Origin: a bacterium
GTDB lineage: Bacteria > Verrucomicrobiota > Verrucomicrobiia > Limisphaerales > UBA11358
Length of the DNA: 56,504 nucleotides
Direction: 5' to 3'
NCBI GenBank assembly: GCA_021780375.1
Contig: JAJXYT010000118.1
Span: forward strand, 1-56,504
In this document: positions 1-56,504 of the stretch, in pieces
Layout: each line of letters starts with the position of its first letter
How positions within the stretch are numbered: the first letter of the stretch is position 1
The notes under the pieces: model-generated
Told to the model about the DNA's origin: nothing
What the model saw: only the letters and a program-made list of their open reading frames with translations
The model's database searches: none
Position numbers and translations under genes: made by a program

Positions 1-1
1 C

Positions 2-2614
2 AACGGCTTCGAAACGCCGGTCAATCAACTCGTCACGCCCGCCGGAATCCTGGTCGAACTTCCCAACCTGCGGCCGAACGCGCTTGCGCTGAGTCCGGAC
101 GGCAAACGGCTCGTGACTGCCGGCCTGACGCAACGACTGATTGTCATCAATCCGGCAACCGGAACAATCCTGCAACGCGTGCGGTTGCCCGCAGACGACA
201 AAATTCCGGCTGCCGGTTCCGTTTCCAGCGGCATTCTCCAACCGAACGAGAAGGCCAAGCTCAGTTTCACCGGCCTCGTGTTTTCGCCTGATGGCTCACG
301 GATATACCTGGCCAACGTCAATGGCGACATCAAGGTTTTCAGCGTTGACGCGGACCATAAAGTCGCGCCGTTGTTCTCCCTTCCGCTGCCGCCGGCCAAC
401 GCGCCGTTGCGCCAGGCGGAAATTCCGGCCGGCATCGCCGTTTCTTCAGACGGCCGCAAACTTTACGTCGCTGGCAACCTTTCCAATCGCCTCCTTGAAC
501 TCGACGCCGTGACCGGGAAAGTTCTGCGGACATGGGATGTCGGTGTCGCCCCGTTCGATGTCGTTCTGGCCGGCCACAAAGTTTATGTGAGCAACTGGGG
601 CGGGCGGCGACCGGGCCCGGACAGCCTGACCGGTCCGGCCGGCGACGGCATGAAGGTGCGCGTGGACGCGCGGTCCATCGCCAGCGAAGGCTCGGTTTCG
701 GTAATTGATTTGACAGAAGCCGGTGGGGCGAGCGTCCTCGCGAGCCATGGCAACGAGGGCTCGTCGGTAGCCTCGCCTCACCCAATCCAGGAACTCCTGA
801 CCGGTTTGCATGCCTGCGCCTTGGCGTTATCGCCCCATGGCCGCTGGCTGGCCGTCGCCAACGCGGGCAGCGACACCCTGAGCGTGATTGACACGCGCAC
901 CGACAAAATCGTCGAGACGATTTGTGCGCGGCAGAACCCGGCGGACTTGTTCGGTGCGCAACCGGACGCGGTCGCATTCGACAAAAAGGGGAAAACGCTG
1001 TTCGTTTGTAACGGCACCCAAAATGCCGTCGCCGTTTTCCGCTTCAAACCCGGCAAATCCAAATTGCTGGGCCTGATCCCCGTCGGCTGGTTCCCCGGTG
1101 CCATTGCCTATGATGCAAAGCGGAAGGAAATGTACGTGGCGAACATTAAAAACCTCAGTCCGGGGATTCGAAGTCATACCGGCGAGACGGAGTTTAATTC
1201 CAAGGAATATTATGGTTCTCTGTCGCTCGTGCCAGTGCCGTCGAAAAGGGAGTTGGCCAGGTTCACCCAAATTGCGCTGGCTGATTTGCGTTATCCACTG
1301 CTCGCGCAGGCCGCGTTGCCGGCGCGACCCGATCAACCGGCGCGGCCGGTGCCGGAGCGTGTCGGCGAACCGAGCGTTTTTCATCACGTCATCTACATCA
1401 TCAAGGAAAACCGCACCTATGATCAGGTTCTGGGTGATGTCAGGGAAGGCAACGGCGACGCGAATTTGTGCGCGTTCGGCGAGGCCGTCACGCCCAACCA
1501 GCACAAGCTCGTACGCGATTTCGTGCTGCTGGATAACACCTATTGCTGCAGCATCCTGAGCGCGGACGGGCATCAATGGGCGGACACGGGCATCGCGATG
1601 GATTATGTGGAACGCGGGTTTGCCGGCTGGCCGCGCAGCTATCCGGCCGGCGGTTTTGGCGAGGAAGGCCGGGACGCGCTGGCCTATTCACCAGCGGGTT
1701 TCATCTGGAACGACGCGCTCGCGCACGGCAAAACGGTTTGTGATTTCGGGGAATTCACCACCGCTCACAAACAATGGAAGGATTCCGGCCACAAAGGTGA
1801 ACCGGATTTTCTCGATTGTTACCATGATTTCCTGGGCGGCTCGAACGCGATTGCCTATTCCTGTGAGCCGGACATCGAAGCATTGCGGCCGTATATCGTG
1901 ACAAACACGATTGGCTGGGATTTGGACGTGCCGGACATCTGGCGCGCCGCGCAATTCATCAAAGACCTGAAACAATTTGAAGCGGCGGACAATCTGCCAA
2001 ATCTGGCCATCGTCTGGTTGCCGAACGACCACACCAGCGGCACCGCGTTCGGTTCGCCCACGCCCGCGGCGCAGGTGGCGGACAACGACCTGGCGGTCGG
2101 GCAGGTGGTCGAGGCCGTCAGCCACAGCAAGTATTGGAAGGACACGTGCATTTTTGCGGTGGAAGACGATCCGCAGAACGGCTGGGACCACGTGAGCGGC
2201 TACCGCACAACCGCCTACGTCGCCAGCGCCTATACCCGTCGCGGCGCCGTGGTCAGCAGCCAATACAACCAGACCAGTTTGCTGCGCACGATGGAACTCA
2301 TGCTCGGGTTGCCGCCGATGAACCAGATGGATGCGACGGCCACGCCGATGTTCGATTGTTTCACCAACACGGCGGACTTTACGCCGTTTACCGCCGTGGC
2401 CAACCAGACGCCGCTCGACCAAATGAATCCACCGCCGAAGAAAATTGCCGACGCGCGGCTGCGCAAGGACGCCTGCGTTTCCGCGCGCCTGCCGCTCCAG
2501 AAGGAAGATCAATGCCCGGAAGACGTGTTCAATCGCATTTTGTGGGATGCCACCAAAGGCCCGCAGACGCCGTATCCGCTCTGGGCGGTCAAAGCGGTGG
2601 ATGACGATGATTGA
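2..2614 (+). CDS. YVTN beta-propeller / phosphoesterase-family protein (5' end outside window)
   Basis: The frame is open to the first bases, so the start lies upstream; about 870 residues are visible. The N-terminal half carries repeated propeller blades of the form 'LSPDGRxLxVA' and 'VSVIDT'. From about residue 460 a second domain begins at 'HHVIYIIKENRTYDQVLGD', the signature of the phosphoesterase family (PF04185, which includes phospholipase C and acid phosphatases). Later motifs 'LPNDHTSG' and 'VEDDPQNGWDHVSGYRT' fit the metal-binding part of that fold. Such fusions are usually exported; the signal peptide would be upstream. A family B palindromic element (721-782) is translated in frame between two blades. 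The substrate is unknown; phosphate ester or phospholipid hydrolysis is inferred from the family. Confidence 0.88.
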   Translation, partial: NGFETPVNQLVTPAGILVELPNLRPNALALSPDGKRLVTAGLTQRLIVINPATGTILQRVRLPADDKIPAAGSVSSGILQPNEKAKLSFTGLVFSPDGSRIYLANVNGDIKVFSVDADHKVAPLFSLPLPPANAPLRQAEIPAGIAVSSDGRKLYVAGNLSNRLLELDAVTGKVLRTWDVGVAPFDVVLAGHKVYVSNWGGRRPGPDSLTGPAGDGMKVRVDARSIASEGSVSVIDLTEAGGASVLASHGNEGSSVASPHPIQELLTGLHACALALSPHGRWLAVANAGSDTLSVIDTRTDKIVETICARQNPADLFGAQPDAVAFDKKGKTLFVCNGTQNAVAVFRFKPGKSKLLGLIPVGWFPGAIAYDAKRKEMYVANIKNLSPGIRSHTGETEFNSKEYYGSLSLVPVPSKRELARFTQIALADLRYPLLAQAALPARPDQPARPVPERVGEPSVFHHVIYIIKENRTYDQVLGDVREGNGDANLCAFGEAVTPNQHKLVRDFVLLDNTYCCSILSADGHQWADTGIAMDYVERGFAGWPRSYPAGGFGEEGRDALAYSPAGFIWNDALAHGKTVCDFGEFTTAHKQWKDSGHKGEPDFLDCYHDFLGGSNAIAYSCEPDIEALRPYIVTNTIGWDLDVPDIWRAAQFIKDLKQFEAADNLPNLAIVWLPNDHTSGTAFGSPTPAAQVADNDLAVGQVVEAVSHSKYWKDTCIFAVEDDPQNGWDHVSGYRTTAYVASAYTRRGAVVSSQYNQTSLLRTMELMLGLPPMNQMDATATPMFDCFTNTADFTPFTAVANQTPLDQMNPPPKKIADARLRKDACVSARLPLQKEDQCPEDVFNRILWDATKGPQTPYPLWAVKAVDDDD
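721..782. repeat. Palindromic element B1, inside a coding region
   Basis: The arms GGTGGGGCGAGCG... and ...CGCCTCACC are imperfect inverted copies of each other and match elements at 22978-23027 and 30250-30330. The element is a multiple of three in effect and is read as 'AGGASVLAS...GSSVASPHP' within the propeller of the phosphoesterase gene. It falls between a 'VSVIDL' strand and the 'ELLTGLH' that opens the next blade, so probably in a surface loop. Confidence 0.85.
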
Positions 2615-2763
2615 CAGCAGATCTGTTGACACGGATTGCACGAATTAACCCAAATGCCCAAGCCCGCGGGGCTGACATCGTTGTCGCTCAGTCAAAATCT
2701 CAACCCGTCGGTTTTTCGTGCCGGCAGGAATTTCATTCCATTGGCCATAATATTCTGTTTTAA

Positions 2764-2920
2764 CGCCCGCCTTCATCCTGAATTACTCCCCCAGGAGAAG
2801 GAACAGCAGGCGCACGCTTCTGATTTTGCGGATGTGCGTCCGGCAAATCCAGGTGTCCGAATTTTCAAATGGTCGGCGGACGATTCTCCCCCCGCCTGGA
2901 GGAGAGGGGTGAGGACGGTC
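2764..2920. repeat. Intergenic palindromic element N (first copy)
   Basis: The gene-free stretch 2615-3042 is mostly this element. Its arms are a CCTTCATCCTG/CTCCCCCAGGAGAAGG segment at 2764-2801 and a TTCTCCCCCCGCCTGGAGG/AGAGGGGTGAGG segment at 2884-2920. The same sequence type recurs at 39558-39654 and 39742-39780. I see no gene in the rest of this stretch. Confidence 0.65.
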
Positions 2921-3042
2921 GTGGAACCAGTCGGCGGGCGCGGGCGGAGGGCGCGGGCATCAAAAACCACGCCGGGCCGAGCGCCAGACCGCGGGCCGTC
3001 GCCCTTCGTCCTGGCGAAGGCCCGCGCGGTATTTGTGGGCGA

Positions 3043-3513
3043 TCACCGCCAGCCCGCCAGAATTGTTTCCAAATTCGTTTCCGCGGGCGTCCACTCCGCA
3101 TGGTTGCTGCGGTATTTGGAGCGATACTGAATCAGGTCCGGCGCATACAAAAGGCTGACAGTGGAATCATGATAGGCGGGATCGCTATAAACCACGATAG
3201 CCGACGCAAAGCACAGGGACTCAATTTTCCGCATCCCATCGTTGGTGTCTCCGGCTCGCAGTTTGTCCAGAGCGCCCATTGTCATGACAAATGCGGCTTT
3301 CCAAGCGGCTTTGGCATGGTCAGGACTCCCGGTGGGACTGTTGGTGACCGAGGCGTTCTGCACGTGCAGTTCGCCATTGCCTGTGGTCAGGTAAACATCT
3401 CCATCAGAACCCAGTAATTGCACGGCGCGGGCAAAGCCCGTGCGATAAGCCACCCGCGAGCATACAGAGCAGCAGGCGACCAGGACAATCATCGAAAGAA
3501 TAGTGCGTTTCAT
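3043..3513 (-). CDS. Hypothetical exported or membrane-anchored protein
   Basis: A 156-residue protein of no family I recognise. I chose the start 'MKRTILSM' because it is followed directly by a hydrophobic stretch (about residues 4-20) typical of a signal peptide or anchor; the frame extends 11 codons further upstream without such a feature. The body is mixed alpha/beta in character, with 'KAAWKAAFVMTMGALDKL' likely to be a helix. No Shine-Dalgarno sequence stands out. It is flanked by repeat-rich, poorly coding DNA, so it may be an isolated lineage-specific gene. Confidence 0.55.
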   Translation of the reverse strand: MKRTILSMIVLVACCSVCSRVAYRTGFARAVQLLGSDGDVYLTTGNGELHVQNASVTNSPTGSPDHAKAAWKAAFVMTMGALDKLRAGDTNDGMRKIESLCFASAIVVYSDPAYHDSTVSLLYAPDLIQYRSKYRSNHAEWTPAETNLETILAGWR

Positions 3514-3687
3514 AAGAATGTGTGCGAATACCACCGGACGATCCAAAGCTGCCTGCCCCGTCGCAGCTCAACAAGCGCGAAGAGGGGAGCCACGGCACGA
3601 AGCATGGCAAGCGCGAAACCGGGCTTGAGCCTCAACCGAAAACTCAAGGGGCAGTGGCAAGCCCGCTCGCGCTGCCGTTTATCAGAG

Positions 3688-4143
3688 TCAGGTCAGTTGC
3701 CGGGAGTTGCACAACGGACGACCCGGGTCGCCGATGATTTTTTCCAGGAGCGATTTGGCACCCGAATACTCATTCCAACCGGACCCGGAACAATGGGGGG
3801 TTGCCTGCAGTGGTTTGGCATGGATTTCCGCCGACAAAGGCGACGTTAGTGATATGGCCTTCCAAGGCGGAGAAGCCTTGAACGTTGGCCGGAGAATTGC
3901 TGCTGCTATGCGCATCAGGGCTTGCGGCTGCCGATTAGAATCAGGCTGCCCAGCCTTGTAGTCGCAAGTCCCTGATATTTTACCCGGCATCGGCCGCCGG
4001 CCGAAGCGCCTCTGGAAGTTGACCCACACCGGCCGCCGCCTCTTGCAGCCAGGCCATAGTGGACTTTCCGAGGCCAACAGCATCCTCTTGAGCCCGCGCG
4101 GCAGAGTTCGAAAATACGGGTACGTCGTTATGATCGATTTCAT
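3688..4143 (-). CDS. Possible small protein with a strong ribosome binding site, perhaps frameshifted
   Basis: The start at 4143 is preceded by AAAGGAGG with six bases to the ATG, the best Shine-Dalgarno sequence in this part of the window. The first 26 residues ('MKSIITTYPYFRTLPRGLKR...') look coding. After about residue 26 this frame turns Arg/Pro-rich and unconvincing, while the adjacent frame continues as 'STMAWLQEAAAGVGQLPEA' and stops near 3980. A frameshift close to 4065 in a small gene of about 50-55 residues would explain both. I do not recognise a function. The bases 3514-3687 and 4144-4330 around it show no other gene. Confidence 0.35.
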   Translation of the reverse strand: MKSIITTYPYFRTLPRGLKRMLLASESPLWPGCKRRRPVWVNFQRRFGRRPMPGKISGTCDYKAGQPDSNRQPQALMRIAAAILRPTFKASPPWKAISLTSPLSAEIHAKPLQATPHCSGSGWNEYSGAKSLLEKIIGDPGRPLCNSRQLT

Positions 4144-4337
4144 GCTTCTCCTCCTTTCGTCTCGAAAGCATGGGACAGTGCGCCCGCAAATAAATTCAAT
4201 CGGGCCGGTTTTGAAACGCAATTCAGGCACAAACACGGTGGAAAGCGCTGCGGAGTCAGACCTGCTCCCTCCATTACCGTTCGCTGCCGGCAATCGTGTG
4301 GAGATTTCTCCATGAATGAAAAAATTGCCGACATTTC

Positions 4338-4367
4338 TTGTAACTTCGGCTGATTTTTGCCTAAGTA
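4338..4367 (+). promoter_or_regulatory. Candidate sigma-70 promoter for the YIP1/efflux operon
   Basis: TTGTAA (4338-4343) and TAAGTA (4362-4367) are separated by 18 bases and lie 24 bases before the ATG at 4391. Both boxes are imperfect, so this is a weak call based on position and spacing. Confidence 0.3.
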
Positions 4368-4390
4368 CTGTTTAAACCCTGTGACTGATT

Positions 4391-5176
4391 ATGGAAACGA
4401 CGGCCCCCATCCCTGAACCGCAGGCCGCCGTGCCGCAAACGCCGGCGACGTCGCTGGCCGGAAAATTGTTTAACGTCATCGCCGCGCCCGGTGAAGTATT
4501 CAGCGAGATAACCGCTGCGCCGGCGCGTGCTGCCAACTGGCTTGTGCCAGCGTTGATTTACGCCGTGATCGGCGTGGTTTCCGTGTGCATCATGTTTACC
4601 CAGCCGGCGATTCAACAAACCATTCACGACCAGCAGGTCAAGGCGCTCGACCAGCGGGTGCAACAGGGCAAGATGACCCAGGCGCAGGAGGATCAGGCGT
4701 TGCAGGTGATGGACAAATTCATGGGGCCCACGATGCTGGCGGCTTTTGGCAGTGTGGCCATGGTCATGTACAGTTTCGCCTCAATTTTCTGGTGGGCTTT
4801 GGTGCTGTGGCTGCTCGGACGCTGGTTCCTCAAAGCGCGGTTGGGTTATCTGAAAGTCGTGGAAGTTGCCGGATTGGCTTCGGTGATTCTTGTCCTGGGC
4901 ATCATCGTTGCGACTTTGCTCGCCGTGATTCTCGGCCGGCTTTATGGCGGGCCAAGCCTGGGCTTGTTGGTGAGCGATTTTGATCCAGCCAAACGCGTTC
5001 ACCTCCTGCTGGGCGCGGCCAACGCCGTTTATTTCTGGCACACGGCGGTGTTGGGTGTCGGTCTGGCTAAACTCTCCGGTGGGTCAACGGCCAAAGCCGT
5101 GATGGTCGTCTTCACCTACTGGGCGGCGGCGGAGTTGTTGTTGATCGCCGTCGGGCTGGGACAGTGGACCTTGTAA
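4391..5176 (+). CDS. YIP1 family membrane protein
   Basis: A 261-residue inner-membrane protein. After a Pro/Ala-rich cytoplasmic N-terminus (1-25), 'FNVIAAPGEVFSEI' and the following 'WLVPALIYAVIGVVSV' match the opening of bacterial YIP1-domain proteins. About five membrane segments follow (near residues 50-68, 114-138, 155-180, 205-225 and 235-257), separated by a Gln-rich charged loop at 75-105. The biochemical role of these proteins in bacteria is not established. It lies 65 bases upstream of the efflux adaptor on the same strand and may share its transcript; a regulatory or assembly role for that transporter is conceivable but not shown. Confidence 0.75.
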   Translation: METTAPIPEPQAAVPQTPATSLAGKLFNVIAAPGEVFSEITAAPARAANWLVPALIYAVIGVVSVCIMFTQPAIQQTIHDQQVKALDQRVQQGKMTQAQEDQALQVMDKFMGPTMLAAFGSVAMVMYSFASIFWWALVLWLLGRWFLKARLGYLKVVEVAGLASVILVLGIIVATLLAVILGRLYGGPSLGLLVSDFDPAKRVHLLLGAANAVYFWHTAVLGVGLAKLSGGSTAKAVMVVFTYWAAAELLLIAVGLGQWTL

Positions 5177-5241
5177 AAACACTTACAAATTATAATTTCC
5201 AGAAACTAATTTCCGTTCATCTTGTCTTTATATCTGACGCT

Positions 5242-6606
5242 ATGGCAAAACCTGGTAAACGCCGGAAAATCATCATCTTTTCAGCCATTGGCCTGGTCCT
5301 CGTCGCGCTGGCGCTGGTAGCCGTTTTCAAGAAGCGCGCACCGGTCATCACGGTGCAGACGGAAAAGGTTTCACGCCACAACCTCACCAACATCGTGGTG
5401 GCCAACGGCCAAATCCAACCGGTCGTGCAGGTCACCATCAGCCCGGAGGTCAACGGCGAGATCATTGATCTGCCGGTCAAGGAAGGCCAACCGGTTAAAA
5501 AGGGCGATTTGCTCGTGAAAATCAACCCGGACGTCTATATTGCGTCGGTCAATCAAGCCAAGGCCAACTACGAAGCGGCGGTGGCGGCCAAAACCTCGGC
5601 GGCGGCGAATCTGGAAAAGGCCGAGGCGGACTACAAACGCAATCTGGCCTTGTTCAATATCAAACTGCTTTCGGAATCGGATTTTATCGGATTTAAAGCC
5701 GCGCGCGATGTGGCCAAGGCGCAGTTGGATAGTGCCGAAGATCAGGTGAATGTCCAGAAGGCGGCGGTGGACAGCGCCGAGGAGCAATTGGCGAAAACCA
5801 CCATCCTTTCGCCGCTGACCGGCACCATCACCGACTTGAATTCCGAGGTGGGCGAGCGCGTGTTGGGCACGACCTACAACATGGGAACTTCCATCATGAC
5901 CGTCTCGGATTTGAATCGGATCGAGGCGCGTGTGGACGTGGGGGAAATGGATGTGGTGGGCATCGCGCCCGGCCAGAAAGCCCGGCTGCAAGTGGATGCC
6001 TTCAAGGACCGCCAATTCACCGGTGTGGTCACCGCTGTCGCCAATTCCGCCCTGGGTTCGGGTTTAAGCAGTTCGCTCGGCGGTGGAAGCAGCAGCGGCC
6101 AATCCCAGCAGGCCACCCAGTTTGAGGTCCGCATCCGTGTCAACGATAAGGAACCGGCGTTCCGGCCCGGCATGTCCGTGACGGCGGAAATCGAAACCGA
6201 GTATCGCACCAACGCCTTGACGGTTCCCCTGGCCAGCGTCACCACCCGGCCGATGAAACCGGAGTTGGCGGTCGATCCGGTAAAAAACGGTAAAACGAAT
6301 GCCGTCGTTTCCGCCGCTTCGGGCACGAACGCGGTCGCCAGCACCAACACCCCGGCATCCACCTCGAAGGCCAAGGAATCCTTAAAACCAACGGACGTGG
6401 TCTTCGTGGTGGAAGGCGACCATGTAAAAACCTTGCCGGTGAAAATCGGCATTTGCGATGACAACTACTGGGAAATCACCGGCGGTCTTACCAATGGCGA
6501 GGAAATTGTTGCGGGCGGCTACCGGGCGGTCGGCCGTGATTTACAGGATGGCTCAAAAATCCGGGTTGGCCCGGCCGGGATGGACACCGAGGCGCAAAAG
6601 AAATGA
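5242..6606 (+). CDS. Periplasmic adaptor (membrane fusion) protein of a MacAB-type efflux system
   Basis: 454 residues, HlyD/RND-adaptor family. I chose 'MAKPGKRRK' as the start because the open frame before it overlaps the previous gene and has no fitting start. A basic N-terminus is followed by a membrane anchor (about 10-30), a split lipoyl-like domain ('PEVNGEIIDLPVKEGQPVKKGD...'), a helical hairpin (about 90-180, rich in Ala/Lys/Glu), then beta-barrel and membrane-proximal domains. A linker rich in Asn, Thr, Ala and Ser near 355-390 ('SGTNAVASTNTPASTS') is unusual. It would link the inner-membrane ABC transporter encoded just downstream to an outer-membrane channel, which is not in this window. 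AT-rich DNA with a TATAAT at 5191-5196 precedes it, but no convincing -35 box is well spaced. Confidence 0.9.
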   Translation: MAKPGKRRKIIIFSAIGLVLVALALVAVFKKRAPVITVQTEKVSRHNLTNIVVANGQIQPVVQVTISPEVNGEIIDLPVKEGQPVKKGDLLVKINPDVYIASVNQAKANYEAAVAAKTSAAANLEKAEADYKRNLALFNIKLLSESDFIGFKAARDVAKAQLDSAEDQVNVQKAAVDSAEEQLAKTTILSPLTGTITDLNSEVGERVLGTTYNMGTSIMTVSDLNRIEARVDVGEMDVVGIAPGQKARLQVDAFKDRQFTGVVTAVANSALGSGLSSSLGGGSSSGQSQQATQFEVRIRVNDKEPAFRPGMSVTAEIETEYRTNALTVPLASVTTRPMKPELAVDPVKNGKTNAVVSAASGTNAVASTNTPASTSKAKESLKPTDVVFVVEGDHVKTLPVKIGICDDNYWEITGGLTNGEEIVAGGYRAVGRDLQDGSKIRVGPAGMDTEAQKK

Positions 6607-6614
6607 GCAAGCTT

Positions 6615-6679
6615 GCGTGAAAAGTGAAACGGGATGCGTGAACGCGGCGCCAACCGGCCTCACCTTTCACGTTTCACGC
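6615..6679. repeat. Palindromic element E between adaptor and ATPase genes
   Basis: GCGTGAAAAGTGAAAC on the left pairs with CCTTTCACGTTTCACGC on the right, forming a long imperfect hairpin. It fills almost the whole gap between the two genes of the efflux operon. Confidence 0.6.
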
Positions 6680-6689
6680 ATCAATCAAC

Positions 6690-7448
6690 ATGAGACTGAT
6701 CCTGCTCCAGAACATTTCGCGCCGTTACCAAATGGGCGCGGAAACCGTCCACGCCCTGCGCGACGTGTCCCTGGAAATCCAGCGCGGCGAATACGTCGCC
6801 ATCATGGGGCCGTCCGGCTCCGGCAAATCCACGTTGATGAACCTGATCGGTTGTCTCGATACGCCCAGCGCCGGGCACTATGGGCTGAATGGCGTCAGCA
6901 TCAGCGACATGGATGACAACCAGCTCGCGGAGATTCGCAACCGCGAGATCGGCTTCGTCTTCCAGACCTTCAATCTGCTGGCACGCTCGAACGCGCTGCA
7001 CAACGTCGAGTTGCCGTTGATTTACGCCGGGATACCCGCCGAGGAACGCCGCCATCTGGCCCTGGAAGCGCTGGCGCAGGTCGGTCTGACCGACCGCATT
7101 CATCACAAGCCCAACGAGCTTTCCGGCGGCCAGCGCCAGCGGGTGGCGGTCGCCCGCGCCCTGGTCAACAAACCCTCGTTGCTGCTGGCCGACGAACCCA
7201 CGGGCAATCTCGATTCCAGGACCGGCGCGGAAATCATGGCGTTGTTTGACGACCTCTCCCGGAAGGGCAATACCATCATTGTCGTCACACACGAGGAGGA
7301 CATCGCCAAACACGCCCGCCGTATCATCCGGCTCCGGGATGGTTTGATTGCCAGCGACGAGCAGAAGGTCGAAGGACAAGAGTCGAGCGTCGAGGGCAAA
7401 ACCAGTCCGGCGCTCGACCCTCGACTCTCGACTCTCGACCGGCCATGA
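6690..7448 (+). CDS. ABC transporter ATP-binding protein (MacB/LolD type)
   Basis: 252 residues, the normal size plus a tail. Walker A is 'GPSGSGKST' (about 42-50), the Q-loop region is 'FVFQTFNLL', the signature is '[15 protein letters not shown]', Walker B is '[12 protein letters not shown]' and the switch histidine follows in 'VVTHEED'. All catalytic motifs are intact. It would power the two permeases encoded next, driving export of macrolide-like compounds, peptides or lipids; the substrate cannot be told. The last 26 residues ('[11 protein letters not shown]...LSTLDRP') are not part of the family and are encoded by palindromic element M. Its stop overlaps the next start as ATGA, so translation is probably coupled. 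Confidence 0.93.
7368..7440. repeat. Palindromic element M forming the ATPase C-terminus
   Basis: GGTCGAAGGACAAGAGTCGA on the left is complementary in pattern to CTCGACTCTCGACTCTCGAC on the right. The right arm contains the heptamer CTCGACT repeated in tandem. The element is translated as the last residues of the ATPase and ends five bases before the ATG of the next gene. Confidence 0.7.
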
Positions 7449-8674
7449 AGTTCGTCGCCGAAATCAACGAAAGTCTGGGCATTTCCTGGAATGCGCTGCG
7501 CGCAAACAAAATGCGCTCGGTGCTGGCCACGTTGGGGATTGTCATCGGCATCGTCACGGTCACGCTCATGGGCGCAGCCATTAATGGCCTGAATCAGGCG
7601 TTCATCAGAAACGTTTCCGCGCTCGGCGCAGACGTGTTCTACGTCTCACGTTTCAAGTGGTTCAATAACACCTATGAAGACTGGGTGAGCATGCGCAAGC
7701 GTCCCAAAATCACTCTTGCGGAATCGGACGCTTTGGCCCGGCAACTGACGCTGGCCGACGCCGTCGCGCCGACCGCGGACAATGAAGATTCGGTCAAATA
7801 CAAAAACCGCAGCGCCAGCAGCGTGGACGTCGTGGGCACCACGGAGGCCTATCTGCAAACCAGCGGAGTGGACGTGGCCCAGGGCCGGTTCCTGACCGCG
7901 GCGGATGCCCGGGGCGGCCAGCCAACCTGTGTCATTGGCAATGACGTCGCCACCAATCTCTTTCGCGCCGATCCGCCGCTGGGTGAACGCATCAAAATTG
8001 AAGACCAATCTTTTCTGGTGGTCGGTGTGCTGGAGAAACAGGGGACCATGTTCGGCTACAGCCTCGACAACCGGGTGGTCATTCCTTTGAGACAGTATAT
8101 CGGTCTGGTTGAACGAAACCCCGGCATTGACATTCAGGTGAAAGTCGGGGATTTGGCCCATCTGGATGAAGCCCGGGAGGAATTGCGCCAGGTGATGCGC
8201 CGCATCCGCCATTTGCGGCCAAACCAGCCCGATAATTTTTCCATCAACCAGCAGGATGAGATCGTGAAATGGTTCCATAACCAGACCGCCACCATCGCCG
8301 TCATCGGTTTGTTCGTCACAAGCCTGGCGCTGTTCGTCGGCGGCATCGGCATCATGAACATCATGTTCGTTTCCGTGGTCGAGCGGACGCGTGAGATCGG
8401 CGTGCGCAAGGCGATTGGCGCCAAACGCCGCAACATTTTGCTGCAATTTCTGATCGAGTCCGCCGGCGTTTGCCTGATGGGCGGCCTGATCGGGCTGGGC
8501 ATCGCCTGGGTGATATCGCTGGCCGTTTCGAAGTGGCTGTTTCCGGCAACCCTGTCCGTGACCATTGTTACCCTGTCCCTGCTCGTATCCCTGTTGACGG
8601 GGGTGATTTCCGGTTTCCTCCCGGCCTGGCGCGCGGCGCGCATGGATCCGGTGGAGGCATTAAGAAGCGAATGA
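7445..8674 (+). CDS. ABC transporter permease, MacB/FtsX type (first of two)
   Basis: 409 residues. The architecture is MacB_PCD plus FtsX: an N-terminal membrane helix ('[21 protein letters not shown]', split here by description only), a large periplasmic domain (about 45-280), then three C-terminal helices. The family motif '[21 protein letters not shown]' region, including '[18 protein letters not shown]', couples the membrane part to the ATPase. The start overlaps the ATPase stop (ATGA) and its own stop overlaps the next start, so the three genes form one translational unit. Confidence 0.9.
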
Positions 8675-9933
8675 AATTTCTTAACCCGACAACCTTTTTT
8701 GCCGAGTCCTGGGAAAGCTTCACCATGGCCTTGAACGCGTTGGCGGCGCACAAGCTGCGCTCGGCGCTCACCCTGCTGGGCGTGTTGATCGGCGTCTTTT
8801 CCATCATCGTCGTCATGACCGCCATGCGCGTGCTGGAGCGGGACGTCGAATCTAACCTGAGTCAGTTGGGTGGCCAGACCTTCGCCATCCAGAAATGGCC
8901 GGCCGTCCAGTTCGGCGACCGGTCCGACTGGGAAAAATACTGGCGCCGCAAGGACATCACCATCGAACAGGGCCAAACGGTTGAGGAAAAGGCCACGCTC
9001 GCCGCTGCCGTCGGCATCGAAGGCCAGTTTTGGAGCGGCGCCATCCAGACCCGCTACACCAAGACCGCGCCCACCGTGCAGATGTTCGGTGAAACGCCCG
9101 GCAGTTTCCTCGCACACAACTGGATTCCTGAGGAGGGCCGCGTTCTGGTGGAGAGCGACATTGACGATGCCCGTGACGTCTGCGTGCTGGGCAGCGCCCT
9201 GGCTAAAACCGTTTTCCCCTTCGGTTCAGCCGTTGGCGAAGAAATCAAAATCAACGGCATTCCCTACGCCGTCGTCGGCGTCCTGGCGTCCAAAGGCGCT
9301 TCGCTGGGCGGCAATCAGGATAACTTTGCCATCGTGCCCCTCACCACGGCGCTCGACCGCTACGGCCTGCGCTGGACCGGCTTGAGCATCCTGGTCCAGG
9401 CGCGCAGCGCGGCCAGTTACGCCGATTGCGAAGAACAGGTCCGCAGCATCCTGCGGGCGGCCCGCAGGGTGCGGCCCGGCCAACCGGACGATTTCGAGCT
9501 GTTCTCCAACGACTCGTTAATCGCGCAATTCGACACGTTCACCCGCGCGGTGCGCGTGGGCGTGACGGTGGTCAGCTCCATTGCGCTCATCGCCGCCGGC
9601 GTCGGCATCATGAACATCATGCTCGTTTCAGTGACGGAACGGACGCGCGAAATCGGCGTCCGCCGGGCGGTCGGCGCCAAGCGCCGGAACATCATGGGAC
9701 AATTCATTATGGAAGCGGTGGTGCTCTGTGAAATCGGCGGTGTAATCGGCGTGGTCTTTGGCATTCTCGGCGGCAACGTCCTCGCCTGGTTCATGAAAGT
9801 GCCGCCGGCCATCCCGGTTGACTGGATTGGGCTGGGCCTGCTGATTTGCTCCATCGTCGGCGTCGTTTTCGGAACCTATCCGGCTTACAAGGCGGCGAAC
9901 CTCGACCCCATCGAATCGCTAAGATACGAGTAA
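8671..9933 (+). CDS. ABC transporter permease, MacB/FtsX type (second of two)
   Basis: 420 residues. I place the start at '[14 protein letters not shown]' because it overlaps the previous stop as ATGA; a longer frame begins inside the first permease. It has the same layout as its neighbour: an N-terminal helix at about 35-55, a periplasmic domain, then 'GVGIMNIMLVSVTERTREIG' (about 310-330) and 'RRAVGAKRRNIM'. Having two separate permeases beside one ATPase suggests a heterodimeric transporter rather than the usual MacB homodimer. The two permeases are clearly related but well diverged, consistent with an old duplication. Confidence 0.9.
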   Translation: MKFLNPTTFFAESWESFTMALNALAAHKLRSALTLLGVLIGVFSIIVVMTAMRVLERDVESNLSQLGGQTFAIQKWPAVQFGDRSDWEKYWRRKDITIEQGQTVEEKATLAAAVGIEGQFWSGAIQTRYTKTAPTVQMFGETPGSFLAHNWIPEEGRVLVESDIDDARDVCVLGSALAKTVFPFGSAVGEEIKINGIPYAVVGVLASKGASLGGNQDNFAIVPLTTALDRYGLRWTGLSILVQARSAASYADCEEQVRSILRAARRVRPGQPDDFELFSNDSLIAQFDTFTRAVRVGVTVVSSIALIAAGVGIMNIMLVSVTERTREIGVRRAVGAKRRNIMGQFIMEAVVLCEIGGVIGVVFGILGGNVLAWFMKVPPAIPVDWIGLGLLICSIVGVVFGTYPAYKAANLDPIESLRYE

Positions 9934-9934
9934 A

Positions 9935-9969
9935 AATCCCGCGAGATGCCGGGGATTGGCAGCTTTTTT
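9935..9969 (+). terminator. Possible intrinsic terminator after the efflux operon
   Basis: AATCCC (9935-9940) pairs with GGGATT (9952-9957), followed after a few bases by a run of six T (9964-9969). The stem is short, so strength is uncertain, but the position directly after the last permease gene fits. Confidence 0.4.
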
Positions 9970-10042
9970 GCTTTGAACGGCTTTTGTCGGCGCCCGGTCT
10001 AATGCACAACAACAAGGATCTTTTTCAGGAGAAGTCATAAAG

Positions 10043-11758
10043 ATGCGATGGCTGTTTTTCTTATTTTGCGCCGCCCTTGGGCTGGCGCTGCTGGCCTGCG
10101 GTCTGCTGGTGCCCATGCACTTGCGGGCCGTGGATGCCGGCGTTCTGGAAAGGGCCGGCCGGAGCGGTCCCGCCCTGCTGGACGAGGGGAAGACGCTGGC
10201 GGGTGAACAGAAGTTGGGCACGGCCCAAATGCTCATGCAGGCGGCGCGGCTGGAGACATTTCCGGGCTGGGACCGGCTCGAGCAGCTGATTGCCAGCCAG
10301 GCGCGGCAAAATCCGGCGGCCTTGACGTGGGGCGCTGACACCCGCGCGAAAAATCTTTTTCCCGGCAACACCCCGGTGCCGAAAGCCGGCACGGAACCTT
10401 TTACCGACTTCATCGTCCAGCAGAAGAATCGTGACGCGGCGCTCGCCGCTTTAAACCGTTCGCCCACGCTGGCGGTGCGGGAGTTGATGCGCAGCCGTTC
10501 CCTGACCAAAACCGTTCTGCTGCCGCCGTCCTCGTCGGCTTCGGGACAGGCCTTCGACGCAGCGGTGTCGGTTTGCGGTCTGTTGTCAGATGACGGGCAT
10601 TTGACCACCGGTTTAAACCGCCGTATTGCCACACTGGCGGAGCGGGCGAATCAGGGCGGCGATACCAGGCCGCTGGAGGAAGTGCTGATGGATTTCCTGT
10701 CGCTGGGCGAACGGTTCAATTGGGACCAGCTCGTGGCGTTCGTGGCGCAAATCCCGGACCCGGAGACGCTCCACCAACTGGCCGGCGAAGCCCGCGCCGC
10801 CGGGACGAATCTGCCCGTGCTCTTTGCCGCCGTCGAATTATCGGGCAAGCCCGCGGCGGTGGCCGGGTATTTGGCCAAGTTCAGCCAGACCGGTTTGAAA
10901 GACCTCGGCGCCAGCCTGGCGTATGGCGGGGCCGGGGTGGATGAGCTGGCGCAGCGCGGCCAGCGCTTTTACCGCCCGGATTGGGAACGGCGCGTCACCG
11001 CGTTTGCGTCGGTGGGCAATTTCTTTTACCGCGCGGCCGATTTAGGTTTGCGGCAGCCGCAACTGGCCCTCGCGGGCAAGTGGCTCGCCTATCTGCTCGC
11101 CGGATTTTTCCTGGCGGCGGCCATGCATTTTGCGCGTCCCGCCGTTTCCGCGCTGGAACGTCCGTTGCAAGTGCGCGGCTTCCATCTGGTCCGGGAGTTT
11201 TTATTTTCGCTGGGATTCCTGTTGGTGGTCCTGCTCCTGAGCGAGCCGTTTCTCGCCCAGGAGAGCCAGAAAGGGGGATTCTCCTTTCGACTATTGCCGC
11301 TCACGACGGGCGGCGTGGTCCCCGCGGGGATTGCCAGCATCCAACAAACCATCATGAACCCGATCATCCTGTTAACCCTGCTGCTGTTTTTCGTGCTACA
11401 GTCGCTGCTTTACATTTCGTGTCTGGTCAAGCTGGCCGAAATCCGCCGGCAACGAGTGCCGCCGCGTATGAAGCTCAGACTGCTGGAAAATGAAGACCAC
11501 CTGTTCGACGCCGGCCTTTACCTCGGCTTCGTCGGCACCATCATCTCGCTGATTATCGCCTCGCTGGGACTGGTGAAATTCAGCCTCATGGCGGCGTATT
11601 CCTCCACGTCGTTCGGCATCATCTTCGTCGTCATCTTCAAGATCTTCCACCTGCGCCCGGCGCGCCGGAAATTATTGCTGGAAGCTGAAGCGGGAACTCC
11701 TCCTGGAGCCGACGCGGGCTGCGTTCCGTCGGCAACCGCGACAACCCCTGCCTACTAG
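10043..11758 (+). CDS. Unnamed membrane protein with a MotA/ExbB-like C-terminal helix pair
   Basis: 571 residues. A good Shine-Dalgarno sequence (CAGGAGAAG) precedes the ATG by eight bases. Predicted layout: membrane helix 4-27; a large mostly helical, probably repeat-like domain 30-340; then five helices near 343-363, 384-404, 437-460, 490-511 and 515-534. The last two, 'YLGFVGTIISLIIASLGLV' and 'SLMAAYSSTSFGIIFVVIFK', resemble the helices of MotA/TolQ/ExbB ('GLLGTVxGxI...' and 'AL.TTa.Gl.vaI'), including the small and hydroxyl residues that line the ion path. It is separated by only two bases from the next gene, which looks like the MotB/ExbD partner. The homology is my reading of the motif, not a database result. 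Confidence 0.6.
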   Translation: MRWLFFLFCAALGLALLACGLLVPMHLRAVDAGVLERAGRSGPALLDEGKTLAGEQKLGTAQMLMQAARLETFPGWDRLEQLIASQARQNPAALTWGADTRAKNLFPGNTPVPKAGTEPFTDFIVQQKNRDAALAALNRSPTLAVRELMRSRSLTKTVLLPPSSSASGQAFDAAVSVCGLLSDDGHLTTGLNRRIATLAERANQGGDTRPLEEVLMDFLSLGERFNWDQLVAFVAQIPDPETLHQLAGEARAAGTNLPVLFAAVELSGKPAAVAGYLAKFSQTGLKDLGASLAYGGAGVDELAQRGQRFYRPDWERRVTAFASVGNFFYRAADLGLRQPQLALAGKWLAYLLAGFFLAAAMHFARPAVSALERPLQVRGFHLVREFLFSLGFLLVVLLLSEPFLAQESQKGGFSFRLLPLTTGGVVPAGIASIQQTIMNPIILLTLLLFFVLQSLLYISCLVKLAEIRRQRVPPRMKLRLLENEDHLFDAGLYLGFVGTIISLIIASLGLVKFSLMAAYSSTSFGIIFVVIFKIFHLRPARRKLLLEAEAGTPPGADAGCVPSATATTPAY

Positions 11759-11760
11759 TC

Positions 11761-13107
11761 ATGAACCGCAGCATTCTTATCGTCATCTGCGATTTTTTGC
11801 TGTTGAGTCTGTTGACGTTTTCGACGGACATCAATCACATGGCCGACGAGAACACCCGGCCGCCCACGAAGGTCGTGGTCAGCCTCAACCCGGTTCCGAA
11901 CCCCGGCAACGACCTCACCGCCGTGATGAAACAGGCGCTGGCCGAGGAACAGAAAAATCGCGAGCAATTGCAGCAGCAACTGGCGGAGGCCCGCAACGCG
12001 ACAGGCCGGCGTGAGCAGCAAAACCAGCAGTTGCAGCAGCGGGTTGCCGCCGAGCAGGCCAACATCGAAAATCTGAACCGGCAATTGCAGAACAATGCCG
12101 AACAGGCGCAGCAGAAACTGGCGGCGACCGAGTCCGAGGCGCAACGACAATCAGCCCAGGTTGCCGCGCTGCGGCGCCAGTTGGAAAAGCTCACGCAGAC
12201 CAGCCAGCTGGCCCAGGCCGAGAAACAGCAACTATCCAACCAGCTCCAGTTGGCCGAAGTGCAAGCGCATGCCGCTGCCGAACGGGCCACCCTCATGCAG
12301 CAGGAAGTCCAGGTGCAACAGGCCGAAAACGCCCGGCTGACCGAAGGCGTCAAGTCGCTGGCGACCAATTCCGGCCAGTTGGCACAGGAAATCCGCGCGA
12401 ACCGTCCGCTGGCGCCGAACACCATTTTCAGCGACTTCGTGTCCAATCGCGTTGAGGCCGGCATTTCCGCCTGGCGCACCAGCATGTTCAGCATGGACAC
12501 CAGCAAGGACAAACAAACCGCCACGGTGCTTGTCACCGACGGGACGAATTATTTTGCGCTCTGTCATGTGCAGGACACGCCGGTGACACTGTGGGATCCG
12601 GGCACCGACTGGGACAAACTGGCGGGTACGCTGAGTTGGGGCGGGCGACAGGTGCCGCTGAAGTCAATGTCCTTTGACGCCCAGGATCCGCGCGTGGTGA
12701 TGATGCCGGTGACGCGGGCGGACGCGCAAACCCTGGGTTGCAAGGTTTATCGCCTTTCCACCGACCCGTACAAATTCCAGGACGCCGTGCTGGTCGGCGC
12801 CAACGAGGAATACTACGGACAGTGCAATTTTCAGATTGAGATGAACACGCCGCAGTACGTGAAACTGGACCGCAGCTTGTTGAAGGGATTGTTCGGCAAA
12901 TTCAATCCGTCGCGCGGCGACCTGGTGTTCAGCCGCACGGGTGAATTGCTGGGCATCATGGTCAACAACACTTACTGCCTGACAATCCGCGCCTTTGCGC
13001 CCGCCGCGACGTTCGCCTTCGGCAAGGATTTGCACAACCAGCACACCGGCGGAACACTGTCCGAACTTTACGGTTACGTCTTCCAACTGCCGCTGCGGTT
13101 GCAGTGA
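11761..13107 (+). CDS. Unnamed MotB/ExbD-like protein: TM-Asp helix, coiled coil, probable trypsin-like domain
   Basis: 448 residues. Residues 5-21 form one membrane helix, 'ILIVICDFLLLSLLTFS', with Asp11 placed as in ExbD and MotB; compare 'LIDVLIVLLIFLLV' in the ExbD encoded at 18035-18454. Residues 55-210 are a long Gln/Ala/Glu-rich coiled coil. Residues 215-448 look like a trypsin-type beta-barrel: 'NYFALCHVQDTP' around His269, 'DAQDPRVVMMPV' around Asp309, and 'PSRGDLVFSRTGELLGIM', where Ser384 sits where HtrA proteases have 'NSGGPLLNxxGEVIGI'. Those three residues could be a catalytic triad or a degenerate one. Both the fold and the pairing with the upstream gene are inferences. No OmpA-type peptidoglycan-binding domain is present. 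Confidence 0.6.
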   Translation: MNRSILIVICDFLLLSLLTFSTDINHMADENTRPPTKVVVSLNPVPNPGNDLTAVMKQALAEEQKNREQLQQQLAEARNATGRREQQNQQLQQRVAAEQANIENLNRQLQNNAEQAQQKLAATESEAQRQSAQVAALRRQLEKLTQTSQLAQAEKQQLSNQLQLAEVQAHAAAERATLMQQEVQVQQAENARLTEGVKSLATNSGQLAQEIRANRPLAPNTIFSDFVSNRVEAGISAWRTSMFSMDTSKDKQTATVLVTDGTNYFALCHVQDTPVTLWDPGTDWDKLAGTLSWGGRQVPLKSMSFDAQDPRVVMMPVTRADAQTLGCKVYRLSTDPYKFQDAVLVGANEEYYGQCNFQIEMNTPQYVKLDRSLLKGLFGKFNPSRGDLVFSRTGELLGIMVNNTYCLTIRAFAPAATFAFGKDLHNQHTGGTLSELYGYVFQLPLRLQ

Positions 13108-13333
13108 ACGGAACTATCCCACGCGACATGGCGTGCAGAAACCACATCTCGAATCGGCAGAGAAAGTTGTGATGAAGATTGAAGGCGGGAATTTGCAGCC
13201 TGTCTAAATATCAGGCGGCTGACTTTGTAGCCCATCCTTACTCAGGTTTTAATCGTATTTCTGTTTTAACTTTTTGTCCAGAACGCGCTGGAGCCCCTAT
13301 TGCTTATCGTACACCGGCAAAGGCTGCAACATT

Positions 13334-13372
13334 TCAGTCTTCTGCGAATAGATGCTCCAGATCGTTGGCAGC
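13334..13372 (-). pseudogene. Remnant 3' end of a second SNF2 helicase gene
   Basis: On the minus strand these bases read AANDLEHLFAED followed by TGA. The intact helicase gene ends TANDLEYLFAED and TGA at 13503. Of the compared codons, about seven differ silently and one or two change the residue, so the two ends diverged under selection as coding sequence. The remnant lies 131 bases downstream of the intact gene end, beyond repeat element G. The rest of 13108-13333 shows no gene. Confidence 0.7.
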
Positions 13373-13388
13373 CGCGCCGATTCATCAA

Positions 13389-13484
13389 GCGGCGGAAGAC
13401 CGCCGCACTCCAAGACGCTGGCGCGTTTGGGAATGCTTCAGTTCCACGCGAAGCGTCCTGGACTGCGCCAGCCCTCTGGCGCTT
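13389..13484. repeat. Composite palindromic element G
   Basis: It contains two hairpins, GCGGCG-GAAGAC-CGCCGC at 13389-13406 and GCGCCAG-CCCT-CTGGCGC near 13465-13481, separated by a CAAGACGCTGG/GCGTCCTGG pair. It lies between the helicase gene and the remnant copy of its 3' end. Confidence 0.5.
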
Positions 13485-13502
13485 TCATGTTTCGAAAACG
13501 CG

Positions 13503-16500
13503 TCAATCCTCCGCAAACAGATATTCCAGATCGTTGGCGGTGAGGCTGCGGGCGAAGCCTTCCTCGCCCAGCACATCGGCAATGGTCTGCGCCTTGTTCT
13601 GTTGCAGTTCCCAGATTTTTTCCTCGACGGTGCCGGGCGCAATCAGCCGGTAGGCGTTCACCGTCTGCGTCTGGCCGATGCGATGCGAGCGGTCAATGGC
13701 CTGCGCCTCGACGGCCGGGTTCCACCACGGGTCATAGAGCACCACGTAGCTGGCGTTGGTCAGGTTCAAACCCGTGCCCGCCGCGCGCAGGCTCAGCAGG
13801 AATACGCCTGCGGACGTGTCGCTCTGGAACGCATTGACGACTTGTTGCCGGTCCTTCGTCTGGCCGGTGAGGATGTGCGTTTTGATTTGACGCGCCTGGC
13901 ATTCCTTTTCCAGCAGGTGCAGCATTTGCACAAACTGGCTGAACACCAGCACCTTCTCGCCTTCCGAAACCAGCGGGTCGAGCAATTCAAACAGCGTCTC
14001 GGTTTTGCCGGACGCGGTGTCGCTGCCCACCAGCGCCGGATGACAGCAAACCTGGCGCAAGCGGGTGAGCGCGGCCAGCACGTGCATCTTGCTCTTGTTG
14101 AGGCCTTGTTCCTGGACGGCCTGCATGATCTGGTCGCGGCTGCGGCGCAATTCGGCGAGGTAAAGTTTCCGTTGCTCGTCACCGAGCGGACAATCGCGCC
14201 GTTCCTCGATGCGGTCGGGCAGGTCTTTGGCGACGTGCTTTTTCAAGCGGCGCAGCAACAAGGGCCGCAACTTGGCGGAAAGACGCCGGCGCGCAATGCG
14301 CTGGGCCGACTCGGTTTTCTCGCCGCGCGCCTCCGCCGTGGGCACGGTTTCCTCGCCCGCGCGCAGACGGGGTTCGTAGGTCTCGATAAATTGTTCCTGG
14401 TTGCCGAGGTAACCGGGCTGGATGAAATCCACGATGCTCCACAAATCCAGCAGCCGGTTTTCCAGCGGCGTGCCCGTGAGCGCCAGACGGTACTCGGACT
14501 TGAGCTGCTTGACCGATTGGGTGACCTGCGCGCCGGGGTTCTTGATGAACTGCGCCTCGTCCAGAATCGCCGCGCGAAACGCAAATTTTTGCAGCTCCTC
14601 CAGATCGCGGCGGAGCAGGGCGTAATTGGTTACGATCAGATCGTGCTGGGGAATTTGTTTGCGCAGGTTGTGCCGCGCGGCGCCACTTTCAAGCACCAGC
14701 ACCTTGAGGTTGGGCGTGAACCGGTTTGCCTCGCGCCGCCAGTTGTGCAGCACGGACGCCGGACAGATAACGAGCGACGGCTTGGGATTTTTCGTATTGC
14801 GTTCCTTGAGCCACCCCAACCAGGCGAGCGTTTGCAGCGTTTTGCCCAGCCCCATGTCGTCGGCCAGAATCCCGCCCAGCTTGATCCTCGTCAGGTGCGC
14901 CAGGAAATCGAAACCGTCCTTTTGATACGGACGCATGTCCGCCTTCAAACCCCTGGGCAAATCCACCGACGGCACGCCCTTGAAATCGCGGATATGTCCG
15001 CGCAGCGCCTTGGCTTCGGGCGAATCCGCGAAGCGCGCGAAACTGTCCTCGTCCAGATGCGCGACGTGTTCCAGGCCGACCTTTCGGGGCACGGCGATCA
15101 GGCCGTCCACACCCATGTCGGCCATGGCTTCGTGCGCGTTTTGCACGGCGCCGGTGTCGAGTTCCACCCAGCCGGAATTGGGCAGCTTGACGAAGCGGCC
15201 CGTCGCGCTGGCAAGGCGTTCGAGGTCCGCCTTGCTGAGCTTGAGTCCTTCCGCTTCCCATTCGGCGGAGACGGCCAGCCAGTCAATGCCGCTGCCTTTG
15301 ACGACGAGCCGTGGCTTGAGCTGGCGCGGTTGCAGGAACAAACGGTGAAACGCCGGGTTGCCGAGAAACTCGGCTTCCTTCGGCCGTTCCGCCCAGGCGC
15401 CGGCGAGCGAACCCAGGAAGTTTTCATTGGCGTCGCCAATCCACAAGCCGGGTTCGGAGGTGAACCAGTCCAGTTTGCGGAGCCAGTGCGCGGCCGGATC
15501 CAGGCGCGGGTCGTCGAGGATTTCCGGTTTGTCGGCGGGCCGTTTTTTGACTTCGTTCGCCACCCATTCTTGGCCGTTCCAGAACCAGACGCTTTGGTCG
15601 CGCTGGCTTCGGGCCAGCAGCCGCAGACGCACGGTGTCGTCCAGCAGCTCGAAAACGAATTGCGGCGCGGCCTTGTGCGTGACGCAAAGCTGTTCCCAGT
15701 TCACCCCATGGTTCGACTGGGTCTTGCGCAGGTGCAGCAGCAGCCGATGGCTGAGTTTGCGCACCGGCACGGACGGTTTGCCGGCCAGATATTTCAACAC
15801 CGCCGGCGGCGGGGCATTGCGCAACAGGTAAAACGCGCCGTTGACCAGTGCCAGCGGCGACTGCCGGTTGAAGAACTTTACCTCCGCGATGGAATGGTTT
15901 TTGCCATCGGGCAAAACGACGTAGTGGGTGAATGAAAGTTCCTTGTCGCCGTTTTCGAGATGCGGCGAGAGCACGGCGACCTGGCCGTGAAATTGCAGCG
16001 GTTTGCCCTTGCACTCCAGGCGCGTCGTGTGCCCCCAGCGCGCCAGCCATTGGAGCAATTCGGCGTCCGACAAAACCAGCGTGTCGGTGTCGCGCAGGGC
16101 AGGGTTGCGCTGCGTGTCGGAAATCCACTGGATGAATTCCCAGTCGGCCGGCGGAAACAACTCCTGCTCATGGGTGGCCCGGACGACGAGATCAATCATT
16201 TCGCGGAGCGTGCGCGCTTTTTCGCCGGTACGCGGGCGCGACAACAGGAATTGCACGGACAGACGATAGCGCGACGGTTCCTCCTCATCCGGTTGCGGGC
16301 GGCAGACGACGCGCAGGACGGCGCGCGGCGTGTCGAGCAAGGGCAGGGCGGGCGGCGACAGCCAGTTTTCCAGTTCCTGGACGAGCTTTTGCTCCTGTTC
16401 CGCCTCTTCGGCCCGGGCAAAACGGTCGAGACTGGCGTGCGGCTGCAGTTCGGGCGGCACGGACCGCTGGGCCCGCAGGAACAGGAAGGCGAGTTCTTCC

Positions 16501-16808
16501 AGGCGTGTCTTGCCCTGGACAGTCAGCAGGCGCGGCCACCAGTTCGTGTCGGGGAAATCCTTGCGCGATAGCGAGAGTTTTTCGAAGTAATCCTCCAGCA
16601 GCAGCCACGAACGCTGCGAATCCGGGCAGGCGGCGAAGCCGCGCAGAATGTCCTCGCGTTCATTGACGGTCGCTTTCGAATCGGAAAGTTCCCGGCGCAA
16701 ATCGGCGAACGCGCCGTAGGTTTGCGACAGCACTTTGTGATGCGCATCGTATTTTGTCGTGCCCGCCGTCCGCGAGCCGTTCCCGTTTCTGACTGAAACT
16801 TTCGGCAT
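13503..16808 (-). CDS. SNF2-family DEAD/DEAH-box helicase/ATPase
   Basis: 1101 residues. The C-terminal half is a complete SNF2 motor: Walker A 'DDMGLGKTLQTLAWLG' near residue 648, 'VICPASVLHNWRRE' (motif Ia), 'ILDEAQFIKN' near 751 (motif II), 'ALTGTPLENRLLDLWSI' (motif III), 'VFSQFVQML' (motif IV), and 'GTGLNLTNASYVVLYDPWWNP' with 'DRSHRIGQTQ' near 1046 (motifs V and VI). The N-terminal ~600 residues are the extended region of bacterial SNF2 proteins with beta-rich segments; I see no Cys/His zinc site there. These proteins remodel nucleic acid-protein complexes, and RapA, a relative, recycles RNA polymerase. It is divergent from asd. A broken copy of its last codons lies downstream. Confidence 0.93.
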   Translation of the reverse strand: MPKVSVRNGNGSRTAGTTKYDAHHKVLSQTYGAFADLRRELSDSKATVNEREDILRGFAACPDSQRSWLLLEDYFEKLSLSRKDFPDTNWWPRLLTVQGKTRLEELAFLFLRAQRSVPPELQPHASLDRFARAEEAEQEQKLVQELENWLSPPALPLLDTPRAVLRVVCRPQPDEEEPSRYRLSVQFLLSRPRTGEKARTLREMIDLVVRATHEQELFPPADWEFIQWISDTQRNPALRDTDTLVLSDAELLQWLARWGHTTRLECKGKPLQFHGQVAVLSPHLENGDKELSFTHYVVLPDGKNHSIAEVKFFNRQSPLALVNGAFYLLRNAPPPAVLKYLAGKPSVPVRKLSHRLLLHLRKTQSNHGVNWEQLCVTHKAAPQFVFELLDDTVRLRLLARSQRDQSVWFWNGQEWVANEVKKRPADKPEILDDPRLDPAAHWLRKLDWFTSEPGLWIGDANENFLGSLAGAWAERPKEAEFLGNPAFHRLFLQPRQLKPRLVVKGSGIDWLAVSAEWEAEGLKLSKADLERLASATGRFVKLPNSGWVELDTGAVQNAHEAMADMGVDGLIAVPRKVGLEHVAHLDEDSFARFADSPEAKALRGHIRDFKGVPSVDLPRGLKADMRPYQKDGFDFLAHLTRIKLGGILADDMGLGKTLQTLAWLGWLKERNTKNPKPSLVICPASVLHNWRREANRFTPNLKVLVLESGAARHNLRKQIPQHDLIVTNYALLRRDLEELQKFAFRAAILDEAQFIKNPGAQVTQSVKQLKSEYRLALTGTPLENRLLDLWSIVDFIQPGYLGNQEQFIETYEPRLRAGEETVPTAEARGEKTESAQRIARRRLSAKLRPLLLRRLKKHVAKDLPDRIEERRDCPLGDEQRKLYLAELRRSRDQIMQAVQEQGLNKSKMHVLAALTRLRQVCCHPALVGSDTASGKTETLFELLDPLVSEGEKVLVFSQFVQMLHLLEKECQARQIKTHILTGQTKDRQQVVNAFQSDTSAGVFLLSLRAAGTGLNLTNASYVVLYDPWWNPAVEAQAIDRSHRIGQTQTVNAYRLIAPGTVEEKIWELQQNKAQTIADVLGEEGFARSLTANDLEYLFAED

Positions 16809-16873
16809 TTGAATAGACTAGGCTAGCATTCCGTCATAAGCGGCGGCGCTGGTCAATCAGAAAGCGAAGAAAT

Positions 16874-16892
16874 TTATGCACAGTTGTCCACA
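16874..16892 (+). promoter_or_regulatory. Two tandem DnaA-box-like sites upstream of asd
   Basis: TTATGCACA (16874-16882) fits the DnaA consensus TTATNCACA, and TTGTCCACA (16884-16892) differs from it by one base. They are one base apart and in the same orientation, 17 bases before the asd -35 box. Binding is not shown. Confidence 0.35.
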
Positions 16893-16908
16893 ACTTGTTG
16901 TCAGCGCG

Positions 16909-16936
16909 TTGACACGCCGCGCGCGTTTGCTATAAT
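16909..16936 (+). promoter_or_regulatory. Consensus sigma-70 promoter of asd
   Basis: TTGACA (16909-16914), a 16-base spacer and TATAAT (16931-16936): both boxes are perfect. Transcription should start near 16943, only about seven bases before the asd ATG at 16950, so the message would be nearly leaderless. A five-codon frame ATG-GCC-TTT-TTA-TGA at 16939-16953 overlaps the asd start. Confidence 0.85.
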
Positions 16937-16949
16937 TCATGGCCTTTTT

Positions 16950-17954
16950 ATGAACCCAAATCCGCATGTGGCCGTGGTGGGCGCAACCGGCGCCGTCGGC
17001 ATCGAAATGATCAAGACGCTCGAAAAGAGAAACTTTCCGGTGGGCCAACTGACGTTGCTCGCCTCGGCGCGCTCCGCCGGCAAAAAGCTCAAATTTCGCG
17101 GCCAGGACGTCACGGTTCAGGAATTGAAGAAGGATTCCTTTGCGGGCATTGATATTGCGCTGTTCAGCGCGGGCGGCAGCATTTCGAAGGAATTCGCGCC
17201 CATTGCGGCGAAGGCCGGCTGCGTGGTGGTGGACAACTCCAGCGCCTTTCGCCAGGACGACAACGTGCCGCTGGTGATTCCCGAGGTCAACGCCGCCGAC
17301 GTGAAGTGGCACAAAGGCATCATTGCCAATCCGAACTGCACCACCGCCATCACCCTGATGGCGCTGTATCCGCTGCATGCCGCGTTCGGCTGCAAGCGCA
17401 TTTTTGCGTCCAGTTACCAGGCGGTCAGCGGCGCGGGCGCCAAGGCAATGGAAGAATTGAAACGGCAGGTTGGCGAAATCGTTTCCGGCAAGCCGGCAAC
17501 GAAAGAGGCTTTCCCACATCAAATCGCTTTCAACGTGTTGCCGCAGGTGGATGTCTTTCTGCCGTCCGGCTACACCAGGGAGGAAATGAAGATGGAAAAC
17601 GAAGGCCGCAAAATCATGCACCATCCGAATTTCCGGGCGAGCGTGACCTGCGTGCGCGTGCCGGTTTATCGCTCGCATTCGATTGCCGTCAGCGCGGAAT
17701 TTGAAAAGCCGGTGGGGGTGGAGGCCGCGCGGGCGGTGCTGAAAAAAGCGCCCGGCCTTGACGTCGTGGACGAACCGGAGAACAGGAAATATCCGATGCC
17801 ACTGTTTACCTCGGAAAAATACAATTGTGAAGTCGGCCGCATTCGCAAGGATTGCGCGCTGGAGAACGGGTTGTGTTTCTGGGTGAGTGGGGATCAGTTG
17901 CTCAAGGGCGCGGCGCTCAACGCCGTGCAGATTGCCGAAGAATTGATCAAATAG
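16950..17954 (+). CDS. asd: Aspartate-semialdehyde dehydrogenase
   Basis: 334 residues, normal for the family. It reduces aspartyl phosphate to aspartate semialdehyde with NADPH, the branch point to lysine, diaminopimelate, threonine and methionine. The nucleotide-binding loop is 'VAVVGATGAVGIEM' (residues 6-19), the catalytic cysteine is in 'IIANPNCTTAITLMAL' (near 127-135), and 'SYQAVSGAGAKAMEEL' and the active-site histidine in 'VYRSHSIAVSAEF' are present. I chose 'MNPNPH' over a longer frame starting at 16884 because the longer start would lie upstream of a perfect promoter. It is transcribed alone; a family A palindrome follows three bases after the stop. Confidence 0.96.
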   Translation: MNPNPHVAVVGATGAVGIEMIKTLEKRNFPVGQLTLLASARSAGKKLKFRGQDVTVQELKKDSFAGIDIALFSAGGSISKEFAPIAAKAGCVVVDNSSAFRQDDNVPLVIPEVNAADVKWHKGIIANPNCTTAITLMALYPLHAAFGCKRIFASSYQAVSGAGAKAMEELKRQVGEIVSGKPATKEAFPHQIAFNVLPQVDVFLPSGYTREEMKMENEGRKIMHHPNFRASVTCVRVPVYRSHSIAVSAEFEKPVGVEAARAVLKKAPGLDVVDEPENRKYPMPLFTSEKYNCEVGRIRKDCALENGLCFWVSGDQLLKGAALNAVQIAEELIK

Positions 17955-17956
17955 CT

Positions 17957-18028
17957 CCGTCGCAGCCGACGTGAGTCGGCTCAAATTTGGGGAAGGGGAA
18001 CACGGAGCGGACTCACGTCCGCTGCTAC
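17957..18028. repeat. Palindromic element A1 between asd and exbD
   Basis: CGCAGCCGACGTGAGTCGGCTC and GAGCGGACTCACGTCCGCTGCTAC are inverted copies around a short loop. It sits between two convergent genes and may act as a terminator for both. Consensus of the arms: GTAGCAGCSGACGTNAGTCSGCTC (family A, six copies in the window). Confidence 0.85.
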
Positions 18029-18034
18029 CGGTTT

Positions 18035-18454
18035 TTACGGTTTGGCCGTTTCCTTGGTGTAAGCAACCAGGTTTTTGATTTTGGCCTTGGCGGCGGCATC
18101 GCGCACTTGCACCACTTTTCCCCAGGGCGCCTTTTCATCGGCGTTGATGGCCAGGACGAGCTTGGGATTTTTTTCGGCGCGCGAAATCAGATCACTCTGC
18201 AATTGCTCGAACGTCACCGGCAATTTTTCAAGGTAATAAACGCCGTTGGAATCAATGCTCACCACGAACGGCGGGTTCTCGTTCGCCCCCTCCTTTTTGG
18301 CTTGAGACGATTCGGGCAACTGCAGTTTCAAGGCCGCCTGCTGCTTGAACGTCGTCGTCACCAGGAGGAAAATCAGCAGCACGATCAGCACGTCAATCAG
18401 CGCGACGATGATGACGGCGGGCGTGGTGCGGCGTTTGCGAACGAAGAAGCGCAT
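18035..18454 (-). CDS. exbD: ExbD/TolR-family biopolymer transport protein
   Basis: 139 residues. A basic N-terminus precedes one membrane helix, 'IIVALIDVLIVLLIFLLVTT', with the essential proton-carrying aspartate at position 21. The periplasmic part has the ExbD pattern 'VVSIDSNGVYYLEKLPVTFEQL' split here, then 'LVLAINADEKAPWGKVVQVRDAA'. With ExbB it uses the proton gradient to drive the TonB-like protein. It is the last gene of the tonB-exbB-exbD set, separated from exbB by palindromic element F1. Confidence 0.92.
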   Translation of the reverse strand: MRFFVRKRRTTPAVIIVALIDVLIVLLIFLLVTTTFKQQAALKLQLPESSQAKKEGANENPPFVVSIDSNGVYYLEKLPVTFEQLQSDLISRAEKNPKLVLAINADEKAPWGKVVQVRDAAAKAKIKNLVAYTKETAKP

Positions 18455-18461
18455 GGGGCTC

Positions 18462-18590
18462 GTTAAAGGGGTGATTGGTTAAAGGAGTTGAATGAGTGAT
18501 TGGTTGAACGAGTCGAGATGCAGCAGAAAAAAGCACACCGCGAACCCAACCTGTTTAACTTGTTTGACCAGTTGCTCATTTAACCAACTC
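18462..18590. repeat. Palindromic element F1, also encoding the end of ExbB
   Basis: GATTGGTTAAAGGAGTTGAA and related units on the left are mirrored by CTCATTTAACCAACTC on the right. The minus-strand reading GAGTTGGTTAAATGA at the right edge supplies the last residues and stop codon of exbB. A second copy is at 23809-23893. Confidence 0.7.
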
Positions 18591-19181
18591 CGATTTCTCC
18601 TCCGCATATTGCCGGCGGACAAAATCATCGCAGAGCGCCTCCATTTCGACGGCGAACACCTCGACTTTTTTGCTGAAATAACTCCAGAAAATCAGCGACG
18701 GAATCGCGATGAGCAGGCCGATCAGGGTCGCGCGCAGAATCAAGGCAATGCCGGCCGCCAGTTTCGCGGCGTCGTTCAAGCCGGTTTGTCCAACGTCACC
18801 GAACACCGTCATCATCCCCGCAATGGTGCCGACCAGCCCCAGCAGCGGCGCGATGCCGACGATGATTTCGAGCACGACCAGGCCGCGTTCGAGCCGGACG
18901 ATTTCATGGCGCGCGGCGGTTTGCAGCGCGTCCACATTGTCTGTTTTCGGCCAATCCAGATGCTCGGAGGCGAGCAGCACCAAACGCCCGAGCGGCGACG
19001 GTTTCCGGTGGCAGATGTGGCAAAGCACTTTCGTATCCTCGCGGGTTCTACAGGCCAGGAGCGCCTGGGTGACTTCCGGCGGCACGACCTTGTTCCAGCG
19101 CAGCGCCAGGGCGCGCTCGACGATGAACGTCAGTCCCACGACCGAAGTGGCGCCCAACAAAATGTAAATGAGTATATCCAT
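18576..19181 (-). CDS. exbB: ExbB/TolQ/MotA-family proton channel protein
   Basis: 201 residues. I chose 'MDILIYILLG' as start: an AGGAAG ribosome site lies six to seven bases upstream, and the longer frame has no signal. Helix 1 is residues 3-22; helices 2 and 3 are 'VLEIIVGIAPLLGLVGTIAG' (about 103-122) and 'IALILRATLIGLLIAIPSLI' (about 145-165), carrying the family's conserved Gly-Thr and Ala/Ile-Pro positions. A cytoplasmic 'CHICHRK' with two cysteines near residue 50 is unusual for ExbB. The last residues, 'SELVK', and the stop come from repeat F1. Confidence 0.92.
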   Translation of the reverse strand: MDILIYILLGATSVVGLTFIVERALALRWNKVVPPEVTQALLACRTREDTKVLCHICHRKPSPLGRLVLLASEHLDWPKTDNVDALQTAARHEIVRLERGLVVLEIIVGIAPLLGLVGTIAGMMTVFGDVGQTGLNDAAKLAAGIALILRATLIGLLIAIPSLIFWSYFSKKVEVFAVEMEALCDDFVRRQYAEEKSELVK

Positions 19182-19207
19182 AAATTCTTCCTGCCATTGT
19201 GAACGGC

Positions 19208-20143
19208 TCAGTAATAGTAAAACGTGAATGTGATTTCGCGATAATCCAAACCGACCATGGCCCGCATGTCCGACGGCCACTGCGCGTAGGGCGCGGGATC
19301 CATCACCGCTTTCTGGCAAACATAGCCCAACAAATCCCCCACGGTATTTTGCATGACCACCATATCGGAGATGCGTCCGTCGTAATTCAAGTGAAATCGC
19401 AGGACCACTTTGCCGCTGCGGTCCCGGGCGAATTGCCGGCTGTCCAGCAAATCGTACCAGCGCTGCGTCACGGCCTGGATGAAGGCGGCATCATACGCGC
19501 CAAACGGCGTGGCCTTCACATCCAGCGACGGCACCAGCGCCTCGTGCCGGACCCCACCCTCCTGCTTCATTTTCACGCCGGGCAGTTGCTTTTGCTGGGC
19601 GAGCGCCTGGTTGATCGTGCGCGGGCGCGGTTGTTCCGCCGGCCGGGTGTCGGATGGCTTGCCCAGCGTCAAATCGCCCGCAGTTTGCTGCCGCGACGCC
19701 AGCTCTTCCCGGGACGGCTGCATGGTCGGTTGGAGTTTGGAAAAATCCGGTCGCGGGGCGTCCTCGGTTTTCGCAACCTCGGTCTGCGTGCCTTTGATTT
19801 GCGGAACTTGCGTGTCGCGGTTTGCCTCCGGGTTGGCGGCGCGTGAATTCTGGTTGGAATAATATTTGGCGTTCTTGGGCGCTTCGGTGGTCGCCTGGGT
19901 TGCAGGCACGTCCACAAATGTCAATTCGGGCGATTGCGGCGGCGCCGGCGCCGGTTTGATTTTTGTGAAGAGCATCAGGGGCGGCAGGCGAAGTCTTTGC
20001 CACAAATTAAATTCCTTGTCGGCTTCGTAACCGCCCCACGCCAGCAGATGCGCAAGCAGCGACAGGGCAAAGACCCATGCCAGCCGTCTTGATTCAAGAC
20101 GGCTGAACCGCAAGGAATCCAATGGTGTGCCAACTCCGGTCAT
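19208..20143 (-). CDS. tonB: TonB-like energy transducer
   Basis: 311 residues. After a cytoplasmic N-terminus, one membrane helix (about 21-37, 'LAWVFALSLLAHLLAWG') contains the histidine expected in TonB (SLLAH). A Pro/Gln/Thr-rich spacer (about 60-190) crosses the periplasm. The C-terminal domain (about 215-311) has 'AAFIQAVTQRWYDLLDS', 'GKVVLRFHLNYDGRISDMVV' (split by description) and ends in 'FTFYYY', an aromatic end typical of verrucomicrobial TonB-like proteins. It transmits energy to outer-membrane receptors, none of which is in this window. It is the first gene of the tonB-exbB-exbD operon. Confidence 0.85.
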   Translation of the reverse strand: MTGVGTPLDSLRFSRLESRRLAWVFALSLLAHLLAWGGYEADKEFNLWQRLRLPPLMLFTKIKPAPAPPQSPELTFVDVPATQATTEAPKNAKYYSNQNSRAANPEANRDTQVPQIKGTQTEVAKTEDAPRPDFSKLQPTMQPSREELASRQQTAGDLTLGKPSDTRPAEQPRPRTINQALAQQKQLPGVKMKQEGGVRHEALVPSLDVKATPFGAYDAAFIQAVTQRWYDLLDSRQFARDRSGKVVLRFHLNYDGRISDMVVMQNTVGDLLGYVCQKAVMDPAPYAQWPSDMRAMVGLDYREITFTFYYY

Positions 20144-20274
20144 GACCGCCTAGCTTGCCCCAGGAAAACAGGTTGAGCAACTTCTTTGCCGGGTTAGAGC
20201 AGCATTGCCTCCGTTGGGTTCGAAAATTACGCGTTGCATTTTTAGCCGATGCTGGCAGGCTGCTCCATCTGTGT

Positions 20275-20351
20275 CGGGGCGTAGCGTAGCCTGGTAGCGC
20301 GCTTGTTTCGGGTACAAGAGGTCGTGAGTTCGAATCTCACCGCCCCGACCA
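20275..20351 (+). tRNA. tRNA-Pro (anticodon CGG)
   Basis: The acceptor stem CGGGGCG pairs with CGCCCCG, the anticodon loop TTCGGGT sits on a CTTGT/ACAAG stem, and the T arm contains GTTCGAATC. The 3' CCA is encoded (20349-20351). An inverted repeat TTTCTCAA...TTGAGAAA (20352-20389) follows but lacks a T run. Confidence 0.96.
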
Positions 20352-20534
20352 TTTCTCAATTTCAGGCTTCTGATCAAGAGCTTGAGAAACACCCACTTCG
20401 ATTTGACCTCTCCTTCAACCGCTTTCCCCGGTTTGCTTGTGAATAGCTTTCCCCGATTTGGCTTGATTTTCACAAGATGAACGGATAGTTAATCCATTAG
20501 CCTTGGCAAAGGCGTCTGCGGAAAGGAGCAGCTT

Positions 20535-21356
20535 ATGAAAAAAGCATTGAGAATGTTGATGCGACCAATCCCTTTGGCGTTGTGGATACTCGCCCTGATG
20601 TGTGTTTCTGCGACCGCCTCCGAGAGGCAATCCGGGGGACTTACCATCAAATCGGTCCAGGGGACGGCAAACTATTCCATGGACCATTCGTCCTGGACCG
20701 CTCTCAAACCCGGCATGGTTTTGGGGAAAGACGCTGAACTCAAGACCGGACCGGATTCCACCGCGGATCTGGAATTTGAAGACAGCGGAACGGTGCTCCG
20801 CCTGAGACCGGATTCGTTGCTGGAGCTCACCAGGCTGGACGAAGTGGTCGCCGAAGAAAATGTCATCATTGATGCGAGTTTGAATCCGGAAGCTGGCAGC
20901 ATTCTTGGATCACAACGCAAGTTGGCCAAACCATCCACCTTTACCATAACCACGCCAAACGATGCCGCGACCATCCGCGGCACGGAATACCTGGTTACTT
21001 CCGCCGGCGCCGTGACCTGCTACCGGGGAGAAGTGGCGGTGACTTCCTCCCATCCGGGCAACCCGAAAAGCGCGGAAGTTCCCGCCGGGTTTTCGTTTAA
21101 TCCGGCCACGGGTCAGGTGGCTGCGACCGGCTCCGCCAATTTGGCAAATTCCAGCCGCGACAACCAGACCGTGCGTGAAAATGCGGATAAACTCGGAACC
21201 GGTGGCCTTAATTTTAACGGTGATGATTGCGACGGCGACCATGGCCACGACCACGATGTGTCACCCCATCGGGGCCATCACCACCACCATGGTCATGGCG
21301 GTAATGGTAATAACGGTCACAACCAAGGCCATGGCCAGGGAGATAATCGCAGTTAG
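20535..21356 (+). CDS. Exported FecR-domain protein with a histidine-rich tail
   Basis: 273 residues. AAAGGAG precedes the ATG by six bases. A signal peptide (1-28, ending 'CVSATASE') leads to a FecR domain (about 38-175): 'VQGTANYSMDHSSWTALKPG', 'LKTGPDSTADLEFEDSGTVL', then 'FTITTPNDAATIRGTEYLV'. FecR normally senses occupied outer-membrane receptors and controls an ECF sigma factor, but no sigma or anti-sigma gene is beside it, and verrucomicrobial FecR-domain proteins are often secreted without that context. The last 45 residues are very rich in His, Gly, Asn and Asp ('GDHGHDHD', 'HRGHHHHHGHGG'), suggesting binding of Ni, Zn or Cu. It is convergent with the GH43 gene. Confidence 0.82.
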   Translation: MKKALRMLMRPIPLALWILALMCVSATASERQSGGLTIKSVQGTANYSMDHSSWTALKPGMVLGKDAELKTGPDSTADLEFEDSGTVLRLRPDSLLELTRLDEVVAEENVIIDASLNPEAGSILGSQRKLAKPSTFTITTPNDAATIRGTEYLVTSAGAVTCYRGEVAVTSSHPGNPKSAEVPAGFSFNPATGQVAATGSANLANSSRDNQTVRENADKLGTGGLNFNGDDCDGDHGHDHDVSPHRGHHHHHGHGGNGNNGHNQGHGQGDNRS

Positions 21357-21428
21357 TCATTATTTTCTCACTCCCTCCACTGCGAGCAGGTGAACCGGCT
21401 CTCGGCGCAGGTGTTCCGGCGGCCAGAG

Positions 21429-23084
21429 TTATTTTTCCAGGTTGTATCTGACGAAATCCACGTCGGCGGTTCCCCCATTGGGCCCGTAGCAAAACAATGC
21501 CAGCCGCGCGCCTTTCCACTCGCCGAACTTCAATTCCACCGCCAGCCCGGTGTCGGTGTAGTGTTCGCCATCGGTACTGTAAAACAGCCGGGCATCCTTC
21601 CCGTGGTACGTGCCGCGGAACCATACGTCAGCGCCCTTTAACACCGGGCCCCCGCCATTATCCAGAGCGATTCGCCGCACTCCGTCGCCCTGCGTTACCC
21701 CCACCCAGTCAAACCTGTCGCCGCTCATGAAGGCAAATCCGGCGCACTGGTTTTCCGCCATGGCGCTGACATCGAATTTGGTGTCAATGAGGCCGTCCTG
21801 TCCCCACAATTTTTCGGTCAGGGTGTTGTGGGCGGTGGACAGGCCGGTGGCGGGCAAGGCGTTGAGTCGCAGCCAGCCGGGCCGCGCCGTCAGCGACCAG
21901 GCGTCGTCCACCGGGTTGTGGTTCCATTGCCAGATCGGAGACAGCACCGGATCGTCGAAATCGTCGCTTCTTTGCGGATGATGAATGGGAGAAGGGTGTC
22001 CGACATAAGGTTTTTTCCATCGGTCCACTGACTGGCCGTGATCGCCAAACACCGGCCAGTCATCTGTGCCCCAGGTGACCGGCATCAGATAGGTGATACG
22101 TCCGAGAAAACCGCTGGATTTGAAGCCGAGAAACCACCATTGACCATCAGCCAGTTCCACGAGCGCGCCTTGATGCGGACTGCCATCAGGCAACACCACG
22201 CGCCGTTTGTACGGGCCGTAAATATTGGTGGAACGGAGCATCGTCTGGCCGCCTTTGCTGACGCCGCCTTCCGGAAGGGAAATATAATACCAGCCGTTCC
22301 GTTTGAAGAGTTTCGGGCCTTCCGCCGTCGGGCCGTGATAAATTTCAACTCCGTCATCCAGCAATCGCACCCCGTCCGGGCTCATGCGGTGCAGAATCAG
22401 TGGGCCGGCGCCCTTGAGACTATGAATGAGGTAAGCCTTTCCATCATCGTCCCAGAACGGGCACGGATCTTCCCAGCGTTCCACGGCCCGAACCGTGAAC
22501 GTTCGCGACCACGGCCCGGCTGGATTTTGGGCGTGCCACATGAATAAACCTTCGGACGGCGTACAGACGAAGACGTAATAGGTGCCGTTGTGATAACGCA
22601 AGGTCGGCGCCCACGTCCCCTCGCCATAGCCGGTCAGGTCATCGTACTTTGGCGACATGTTCAACCGGTGGAATACCTGGCCGATAACTTCCCAATTGAC
22701 GAGGTCGCGCGAGTGCAACACCTGCATGCCGACGAAGTGAAAATCCGACGCGACCAGATAAAAATCGTTCCGGACGCGAATAACGTCGGGGTCCGAATAA
22801 TCCGCGGGCAGGATCGGGTTTCGATAGGTGCCGTCGCCCTGATCACCCCAGCTCAGTGGCGGTTCGGCGGGAATGGCCGGCGGGGCCGGTTGACCGGCGG
22901 TGGTAAAGCTCATCATCATGATTCCGGTAATAAGCGAAATGACACCTTTTCGGGTGAAAGTATATTCTGCAACTTTCGGTGGGGCGAGCGTCCTCGCGAG
23001 CCGGCTCGTCAGTAGCCTCGCCCCACCAAAATGTACCACTACCCGTTTCCAACGGGCGCGGATGGTTTGGGACCGGTTTTCCAT
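21429..23084 (-). CDS. Glycoside hydrolase family 43 enzyme (xylosidase/arabinofuranosidase type), secreted
   Basis: The open frame gives 551 residues. The five-bladed propeller carries the GH43 triad: base Asp in 'PADYSDPDVIRV', pKa-modulating Asp in 'RWEDPCPFWDDDG', acid Glu in 'TAEGPKLF'. A C-terminal beta-sandwich (about 370-551, from 'SDDFDDPVLSPIWQWNHNP') matches the extra domain of GH43 xylosidases. It should release xylose or arabinose from plant polysaccharides. The start is uncertain. A signal-peptide-like stretch ('KGVISLITGIMMMSFTTAG') has no ATG before it except one at 23084, upstream of a family B palindrome that would then be translated; internal Met codons in 'IMMMS' would cut the signal short. 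Confidence 0.9.
   Translation of the reverse strand: MENRSQTIRARWKRVVVHFGGARLLTSRLARTLAPPKVAEYTFTRKGVISLITGIMMMSFTTAGQPAPPAIPAEPPLSWGDQGDGTYRNPILPADYSDPDVIRVRNDFYLVASDFHFVGMQVLHSRDLVNWEVIGQVFHRLNMSPKYDDLTGYGEGTWAPTLRYHNGTYYVFVCTPSEGLFMWHAQNPAGPWSRTFTVRAVERWEDPCPFWDDDGKAYLIHSLKGAGPLILHRMSPDGVRLLDDGVEIYHGPTAEGPKLFKRNGWYYISLPEGGVSKGGQTMLRSTNIYGPYKRRVVLPDGSPHQGALVELADGQWWFLGFKSSGFLGRITYLMPVTWGTDDWPVFGDHGQSVDRWKKPYVGHPSPIHHPQRSDDFDDPVLSPIWQWNHNPVDDAWSLTARPGWLRLNALPATGLSTAHNTLTEKLWGQDGLIDTKFDVSAMAENQCAGFAFMSGDRFDWVGVTQGDGVRRIALDNGGGPVLKGADVWFRGTYHGKDARLFYSTDGEHYTDTGLAVELKFGEWKGARLALFCYGPNGGTADVDFVRYNLEK
22978..23027. repeat. Palindromic element B2 at the 5' end of the GH43 gene
   Basis: GGTGGGGCGAGCGTCCTCGC and GAGGCTACTGACGAGCC-type arms face each other, ending CGCCCCACC. 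On the minus strand the element lies in frame between the only upstream ATG (23084) and the signal peptide of the GH43 protein. Confidence 0.85.
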
Positions 23085-23205
23085 TTCTATTTGGCGATTC
23101 TCAAGCAGGATTGAAAGCCGGAGTTCGCAACCACGGCGCGCTGTATGTCATGCGTTGATGATACATACTTGTCAAGACCGTCAATCCTGTAATTTAATTC
23201 GGGAG

Positions 23206-23811
23206 ATGCTGTTGAACGAAAATGGTCCTGCCGGTTTGATTTATGATTTGCCGTCAATCATCAACCGGATGGATCCGGCTGCGCTGTTTCAGAGGACGCA
23301 GCCGCTCGAGGTCGAACTGGGTTGCGGGGATGCTTCGTTTCTGGTCGAGCTGGCGCGGCGGCATCCGGAAAAGAATTTCATCGGCGTCGAACGACTCCTG
23401 GGCCGGCTGCGCAAGCTGGAGCGCAAGGGCCGCCGGGCCGGACTGATGAATCTGCGCGGCGTGCGCATCGAATCGTCCTATTTCCTGGAATATCTGCTCC
23501 CGCCGCATTCGGTGTCGGCCTTGCATATCTATTTCCCCGATCCCTGGCCCAAGAAAAAACACCGCAAATACCGGCTCATCAACGAACGTTTTCCGGAAGT
23601 GGTCCGGGCCGCCCTCGCCTCGGGCGGCGCGGTTTTTTTGCGCACGGACGATCAGGATTATTTCCAGCAAATGACGGAAGTGTTTGGCGCGAACCGGGGG
23701 TTTCAGCAGATGGAAACGCCGCCTGAACTGGCTGGATTGCTGACGGATTTCGAACAGGAATTCAATGCCCGTGGGATTCAGACTTTGCGCGCGGCGTACG
23801 GGGTTTGTTAA
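23206..23811 (+). CDS. trmB: tRNA (guanine-N7-)-methyltransferase
   Basis: 201 residues, short but complete at the C-terminal two thirds of the family. It methylates G46 of tRNA using S-adenosylmethionine. The SAM-binding loop is 'LEVELGCGDASFLVELA' (about 35-51); the conserved catalytic segment 'IYFPDPWPKKKHRKYRLI' (about 107-124) and the end 'FEQEFNARGIQTLRAAYG' are intact. I start at the ATG at 23206, preceded by GGGAG; a longer open frame runs through repeat B2 and is unlikely. The TAA stop lies at the left edge of palindrome F2. Confidence 0.93.
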   Translation: MLLNENGPAGLIYDLPSIINRMDPAALFQRTQPLEVELGCGDASFLVELARRHPEKNFIGVERLLGRLRKLERKGRRAGLMNLRGVRIESSYFLEYLLPPHSVSALHIYFPDPWPKKKHRKYRLINERFPEVVRAALASGGAVFLRTDDQDYFQQMTEVFGANRGFQQMETPPELAGLLTDFEQEFNARGIQTLRAAYGVC

Positions 23812-23893
23812 ATGAGTGAATGGTTAAATCAGTTAAATGAGTTGGCGCGGCCAGCCTGCCCACTTATTTAACCGGTTACTCTTTTAACCAATT
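23809..23893. repeat. Palindromic element F2 after trmB
   Basis: GTTAAATGAGTGAATGGTTAAA-type units on the left face TTATTTAACCGGTTACTC and TTTTAACCAATTG on the right. It matches F1 at 18462-18590 and its first bases contain the trmB stop codon. It also ends five bases before the stop of the convergent gene. Confidence 0.7.
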
Positions 23894-23898
23894 GCCCG

Positions 23899-24351
23899 CT
23901 ACACATCTATCACCGGGCCGTTGCCGTCGTCGTGGGGATCCTGGGGAGGACGCGGCCGGCGGTGGATGGTGATGCGTGTGCCGCCGGCGCCGGTGAGGAT
24001 GTTGAGCGCAATGGACACAATGCTGATGATGAGCGCGCCGAGAAAAGCAAACCCGAAACTGTCCACCTGGAAATAGGGTCCCATGAGCACGCCGACGAAG
24101 TAAAGCAGCAGGGCGTTGATGACCAGCGTGAACAGGCCGAGCGTGAAGATCAGCAGCGGCAATGCGAGAAGAATTAAAATCGGCCGGACAAACGCATTGA
24201 GAATGCCCAACAACAGGGAGGCGATAATTAAATCGGCCGGTTTATCACAATGGATGTGATTGTGAAGAATGATGGCGGCTACCGCCACCGCGAGAGTGTT
24301 GATAGCCCAATTGCCAAGAAACCGCAGAAATTTTCTGGTTCCCGGTTGCAT
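23899..24351 (-). CDS. Phage-holin-4-like (PF04020 family) membrane protein
   Basis: 150 residues. Four membrane segments (about 12-30, 40-65, 70-90 and 95-125) with the family pattern 'LLLGILNAFVRPILILLALP' and 'LGLFTLVINALLLYFVG' match a widespread bacterial membrane family that is named after a phage holin but is mostly chromosomal and of unknown role. The C-terminus is a charged Arg/Pro/Asp tail. I chose 'MQPGTRKFL'; a start 11 codons upstream is possible. It is convergent with trmB and there is no phage gene nearby. Confidence 0.8.
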   Translation of the reverse strand: MQPGTRKFLRFLGNWAINTLAVAVAAIILHNHIHCDKPADLIIASLLLGILNAFVRPILILLALPLLIFTLGLFTLVINALLLYFVGVLMGPYFQVDSFGFAFLGALIISIVSIALNILTGAGGTRITIHRRPRPPQDPHDDGNGPVIDV

Positions 24352-24464
24352 GTTTACATACCGAATAAATTCAGCGTCTTCCAAAATGCGTCACCGGACA
24401 CGGAAAAACAAGGAACGTTTTGGATGGATTCTGCCTGGCTACCGCTCCACACTCTGCGCCCATT

Positions 24465-25364
24465 ATGAAATCCGCCTTGTTCCTGTGCCTGCTCTTGCCC
24501 GGGTTGGTCGCCGCACCATTGACGTTTGCCGAAAGCGTCATCGCCCCGGGTGCAAAACTTGAAAAGCTGGCCGGTGGTTTTGCCTTTACCGAAGGCCCCA
24601 CGTGTGACCGGGCGGGCGATCTGTTTTTCGTGGACCAGCCGAACGACCGCATCCTGGAATGGAGTCTGAAAGGAAAATTGTCCACGTTCATGCAGCCCTC
24701 CGGTTACGCCAATGGCATGATGTTTGACGCGGACGGCAACCTGATTGCCTGCGCCGATGAGCACAACGAGCTTTGGTCCATCACCCCCGACAAAAAAGTG
24801 ACGGTGCTGGTCAAAAACTATCAGGGCAAATATCTCAACGGTCCCAACGATGTCTGGGTTGCACCCGATGGGGCGATGTATATCACCGACCCGTTTTACC
24901 TGCGTAAATGGTGGGACCACGACACCATGGCGCTGCCGAACCAGGAGGTTTTTTATCTTTCAGCGGACAGGAAAAATCTGGTGCGGGTGACGGACGATTT
25001 GAAAAAGCCCAACGGCATCACCGGCACGCCCGACGGCAAAACGCTGTTCGTCGCCGATATCCAGGCGGACCAGACGTGGCGTTATGACATTCTGCCGGAT
25101 GGCTCGCTGACAAATAAAACGCTGTTTTGCGCGAAAGGCTCGGACGGCATGACGATCGACGAAGACGGCGATCTTTATCTTTGCGGTCATGGCGTGACCG
25201 TCTTCGACAAAACCGGCCGGCAGATTGAACACATCGCCGTGCCGGAACCGTGGACGGCCAACGTCAGTTTTGGCGGCAAAGATCACCAGACGCTGTTCAT
25301 CACCGCGAGCAAGTCGCTTTATTCAATTCAACTGCGTGTCAAAGGGGCGAATCCGGCAAAATAG
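24465..25364 (+). CDS. SMP-30/gluconolactonase-family protein, exported
   Basis: 299 residues. A signal peptide (1-22, 'ALFLCLLLPGLVAAPLTFA') is followed by a six-bladed propeller. Metal-site motifs are 'FTEGPTCDRAGDLFFVDQ' (Glu near 41), 'YLNGPNDVWVAPDGAMYITD' (Asn near 128) and 'KPNGITGTPDGKTLFVAD' (Asn near 182, Asp near 195). The family hydrolyses sugar lactones, and this member would act in the periplasm or outside. It would suit sugar oxidation products from the polysaccharide-degrading genes in this window; that link is inference. Confidence 0.88.
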   Translation: MKSALFLCLLLPGLVAAPLTFAESVIAPGAKLEKLAGGFAFTEGPTCDRAGDLFFVDQPNDRILEWSLKGKLSTFMQPSGYANGMMFDADGNLIACADEHNELWSITPDKKVTVLVKNYQGKYLNGPNDVWVAPDGAMYITDPFYLRKWWDHDTMALPNQEVFYLSADRKNLVRVTDDLKKPNGITGTPDGKTLFVADIQADQTWRYDILPDGSLTNKTLFCAKGSDGMTIDEDGDLYLCGHGVTVFDKTGRQIEHIAVPEPWTANVSFGGKDHQTLFITASKSLYSIQLRVKGANPAK

Positions 25365-25449
25365 CCGGGCCATATTATTGGTCCGTCAGTAATTGTCTGC
25401 TGCCTCGAAAATTTTCGAATCGTGCATTGGAACCATGAAGCGCAGCGTT

Positions 25450-25553
25450 GTAGCGCGGGCGTCCTCGCCTGCGGGTTCACCCCGGCGTCCCGCCGGGTGT
25501 TCCTTTCGACAGCGAGACGCCGCCCGAACCCGCAGTCGGGACGACTGCGCTAC
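25450..25553. repeat. Palindromic element C1
   Basis: GTAGCGCGGGCGTCCTCGCC...GGGTTC on the left and GAACCCGCAGTCGGGACGAC...CGCTAC on the right are inverted copies of about 28 bases. The related element C2 is at 37341-37442. Confidence 0.8.
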
Positions 25554-25644
25554 GAACCAAGCCATGGAAAGAACGTTAAAGTGGCCTTAGTTTTGGAATT
25601 TCGTGCTGAACCGCCACCGGTCACTGGGAATTTCTGGTGAATTG

Positions 25645-25675
25645 AATGTGAATAACTTTTCCAGTTATTCACATT
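25645..25675. promoter_or_regulatory. Perfect palindrome with two inverted DnaA-box-like sites
   Basis: AATGTGAATAACT, a five-base centre TTTCC, and AGTTATTCACATT form perfect 13-base arms. Each arm contains TTATTCACA (TTATNCACA consensus), at 25647-25655 (inverted) and 25665-25673. It lies 30 bases before the ATG of the next gene, where an operator would be expected; no T run follows, so a terminator is less likely. Confidence 0.55.
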
Positions 25676-25705
25676 TTAGGCACGCCAATTGCGGATTTGT
25701 GGGGC

Positions 25706-26380
25706 ATGCGTAACAAGTCGTTCGAGGCATCGGGTTCCGGTGAAAAAATTGAAATAACGCTGGATGGCCTGCCCGTGTTGCCGCCTTTGGAATTCCGCTC
25801 GCTTCCGGCCATTCGTTGTTATCTGGAAGCCCTCGCCTTGGCCAAACAACGGGTTTTATGCGCTCTGAGCATTGACGATGAACCGGTCAATCTTGCCTTG
25901 CCCCTGGTGATGGGAAGAGGTTTCTGCCGCGTCACCGCCGAAACCATTCCGTTGGAGGAGAGATCACTTCTGCTGCTCAAGACCGCGCTGCAACAGGCCG
26001 ATCAGGCACGCGCGTGCGTGGAGACCGCCGTCACGCTCGTTTTGATCAACGACGTTCACGTGGCGCGCGAGCTCTGGTGGAACCTCGCCCGGCAACTCAA
26101 GGAACCGGTGCTCACGCTCAGCTTGTTGCCGGACGACGCCTGCGGACCGGCCAACGGCCGCGCGTCCCTCACCCAGCTTCGCAAGTGGCAGCTCGAACAG
26201 GTCGCCGCCATTATCAAAGACGTGGACGCAACCTGCCATGCCGAAGAAACGATGGCGCTTTCCAATGCCCTGGAAAACCGTGTGCTGCCGTGGCTGCAAA
26301 ATCTGATCGAGCTGATCACCCTGTGGCATGAAACCGCCCAGGCCGGTTCGCGACTGGGCATGAGTTGTGCCGCCGCTTGA
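25706..26380 (+). CDS. Hypothetical cytoplasmic protein
   Basis: 224 residues, no family recognised. I use the ATG ('MRNKSFEASG'). There is no signal peptide or membrane segment. The protein is Leu/Ala-rich and helical after residue 75, and includes 'RSLPAIRCYLEALALAKQRV' and 'ITLWHETAQAGSRLGMSCAA'. It reads as a chaperone-like or regulatory helical protein, but nothing fixes a role. A perfect palindrome lies directly upstream, and the composition matches its neighbours, so it is probably a real, regulated gene. Confidence 0.65.
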   Translation: MRNKSFEASGSGEKIEITLDGLPVLPPLEFRSLPAIRCYLEALALAKQRVLCALSIDDEPVNLALPLVMGRGFCRVTAETIPLEERSLLLLKTALQQADQARACVETAVTLVLINDVHVARELWWNLARQLKEPVLTLSLLPDDACGPANGRASLTQLRKWQLEQVAAIIKDVDATCHAEETMALSNALENRVLPWLQNLIELITLWHETAQAGSRLGMSCAAA

Positions 26381-26415
26381 TTCCAAACGGCGCTGCCGAT
26401 GCCACGCCGCAACCT

Positions 26416-26889
26416 TCAAGACGGTGGTGAATCATGACTGTCGGCGGATCCCCGCCGGTCAGAACTGCGTTTCCAATTCAGCAAAAATGAGAGCCAATAG
26501 ATCGGGGCCAGGATTGGAAAGATTCCCAGCGTGAGGAGGAAGTAACCGATGACAATTAACGGCCGGTTGCGGAACCGGCCCCCGACGCCGTTTCGCAAAA
26601 CCTCGCCTTCGGAGAACACATTCAGGAAGGGCATCAGGTTGTTGTAGGGGCCGACGGCAGTTCCGCAGTGCCTGCAAAACCATGCACCCGGTTCATGGGG
26701 AGTCAGGCAACGATGGCAAATCTCCCGGGTTTCGGGTTCCTGCAGTTGTCGTTCAACCTCGGCGTCCCACGGATCAGGCGATTGCGGCGCCTCGCGGACC
26801 CAGGCGAACAGCCGCCAGAGGCCGGCGAGCGCCAGAAGTCCAAGGCCATAGCAGCCGACAATCAGATTGGGATCGCTGGTTACATCCAT
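26416..26889 (-). CDS. Membrane protein with a zinc ribbon between two helices
   Basis: 157 residues. Helix 1 is about residues 9-28. A short-spaced ribbon follows, 'ICHRCLTPHEPGAWFCRHCG' (about 57-76), with paired CxxC knuckles for one zinc. A hairpin of two helices or one long helix ('LIVIGYFLLTLGIFPILAPI', 'YWLSFLLNW') ends the protein. Such small ribbon-membrane proteins are common and mostly uncharacterised. It is convergent with the preceding gene. Confidence 0.75.
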   Translation of the reverse strand: MDVTSDPNLIVGCYGLGLLALAGLWRLFAWVREAPQSPDPWDAEVERQLQEPETREICHRCLTPHEPGAWFCRHCGTAVGPYNNLMPFLNVFSEGEVLRNGVGGRFRNRPLIVIGYFLLTLGIFPILAPIYWLSFLLNWKRSSDRRGSADSHDSPPS

Positions 26890-27063
26890 AACTACTGCGT
26901 TAATCTCCCACGCTTTCCGGATTTTTCAAAGGAATTGCTGCCGCTGTTGGTCTGATTTGGCAAAATGATACTGATTATCGGTTCAGACTTGTGTTCCGGC
27001 ACTGGTGATTGGAAGATTTATCCCGGAACCGGTTCGCTGAAAGAGTAACAACCGTTTCTAATC

Positions 27064-27195
27064 ATGGAACCGAAAGCACTGACTACTCTTATCCAAAGCC
27101 TCATTGCGGCGGTGGAGAAACAAATTCCCGAATACCTGGCAATCGAGGCGGCCCGGAAACTCAACGACGGGGATAGGGGTCTTATGAATGACTAA
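27064..27195 (+). CDS. Possible 43-residue protein or gene fragment
   Basis: ATG at 27064 and TAA at 27195 enclose 43 codons: 'MEPKALTTLIQSLIAAVEKQ', then 'IPEYLAIEAARKLNDGD...'. The first 27 residues form a convincing amphipathic helix; the end is less regular. It may be the 5' remnant of a longer gene whose body has been lost. Apart from it, 26890-27298 shows no gene. Confidence 0.4.
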   Translation: MEPKALTTLIQSLIAAVEKQIPEYLAIEAARKLNDGDRGLMND

Positions 27196-27298
27196 TCCCC
27201 TTCTGAAAGGGCGTGTTGACGGCAATATGTTATACATTAATAAGAACTGACCCATTTGCGTTTACGGCCTGGCGCCTTCGCACCTCTTAATAGCAGCT

Positions 27299-27799
27299 TC
27301 AATTCGCCGAGCGCAGGATGACGTTTGTGGTGAACAACAGGATCATGATGACGTTGATGGAGAACTTGCCCACGATGCCTACCAACAACCCGAGCGTTGC
27401 ACCCAGGCCGGCTTTCGCCGCCGGCTTCCATTCCCGGCCGCCAGTCAATTCCAGCAACGTCGCGCCGACGAACGGGCCGATAACAATTCCCGGCAAGCCG
27501 AAGAAAAGGCCGATGATGCCGCCGAGCACCGCACCCGCCGCCCCACGCCAGGTCGCGCCGAACTTATTGGCTCCGAACCACCCGGCCACAAAATCGAACA
27601 TCAGAGCGATGACTGTGAGCAAGACCAGAATAATCAACACGGATCGGTTGACGCTGGCCGCGCCAAAGCAGAGCCGGTGACCAACCGCTGCGGCCAGGAC
27701 GACCAGTGTGCCCGGGAATCCCGGCACGAGTCCGCCAATCAGCCCCGCCAGCATTATCAGCAAAGCGAGGCTCAGACCGATGATTTCCATCGTTGTCAT
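27299..27799 (-). CDS. DUF456 family membrane protein
   Basis: 166 residues, about five membrane segments. 'LIGGLVPGFPGTLVVLAAAV' near the N-terminus, and 'GAAGAVLGGIIGLFFGLPGI' followed by 'GPFVGATLLELTGGREWKPA' near the middle, are the hallmark Gly-rich repeats of DUF456. Function is unknown. I start at 'MTTMEIIG'; Met codons three before and three after are possible. Element A2 begins 12 bases before this start, so the gene has little room for its own upstream region. Confidence 0.83.
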   Translation of the reverse strand: MTTMEIIGLSLALLIMLAGLIGGLVPGFPGTLVVLAAAVGHRLCFGAASVNRSVLIILVLLTVIALMFDFVAGWFGANKFGATWRGAAGAVLGGIIGLFFGLPGIVIGPFVGATLLELTGGREWKPAAKAGLGATLGLLVGIVGKFSINVIMILLFTTNVILRSAN

Positions 27800-27810
27800 G
27801 AGATGCAATG

Positions 27811-27868
27811 GTAGCAGCGGATGTTAGTTCGCTCCAATTGAAATGAGCCGACTCACGTCGGCTGCTAC
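27811..27868. repeat. Palindromic element A2
   Basis: GTAGCAGCGGATGTTAGTTC and GAGCCGACTCACGTCGGCTG are the inverted arms, ending CTAC. It lies upstream of the DUF456 gene. Confidence 0.85.
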
Positions 27869-27940
27869 GAAAACACGCATGACCATGCGCAAGCATTTCT
27901 GACCTTACGCGGAAGAAAAATCCCCAAACGGGCGATTGTT

Positions 27941-27997
27941 GTAGCAGCGGACGTCAGTCCGCTCATTATTTCAGAGCCGACTTGCGCCGGCTGCTAC
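27941..27997. repeat. Palindromic element A3
   Basis: GTAGCAGCGGACGTCAGTCC and GAGCCGACTTGCGCCGGCTG are the inverted arms, ending CTAC. It is 72 bases from A2 and lies between the DUF456 gene and the 3' end of uvrB. Confidence 0.85.
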
Positions 27998-28051
27998 CAT
28001 CCGCAGGAGACGACGTAATTGTTTGCGCCACCGAAACCTAAAATTTCGAAT

Positions 28052-30172
<2,121 letters not shown>

Positions 30173-30249
30173 ACCATGCGAAGGTAGGAGGGGAACCAAC
30201 GAGAGTCAATGAAGCGCCTCCCCGGGTAGTGGCACATTTAGCAGCTTTC

Positions 30250-30330
30250 GGTGGGGCGAGCGTCCTCGCGAGCCGTCGCCACCACGCTTTAGGGCGCCAA
30301 GGCCGGCTCGTCAGCAGCCTCGCCCCGCCA
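30250..30330. repeat. Palindromic element B3
   Basis: GGTGGGGCGAGCGTCCTCGC on the left and GGCTCGTCAGCAGCCTCGCC (ending CCGCC) on the right. It lies between divergent uvrB and the MFS gene and fills most of their shared upstream region. Confidence 0.85.
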
Positions 30331-30388
30331 AACGGCACCCGTCTCAAGGCTTCTCTTTACTGGAAAATCTGAGTAAACTTCTTGCCCA

Positions 30389-31675
30389 GTGAAACCCGAT
30401 TCCTGGCGTCACGGGGTTACGCCCTACCAATGGCTCGTGCTTTTCGTCGCGTGGCTGGGCTGGGTGTTCGACTCGATGGATTCCACGATATACGCGCTGG
30501 TCCTCCAACCGGCGTTGCACGATCTCCTGCGTTCGCCCGGCGGAGGGTCGGTCACTGCCGATGTCATCGGTTGGTATGGTGGAATCATCTTCTCAATTTT
30601 CCTGATCGGCTGGGCGATTGGCGGAGTCTTGTTTGGCGTGATGGCGGACTATTTCGGGCGGACCAAAACATTGGTGTTCACCATCCTGATTTACGCGGTG
30701 TTCACGGGTTTGGCCGCGTTGTCGCAGACCTGGTGGCAACTGGCATTGTTCCGGTTCATCACGGCGCTCGGCATCGGCGGCGAATGGGCGGCCGGCGCGG
30801 CGCTGGTTGCGGAAGTCTGGCCGGAAAAGAAACGCGCCAAGGCAGCGGGCATTTTACAGTCGGCGTGGGCGGGAGGATTTCTTTTGGCAGCCGTCATCAG
30901 TTTGCTCCTGCGGGATTTTGGCTGGCGCCCCATGTTTGTCGTCGGTGTTGCACCGGCTTTGGTTGCGTTACTCGTGCGCTTGTGGATCAAGGAACCGGAA
31001 CGCTGGGTCAAGGCACGCGCGGAGGAACGACAAACCGGGGGCACACGTCGGTGGAAACTGGCAGAATTGTTCGCGCCGGGACTGGCGCGTCCCACGCTGG
31101 TCGGCTCGGGGCTGGCATTTGTAGCCGTGTTCGGTTTGTGGGGCGCGACGAACTGGACGCCAACCCTCATTCGCGCCTTGCCGGATTTGCATGGCCTGAG
31201 CGCGTCCGAACTCACCAGTCGCGCCAGCTATGCCACCATGCTGTTGAATGTCGGGGCTTTGGCCGGTTATCTCAGTTTCGGGCCGCTGGCCGACCGCATC
31301 GGCCGGAGGCGGGTCTTTGCCCTGATGTGTGTCGGCAGCCTGGTGATGCTGCCCGTGACGTTTCTGACGCCGCGAACCTACGCCCATGTGTTATTGCTCT
31401 TGCCGTTGCTGGGCTTTTTCAACAACGGCATTTTCACCGGCTTTCCGATTTACCTGCCGGAATTGTATCCCACCCGGATTCGGGCGACCGGCGCCGGTTT
31501 TTGTTTCAACATTGGCCGGGTGCTGGCTTCGATCGGTCCGTTTGTGACTGGTTATCTGGTCACGGTGCTGGGCAGCTTCGGTCTGGCCGCCAGCGCGGTG
31601 GCGTTGATTTATCTCGTCGGGCTGCTGATTCTGCCCTTTGCGCCTGAAACAAAGGGCCAACCACTCCCGGCGTGA
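30389..31675 (+). CDS. Major facilitator superfamily transporter
   Basis: 428 residues, twelve predicted helices, GTG start. The loop motif after helix 2 is 'GVMADYFGRTKTLVF' and its counterpart in the second half is 'GPLADRIGRRRVFALM'. 'FDSMDSTIYALVLQPAL' in helix 1 and 'GIGGEWAAGAALVAEVWP' in helix 4-5 are typical of the sialate/lactate/aromatic acid H+ symporter groups, so an organic acid or sugar acid is the likely substrate. It precedes a GH43-like enzyme and an esterase on the same strand, so uptake of released products is plausible. Confidence 0.9.
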   Translation: MKPDSWRHGVTPYQWLVLFVAWLGWVFDSMDSTIYALVLQPALHDLLRSPGGGSVTADVIGWYGGIIFSIFLIGWAIGGVLFGVMADYFGRTKTLVFTILIYAVFTGLAALSQTWWQLALFRFITALGIGGEWAAGAALVAEVWPEKKRAKAAGILQSAWAGGFLLAAVISLLLRDFGWRPMFVVGVAPALVALLVRLWIKEPERWVKARAEERQTGGTRRWKLAELFAPGLARPTLVGSGLAFVAVFGLWGATNWTPTLIRALPDLHGLSASELTSRASYATMLLNVGALAGYLSFGPLADRIGRRRVFALMCVGSLVMLPVTFLTPRTYAHVLLLLPLLGFFNNGIFTGFPIYLPELYPTRIRATGAGFCFNIGRVLASIGPFVTGYLVTVLGSFGLAASAVALIYLVGLLILPFAPETKGQPLPA

Positions 31676-31744
31676 GCCGACCGGGCGCCGGGGGTGAATG
31701 GGTGCGCATTCACGCACTGTTCTCAACGGAATGACGAGTGCGGT

Positions 31745-31811
31745 TTGGAGTTCCGCGTTTACGCGGCAAATTATGGGATTTCGCCCAGACCGCCTGAAGG
31801 CGGAACTCCAA
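31745..31811. repeat. Palindromic element D
   Basis: TTGGAGTTCCGC (31745-31756) and GCGGAACTCCAA (31800-31811) are perfect 12-base arms; inner CGTTTACGCGG and CCGCCTGAAGG extend the symmetry imperfectly. It occupies the gap between the MFS gene and the GH43-like gene. Confidence 0.75.
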
Positions 31812-31889
31812 AAAAGAACTATGCCTGGATGCGCCCGTTGCATGGTTGAAACGCCGGCGAATTGGCGTAAGCTCCGTTCCCGTCCAGCC

Positions 31890-32933
31890 ATGAAGATGCG
31901 TTTTGTGCAATTGAAAAACCAACCAATCCCGGTCGGCGGTCGGTGGAGGATTTGTGCGGTGGAAACACTCCTGCTGGTACTGTTTTGTCTGTTGACTCTA
32001 ACCACCGCGGCAGCGCCGCAGACCATCAGGCCCGGTGCCATCTGGCCGGATGACCGAGGTCGCCACGTTCAGGCGCATGGCGGCGGCGTCGTCAAATTCG
32101 GCGATACCTGGTACTGGTTCGGCGAGGACCGGAGCGAGGGGCTGCCGCGCACCAACCGTTACGTCAGTTGTTACTCATCGCCGGACCTCGCCCATTGGAC
32201 CTTTCGCAAGGACGTCGTCAAATTTTCCGACCCGGCCGACCTGGGCCGCGGCTGGGTGCTCGAGCGGCCGAAGGTGTTCTACAACGCCAGGACGAAAGAG
32301 TTCGTCATGTACATGCACTTCGACGACCGCCGTTACCAGTTCGCCGGCGTCGGCGTGGCCACTTGCGACACCGTGGACGGCGATTACCAATACGTGAAGA
32401 GTTTCCGTCCGCTGGGCCATGAAAGCCGGGACATCGGCCAGTTCATTGATGACGACGGCTCCGCGTATTTGATTTTTGAAGACCGGCCAAACGGGTTCCA
32501 CATCGCGAAACTCTCGGATGATTATCTGAACGTGGAAACGGACGTGTGCCTTTTCACAAATCATCTCGAAGGCGGGGCGATCGTGCATTACCAGGGACTT
32601 TATTATGTCATCGGCTCGGAACTGACCGGCTGGCGGCCCAACCCGAACAAGTACGCCACCGCCAAACTACTGTCCGGTCCCTGGTCGGAGTTCAAGGACA
32701 TCGCCGCACCCGAAACGAACACCTACGGTTCGCAATCCACCATGATGCTCAAGGTCACGGGCACCAAAACCACCACGGTTATTTTCATGGGGGACATCTG
32801 GAAACCCAGGACCCAATGGGATTCCCGTTATCTGTGGATGCCGTTGGAAATCGGCAATGGCAAATTGTGGCTCCCGGCTCCGCGGGAATGGACACTGGAT
32901 GTGGTGACCGGCGAGGCGTTCATTCAAAAATGA
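31890..32933 (+). CDS. Secreted glycoside hydrolase family 43-like protein
   Basis: 347 residues. A signal peptide spans about 1-38 ('TLLLVLFCLLTLTTAAA'). The propeller has 'RHVQAHGGGVVKFGDTWYWF', 'ERPKVFYNARTKEFVMYMHF', 'RDIGQFIDDDGSAYLIFED' and 'HLEGGAIVHYQGLYYVIGSE', a pattern I associate with the GH43 subfamilies that include exo-beta-1,3-galactanases. Candidate acid Glu is in 'HLEGGA'; acidic residues in 'DIGQFIDDDG' may modulate it. The exact substrate is uncertain. I choose 'MKMRFVQ' because the upstream frame runs through palindrome D. Confidence 0.82.
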   Translation: MKMRFVQLKNQPIPVGGRWRICAVETLLLVLFCLLTLTTAAAPQTIRPGAIWPDDRGRHVQAHGGGVVKFGDTWYWFGEDRSEGLPRTNRYVSCYSSPDLAHWTFRKDVVKFSDPADLGRGWVLERPKVFYNARTKEFVMYMHFDDRRYQFAGVGVATCDTVDGDYQYVKSFRPLGHESRDIGQFIDDDGSAYLIFEDRPNGFHIAKLSDDYLNVETDVCLFTNHLEGGAIVHYQGLYYVIGSELTGWRPNPNKYATAKLLSGPWSEFKDIAAPETNTYGSQSTMMLKVTGTKTTTVIFMGDIWKPRTQWDSRYLWMPLEIGNGKLWLPAPREWTLDVVTGEAFIQK

Positions 32934-33053
32934 AATGGCTGGGGCACTGATATAACGGCCAGCTCGGACGTGCAGTCAAACCAAATAAAACTTAGCCGGG
33001 CAACAAACGATCTGGACATGTGCCCCCCGACCCCCGGCCCTCCTCCTGAACCC

Positions 33054-33125
33054 GGAGCGCCGAGCACCGTCTCGGCCCGTTTCCGAACCGTTCTCGCACC
33101 GCGCCGAGGCGGTGTTCGGCGCTCC
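33054..33125. repeat. Palindromic element H
   Basis: GGAGCGCCGAGCACCGTCTC(GGC) and its inverted copy (GCC)GAGGCGGTGTTCGGCGCTCC match at 21 of 23 positions. The surrounding gene-free DNA (32934-33387) holds nothing else I can name. Confidence 0.75.
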
Positions 33126-33387
33126 CATCGCGTTGTTCATGGTCCCGATGCGAGCCTGATTCTGGAGGCCGAGGCTTCCCCTGAACCAGCGCCGGGATAT
33201 TCGAATGATTGGACAGAGGGATCGGGAAGGGAGAATGTTTTTAATCTTTTGTCCTGAGTGCTTTGTCGCCCTGCAACGAAGGCCGAAAGACGGGTGAGGC
33301 GGCGCGTCTATCAGTTTGTCGGATTTTTAAGATAAATTTGGTAGAAAATAGTTCCGCGTTCCCATAAACTTCGCCGCCAAACAAACC

Positions 33388-34263
33388 ATGAAAACACATC
33401 TGGCATCGGTAATTCTGCTGTCGTCTTTGATTATGTCACGCGCTGAAATTCTGTCTCCCATTCCACTCTGGCCCAACGGCGCGCCCGGCGCGCTGGGCAC
33501 GCGGCCGCAGGACATTCCCACCCTCACACCCTATCTGCCCGACTCGACGAACGCCACCGGCGCGGCGATGGTGATTTGTCCCGGCGGCGGTTACGAACAT
33601 CTCGCGCCGCACGAAGGGCGCGATTACGCGCTCTGGCTGAATCAGCACGGTATTGCCTGTTTTGTGCTGAAATACCGGCTCGGCTCGAGTGGCTATCATT
33701 ATCCGGCTGAGTTTCAGGATGTGACGCGCGCGATGCGCTGGACCCGCGCCCACGCCGCGGATTACAAAATCGATCCGCACCGCATCGGCATCATGGGTTC
33801 GTCGGCGGGCGGGCATCTGGCCGCGACGTTGCTGACGCATTTTGATGCCGGCAACACGAATTCGGACGACCCGATTGAGCGGCAAAGTTCACGGCCGGAT
33901 CTGGGCATTCTTTGTTACGCGGTCATTACGATGGGCGAATACACCCACCAGGGTTCGAAGGACAATCTGCTCGGCAAACATCCGTCGCGGAAGCTGGTGA
34001 AGCTGCTTTCCAACGAATTGCAGGTGAAAACGAACACGCCGCCGTGCTTCATCTGGTGTACCTACGAGGACAAGACCGTGCCGATGGAAAACAGCCTGAT
34101 GTTCGCCGAAGCGCTGCGGAAAAATCATGTGCCCTTTGACCTGCACATTTACCAAAAAGGCGGCCACGGCATGGGGTTGAAGGACAAGCCGCCCTTTGCG
34201 CATCCGCATCCGTGGGCCGGCGATTGTTTGTTCTGGCTGAAAGCGCAGGGCTGGGTGGAGTAA
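33388..34263 (+). CDS. Secreted alpha/beta-hydrolase, acetyl-xylan esterase type
   Basis: 291 residues. A short signal peptide (1-19) is followed by 'PLWPNGAPG', an opening common to carbohydrate esterases of this group. The oxyanion segment is 'VICPGGGYEHLAPHEGRDYA'. The nucleophile elbow is 'GIMGSSAGGH' (Ser near 133). A catalytic Asp ('YEDKTVP', near 222) and His ('KGGHGMGL', near 253) complete the triad. It should remove acetyl or similar groups from plant polysaccharides, which suits the neighbouring GH43-like enzyme. Confidence 0.9.
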   Translation: MKTHLASVILLSSLIMSRAEILSPIPLWPNGAPGALGTRPQDIPTLTPYLPDSTNATGAAMVICPGGGYEHLAPHEGRDYALWLNQHGIACFVLKYRLGSSGYHYPAEFQDVTRAMRWTRAHAADYKIDPHRIGIMGSSAGGHLAATLLTHFDAGNTNSDDPIERQSSRPDLGILCYAVITMGEYTHQGSKDNLLGKHPSRKLVKLLSNELQVKTNTPPCFIWCTYEDKTVPMENSLMFAEALRKNHVPFDLHIYQKGGHGMGLKDKPPFAHPHPWAGDCLFWLKAQGWVE

Positions 34264-34276
34264 TCTCTTAAAAATT

Positions 34277-34337
34277 GCAGCAGCGGACGCGAGTCCGCTC
34301 AAATTTCGAGAATGAGCTGGCTCACGCCAGCTGCTAC
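34277..34337. repeat. Palindromic element A5
   Basis: GCAGCAGCGGACGCGAGTCC and GAGCTGGCTCACGCCAGCTG (ending CTAC) form the arms. It lies 13 bases after the esterase stop and may act as its terminator. Confidence 0.8.
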
Positions 34338-34433
34338 AAAATTGTTTTGGACAAAAGCGCTGGCGCAAAGCAGCATCCGGACTGCGGAAGAATGCCGCCT
34401 GACAAAGCGCGCTTAAGACGCTAAAAAGACGAT

Positions 34434-34712
34434 ATGACGACTCTAACCATTACCAAGGCCCGCGCCAACCTTTCCGCCATCCTGGAGAAGGCCAAGCGCG
34501 GCGAGGACATCGGCATCGTGTCCGGCGACCAGATCGTGGCGCTGCGGCCGGTGACCGTTTCGTCGGATGATTATGCCTGGCGGGAATATGGCGTGACGCC
34601 GGCGGAAATGGGGCGGTTCGAAAAACGGATGGAGCGGAAAATATTAGCCGAGCGGAAGCGCGGGAAAATCAAACGATTTTCCGGCAGTCTGGAAAAGGAT
34701 TTGGCTGATTGA
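34434..34712 (+). CDS. Phd/YefM-family antitoxin
   Basis: 92 residues. The N-terminal DNA-binding part 'TITKARANLSAILEKAKRGE' and 'DIGIVSGDQIVALRPV' is the classical Phd/YefM fold, which also represses its own promoter. The C-terminal half is highly charged and should bind and neutralise the toxin encoded immediately downstream, whose TTG start overlaps this stop (TTGA). Confidence 0.85.
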   Translation: MTTLTITKARANLSAILEKAKRGEDIGIVSGDQIVALRPVTVSSDDYAWREYGVTPAEMGRFEKRMERKILAERKRGKIKRFSGSLEKDLAD

Positions 34713-34987
34713 AACCGCTGGAACTGAGCGAGTCGTTCCGCGCCCGCATCCGAAAGTACCCGAAGGCGACGCGCCGGAAAATCGGAATGGCCTTGCAGCA
34801 GTTGGAGCGGGATTTCGGACACCCGCATGCCCCTCGAGGATTGGGCATTTGCCGGTTGGCGGGAAATTTTTTTGAAGTCCGCGTTGGTTTGGACGTCCGG
34901 CTGATTTTTCAAAACTGGGCCGGGTCGCTTTTGTTCCTGACGGCCGGCAGCCACGACGAAATTCAGAAGTTTCTTCGCGGAATTTAA
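34709..34987 (+). CDS. RelE/ParE-superfamily toxin
   Basis: 92 residues, TTG start overlapping the antitoxin stop. 'LSESFRARIRKYPKATRRKI' and 'GICRLAGNFFEVRVGLDVRLIF' fit the RelE/ParE fold: two helices, then a sheet with the basic Arg residues used for mRNA cleavage or gyrase inhibition. Which target applies cannot be read from the sequence. Its TAA stop coincides with the left end of a family J half-element (AACGCAAAGGCGCCAGG). Confidence 0.82.
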   Translation: MKPLELSESFRARIRKYPKATRRKIGMALQQLERDFGHPHAPRGLGICRLAGNFFEVRVGLDVRLIFQNWAGSLLFLTAGSHDEIQKFLRGI

Positions 34988-35380
34988 CGCAAAGGCGCCA
35001 GGATTGAGGATGCCAAAAATTACGCTACCGAGTTATTTGCGCTCGCGCCGCAGTTCCGCAGTGATTGGAATTACGGCAATGCAATTCAAGATGGCAATCT
35101 TGTACTGGGACGAATTGCAGTACGAGAGGGACGAATTGAAGACGCCAAAATGTACCTGCTGAAAGCCGGCAATAGTCCGGGTTCTCCACAAATGGACAGT
35201 TTTGGTCCGAACATGAGTTTGGCAACAGATTTACTTGAAAAGGGCGACCGGGATACGGTTCTGCAATACTTCGAGCTGTGCCGCAAGTTTTGGACAATGG
35301 ATAACGGCAATTTGGATCAATGGAGCAAAGAAGTAAAAGCCGGTAAAATTCCCGATTTTGGCGCGAATCTGGTTTATTAA
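34988..35380 (+). pseudogene. 5'-truncated TPR-like gene fragment
   Basis: The frame is open from the toxin stop to TAA at 35380 and codes convincingly from about 35000: 'RIEDAKNYATELFALAPQF', then 'REGRIEDAKMYLLKAG', which look like successive TPR-type helices, ending 'KIPDFGANLVY'. There is no start codon or ribosome site at the left end; the only ATG is at 35150, inside a repeat. Base composition is lower in G+C than its neighbours. This is the C-terminal part of a larger gene whose front has been lost at a family J palindrome. Confidence 0.65.
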
Positions 35381-35388
35381 TTTCCCCC

Positions 35389-35416
35389 TTGCCATTCTTC
35401 GCGTTTCCGCTATTAT
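35389..35416 (+). promoter_or_regulatory. Probable rpsA promoter
   Basis: TTGCCA (35389-35394), a 16-base spacer and TATTAT (35411-35416). A transcript from here would have a leader of about 180 bases before the S1 start. Confidence 0.55.
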
Positions 35417-35493
35417 TTACATTGCCTGAACGCCGCGTGTGCGGACGTTCATCAAGGCTGAGAAAAAGCAGTCAACCAACAACCTAACCTATG

Positions 35494-35508
35494 CCACGTT
35501 TTACGTGG
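35494..35508 (+). promoter_or_regulatory. Hairpin in the rpsA leader
   Basis: CCACGT-TTT-ACGTGG forms a six-base-pair stem. It is flanked by CCTAAC on the left and GTTAGG (near 35540) on the right, which could pair and enclose it; an AACCTCC resembling anti-Shine-Dalgarno lies just after the hairpin. S1 genes often carry autoregulatory leaders, so this may be one. Confidence 0.4.
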
Positions 35509-35605
35509 TTTAACCTCCGTTGCCGTTTGCAGCGTCGGTAGTTAGGCAATGGAGCTTCGGTTCCCGCCGTTTGGGTCCCCAAGTTCCCGCAGTTCAAATA
35601 CAGTT

Positions 35606-37282
35606 ATGCTCACAATGGAAGAAGCCATGAAGCAAACCGGCTCGCTGCCGTTTGCCGCCGGCAATATCGTCAAAGGTCACATCATCGAAGTCCGCCCCAA
35701 GGAAGTCCTGGTGGACATCGGCTACAAAAGCGAGGGCGTCATCCCCGCCCAGGAATTTGAAGACATCAAAGCCATCAAGGTTGGCGACGAAATTGATGTC
35801 CTGATCGAAAAGCTCGAAAACAAGGAAGGCACGGTCGTCCTCTCCCACGAGAAGGCCGAATTCAAACGCAACTGGGAGCGCATCCTCACCATCTGCAACG
35901 AAGGCGGCACCATCCAGGGCAAGGTCAAGTCCGTCGTCAAAGGCGGCCTGGTCGTCAACATCGGCGTCGAGGCGTTTCTGCCCGCGTCGCAGATTGACAT
36001 CATCACGCCGAAAAATCTCGCGCAATTTGTCGGCAATACCTACGAGTTCAAGGTCGTCAAAATCAACCAGGACCGGCAGAACATCGTGCTGTCGCGCCGC
36101 GAACTCATCGAGCAGGAACGTTCCGAGAAGCGCGCCAAACTGCTCGCCGAAATGGTGCCCGGCGACATCCGCAAGGGCACGGTCAAGAACATCACCGATT
36201 TCGGCGCGTTCATTGACCTCAACGGCATTGACGGCCTGTTGCACATCACGGACATGAGCTGGGGCCGGATCGGCCACCCGTCCGAATTTCTGAAGGTCGT
36301 CCAGGAAATTGACGTGGTGGTGCTGGACGTGAACAAGGAAAAGGAACGCGTCAGCCTCGGCCTCAAGCAGAAGATGGCCAATCCGTGGGACAACATCGAA
36401 ACAAAATTCCCCGTCGGCGCGCGCGTCAAAGGCAAGGTGGTCAACCTCGTGCCGTACGGCGCGTTTGTGCAGCTCGAACCGGGCGTGGAAGGCCTCGTGC
36501 ACGTCACCGAACTTTCCTGGACGAAACGCGTGGCCAAACCCAGCGACATGCTCAAGGTGGACCAGGAAATCGAAGCGATTGTTCTGGGGATCAACCGCGA
36601 GGAGCAGAAAATTTCCCTCGGCATCCGCCAGTTGGAAAGCAACCCGTGGGACAGCGCCGAAACCAAATATGCCGTCAAAACCCGCGTCAAAGGCAAGGTC
36701 CGCAATCTCACCAGCTATGGCGCGTTTGTGGAGTTGGAGGAAGGCATCGACGGCATGATTCACGTGTCCGACATCTCGTGGACGCGCAAAATCAATCATC
36801 CGTCGGAAATCCTCAAAAAGGGCGACGAAGTCGAGGCGATGGTGCTGGAAGTGGACCGGCCGAACCAGCGCATTGCGCTCGGCATGAAACAACTCGGCGA
36901 AGACCCGTGGGAGAACATTGACAAGCTCTACAAGGTCGGCGACGTGGTCCAGGGCAAGGTCACGAAGCTCGCCAGCTTCGGCGCGTTCGTCGGGTTGCAG
37001 CATGAGATTGACGGTCTGGTGCACATCTCGCAGGTCAGCGAGGAGCGCGTGGACAAAATCAAGAACGTGCTCAAGGTCGGGCAGGACGTGACCGCGCGCG
37101 TCATCAAGATTGACAAGGGTGAACGCCGCATCGGCCTGTCCATCAAGGCGGCCAGTTACTCCGACGAGCAGCTTAAGGAAGAACAGAAAATGCTCGATTC
37201 GCTCAAGCCCGGCGAAGATCTCGTGGCGTTGCAGCACGCCTTCGATGCCGCTGACGAGGCCAAGCATGACGCAAAGGAATAA
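35606..37282 (+). CDS. rpsA: 30S ribosomal protein S1
   Basis: 558 residues from 'MLTMEEAMKQTG'; an earlier in-frame ATG at 35549 is possible. Six S1 RNA-binding domains follow one another (near 25-95, 110-175, 195-265, 280-350, 365-440 and 450-525), each with the 'GKVxxLxxYGAFVELEEGIDG' and 'VHVSDISW' pattern, for instance 'RKGTVKNITDFGAFIDLNGI'. S1 unwinds and delivers mRNA to the ribosome. No strong Shine-Dalgarno sequence is seen, which is common for rpsA. It is transcribed alone and followed by a hairpin terminator. Confidence 0.96.
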   Translation: MLTMEEAMKQTGSLPFAAGNIVKGHIIEVRPKEVLVDIGYKSEGVIPAQEFEDIKAIKVGDEIDVLIEKLENKEGTVVLSHEKAEFKRNWERILTICNEGGTIQGKVKSVVKGGLVVNIGVEAFLPASQIDIITPKNLAQFVGNTYEFKVVKINQDRQNIVLSRRELIEQERSEKRAKLLAEMVPGDIRKGTVKNITDFGAFIDLNGIDGLLHITDMSWGRIGHPSEFLKVVQEIDVVVLDVNKEKERVSLGLKQKMANPWDNIETKFPVGARVKGKVVNLVPYGAFVQLEPGVEGLVHVTELSWTKRVAKPSDMLKVDQEIEAIVLGINREEQKISLGIRQLESNPWDSAETKYAVKTRVKGKVRNLTSYGAFVELEEGIDGMIHVSDISWTRKINHPSEILKKGDEVEAMVLEVDRPNQRIALGMKQLGEDPWENIDKLYKVGDVVQGKVTKLASFGAFVGLQHEIDGLVHISQVSEERVDKIKNVLKVGQDVTARVIKIDKGERRIGLSIKAASYSDEQLKEEQKMLDSLKPGEDLVALQHAFDAADEAKHDAKE

Positions 37283-37308
37283 CTGCTGCTGTCAGAATTC
37301 ATTCACGC

Positions 37309-37336
37309 AGGCGGATCGGAAACGGTCCGCCTGTTT
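37309..37336 (+). terminator. rpsA terminator hairpin
   Basis: AGGCGGATC (37309-37317), loop GGAAAC, and GGTCCGCCT (37324-37332) form a nine-pair stem with one G-U, followed by GTTTC. The T run is short. Confidence 0.6.
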
Positions 37337-37340
37337 CAAT

Positions 37341-37442
37341 GTAGCGCAGCCGTCTCGGCTGCCAGGGTGGGGGGGCCACACTTCCGGCGCAGATATTCAG
37401 TCATGCGTCCTGCAAACACGCAGGCGAGGACGCCTGCGCTAC
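37341..37442. repeat. Palindromic element C2
   Basis: GTAGCGCAGCCGTCTCGGCT on the left and AGGCGAGGACGCCTGCGCTA(C) on the right. The right edge, read on the minus strand as AAG-TAG-CGC, gives folA its stop codon. Confidence 0.8.
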
Positions 37443-38020
37443 TTGATTAGCGACTTATGCCGGTAATGCAAAATCTTGAACTCCGGTTCGTCGCGGATTT
37501 CTTCAGCCAGAACAAATTTCTCTTCAAACGGCGGAAAGAAGGCGTCGCCCGACACCTCGCGTTTGACCAAAGTCAGATAAAGATCGGAACAGCGCGGCAG
37601 GGCCTGTTCGTAAATCTGCGCGCCGCCACAGATGAAGATGTCGTTCGGAAACTCCTCCGGACTCAACCGGTCCAGTGAATTGAAAATCAGCATCTCCGTC
37701 CGTTGGTTTTTCTCCAGCCGGGTGAAGTGAAACTGGTAGGCGCGTTTGAGATAACGCCCGCCGCGCCACTCGTGGTACTGGCCGAAAATCTCCGGATGCG
37801 TCTTGATGAGCCGTTGCGGGTGGCGCGTGAGAATCATGTTCTTGCGGCTGGGCAGCGGCCGGCCCAGGCTTTCAAACGTCTTGCGTCCCATCACGACGAC
37901 GTTGCCCAGCGTCATTTTTTTGAACCACTTGAAATCCTCCGGCAGGTGCCACGGGATCTGGCCGTCCGCGCCAATCACGCGGTTCAACGACATGGCGGCG
38001 ATGGCTTGAAAGTGTTTCAT
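37439..38020 (-). CDS. folA: Dihydrofolate reductase
   Basis: 193 residues, about 30 more than usual. It reduces dihydrofolate, which the neighbouring ThyA produces. '[22 protein letters not shown]' (catalytic Asp near 29), '[20 protein letters not shown]' for NADPH, and '[14 protein letters not shown]' are conserved. The extra length lies in the middle ('[20 protein letters not shown]' region and beyond). The final codons run into repeat C2, which supplies the TAG stop. It is 79 bases downstream of thyA and probably co-transcribed. Confidence 0.94.
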
Positions 38021-38032
38021 GGTCTGAGTTTT

Positions 38033-38090
38033 AACGCAAAGCCGCAGAGCCGCAAAGAATCTTCACTCGGCGTCTCCGCGTCTTGGCGTT
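38033..38090. repeat. Palindromic element J between thyA and folA
   Basis: AACGCAAAGCCGCAGAGCCG on the left and CGTCTCCGCGTCTTGGCGTT on the right are imperfect inverted arms. A half copy (AACGCAAAGGCGCCAGG) lies at 34986-35002. Confidence 0.65.
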
Positions 38091-38099
38091 GAAGGTTTT

Positions 38100-38894
38100 C
38101 TATACTGCAATCGGCGCCTTGATGGCCGGGTGCGGATCGTAACCGGCCAGCTCAAAATCCTCGAACTTGAAGTCGCGGATGTTTGTCACGGCTGGATTCA
38201 ATTTCATCTGCGGCAAGGGACGCGGCTCGCGCGAAAGCTGCAACTGCGCCTGTCCGAGATGGTTCTGGTAAAGATGCAAATCGCCGAACGTGTGGACGAA
38301 TTCGCCCGGTTTCAGCCCGCAAACCTGCGCCATCATCCGGGTGAGCAGCGCGTAGCTGGCAAGGTTGAACGGCACGCCGAGAAACAAGTCCGCGCTGCGC
38401 TGGTAAAGCTGGCAGCTCAACTCGCCGTCCAGCACATAGAACTGGAACAGCGCGTGGCAGGGCGCCAACCGCATCTGGTCCAGTTCTCCCGCGTTCCAGG
38501 CGCTGACAATGTGTCGGCGGCTGTCAGGATTCTTTTGGATTTGCGCGATGACGTGGTCAATCTGATTAATCGAATGGCCGTCGGGCGTCCGCCAGTCGCA
38601 CCATTGCGCGCCGTAGATGCGGCCGAGGCTGCCGTCCGGGTCCGCCCACTCGTCCCAAATCGTCACGCCGTGCTCGTGGAGATATTTGATGTTCGTGTCG
38701 CCGCGCAGAAACCAGAGCAGTTCATAGATGATGGATTTGACGTGCAGCTTTTTCGTGGTGAGCAGGGGAAAGTTGTTCTGCAACGGAAACCGTGCCTGGG
38801 CGCCGAACACGGAAACCGTGCCGGTGCCCGTGCGGTCGGCCTTGAACTTGCCGCGTTCCAGAACCAGCCGGAGCAGATCGAGATATTGAACCAT
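38100..38894 (-). CDS. thyA: Thymidylate synthase
   Basis: 264 residues, the standard length for the ThyA class. It makes dTMP from dUMP with methylenetetrahydrofolate. '[17 protein letters not shown]', '[19 protein letters not shown]', the catalytic Cys in '[12 protein letters not shown]' (near 146) after 'RRHIVSAWN', and '[16 protein letters not shown]' with '[13 protein letters not shown]' are all intact. Its dihydrofolate product is recycled by FolA from the next gene. Confidence 0.97.
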
Positions 38895-38942
38895 CGCGGC
38901 GAAAATTTAACCGCGAAACCCACGAAAGACACGAAAAGAAAT

Positions 38943-39431
38943 TTAGGTCTGCGGAGATTTAGAGTGCCGCGAACGCCAGCGGCGGAAAATCCAAATTAAA
39001 GGTAAAACACTGAACAGAAAAAGCGGATACCAAAGACTGACCATCAGGGTCCAAAGCGGACGTACTCGGTCATGCATCTGCCAGTGGCGAAAATAAATTC
39101 CTGGTAGATCACAGGCTTTTAGTTTGTCAATTGTGTTGTCCACGTTGGTAAACGTTATTTGGCCGAAGTCGTAATCACCTGCGTGCCAGCCCAAGCGGGT
39201 TTCATGATCACTATCACCTCCCAGGCGCATAATGCTGCCACGATACGGCCCGTATTGGGCATCGTTGAAGATAACGAGACGGCCAAGTGTATCGCCACTA
39301 AATCCTTTCCAAACGCTGACGTGGAAATTTTTTGTAAGCGAAATCTTGTGATCCCACGGGGTCACGGCAAATGTTGCGAGCCAGAGAACAAAAGTGCAAA
39401 CCGCCAGAAGTGCTGAAACAAGAGATGCCAT
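38943..39431 (-). CDS. Hypothetical membrane protein with N- and C-terminal helices
   Basis: 162 residues from 'MASLVSALLA'. A first helix (3-23, 'LVSALLAVCTFVLWLATFAV') is followed by an extracytoplasmic domain ('FHVSVWKGFSGDTLGRLVIF', 'YGPYRGSIMRLGG'), and a second helix (about 130-150) with a basic tail 'RRWRSRHSK'. This layout, with a short middle domain containing Trp-rich segments, is seen in small planctomycete and verrucomicrobial proteins of unknown role. An upstream ATG at 39503 is possible. A half palindrome (CCCACGAAAGACACGAAAAG) lies next to its stop. Confidence 0.65.
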   Translation of the reverse strand: MASLVSALLAVCTFVLWLATFAVTPWDHKISLTKNFHVSVWKGFSGDTLGRLVIFNDAQYGPYRGSIMRLGGDSDHETRLGWHAGDYDFGQITFTNVDNTIDKLKACDLPGIYFRHWQMHDRVRPLWTLMVSLWYPLFLFSVLPLIWIFRRWRSRHSKSPQT

Positions 39432-39557
39432 GTTGAATTTCCCAAGTTTCACGTTTGCGACTGTATTTTGCCTGTCAGTTTCTGTCCAGTATTCTTCAGG
39501 CATGTGTGTCTTCAGGCATGAGTGGCACGAGTCGTCGGGTGACGGCCAAGCGCATGT

Positions 39558-39654
39558 CCTCTCCCGGGGGAGAGGAAGCAGGTGAGGGCGGTTGTAAAAA
39601 TGAATTAGTTTGTGGACGTCCGCCCTCATCCCGGCCTCCTCCCCCAGGAGAAGG
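39558..39654. repeat. Intergenic palindromic element N (second copy)
   Basis: CCTCTCCCGGGGGAGAGG (39558-39575) and a GTGAGGGCGG...CCGCCCTCAT pair, ending CTCCCCCAGGAGAAGG. It lies in the gene-free stretch 39432-39899. Confidence 0.7.
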
Positions 39655-39741
39655 TGACCGATTCGCCGCCGCTTTGGAGTGGGTGGGGCTGAATTTTTCG
39701 GATAGCCATCGGCAAAACCAAAAAAAACGGCCAATAACTGT

Positions 39742-39780
39742 TCCTTCTCCCGGGGGAGAAGGTCAGGTTGAGGGCGAGCG
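39742..39780. repeat. Intergenic palindromic element N (half copy)
   Basis: CCTTCTCCCGGGGGAGAAGG is a perfect 20-base palindrome at 39742-39761, followed by GTTGAGGGCG. Confidence 0.65.
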
Positions 39781-39899
39781 TAAAACCTGAACGGAAATTT
39801 CCAGTCCTCTTGACGATCGCCATCATCTGCCGCGCCGCGTTTCTTTCGACTGTTGAATTTTGCTTGCCCAACGACGCAGTTCCACGGCCTATTGCTGTG

Positions 39900-40385
39900 A
39901 TGCGTGAATTGCCTCACACCCATCATTGCTTCGTTTGCGGCGAAAGCAACGCTGTCGGGCTTAAACTGCGTTTTACGACCGACGGGCGCACCGTGCAGAC
40001 GCGTTTCCGGTTGCGCGCCGCGCACATCGGTTTTCGCGGTATCGTCCACGGCGGTATTTTGACGACGGTATTGGACGAAATCATGGTCTGGGCCTGCGCG
40101 GTACCGACGGGGCGGTTTGCGTTCTGCGCCGAGCTGACCGTGCGGTTTCAAAATCCCGTCCGGCCCGACGATGAAATTATCGCCACGGGCGAGTTGCTGG
40201 CGAACCGCAAGAACCGGATTTTTGAGGCCAAGGCGGTGCTGGCCAATTCCGACGGCCAGCCGTTCGCCGAGGCCACCGGCAAATATCTGCCGATTCCCAA
40301 AAGCGATTTGACAGGCATGATGACCGATTTGATTGGGGACACCAGCTGGCTGCGGGACGGCGCCGACTCGCAGCCGCCGGCGTGA
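39900..40385 (+). CDS. PaaI-type (hotdog fold) thioesterase
   Basis: 161 residues from 'MRELPHTHHCFVCG'. 'HIGFRGIVHGGILTTVLDE' with the catalytic 'HGG' motif (near 58-62) and 'FCAELTVRFQNPVRPDDEI' are typical of hotdog acyl-CoA thioesterases. The opening 'HCFVCGESNAVGLKL' is a Cys-x-x-Cys lead-in found in one branch of this family. The substrate acyl-CoA is not known. An inverted repeat GAGGCGGAA/TTCCGCCTC (40387-40428) directly follows and may end transcription. Confidence 0.85.
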   Translation: MRELPHTHHCFVCGESNAVGLKLRFTTDGRTVQTRFRLRAAHIGFRGIVHGGILTTVLDEIMVWACAVPTGRFAFCAELTVRFQNPVRPDDEIIATGELLANRKNRIFEAKAVLANSDGQPFAEATGKYLPIPKSDLTGMMTDLIGDTSWLRDGADSQPPA

Positions 40386-40526
40386 GGAGGCGGAATTTGC
40401 CCGGAATCCGCCATCCTTTTTCCGCCTCGTTACCTCGGCGGCTGCTTTGCGGCAGCGGTTAATCCGTGGTTAATCCGTGATTGTCGAAACGCGCCGTAAA
40501 AAGTAACCTGCAGAGGAATTGACTCA

Positions 40527-40934
40527 ATGCGCATCCTTGCCCTCGACCACGGAACCAAACGCATCGGCGTCGCCGTCAGCGATGAAACCAAAACCATCGC
40601 GCAGCCGCTGGAGTACATTCCCGCCGGGCCGTTCGCGGGTTTCCTGGACCGGTTGAAAAAACTGCTCGTCGAAAAGGAAATTGACCTGATCCTCATCGGT
40701 CTGCCCCGCAACATGGACGGTACTTACGGTCCGGCGGCGCAAAAGGTCGAGGCATTCGTCGCCGTATTGCGCAACGCCGTCACCGTTCCGATCAAGCTGT
40801 GGGACGAACGTCTGACCAGTTCGCAAGCGAACCGGATTTTAATCCAGGGCAAGGTCCGGCGCGAGAAACGCAGAGAGAAGGTGGATAAGATGGCCGCGGC
40901 AATTTTGCTGCAAAGTTATCTGGATGGAATCTGA
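40527..40934 (+). CDS. ruvX: Putative pre-16S rRNA nuclease / Holliday junction resolvase-like RuvX (YqgF)
   Basis: 135 residues, normal for the family. An RNase H-like fold with 'ILALDHGTKRIGVAVSDETK' at the start (catalytic Asp near 6), 'LILIGLPRNMDGTYG' in the middle, and 'LWDERLTSSQANRILI' with the acidic pair near the end ('KVDKMAAAILLQSYLD'). It matures the 5' end of 16S rRNA in E. coli. Repeat element I follows directly. Confidence 0.93.
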   Translation: MRILALDHGTKRIGVAVSDETKTIAQPLEYIPAGPFAGFLDRLKKLLVEKEIDLILIGLPRNMDGTYGPAAQKVEAFVAVLRNAVTVPIKLWDERLTSSQANRILIQGKVRREKRREKVDKMAAAILLQSYLDGI

Positions 40935-40939
40935 TATCA

Positions 40940-41047
40940 AACCGCGGATGAACGCAGATGAACGCAGAATCTTGAAACACATTGGGCTTCATGACTTTCG
41001 CCGATCGGTTTTTATTTATCCGTGTTCATCCGTGTCTATCCGTGGTT
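40940..41047. repeat. Palindromic element I
   Basis: ACCGCGGATGAACGCAGATG on the left is mirrored by ATCCGTGTTCATCCGTGTCT and ATCCGTGGTT on the right, with the unit ATCCGTG repeated three times. It fills the gap between ruvX and truA and ends 10 bases before the truA start. Confidence 0.7.
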
Positions 41048-41057
41048 AGATTCTTCC

Positions 41058-41834
41058 GTGAACAGCTTAAAATTTAAACTGACCATTGCCTACGATGGCA
41101 CGGCGTACGAAGGCTGGCAGACGCAAAAGATCGGCACCGGCGTCCAGCAAAAGGTCGAGGAAGCGCTGGCGAAATTATTCCCCAGCCGCCCGATCGTCCA
41201 CAGTTCCAGCCGCACGGACACAGGCGTGCATGCGCTCGGCATGGTGGCGCATTTTGAGGTGCCGGTGGCCGAATTCAAAATGACGGTGCGCAAGCTGGCG
41301 CTGGCCATCAACGCCTGGCTGCCGGAAGACGTCCGCGTGTTGTCGGTTTCGCGCGCGCAAAAGAAATTTCATGCCCGTTTCGACACGGCGGGCAAGCAAT
41401 ACCGCTATTTCGTTTGGAACCACACGGCCATGAATCCGCTGCTTCGCCACAGCGCCTGGCAGGTCACGCGCCCGCTCAATCTACAGGCCATGCGTGCCGC
41501 CGCACGGCAGTTGGTCGGACGACACGATTTCACATCATTCGCCGCCAATCGAAATTACGAGATGGAATCCACCCGGCGGAGGCTCACGCGGTGCGACATC
41601 AAAAAATCCGGTCCGCAACTGACCTTCATCATCGAAGGCGAGGGTTTTCTTTACAAAATGTGCCGCGGTATCGTCGGCACGCTGGTGCAGGTCGGGTTGG
41701 GCAAGTTTCCGCCGGCGGAAATCAGGGGGATGCTGGCAAAGAAAGACCGGCGCGTGGCCGGCATGACGGCGCCGGCGCATGGCCTGGTGCTGTGGAAGGT
41801 TTTTTATAAAAAGTCTCGTGGCAGCCGACGTTAG
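41058..41834 (+). CDS. truA: tRNA pseudouridine synthase A
   Basis: 258 residues from the GTG at 41058 ('NSLKFKLTIAYDGTAYEGWQ' follows). It makes pseudouridine 38-40 in the anticodon arm. The catalytic Asp is in 'SSRTDTGVHALGMVAHF' (near 53), with 'NAWLPEDVRV', 'YRYFVWNH' and 'FLYKMCRGIVGTLVQVG' also conserved. The last residues, 'SRGSRR', and the TAG stop are encoded by palindrome A6, so the native C-terminus may have been replaced. Confidence 0.95.
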   Translation: MNSLKFKLTIAYDGTAYEGWQTQKIGTGVQQKVEEALAKLFPSRPIVHSSSRTDTGVHALGMVAHFEVPVAEFKMTVRKLALAINAWLPEDVRVLSVSRAQKKFHARFDTAGKQYRYFVWNHTAMNPLLRHSAWQVTRPLNLQAMRAAARQLVGRHDFTSFAANRNYEMESTRRRLTRCDIKKSGPQLTFIIEGEGFLYKMCRGIVGTLVQVGLGKFPPAEIRGMLAKKDRRVAGMTAPAHGLVLWKVFYKKSRGSRR

Positions 41835-41877
41835 TCGGCTCCAACTTTTGAATGAGCGGACTGATGTCCGCTGCAAC
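41818..41877. repeat. Palindromic element A6 at the truA/trmL junction
   Basis: GTGGCAGCCGACGTTAGTCG and GAGCGGACTGATGTCCGCTG (ending CAAC) are family A arms. The left arm contains the truA stop codon, and the element ends ten bases before the trmL ATG. Confidence 0.85.
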
Positions 41878-41887
41878 AAATCAGCAA

Positions 41888-42355
41888 ATGAACATCGTTT
41901 TGGTTGAACCGGAAATTCCACCGAACACCGGCAACGTGGCGCGGCTTTGCGCGGCCACGAGAACGGCGTTGCATCTCATCGAGCCGTTCGGCTTCAAGCT
42001 CGATGACGCGCAGCTCAAGCGCGCGGGCATGGACTATTGGCAGCACGTTCGATGGCATCGTTGGAAAAACTGGGGTGCGTTCGAATCGGCTCATAAAGCT
42101 GACGCTGCCAGGTTTTGGTTCATCGAATCGAAAGGGCCAAAGCTTTACACGGAAGGAAAATATTTGCCGGGCGATTATCTGATTTTCGGACGTGAAACGG
42201 CCGGTTTGCCAAAGCTGTTGCTGGAACAAAATCGCGAACGCTGGTTGCGGATTCCGATGTTCAATGAGAAATCGCGCTCGCTGAACCTGTCGAACTGCGC
42301 GGCCCTGGTGTTGTTTGAAGCGCTGCGCCAGCAGGGTTTTAGCGGGGAGATTTGA
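41888..42355 (+). CDS. trmL: tRNA (cytidine/uridine-34-2'-O)-methyltransferase, SPOUT family
   Basis: 155 residues. It methylates the wobble ribose of certain leucine tRNAs. SPOUT motifs are complete: 'EIPPNTGNVARLCAAT' (near 9-24), 'IFGRETAGLP' (near 99-108), and 'RIPMFNEKSRSLNLSNCAAL' (near 121-140). I start at 'MNIVLVEP'; a frame beginning 12 codons earlier runs through palindrome A6. Confidence 0.95.
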   Translation: MNIVLVEPEIPPNTGNVARLCAATRTALHLIEPFGFKLDDAQLKRAGMDYWQHVRWHRWKNWGAFESAHKADAARFWFIESKGPKLYTEGKYLPGDYLIFGRETAGLPKLLLEQNRERWLRIPMFNEKSRSLNLSNCAALVLFEALRQQGFSGEI

Positions 42356-42456
42356 TTCGATTATTTTATCGCGGCTGGCCGGCTTGCCGAGCCGCAGTTC
42401 GGAGCCTCTATGAGAAGGTGTGTATTATTGCCCGTCTCCGTTTTACTTCGACGCGG

Positions 42457-42480
42457 CAGCCCCGAAAGCGTTCGGGGCTG
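42457..42480 (-). terminator. Hairpin abutting the tRNA-Val 3' end
   Basis: CAGCCCCGAA-AGCG-TTCGGGGCTG has perfect ten-base arms. Read on the minus strand it begins within the CCA of tRNA-Val. No T run follows, so it may act in 3' processing or as a factor-dependent stop. Confidence 0.45.
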
Positions 42481-42554
42481 GTGGGCGCTGAGGGATTCGA
42501 ACCCCCGACCTACTCGGTGTAAACGAGACGCGCTAGCCACTGCGCCAAGCGCCC
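42479..42554 (-). tRNA. tRNA-Val (anticodon TAC)
   Basis: The acceptor stem GGGCGCT pairs with AGCGCCC, the anticodon loop is TTTACAC on a CTCG/CGAG stem, and the T arm has GGTTCGAATCC. The 3' CCA is encoded. Confidence 0.96.
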
Positions 42555-42926
42555 GACCGCAATAACTTTACCGAAACCAACCCCGGCCGACAAGCCGCAC
42601 CATTTGTCCCAGGCGATTGAAGGCCGGGAACCAACCGGTTGGCCGGTCTTTCGTCCTTCACCAGATCATCGCCGTGGATGTCCATTTTGAAACAAAAGCG
42701 CATCGACACCGACAAGAGTCCGGTCGATCCGAACAAAAGCCGCCTTTATCTGTCATATACTTGCCCGATATATATCCCGATGAACAAACCGATGTGGTTT
42801 TTACCATCTCCGCCAAAGGCAGTCATTGTCCTCTCCGATGGAAGAAAATTGCCAGTTGCACCCAAACAGCCATCATGCGCATCGTCGGGCGAATAGACTT
42901 GCTCGTTCGCCCCTTTGAACCATGAC
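42555..42926. other. Gene-free stretch between tRNA-Val and the phospholipase D-like gene
   Basis: Short open frames here show no ribosome site, family motif or consistent composition. I see no repeat element in it either. It contains a TATATATAT-like stretch near 42768-42776. Confidence 0.5.
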
Positions 42927-44963
42927 ATGAAAATTCATGCTGCGCTTGTCCGATGCCTGGTCGCACTGTTGGCGGTGCTGGTGTTGGCGGGTTGCGCCAC
43001 CTCCGGTCCGCGCAGCCAGTACCTGGAGCGCATCGAGCCGGAAAGCATTACCAACCTGACGGCCTATAGCACCGGGAACACTCTTGAAATTCGCTACCCG
43101 CTCCGAGGCAAGGACGCTTTTGCCCATGCCACGTGGACTCCCGCAGAAAACAAGGCCGCAGAATATCAGTGCCAGTTCGCGGTGCTTACCTTTGAGAAAG
43201 AAAAGCGCGCCGCCCGCAAGTCGGTGGTCAATCCGGGCCATCGGCTCATCATTCGCGACGCCGCGGAATGGAAACAGCTTCTGCATGCCGTCTTTGCCGG
43301 CCTGGCGCCGGACCAACCCGGCCACGGCGTGCTGCTGTTGGTCCAGAATATGGAAATCGTCGTTTACCGGGATGCCACCAATGCCTTGAAAGTCGTCAAC
43401 CTGGAAAATGAGCCTCCCGGCATCACCGTGGATCACACCTTCAGCGACGCGGATTTTTCGCGGGAAGCCGTCAACCGGCTGGCCGCCAGCGTCAGCGCGA
43501 TTGACCCGACCCAAAGCCGCTTTTTGTTCCTGACGGGCGCAGACCCCGCCTATGTACTGGTGAACCTCCGCGAGCGGCTCATTGTTTTCCTGAGTTACCC
43601 GGCCGATCCGGAAGCGGCACCCATCGCCGTGCCTGGTTCGTTTGCCTTGCGCGCCTTGAATTCGTTGCTCATCAAAAGCCTGGTCATCACCGCCATCAAA
43701 AATCCGTTCACCCTGGTCAGCCGCGGCCTTTGGCACATCGGCAGTTCGGGCATGACCATGCTGGATGCGATGCCGGCGGATGCCAGCGGTGCCCCGCCGC
43801 CGCTTTACACGGGACCGGGGATGAACCTGGCGGCCTGGGAAAAGGAACTGGACGGCGTCGTGTCGGCCCGGCGGTATGAGGGCCAGGTGCAATTCTTCAT
43901 TAATGGAAATGCGTTTTTCCCGGCGCTCGTCCAGTCCATCGAAAATGCCCGGCACAACGTGGATGTCATGGTCTATATTTTTGGCGCCGATAATTACGCG
44001 GTGAAAATCGCCGACGTCCTCAAACAACGATCCCGCTCCGTCCGCGTCCGGGTGTTGATGGATGACGTTGGATCGTTGTTCGCCCAAGGCGCCCCGCCCT
44101 CGGCCGTGCCGCCCGATTTTCAGCCGCCGGGCGACATCAAATCCTATCTCGAAGCCGGCTCTGACGTTCATGTGCGCGTGAACACCGATCCGTGGCTGGC
44201 CACCGACCACCGGAAATGCTTCATCATTGACGGCCAGCAGGCTTACGTCGGCGGCATGAACATCGGCTGGGTGTACCGCTACCAGTGGCACGATCTGATG
44301 GTCGGTTTGACGGGGCCGGTGGTTGGCCGGCTGGAAAAGGATTACCGGAAGGCCTGGGCGTTCGCGGGGCCGTTCGGCGATTTTGGTTATGCCTGGGCCA
44401 CGGTGTTCGACCGCGAACATCTGCGCCGGAACACCTCGCCCGATGACATTGACATCCGGGTGCTGCGCACGGCGACCGGCAAATTGCAGATTTACCACGC
44501 ACAACTGGCGGCCATTCGCCGGGCCAAACGTTATATCTATATTGAAAGCGCCTATTTTAATGACAGCACGATCCTGCGGGCGCTCATCGCGGCCCGGCAG
44601 CGCGGCGTGGACGTGCGGGTCATCGTGCCGGCGGAGAGCGACGTCGGCATCATGCAGACCAGCGATCTGGTGATGGCCAACGCGATGGTCCGCAACGGGA
44701 TTCGGGTGTTTATCTATCCCGGCATGACGCACGTAAAGGCGGCGATCTATGACGGGTGGGCATGTGTCGGCTCGGCGAACCTGGAGAAGATGAGCCTGCG
44801 CGTCTCGCAGGAATTGGATGTTGCCTTCTCGGACTCCGCCACGGTGGACAACCTGAAACAGGAATTGTTCGAGCCGGACTTCAAACGCTCCCGGGAATTA
44901 AAAACTCCGGTGGAATTGGATTGGCTGGATTCATTGGTGAAGGCATTTGCCGAGCAGTTATAG
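42927..44963 (+). CDS. Phospholipase D-like / cardiolipin synthase-like lipoprotein
   Basis: 678 residues from 'MKIHAALVRCLV'. The lipobox 'LVLAGC' (near 17-22) marks a lipoprotein. The N-terminal 280 residues ('VVVxx' strands such as 'LLLVQNMEIVVYRDATNALK') are not part of the PLD fold and unfamiliar. The C-terminal half has two intact HKD motifs: 'TDHRKCFIIDG' (near 428) followed by 'YVGGMNIG', and 'HVKAAIYDGWACVGSANLEK' (near 610). It should cut or transfer phosphatidyl groups at the cell surface or periplasmic side; cardiolipin synthesis from outside the cytoplasm is only one possibility. Confidence 0.87.
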   Translation: MKIHAALVRCLVALLAVLVLAGCATSGPRSQYLERIEPESITNLTAYSTGNTLEIRYPLRGKDAFAHATWTPAENKAAEYQCQFAVLTFEKEKRAARKSVVNPGHRLIIRDAAEWKQLLHAVFAGLAPDQPGHGVLLLVQNMEIVVYRDATNALKVVNLENEPPGITVDHTFSDADFSREAVNRLAASVSAIDPTQSRFLFLTGADPAYVLVNLRERLIVFLSYPADPEAAPIAVPGSFALRALNSLLIKSLVITAIKNPFTLVSRGLWHIGSSGMTMLDAMPADASGAPPPLYTGPGMNLAAWEKELDGVVSARRYEGQVQFFINGNAFFPALVQSIENARHNVDVMVYIFGADNYAVKIADVLKQRSRSVRVRVLMDDVGSLFAQGAPPSAVPPDFQPPGDIKSYLEAGSDVHVRVNTDPWLATDHRKCFIIDGQQAYVGGMNIGWVYRYQWHDLMVGLTGPVVGRLEKDYRKAWAFAGPFGDFGYAWATVFDREHLRRNTSPDDIDIRVLRTATGKLQIYHAQLAAIRRAKRYIYIESAYFNDSTILRALIAARQRGVDVRVIVPAESDVGIMQTSDLVMANAMVRNGIRVFIYPGMTHVKAAIYDGWACVGSANLEKMSLRVSQELDVAFSDSATVDNLKQELFEPDFKRSRELKTPVELDWLDSLVKAFAEQL

Positions 44964-45183
44964 TCAATCGGCTGGCCAGCAGGAAAATGGTTTGCACCAT
45001 CTTGTCCCGAAGCCGTCCGAAGGGCGGGAACAACAGTCGAATTAGCAGCATTCTTTTATAATTCCAGATTTTCTGCTTTTATCTTGAAATTCACGAGCCA
45101 TCCGGGTTATAAGTTCGTTCCACACAGAAATCCGATTTTTGCCGCTTTGTTCCGGGATCAGGAGAAAGGATTCTGGTTATTGC

Positions 45184-48100
45184 ATGAGTAATCCGATGCA
45201 GGGTCACTTTCGGCATACCGTCATTTTCGTTGTCAGCGCGGCAGTCTGGTTTGCCACGCCGACGGCGCGCAGCGAAGTTGAAGCCCAGGCAAACATGGCG
45301 AACGGCGCCGGAAAACATATCACTGTGCCGGCGATGGAACCCACGGACCAGGAGATCATCCGCCAACGCAGGATCACGCTGGAACAGATTAAAGGGTTGC
45401 ACGATAGATTCAGCCTCTCGAACCGGGAAATCGAGCGAGTGCCGGAATCCACCTTGCAGATCATGCTCTGGCAACTCAGGCATCCGCAGGTGGATCTTCA
45501 TGCCGCCGCCATCCAGTTTCGCCTGCTCAAGTTGCGTGATGAACACGGGCAAATCCCGACCAACGCCTGGCTCAAGGCGGCGCAACAGCGGGCGCAAATA
45601 ATCTCTGGCGCCAGGCCGGGTGCGGCCGCAAATCATCTGTTCCCGGCTGTTCAAAGGTCGGATGGTTCCGGCTCGTTTATCACACCCAATGTCGCCGGCA
45701 TCCAATCCTCGGGCTGGACCTGGTTGGGACCGGGAAACATCGGCGGACGCGTCCGGTCTATTCTGGTTCACCCTGCCACCAACGGCCTCCTGTGGGCGGG
45801 AGGCGTTGATGGCGGGGTCTGGGAAACAACCAATAACGCGGCGGGTTGGTTTCCGCTGGATGATTTCATGGCCAACCTCGCCATCTCCTGCCTGGCGATG
45901 GATCCAACGAATCCGAATATCATCTACGCCGGCACCGGCGAAGGCGTTTACAATGTTGATTCGGTTCAAGGGGCCGGCATCTTCAAGACGGCCGATGGCG
46001 GCGCGACCTGGACGCAACTTTCGTCCACGGCCACGTCCTCATTCTTTTACGTCAACCGCCTGGCCATCTGCCCCACCAACAGCCTCATTCTCCTGGCCGC
46101 CACCCGAAGCGGTCTGTTCCGGAGTGTCGATGGCGGTACCAACTGGACTTCGGTCAGTGCCACGGAAACCCTGGATGTCGCGGACCACCCCACCGACGGA
46201 ACCCAATGTGTTGCCTCGGGCTGGAATGGGAACGCTTTCTACTCCATGGATGGCGGGGTCACCTGGTGGGCGGCGGCCGGTCTGCCCGCACCCGCGGGCT
46301 TTGCGGCCGGCCGGGTGGAACTGGCCTACGCCCGCAGCAACCCCGATATGGTCTATGCTTCGGTGGACAACAATTCCGGCGAAATTTACGTGTCCACCGA
46401 TGGCGGCCACTCCTACAGCCTTGTCAACACCGGGAACAACTACCTGGGCGACCAGGGATGGTATGGCAATTGCATCTGGATCGATCCGACCAGCACGAAC
46501 ACGCTGATCGTCGGAGGCATCGACCTGTGGCGCAGTTCGGATGGCGGAGCCACGCTCACGAAAATCAGCGATTGGACGCTGGCGCCTTCCTCCGCGCACG
46601 CCGACCAGCATGCGATTGTGAACGCGGCGGGTTTCGACGGGGTGAACAACACGACCGTGTTTTTTGGCAACGATGGGGGAATTTATTGCGCGACCAATGT
46701 TTACACGGTTACCCCCAGCAGCGGCTGGACGGACCTTAACAACCACCTCGGCATCACCCAGTTTTATGGCGCCGCCGGGAACGCGACCAGCGGGACCATC
46801 GTGGCCGGCGCGCAGGACAATGGCACGGTCAGTTACACAACCGGCGGCGGCGTGGAAGGCTGGACCACCATGTCTGGCGGCGATGGCGGCTTCTGCGCGT
46901 CGGACCCGGCCGACCCGAATTATTTTTACGGAGAATATGTTTTCCTCCAGGTCTATCGCAGCACCGATGGCGGCGCCTCCGCGAACTACATTGACACCGG
47001 CTTGAGCGATGCCAACGACAGCAGCCTCAATTTCATCTCGCCGTTCATCCTCGACCCGAACAATCCCAATACCATGCTGGCGGGAGGGATGAGTCTCTGG
47101 GCCAGCACCAACGTCAAGGCGGCTGCGCCTGTCTGGACGGCGATCAAAGCCAGCATCGGCCAACCAATCAGCGCCATCGCGGTGGCGCCCGGTAATTCGG
47201 ACATCATCTGGGTGGGCTACAATGACGGTTCCGTTTACTTCACCACCAATGGCACTTCCGGAAGTCCCGCCTGGTTTCAAGCAAACCTCGGCACGCCCAA
47301 CCTGCCGCAGCGCTATTGCACACGCGTCACCATTGACGCCAACAATTCGAGCCTTGTTTATGCAACATTCGGCGGATTCAGCAGCGGCAATGTCTGGCGC
47401 ACCACCGACAGTGGGACCACCTGGGCCAACATCGCGGGCGGACTGCCCAGCGCGCCCGTCAATTCGCTCGTCATCAAACCGTCGGACAGTGCTTCGCTCT
47501 ACGTGGGGACCGAAGTGGGCATTTTTGCCAGCGCCGACGGCGGCACAACCTGGTCCGCCTCCAACGACGGCCCGGCGAATGTCAACGTGGACGAACTGTT
47601 CTGGATGGGTGATACCCTGGTCGCGGCAACGCACGGTCGAGGCTGTTATTCGATTGTCGTCCCGTCCGACACCCTGTTCATCACACCCGCCAGCGGCTTC
47701 AGTTCCAGCGGCCTGTTCGGCGGGCCATTCAGTCCAACCACACAGAACCTGACCTTGACTAATGTCGGAGCTTCCTCGCTGCAATGGAGTCTGGTCAACC
47801 CGTCGTCCTGGCTGAACGTTTCACCGGCCGTCGGCACCCTGGCGGCGGGCGCCAGCAGCACCGTGACCGCCAGTCTGAATGCCACCGCCAACACCCTGGC
47901 GGCGGGCGTTTATACTGCCAACGTGTTGTTCATCAATCAGACCAGCCACGTCACCCAAACCCGGCTGTTCACGCTGACGGTGCAACTGCCGCAACTGGTC
48001 CAAAATGGCGGGTTTGAAACCGGTGATTTTACCGATTGGGTCCTGGCAGGAGATCCTTCTCCATATAATTATGTTGATTCTGCCAACAGCTACTTTTCCA

Positions 48101-48648
48101 CTCACTCGGGCAACTATGTCGCCATGATTGGGGAGGCCGGCATCCTGGCCACTCTCTCCCAGACCCTGACCACTGTTCCCGGCCGGCCGTATTTATTGTC
48201 CTGCTGGCTGAACAGTCCCGATGGCTTAACTCCCAATGAATTCAGTGTGGCCTGGAACGGCACCACTCTTTTTGACCAGGTTGATATGGCCGCGCTGCCG
48301 TCGCCCGGCTGGACCAATCTGCAATTCATCGTCACCGCCTCGGAAACCAGCACCGTACTCCAGTTTGGCGGCCGGGACGACAACAGTTACCTCGGGCTTG
48401 ATGATGTCAGCGTGGTGCCCATTCCGCCCACGGTGTTCCAAATCAGCCCGGCGGCGAACAACACGTTCCAGCTCTCCTGGAATGCGACGACCGGGCTGGT
48501 TTATCAGGTGCAATACAAAACCAATCTGCTCTCAACCAACTGGCTGAATCTTGGCGGCCCCATCACCGCCACCAATACCACCCTGACCACGACCAATGCC
48601 ATCGGACCGGACCGGCAGCGGTTTTACCGCACCATGCTATTCCCATAG
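45184..48648 (+). CDS. Large secreted BNR/sialidase-like propeller protein with C-terminal Ig-like modules
   Basis: 1154 residues. A signal peptide (about 1-32, 'IFVVSAAVWFATPTARS') and a helical lead-in (about 40-130) precede a long run of BNR/Vps10-like blades with 'SxDGGxTW' motifs ('KTADGGATWT', 'RSVDGGTNWTSVS', 'YSMDGGVTWW', 'STDGGHSYS', 'TTDSGTTWANIAGG', 'ASADGGTTWS'). From about residue 835 a BACON-like domain ('WSLVNPSSWLNVSPAVGTL') follows, then a DUF642/CBM-like jelly roll beginning 'LVQNGGFETGDFTDWVLAG', and a final module 'YQVQYKTNLLSTNWLNLGG' ending 'QRFYRTMLFP', typical of exported verrucomicrobial proteins. It may bind or degrade an extracellular polysaccharide or glycoprotein; no catalytic site is evident. 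Confidence 0.85.
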   Translation: MSNPMQGHFRHTVIFVVSAAVWFATPTARSEVEAQANMANGAGKHITVPAMEPTDQEIIRQRRITLEQIKGLHDRFSLSNREIERVPESTLQIMLWQLRHPQVDLHAAAIQFRLLKLRDEHGQIPTNAWLKAAQQRAQIISGARPGAAANHLFPAVQRSDGSGSFITPNVAGIQSSGWTWLGPGNIGGRVRSILVHPATNGLLWAGGVDGGVWETTNNAAGWFPLDDFMANLAISCLAMDPTNPNIIYAGTGEGVYNVDSVQGAGIFKTADGGATWTQLSSTATSSFFYVNRLAICPTNSLILLAATRSGLFRSVDGGTNWTSVSATETLDVADHPTDGTQCVASGWNGNAFYSMDGGVTWWAAAGLPAPAGFAAGRVELAYARSNPDMVYASVDNNSGEIYVSTDGGHSYSLVNTGNNYLGDQGWYGNCIWIDPTSTNTLIVGGIDLWRSSDGGATLTKISDWTLAPSSAHADQHAIVNAAGFDGVNNTTVFFGNDGGIYCATNVYTVTPSSGWTDLNNHLGITQFYGAAGNATSGTIVAGAQDNGTVSYTTGGGVEGWTTMSGGDGGFCASDPADPNYFYGEYVFLQVYRSTDGGASANYIDTGLSDANDSSLNFISPFILDPNNPNTMLAGGMSLWASTNVKAAAPVWTAIKASIGQPISAIAVAPGNSDIIWVGYNDGSVYFTTNGTSGSPAWFQANLGTPNLPQRYCTRVTIDANNSSLVYATFGGFSSGNVWRTTDSGTTWANIAGGLPSAPVNSLVIKPSDSASLYVGTEVGIFASADGGTTWSASNDGPANVNVDELFWMGDTLVAATHGRGCYSIVVPSDTLFITPASGFSSSGLFGGPFSPTTQNLTLTNVGASSLQWSLVNPSSWLNVSPAVGTLAAGASSTVTASLNATANTLAAGVYTANVLFINQTSHVTQTRLFTLTVQLPQLVQNGGFETGDFTDWVLAGDPSPYNYVDSANSYFSTHSGNYVAMIGEAGILATLSQTLTTVPGRPYLLSCWLNSPDGLTPNEFSVAWNGTTLFDQVDMAALPSPGWTNLQFIVTASETSTVLQFGGRDDNSYLGLDDVSVVPIPPTVFQISPAANNTFQLSWNATTGLVYQVQYKTNLLSTNWLNLGGPITATNTTLTTTNAIGPDRQRFYRTMLFP

Positions 48649-48782
48649 CCACGACTTGGGCCGGCATTTGGCCGCAACTTCGGTGTTTTCTTCCAGCCCT
48701 TTCCCCGTGGGCAGGCTGACGTTCAGATCATCGGTGACGTCGGAGGCCACAAAGCCTGGGCTTTTGGCAGCGATGGACGCGC

Positions 48783-49997
48783 TTACTTTGTTTCGAGCAA
48801 AGTTCCATCGCCGCTCATTTTCATTCGTTGTCCGCGCCACTCGACGGTGTTACCCGTAAACGCCCCAAACCAAAGCGCCACTTGCAGCAAATCCTTCACC
48901 GGCACCAGCCAGAACGGCGAAACCAATTTGCGGTCCGGTGTGAATCGGCGTTGCAGATTTTGGACGAGAACCATCCGGATTAAAAGAAGCGCAATGGCGA
49001 CCATCATACCGCAGGGAATTCCGACCCCCGATCCGGAAGTCTGGAAGAAACCGTAGTCCGTGATTTGGCCGGTTTTCACGGATAAACCCGGCAACTCCGA
49101 TATCAGCCAGAGCAAAGGCCAGAAGGTGGCGTTGGCCAGGATGCTGAAAAAGTAGGGCAGGGGCTGGCAGGAGCGAATGGTGCGCGCCCAGCGGAGTTGA
49201 TGATGCCAGACGTCACGCCAGTTCATCGGCGCATCCCAGCATTCGATGACGACGGGGCAGAGTGCAATCCGATGGCCTTTTTCGGCGATGCGATGCCCCA
49301 GCTGGTAATCGTCGGCGAGACAATTGGCGAGGGACTTGAAGCCGCCGATTTGAGCCAGCGCCTGGCGGCGCACCAGGATGGCCGCGCCGAGCGCGAAATC
49401 GAGTGGCTTGAGGCTGGCGGCCTGCAATACCTGACTCCAAAAATCGGCGTTGATGGCGATGGCCTCCCAACGCATGGCCGTGGTGACGGGGTTCGCCAAC
49501 CGGTAAAAACAATTCACCAGAGCCGTTTGCTCGTCACGCAAAAACGCGGCCGCATTGGCGAGAAAATCCAGCGGCACGCGCACGTCGGCGTCGCTGACGA
49601 GGATCAACTCGTATTTTGCCAGGCGCTCGAGTTGGAGGAGCGTGGAAATTTTGCCGTTCGTTCCCAATGTTTCACCACAGATGACGAGCTGGATGTCGCG
49701 CCCCGGATTTTGTTCAATGAGTCCACCCACTATTTTGCAAACCGGGTCATTGGCCTCGGCGACGCCAAACAGGATTTGCACCGGACCGGGGTAATTTTGA
49801 TGGAACCAGCTTTGCAGTGAAGCGGCGGTCGTTTCGTCGCAGCCTTTGAGGGGCTTAAGCAAAGTGACGGCCGACGCAAAAGACGGGTCGGCGACGCGCC
49901 GGTGGAGGGGAAAGCGCCGGGCGGCCAGCCATTGCCAGAGGACGAGCGCCAGGCTCAAGAGGGCGAGGGCGGCGAAAATTGCGTTGAGAGAATTCAC
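48783..49997 (-). CDS. Glycosyltransferase, GT21 / HpnI (ceramide glucosyltransferase-like)
   Basis: 404 residues, GTG start at 49997 ('NSLNAIFAALALLSLALVLW' follows as the first helix). The GT-A core has 'SAVTLLKPLKGCD', 'ELILVSDADVRVP' (the DxD-like metal site), 'ADDYQLGHRIAEKGHRIALC', and the 'HHQLRWARTIR' (Q/RxxRW) motif; three or four C-terminal helices follow. Members move hexose or N-acetylglucosamine to ceramide or bacteriohopanetetrol. I see no other hopanoid gene nearby, so a ceramide or other lipid acceptor is equally possible. It starts 20 bases after the GH42 stop, so probably lies in the same operon. Confidence 0.88.
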   Translation of the reverse strand: MNSLNAIFAALALLSLALVLWQWLAARRFPLHRRVADPSFASAVTLLKPLKGCDETTAASLQSWFHQNYPGPVQILFGVAEANDPVCKIVGGLIEQNPGRDIQLVICGETLGTNGKISTLLQLERLAKYELILVSDADVRVPLDFLANAAAFLRDEQTALVNCFYRLANPVTTAMRWEAIAINADFWSQVLQAASLKPLDFALGAAILVRRQALAQIGGFKSLANCLADDYQLGHRIAEKGHRIALCPVVIECWDAPMNWRDVWHHQLRWARTIRSCQPLPYFFSILANATFWPLLWLISELPGLSVKTGQITDYGFFQTSGSGVGIPCGMMVAIALLLIRMVLVQNLQRRFTPDRKLVSPFWLVPVKDLLQVALWFGAFTGNTVEWRGQRMKMSGDGTLLETK

Positions 49998-50017
49998 CCG
50001 GAAACAGGCACCCGGAT

Positions 50018-52099
50018 TCAAACCGTGGCAGCGGTATCCACCGGTTTGGCTTCGATGCGTTCGTCCAGGACCAGCACGCCGTGCGGCGGGATGTCGTAGT
50101 TGCCGGAGAACGTATTGCCCGTGAGGAAATCGTGCATGGGTTTGTAGAATTGGATGCGGAGGGGCGAGTTCTGGTGGTTGATCAGGAAGTAAACGCGCAC
50201 GCCTTCCTTTTCGCGCATGCTGACTTCGACGTTTTCGGGAACTTTGAGCAACGGTTGCAATCCGCACATCTGGCGCAGCCAGACCACGAGGTCGTGATAA
50301 AAATGCTGGTGGCTCAGGGTGCCGAGGTAAACCGCCCGGCCGAGACCGAAGGTGTTCATCGTCATGGCGGGCCGGCCGGCATAGAAATCCTTCGCGTAAG
50401 TTGCCAGGATCTGGCAGCCCTTCGGCTCGATGATGTCGCACCAGAGCCGCGCGGGATGCACGTGGCTGGTGGGAAAGGCGCCCTTGAAGGTCAGGTGATT
50501 TTCTTCGCCGGGCGGGATGGGATCGAATTCCAGAACCTCCAGCCCGAACAAATCGGTCATGTCGTTCGGGTAACCGGTGTCGGGTGCAATGCTGTGTTCG
50601 TTGACGAGGCCGGTGTTGAAGGTGCTGACGAGCGTGCCGCCGTTCTGCACGTAAAGTTTGAGGCGGTCGGCCTCGCCGGCGGCCAGCAGGTGCAGCGATG
50701 GCGCGAACACAATCTTGTACGGCGACAGGTCTTCGGTCGGACGCGCAAAATCCACGGGGATGTTGCGGTCGTGGAGCGCGTTGTAGATGAGCTGGATGTG
50801 CTCGCGCAGGCTGAAAAATTTGTTGGGCTGCATCGGCTGTTGCAGCGTCCAATCGTTGTCGTGGGTGTAAAGGATGCAGGTTTGCGCCACGACCCGGGTG
50901 TCCTTGAGTGCGGGCGCGAGCAGTTTCAGCTCTTCGCCAATCTGGCTGATTTCCTTGAAGACCCGGGTATTGCCTTCCAGATGATGCGGCAGGACCGCGC
51001 CGTAGAATTTTTCGTTGCCGATGCGCGGCTGGCGCCAGTGATAGTACAACACGCCGCAGGCGCCCCGGGAAATGAGCTGATACGTGAACAACCGGATGAT
51101 GCCGGGCCGCACCAGCGAGTTGACGTCCTGCCAGTTGACCTGGCCGGCTTTTTGTTCGATGACCCAGAAACCGCAGTCGCCGTCGGGCGTTTTGATGTCC
51201 GTTTTTTTCAGCGACCGGAGAATGTCAATGTCGCACGCCAGTTCGGCGGATCTGGTCTTGATGGCCGGCCGGCTTTCCACGGAGACAAAGTCCACCGCAT
51301 CGGCCATGTCGAAGTGATCGAATTTCCGGTGGAGCGCGCGCAGGTTGACGGTGACGGGATGAGCGGGGCAAAGCTCGTGCAGCACGTCGGCCTGCATGCG
51401 AACAAACGCCACGAGGGCGTCGCTGCAAAACCGGTGCCAGTCCAGCGACAAAGCCGCGTTGTGTGACGTGGGCGCGGACATGGGCATGGGCACGTCCTCA
51501 AAGGAGGAGACAATCTGCCCCAGGTAACGCAGGCCCAACTGGTCGTTCAGGCGCTCGACGGTCTTGTATTTCAATTTCAACCAGTTTTGCCATTCCAAAC
51601 GCGAATCCTCGTTGAACGACCATTCGGTCTGATGTCCGCCGAGGCCGCTGTCGATCTGCCAGGCAATCAATTGCGGATGGTCACCCAGCGCCCGGGCCAT
51701 GTTTTCGACCAGCCGCTTGGAGGCGTTCCAATAGGCATCATTGTTGAAGCAGGCCGCCCGGCGCGTGCCTTCGTGTTTGACCAAACCATGTTCGTCGAGC
51801 GGCAAGATGCCGGGATACTTTTTCGCCAGCCAGATGGGCGGGGCGGCGGTGGGCGTGCCCAGGACAACCTTGATATTTTGATTTTGCATGATGTCCATGA
51901 CCCGGCGCAGCCACTGGAAATCATATTTGCCCTCTTTGGATTCGCAGAGGCCCCAGGAATATTCGCCGATGCGGACGACATTGATGCCGGCCTGGGCCAT
52001 CAATTCGGCATCATGCTCCCAAGCTCCCTCGGGTTTGTCAGCGGTGCCGCTGTAAGGGAAGACCCACTGCTCAGGATAATAGTCAACGCCAAAAAACAT
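50018..52099 (-). CDS. GH42 beta-galactosidase-like protein lacking the acid/base glutamate
   Basis: 693 residues, normal for GH42, with TIM barrel ('MFFGVDYYPEQW' to about 400), a trimer-type domain and a beta-sandwich end. No signal peptide. The nucleophile Glu is present in 'FWVIEQKAGQVNWQDVN' (near 318). The acid/base motif of GH42 is 'WQxDNEFG/Y'; here it reads 'LIAWQIDSGLGGHQTEW' (near 145-160), so the Asn-Glu pair is Ser-Gly. Surroundings are otherwise conserved, so this is a real substitution unless it is an assembly error. The protein could be non-hydrolytic, a binding protein, or use another donor. It precedes the glycosyltransferase gene by 20 bases. Confidence 0.87.
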   Translation of the reverse strand: MFFGVDYYPEQWVFPYSGTADKPEGAWEHDAELMAQAGINVVRIGEYSWGLCESKEGKYDFQWLRRVMDIMQNQNIKVVLGTPTAAPPIWLAKKYPGILPLDEHGLVKHEGTRRAACFNNDAYWNASKRLVENMARALGDHPQLIAWQIDSGLGGHQTEWSFNEDSRLEWQNWLKLKYKTVERLNDQLGLRYLGQIVSSFEDVPMPMSAPTSHNAALSLDWHRFCSDALVAFVRMQADVLHELCPAHPVTVNLRALHRKFDHFDMADAVDFVSVESRPAIKTRSAELACDIDILRSLKKTDIKTPDGDCGFWVIEQKAGQVNWQDVNSLVRPGIIRLFTYQLISRGACGVLYYHWRQPRIGNEKFYGAVLPHHLEGNTRVFKEISQIGEELKLLAPALKDTRVVAQTCILYTHDNDWTLQQPMQPNKFFSLREHIQLIYNALHDRNIPVDFARPTEDLSPYKIVFAPSLHLLAAGEADRLKLYVQNGGTLVSTFNTGLVNEHSIAPDTGYPNDMTDLFGLEVLEFDPIPPGEENHLTFKGAFPTSHVHPARLWCDIIEPKGCQILATYAKDFYAGRPAMTMNTFGLGRAVYLGTLSHQHFYHDLVVWLRQMCGLQPLLKVPENVEVSMREKEGVRVYFLINHQNSPLRIQFYKPMHDFLTGNTFSGNYDIPPHGVLVLDERIEAKPVDTAATV

Positions 52100-52202
52100 A
52101 ACCTCACCTCGGGCTTCAACAGGATACTAAAAGCATCCCGCCATGCTTGCAATCCCAAAATCACCGCCATTACCCGGGACAAAACGGCAGACCGACCCTA
52201 CC

Positions 52203-52991
52203 CTATTTTCCCAGCAACTTGTCGAACCCTTTGATGAGGTTGCTGGTGCCAGCGCCCGCATTGTTGCCGGCGCCTTTCAGCAGGTTCCCCGCATTCTTGC
52301 CGATGTCGGAGGCAGCCTTGCTGACGGCCTTCAGCGTTGCGGTCACCACCGCGTCCAGCACACTTCGGGTCAATTCGGCCGCCGTGATGCCATCCTGGTT
52401 TTTGCCCAGATTGACCAGGTGAATCGGTGGCAGCGGAAGCGTCATTTCCTTTCCTCCCAGGTCCGTCAGGCTGACATGCACCTTGGCGCCGGTGATCAGG
52501 AGATCATCCACTTCAAGTTTCCTGGACGGTTTGGTTTGCGCGGGTGCGTTGGTCGAGACCGCACCGGGTTTTGCGGTGGTGCGGGCCGAAGCGTTTACAT
52601 TGTCCAAAATTTGGCTGAGATTATTGCCGCTGAGGCCGCCTTCAAAAGTGATTTCCGGCGATTCAATGTGAAGCGAGCGCACGACGATTTTGTCGGACAG
52701 CACAGACAGGGGATTCACGCCCACGGAGATCATCCCCGCGCTAATGGCTTGTGGGGTTTGATAACCTTCCGGGTTGCCGACGACCAAGCCCTTGATGCTG
52801 GCCGATCCGGTCAGCAACGTCAGGCGCACTTCATCCACTTTGACCGGTACCTGGGTGATCCTGGGGCCGACCGTTTCAATGCCTTTCTTTACGATGTCGC
52901 CGAGAAACATGCTGGCGACAATGCCCCCAACAATAGCCAGCACGACCAGGATCAGAACCACACTCCAGAATATCTTTTCGAGCTTTTTCAT
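52203..52991 (-). CDS. AsmA-like membrane-anchored protein
   Basis: 262 residues. One helix at 8-30 ('IFWSVVLILVVLAIVGGIVA') is followed by an AsmA-type start ('GPRITQVPVKVDEVRLTLLTG') and 'IKGLVVGNPEGYQTPQAI', 'VRSLHIESPEITFEGGLSGN', the beta-strand repeats of that family. The last 50 residues are Ala/Gly/Asn-rich and helical. AsmA-like proteins bridge inner and outer membrane and shuttle lipids; this short one contains only the first part of the usual fold. It is 103 bases upstream of the GH42 gene on the same strand, and may share its transcript. Confidence 0.75.
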   Translation of the reverse strand: MKKLEKIFWSVVLILVVLAIVGGIVASMFLGDIVKKGIETVGPRITQVPVKVDEVRLTLLTGSASIKGLVVGNPEGYQTPQAISAGMISVGVNPLSVLSDKIVVRSLHIESPEITFEGGLSGNNLSQILDNVNASARTTAKPGAVSTNAPAQTKPSRKLEVDDLLITGAKVHVSLTDLGGKEMTLPLPPIHLVNLGKNQDGITAAELTRSVLDAVVTATLKAVSKAASDIGKNAGNLLKGAGNNAGAGTSNLIKGFDKLLGK

Positions 52992-53044
52992 AATCGTACT
53001 GATTCAATACTCCGTCCGGCTTCGCCGGGCAAACTCGAAATTTC

Positions 53045-53443
53045 TCACGGCGCGAGCAGGGAGCGAATCACTTCCACCAGTTTGTTGATTTGATACGGCT
53101 TGGCCAGAAATTGGTCCGGCTGGACCGGCGAACCGATGTAAATGCCTTCATCCACCGTGCCGCTGAGCAGGATGGTTTTTTGCCGCGGGTTGAGCCGTTT
53201 GCATTCACGAATCAAATCCATGCCGTTCATCCGTCCCATGGCGTAATCGGTGACGAGGACATCCGGGGGAGATTGGGCGGCAGTGTATTCCGCCAGCGCC
53301 TTTTGTGGGTCATGAAACAGGCAAACCTCAAAACCCGCCGGTTTCAAAATCATTTCCGCCAAATCCAGCAAGACTTGTTCATCGTCCACCACGTAGATGG
53401 TGGGCGGCGAACCGGCAAGGCGGTTGCTTTCAGGCTGGCTCAT
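53045..53443 (-). CDS. Single-domain response regulator receiver protein
   Basis: 132 residues from 'MSQPESNRLAG'. It is a receiver domain only: acidic pair 'VVDDEQVLLDLA' (near 20-22), phosphoacceptor Asp in 'VLVTDYAMGRMNGMDLI' (near 66), Ser/Thr in 'ILLSGTVDEG' (near 95) and Lys in 'QFLAKPYQINKLV' (near 115). It has no output domain. It is divergent from a LuxR-type regulator, so the pair may work together as a split two-component regulator; there is no kinase nearby. Confidence 0.88.
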   Translation of the reverse strand: MSQPESNRLAGSPPTIYVVDDEQVLLDLAEMILKPAGFEVCLFHDPQKALAEYTAAQSPPDVLVTDYAMGRMNGMDLIRECKRLNPRQKTILLSGTVDEGIYIGSPVQPDQFLAKPYQINKLVEVIRSLLAP

Positions 53444-53530
53444 ACTGACCGACCGACAGGTAAACATGATTTGTCGTCAACGGCAAGGGCATTTGAGTGA
53501 TGGGACAACTTCCGGCGCGGCGAGCCGCCG

Positions 53531-54073
53531 TTGGATTTTTGGCAGGCGAATGCCTGTCGAGCCGTAATCCAAGGACGACTTTACGAAACGTATCACACCA
53601 AAGCATATAAGCTTGCCGCGAAACACGGTCCCAATGAAGTCCAAAACATGTTGGCCGTGAAATGTTTTCGTTCTTGTCGGCAGATTCGCGCAATTGCATC
53701 CTTGCGTATGCACGGCCTGGGGAACACTCGGCGCAAGTTGCGGGGATCATCACTGCTAACCGACCAGGCTTGGACTGAGACTGGCCGCACTTTGCGCCTC
53801 ACGAAGCGGGAATTGCAGATTGTCCAAGGCGTCTTTGATAATCTGCCCAAGACGGGGATTGCCGGGCGGCTCAAAATCTCGGAACACACCGTTCACACAC
53901 ATTTGAACCGCCTCTTCAAAAAACTCGCCGTCTCCACGCGCACGGAGCTGGTATTGCGCATCATGGAGCAATTGATCACCCTCACCCGTTCCGCAAACAG
54001 CACGCTCCCGCCGATATGCCGCCACCACCACGCCGGCGCCTGTTTTCTGCACAATCCGCCCGCCAAACCGTAG
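53531..54073 (+). CDS. LuxR-family DNA-binding protein with a C-terminal Cys/His motif
   Basis: Up to 180 residues; the true start is uncertain and may be much closer to the HTH. The C-terminal HTH is clear: 'LTKRELQIVQGVFDNLPKTG', 'IAGRLKISEHTVHTHLNRLF', 'KKLAVSTRTELVLRIMEQL'. The end 'TLPPICRHHHAGACFLHNP' keeps two Cys and three or more His; similar 'PPICxxxxxGxC' endings occur in other verrucomicrobial LuxR proteins I know of. Upstream residues 1-95 look only weakly coding, and may be outside the gene. It is divergent from a receiver-only regulator. Confidence 0.72.
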   Translation: MDFWQANACRAVIQGRLYETYHTKAYKLAAKHGPNEVQNMLAVKCFRSCRQIRAIASLRMHGLGNTRRKLRGSSLLTDQAWTETGRTLRLTKRELQIVQGVFDNLPKTGIAGRLKISEHTVHTHLNRLFKKLAVSTRTELVLRIMEQLITLTRSANSTLPPICRHHHAGACFLHNPPAKP

Positions 54074-54562
54074 CCGCCTCATCGGTTCCCTTCTCCGCAT
54101 CCGATGGGGAGACTTCCGGCGCTTGGGAAGCGCTGGAAGGAATTCGCGCAGTCGAAGGCCCATCGGGTCGAGCGAGTGGGCGCGAGCGAGTCGACGTGTC
54201 TGCAGGACGGATGAGGTGCGCTCCCATTTCCTCGTTTTGCTTTCCGCTTTCAGCATTTCAGCTTTTCCCTGATTGCCGGTGTAGGCCAAATAGCCGACTT
54301 GTCACGATTTTGCAATCAGCCACAATTCTAAGAACCTGGTAAAACAGTTTTCTGCTAAAGCCAACAAATCACGGTTCAGATGAAAAAATGAAAAATGTCG
54401 GCGGAAAGACCGGCCTCGCACCGCCGCCAGTTCAACCAGTCGCCGTCGGCGAATGCCTCTCCATGCCACTTCCACCTGACCAACCCAGGCAATAGATTTA
54501 AATTTTTCTCCCGCATCACCGGTTAAATCAGCAAATCAACACCTTGAGAAAATCCAAAACGC
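54074..54562. other. Gene-free stretch upstream of the SUMF1 gene
   Basis: No convincing gene. It contains a tandem-like CTTTCCGCTTTCAGCATTTC segment near 54238-54268 of the kind seen in intergenic repeats of related genomes, and an A/T-rich part (54330-54395) that could hold a promoter. No clear -35/-10 pair was found. Confidence 0.4.
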
Positions 54563-56275
54563 ATGAAAAATAAAGTTCAGAACCTGCTCCTCGCGCTGGT
54601 AATTCTCGCCGGCATCAAGCCAGCCGCCGCGCAGGGCGCGGCGTTCACCTACCAAGGACGAGTGCAGGACAACGGCACAAACTTTAACGGCGCGGGGCAA
54701 TTCAAATTTGCACTTGTCACCAGCACCAACTACAATCATCAGGCGCGCGCCGTCGCCAACATGGGCGGCATTGCGCCAAACCAGTTCGTCAGCAGCATCA
54801 GCGTTACCGACGGCGGCAGCGGCTACACGAGCGCGCCGACGGTGACGGTTTCGGGCAACGCGACGGCGCAGGCCAACGTCAGCGGCGGCGTTGTCAGCAG
54901 CATCACAGTGCTTTCGCCCGGCTCCGGCTATTCCAGCGCGCCCGCCGTCACCATCGCCCCGCCGCCGCCAAACATTTCCTACACGACTTTCTGGAGCAAC
55001 GACGGCACCAGCGTCGCGGGCAGCGAACCGGCCGCCGCCGTGAGCGTGGCCGTGAACCACGGATTGTTCACCGTGGTTTTGGGCGACACCACGCTGGCGA
55101 ACATGACGGCCATCAGCGCGTCCCTGTTTAACCAGCCGAACCTGCAACTGCAAATTTGGTTCAACGACGGCGTGAACGGCTCCGCCGCGTTGAGTCCGGT
55201 GCAAAATCTGACGCCGACGCCTTATGCGATCCTGGCCGATAGCGCGGGCAGCGCCAGCAATTTGCTGGGAACATTGCCGGCGGCGCAATTGAGCGGAACG
55301 ATTCCCGCCGGTCAATTGCCGGCCGCGGTGGTGACAAACAATGAAACGGGCCTGAACTTGAGCGGCGCGTTCAGCGGCAATGGCGGCGGGTTGACCAATG
55401 TGACGGCTGTGACGGCTGTGACGGCTGCGACGCTGGCGATTCCCGGCGGCATGGCGCTGATCCCGGCGGGGACGTTCACAATGGGGGACAATCTGGACGG
55501 CGAGGGCGATGCCATTCCCACGAACATCACGGTGTCGGCCTTTTACATGGACGTGAATCTGGTGAGCTATGCGCAATGGCAGTCGGTGTATTTTTGGGCG
55601 ACGAACCACGGGTATGGCTTTGTGGATGCCGGCGCGGGCAAGGCGGCGAATCATCCGGTGCAGACGGTGGACTGGTATGACTGTGTGAAGTGGAGCAATG
55701 CGCGGTCTCAGCAGGCGGGTTTGACGCCGGTGTATTACACGGATGCGGGCTTCACGCAGGTTTATACGAATGGGGAGGTGACGCCGTATATGAATTTGTC
55801 GGCGGCTGGGTATCGGTTGCCGACGGAAGCGGAATGGGAGAAGGCGGCGCGGGGCGGGTTGAGCGGGCAACGGTTTCCGTGGGGCAACGTCATCACGGAG
55901 AATCTGGCCAACTACGACGGAAGCACCACCTCTTATAGCTATGATTTGGGGCCGAACGGCTACAACGCCGCCTTCACGAACGGAGTGGCACCCTACACCA
56001 GTCCGGTGGGGTATTTTGCGGCGAACGGCTTTGGGCTATATGACATGGCCGGGAATGTCTTCGAGTGGTGTTGGGATTGGTATGGGACGCCCTACGGACA
56101 ACCCACCAACACCAATCCAACCGGGCCGGCCGCCGGGAGCAACCGTGTTTTGCGCGGCGGCGTTTGGAACCTCTACGCCGACTACACGCGTTGCGCCTAT
56201 CGCGGCAGCAACCACCCGGGCAGCAACTACTACGACTTCTACAATATCGGGTTTCGGTGTGTGAGGGGGCTTTAG
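54563..56275 (+). CDS. Secreted SUMF1/FGE-fold protein without the catalytic cysteines
   Basis: 570 residues. A signal peptide (1-23, '[17 protein letters not shown]') precedes a beta-rich part that includes two '[13 protein letters not shown] / [13 protein letters not shown]' units (near 83-140) and '[11 protein letters not shown]', '[17 protein letters not shown]', repeats common in exported verrucomicrobial proteins. From about 295 a complete SUMF1 domain follows: '[13 protein letters not shown]', '[17 protein letters not shown]', '[16 protein letters not shown]', '[17 protein letters not shown]', 'RVLRGGVWN' and 'IGFRCVRGL'. Active formylglycine enzymes have Cys in 'GGSWLCHxSYC'; here it is '[13 protein letters not shown]', so oxidase activity is unlikely. 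It may act as a binding module. Confidence 0.88.
55400..55426 (+). repeat. Nine-base tandem repeat inside the SUMF1 gene
   Basis: GTGACGGCT is repeated three times without mismatch, encoding Val-Thr-Ala each time, with a degenerate fourth copy. Change in copy number would keep the frame. Confidence 0.85.
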
Positions 56276-56504
56276 ATTTTGCCCTTTTACCCTTTAACGC
56301 TTTTGAAAGAGCAAGTGAAATTACTTGCCGAGGGACGTGGTTAAACGAAAACCCAGCGCGCGCAGCGGTGAATTTGTTTTGAGGAAAATGGCGTGAACGG
56401 TTCAGTAATATAGTATTGACAAGCGCGGGGTGAGTTGATGGCCTTCTGACATGGCCAGAAAGTTGCGAGTGCAATTGCCAATACCCCGGCGCCATCTACC
56501 ACGT
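56276..56504. other. Gene-free end of the window
   Basis: No gene, RNA or repeat that I can support. A TTGACA at about 56415 has no matching -10 box. Confidence 0.4.

Follow-up and report, generated by a model that had tools for sequence, protein, structure and literature searches.

Two adjacent genes, here called P1 and P2, were identified in the window (the whole stretch of 56,504 nucleotides that was analysed) and constitute a system conserved at the level of the phylum, for which no family was found in the Pfam copy searched. The pair is motor-like by its anatomy, with ion-driven work as a putative reading, and action in the manner of a 5:2 ion-driven motor is regarded as the best single explanation of it, at about even confidence. 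Because the defining sequence matches were not found, P1-P2 is not filed as a member of the MotA/TolQ/ExbB with MotB/ExbD motors. Its recurrence is beyond chance, as the pair is met with across a phylum with invariant residues.

The gene pair in the window

The features of the pair, along with the cell's own ExbB and ExbD, are given in Table 1. P1 and P2 are co-directional, and the stop codon of P1 is separated by two bases from the ATG of P2, so that the two closely spaced genes described in an earlier, sequence-only reading of this DNA are indeed present. The motifs and residues which that reading had named were all located: in P1, GTIISLIIAS begins at residue 498 and AAYSSTSFGIIF at residue 517, while in P2 ICDFLLLSLLTFS begins at residue 9, and residues 11, 269, 309 and 384 are D, H, D and S. 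Neither protein reaches a cut-off in Pfam at E up to 1. NCBIfam returned nothing for P1 and only low-scoring matches for P2, mostly across its long helix. No paper on the pair was found among open-licence PMC papers. Upstream of P1, positions 5164-9933 hold what we take to be a MacAB-like set, with two MacB-like permeases in tandem. The true ExbB/ExbD set said to lie nearby was located on the minus strand, where positions 18035-20143 encode ExbD, ExbB and a putatively TonB-like ORF.

Table 1. Features of the P1-P2 pair and of the ExbB/ExbD set in the window
Feature	Position	Strand	Basis and remarks
AGGAGA upstream of P1, ribosome-binding-like	10027..10032	+	read from sequence, without statistic
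P1	10043..11758	+	channel-like subunit of 571 aa, predicted to have six membrane helices (ORF, AF2, homologues)
P1 domain 29-337, helical for the most part and probably located in the periplasm	10127..11053	+	AF2; missing in short P1
P1 TM4 (440-469), conserved core begins	11360..11449	+	Q453 72/72
P1 TM5 (490-507)	11510..11563	+	Y493 and G495 72/72; T499 is T in 61, S in 11 of 72; aligns with ExbB GLLGTV
P1 TM6 (515-551)	11585..11695	+	G525 72/72; T522 is T in 52 and N in 20 rows out of 72; counterpart in the alignment is the ExbB TxxG helix
P2	11761..13107	+	448 aa; axle-like subunit, one membrane helix (ORF, AF2, homologues)
P2 membrane helix, residues 3-21	11767..11823	+	AF2
P2 Asp11	11791..11793	+	invariant; counts in text
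P2 long helix, residues 54-190, coiled-coil-like	11920..12330	+	AF2; coiled-coil families matched
P2 chymotrypsin/HtrA-fold head, residues 217-443	12409..13089	+	AF2; predicted fold
P2 His269	12565..12567	+	45/68
P2 Asp309	12685..12687	+	53/68
P2 Ser384 to Gly386-Asp387	12910..12921	+	Ser384 37/68; Gly386 68/68; Asp387 67/68
ExbD, cell's own	18035-18454	-	Pfam match
ExbB, cell's own	18576-19319	-	Pfam match

Conservation and co-inheritance

In the window's order, profile searches identified P1 in 116 of 293 genomes and the head of P2, searched alone without the coiled coil, in 113 of 293. Co-occurrence, which the sequence-only reading had named as a check, was borne out, as the two genes are not mostly found apart: 111 of the 293 genomes hold both, five P1 alone, two P2 alone and 175 neither, an overlap that treats the two 293-genome samples as the same genomes (as their shared handles suggest), with part of the non-matching genomes named individually. 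One of the five P1-alone genomes, G068, has merely a weak match of 47 positions. Among 59 related genomes the pair is present in 13, the window's genome counted, and two further P1 matches are weak fragments. P1 and P2 are adjacent in all 13 (the window and 12 relatives), and only in the window and the two relatives nearest to it are the immediate flanking genes the same. The pair has a patchy distribution in the genus of the window (6/36 genomes, window counted) and is therefore not essential there.

Across the phylum sample, P1 matches were obtained in 126/387 genomes. In other classes it is mostly just the last three P1 helices that match, in open frames of about 170-350 aa, few being longer, and each of the 20 loci examined has a P2 relative with the same start motif downstream on the same strand. 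The two-gene character of the system was also followed in 177 distinct P1 cores, which come from loci picked through searches and are not a random sample: a P2 profile match including the N-terminus lies just downstream in 171, and the C-terminal part of P2 was also matched within the stretch read in 161. One of the remaining six runs off its contig and the other five (L209, L212, L218, L220 and L221) have another gene after P1, with a full-length P2 elsewhere in all five genomes. This other gene is presumably LpxA-type acyltransferase-like. Three of the five are titled Opitutales or Puniceicoccaceae. An initial count under stricter criteria comprised 134 pairs, and in 58 of them P1 and P2 share 4 overlapping bases. 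In the kinase-locus count given below, L106 and L235, as well as L122 and L244, which are the same DNA, were counted once.

A scan with a single motif (TM6) of one genome per species, covering 84,980 species, confirmed 127 relatives, and 80 were kept; absence outside the phylum is not implied by it. The titles, which cover these 80/127 relatives, are Opitutia/Opitutales, Puniceicoccaceae, Coraliomargarita, Pedosphaera, Limisphaerales, Verrucomicrobi-named bins, Lentisphaeria, Victivallis, Kiritimatiellae, unnamed bacteria and one Rhodospirillaceae bin. The last, a metagenome bin (L182) that carries the pair, has a core identity of 66 percent to the query, as Opitutia bins do, and is probably mislabelled or contaminated. 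Two loci show a disturbed pair: in L142, P2 appears split over two overlapping ORFs, a possible frameshift, and in L140 (genome G610) fragments of P1 only were identified, likely a relic. The P2 alignment used below (A4, 68 rows) omits L135, L140, L142, L145 and L147, which have no adjacent P2, a relic, a split P2 or no complete P2 frame; alignment A3 omits L140.

Predicted structure of P1

The AF2 model of P1 (72 rows; mean pLDDT 90.2, pTM 0.84) predicts helices at residues 2-22, 339-364, 380-400, 440-469, 490-507 and 515-551, the first two being separated by the mostly helical domain. The conserved core consists of TM4-TM6. Sixteen P1 proteins of other classes are only 171-233 aa in length and keep this core, with one more helix ahead of it by eye, so the short form reads by eye as a four-helix protein; four further other-class P1 proteins are long. 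A cytoplasmic location of the TM4-TM5 loop (about 26 residues) and of the tail would fit, because the charge pattern agrees with it.

Comparison with known ion-driven motors

Two features of motor pairs were found in P1-P2, namely gene adjacency with co-inheritance, and a partner protein whose single membrane helix lies at the N-terminus and carries a conserved acid (P2 helix 3-21, Asp11). Asp11 is present in 68/68 aligned P2 rows and at the profile position in 171/171, both counted without the search pattern that demands Asp at 11, the profile itself being built from the 68 A4 rows, so that nearby rows are not independent.

Family searches gave negative results. MotA_ExbB of Pfam (PF01618) matched 0/72 P1 members at E 0.01 and did not match the window's P1 at E 1; three PF01618 matches were obtained in the window's genome, P1 not being one of them. 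For the window's P2, no Pfam family was identified at E 0.01 and no ExbD (PF02472) match at E 1. The 25 families listed as matching the 68 P2 members, mainly coiled-coil ones, do not include ExbD. A structure search of P1 gave no support for a motor relation.

Profile comparison with hhalign placed the P1 core on 27 ExbB sequences (the window's ExbB plus 26 drawn from the class sample) at E 0.0027 and a probability of 11 percent, with G498-T499 of P1 on the G-T of ExbB and T522...G525 on its T...G. As a control, 2 of 300 local column shuffles scored as high, and the reversed profile scored 11.7 against 23.1. A deeper P1 core of 177 sequences did no better (E 0.0031); as a yardstick, E. coli MotA on the same ExbB profile gives E 1.8e-4. 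No signal was obtained for the P1 core against single MotA, nor any profile similarity for the P2 helix against the N-terminal helix of ExbD, where 180/200 shuffles scored as high. The resemblance of the last two helices of P1 to ExbB, proposed from the sequence, is thus retained in a weak form, as a register seen by profile comparison, and finds no counterpart in the HMMER search. That of the P2 helix to ExbD stands for the single helix with its invariant Asp and fails for profile similarity, and what the two share appears to be layout only, one helix with an Asp.

The aligned ExbB positions are presumably the conserved threonines of the E. coli protein. A study of the Ton and Tol motors of E. 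coli reports that the essential Asp has conserved threonines beside it (TolQ 145 and 178; ExbB 148 and 181), those of TolQ forming a polar ring (PMC12215075). ExbB-ExbD and TolQ-TolR resemble P1-P2 in having two adjacent genes, and ExbD/TolR resemble P2 in the one N-terminal helix with an Asp; by the weak profile alignment, the pore helices of ExbB may also correspond to the last two helices of P1, with both threonines in register. They differ in that P1 has no Pfam match, a short cytoplasmic loop and, in the window, a large extra domain, while P2 combines a helix lacking profile similarity with a long helical rod and an HtrA-fold head. The cytoplasmic part of ExbB is far longer than the TM4-TM5 loop of P1.

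Mean column entropy is 1.44 bits in TM5, 1.31 in TM6 and 1.30 in the P2 helix, compared with 2.45, 2.73 and 2.17 in TM2, TM3 and TM4. None of the faces of the P2 helix stands out as variable (p 0.83). Such conservation would be expected of a helix enclosed by protein rather than of a lipid-facing anchor; a tight assembly in which no ions flow could also show it. Co-change of P1 position 522 with P2 position 16 amounts to a single event.

GldL-GldM, the motor of gliding and type IX secretion, is like P1-P2 in its large periplasmic partner. GldL is described as having two membrane helices and as holding the key acid (E49) itself (PMC8986121), whereas the invariant acid of P1-P2 sits in P2 and not in the channel subunit; a second source reports GldL as lacking homology (PMC9389320). 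The accessible portion of an mBio 2025 survey of MotA homologues (PMC12505986) covers proteins of unknown function and N-terminal additions, for example DUF3450 and DUF2341, and does not describe the P1-P2 pair.

Zorya was considered as a defence system of related build. In the PADLOC searches (eight proteins from four loci), the four P1 proteins matched nothing at E 1, the ZorA matches (E 0.17) were confined to P2 proteins and there to the long helix, and the P2 matches, among those listed, lie almost wholly in that helix. ZorA-ZorB pairs a MotA-like subunit with long helical parts. This assignment was not supported for the four loci searched, as the P1 proteins have no ZorA/ZorB profile match.

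Kinase neighbour and a possible sensory role

A Ser/Thr kinase gene directly follows P2 in 14 of 29 distinct loci from other classes, all lentisphaeral-type (L107, L108, L112, L120, L123, L124, L125, L106 (= L235), L236, L237, L238, L242, L243 and L245). Its open frame, taken stop to stop, starts at the earliest 218 bases ahead of the P2 stop and at the latest 29 bases past it. Five whole kinase seed proteins are 856-888 aa in length. Three kinases were scanned: in two, a Pkinase domain occurs along with an FGE-sulfatase domain, and in the third, truncated where its locus ends, only Pkinase was identified. The largest other neighbour clusters among all loci collected, antisense frames over the pair excluded, comprise 16 and 14 loci and look like shared gene order within clades.

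The kinase neighbour gives real weight to an alternative, rather unlikely on the whole, in which P1-P2 would be an ion-independent envelope sensor or adaptor. Assembly of the two proteins would depend on the membrane Asp together with polar residues, and a periplasmic ligand would be bound by the pseudo-HtrA head. The signal would then be passed inward, its recipient in lentisphaeral-type loci being the kinase of the following gene. The FGE-sulfatase domain in two of the three kinases scanned is counted in its favour, as is the putative nature of the ion path of P1-P2; membrane Asp residues also serve assembly. Against it, the ORFs of all loci collected gave just two kinase-profile matches outside those loci, in a search limited by the short flanks of many of them: a weak one at the L066 edge, and another at the window's far end, which is FGE-sulfatase only by Pfam. 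Conservation on all faces of the P2 helix, together with two threonines in the ExbB register, also seems more than assembly would need. The L066 match is a partial ORF upstream of P1 (E 1.8e-9), and that in the window is an ORF at 54548-56272 with an FGE-sulfatase domain (PF03781, E 9.9e-50) and a weak match to the lentisphaeral kinase profile.

The P2 head and a possible protease role

AF2 of P2 predicts a beta-rich domain after about residue 217, and the predicted structure of this head shows a chymotrypsin fold. Both a long, coiled-coil-like helix and the HtrA-like C-terminal domain, first seen in the letters alone, were recovered by structure prediction. It is improbable that the pair is an active HtrA-like protease complex tethered to the membrane, in which P1 would be the membrane partner. 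The predicted fold and the H, D and S at the triad positions, found together in 37/68 P2 members, all among the 48 rows of the window's class, speak for it. The catalytic triad conserved in HtrA/S1C serine proteases is, on the other hand, incomplete in 31/68 rows while Gly386 is kept in 68/68, and it is complete in none of the 20 other-class rows, so a family-wide protease reading is not supported. Proteases carry the oxyanion Gly at the position equivalent to P2 382, and Gly is absent there in all 68 rows. Finally, P2 ends at residue 448, too soon after the head for a PDZ domain to fit. The head is alike in predicted fold to the HtrA/DegP/DegS proteases and the S1C domain of RsgI9, and differs from them in a triad that is not kept family-wide, in having no PDZ domain and in being tied to a membrane pair. 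A transporter or flippase, with P1 as permease and P2 as periplasmic adaptor, is given equally little credence.

Proposed mechanism and significance

For the motor-like reading, we infer that P1 and P2 would form one inner-membrane complex like the 5:2 motors (MotAB, ExbBD, TolQR, GldLM), with several copies of P1 around the membrane helices of a P2 dimer. Asp11 of P2 would be the ion-binding carboxylate, facing the polar residues T499 and T522 of P1, and ion flow would turn or shift the P2 rod. The HtrA-fold head, which in many members has no full catalytic set, may then grip or release a periplasmic partner. It is tentatively suggested, with somewhat more doubt than confidence, that P1-P2 represents a further, phylum-specific class of 5:2 ion-driven motor in Verrucomicrobiota, missed by the family library through divergence. 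Its axle would bear an extended rod together with an HtrA-fold clamp, for the most part catalytically dead, that is turned against a partner in the envelope, and in Lentisphaeria a Ser/Thr kinase dedicated to the system would work alongside it.

Should P1-P2 turn out not to be a motor, it would still be an envelope system that is conserved and has no family in the Pfam copy searched. Few ion-driven rotary membrane motors are known. If the motor reading is true, such a motor would be widespread in a little-studied phylum, and the protease-fold clamp would be a new kind of motor load. The pair would also test whether ion-driven motors share one origin, because MotA gives a stronger sequence signal than the pair does and GldL has been reported as lacking homology.
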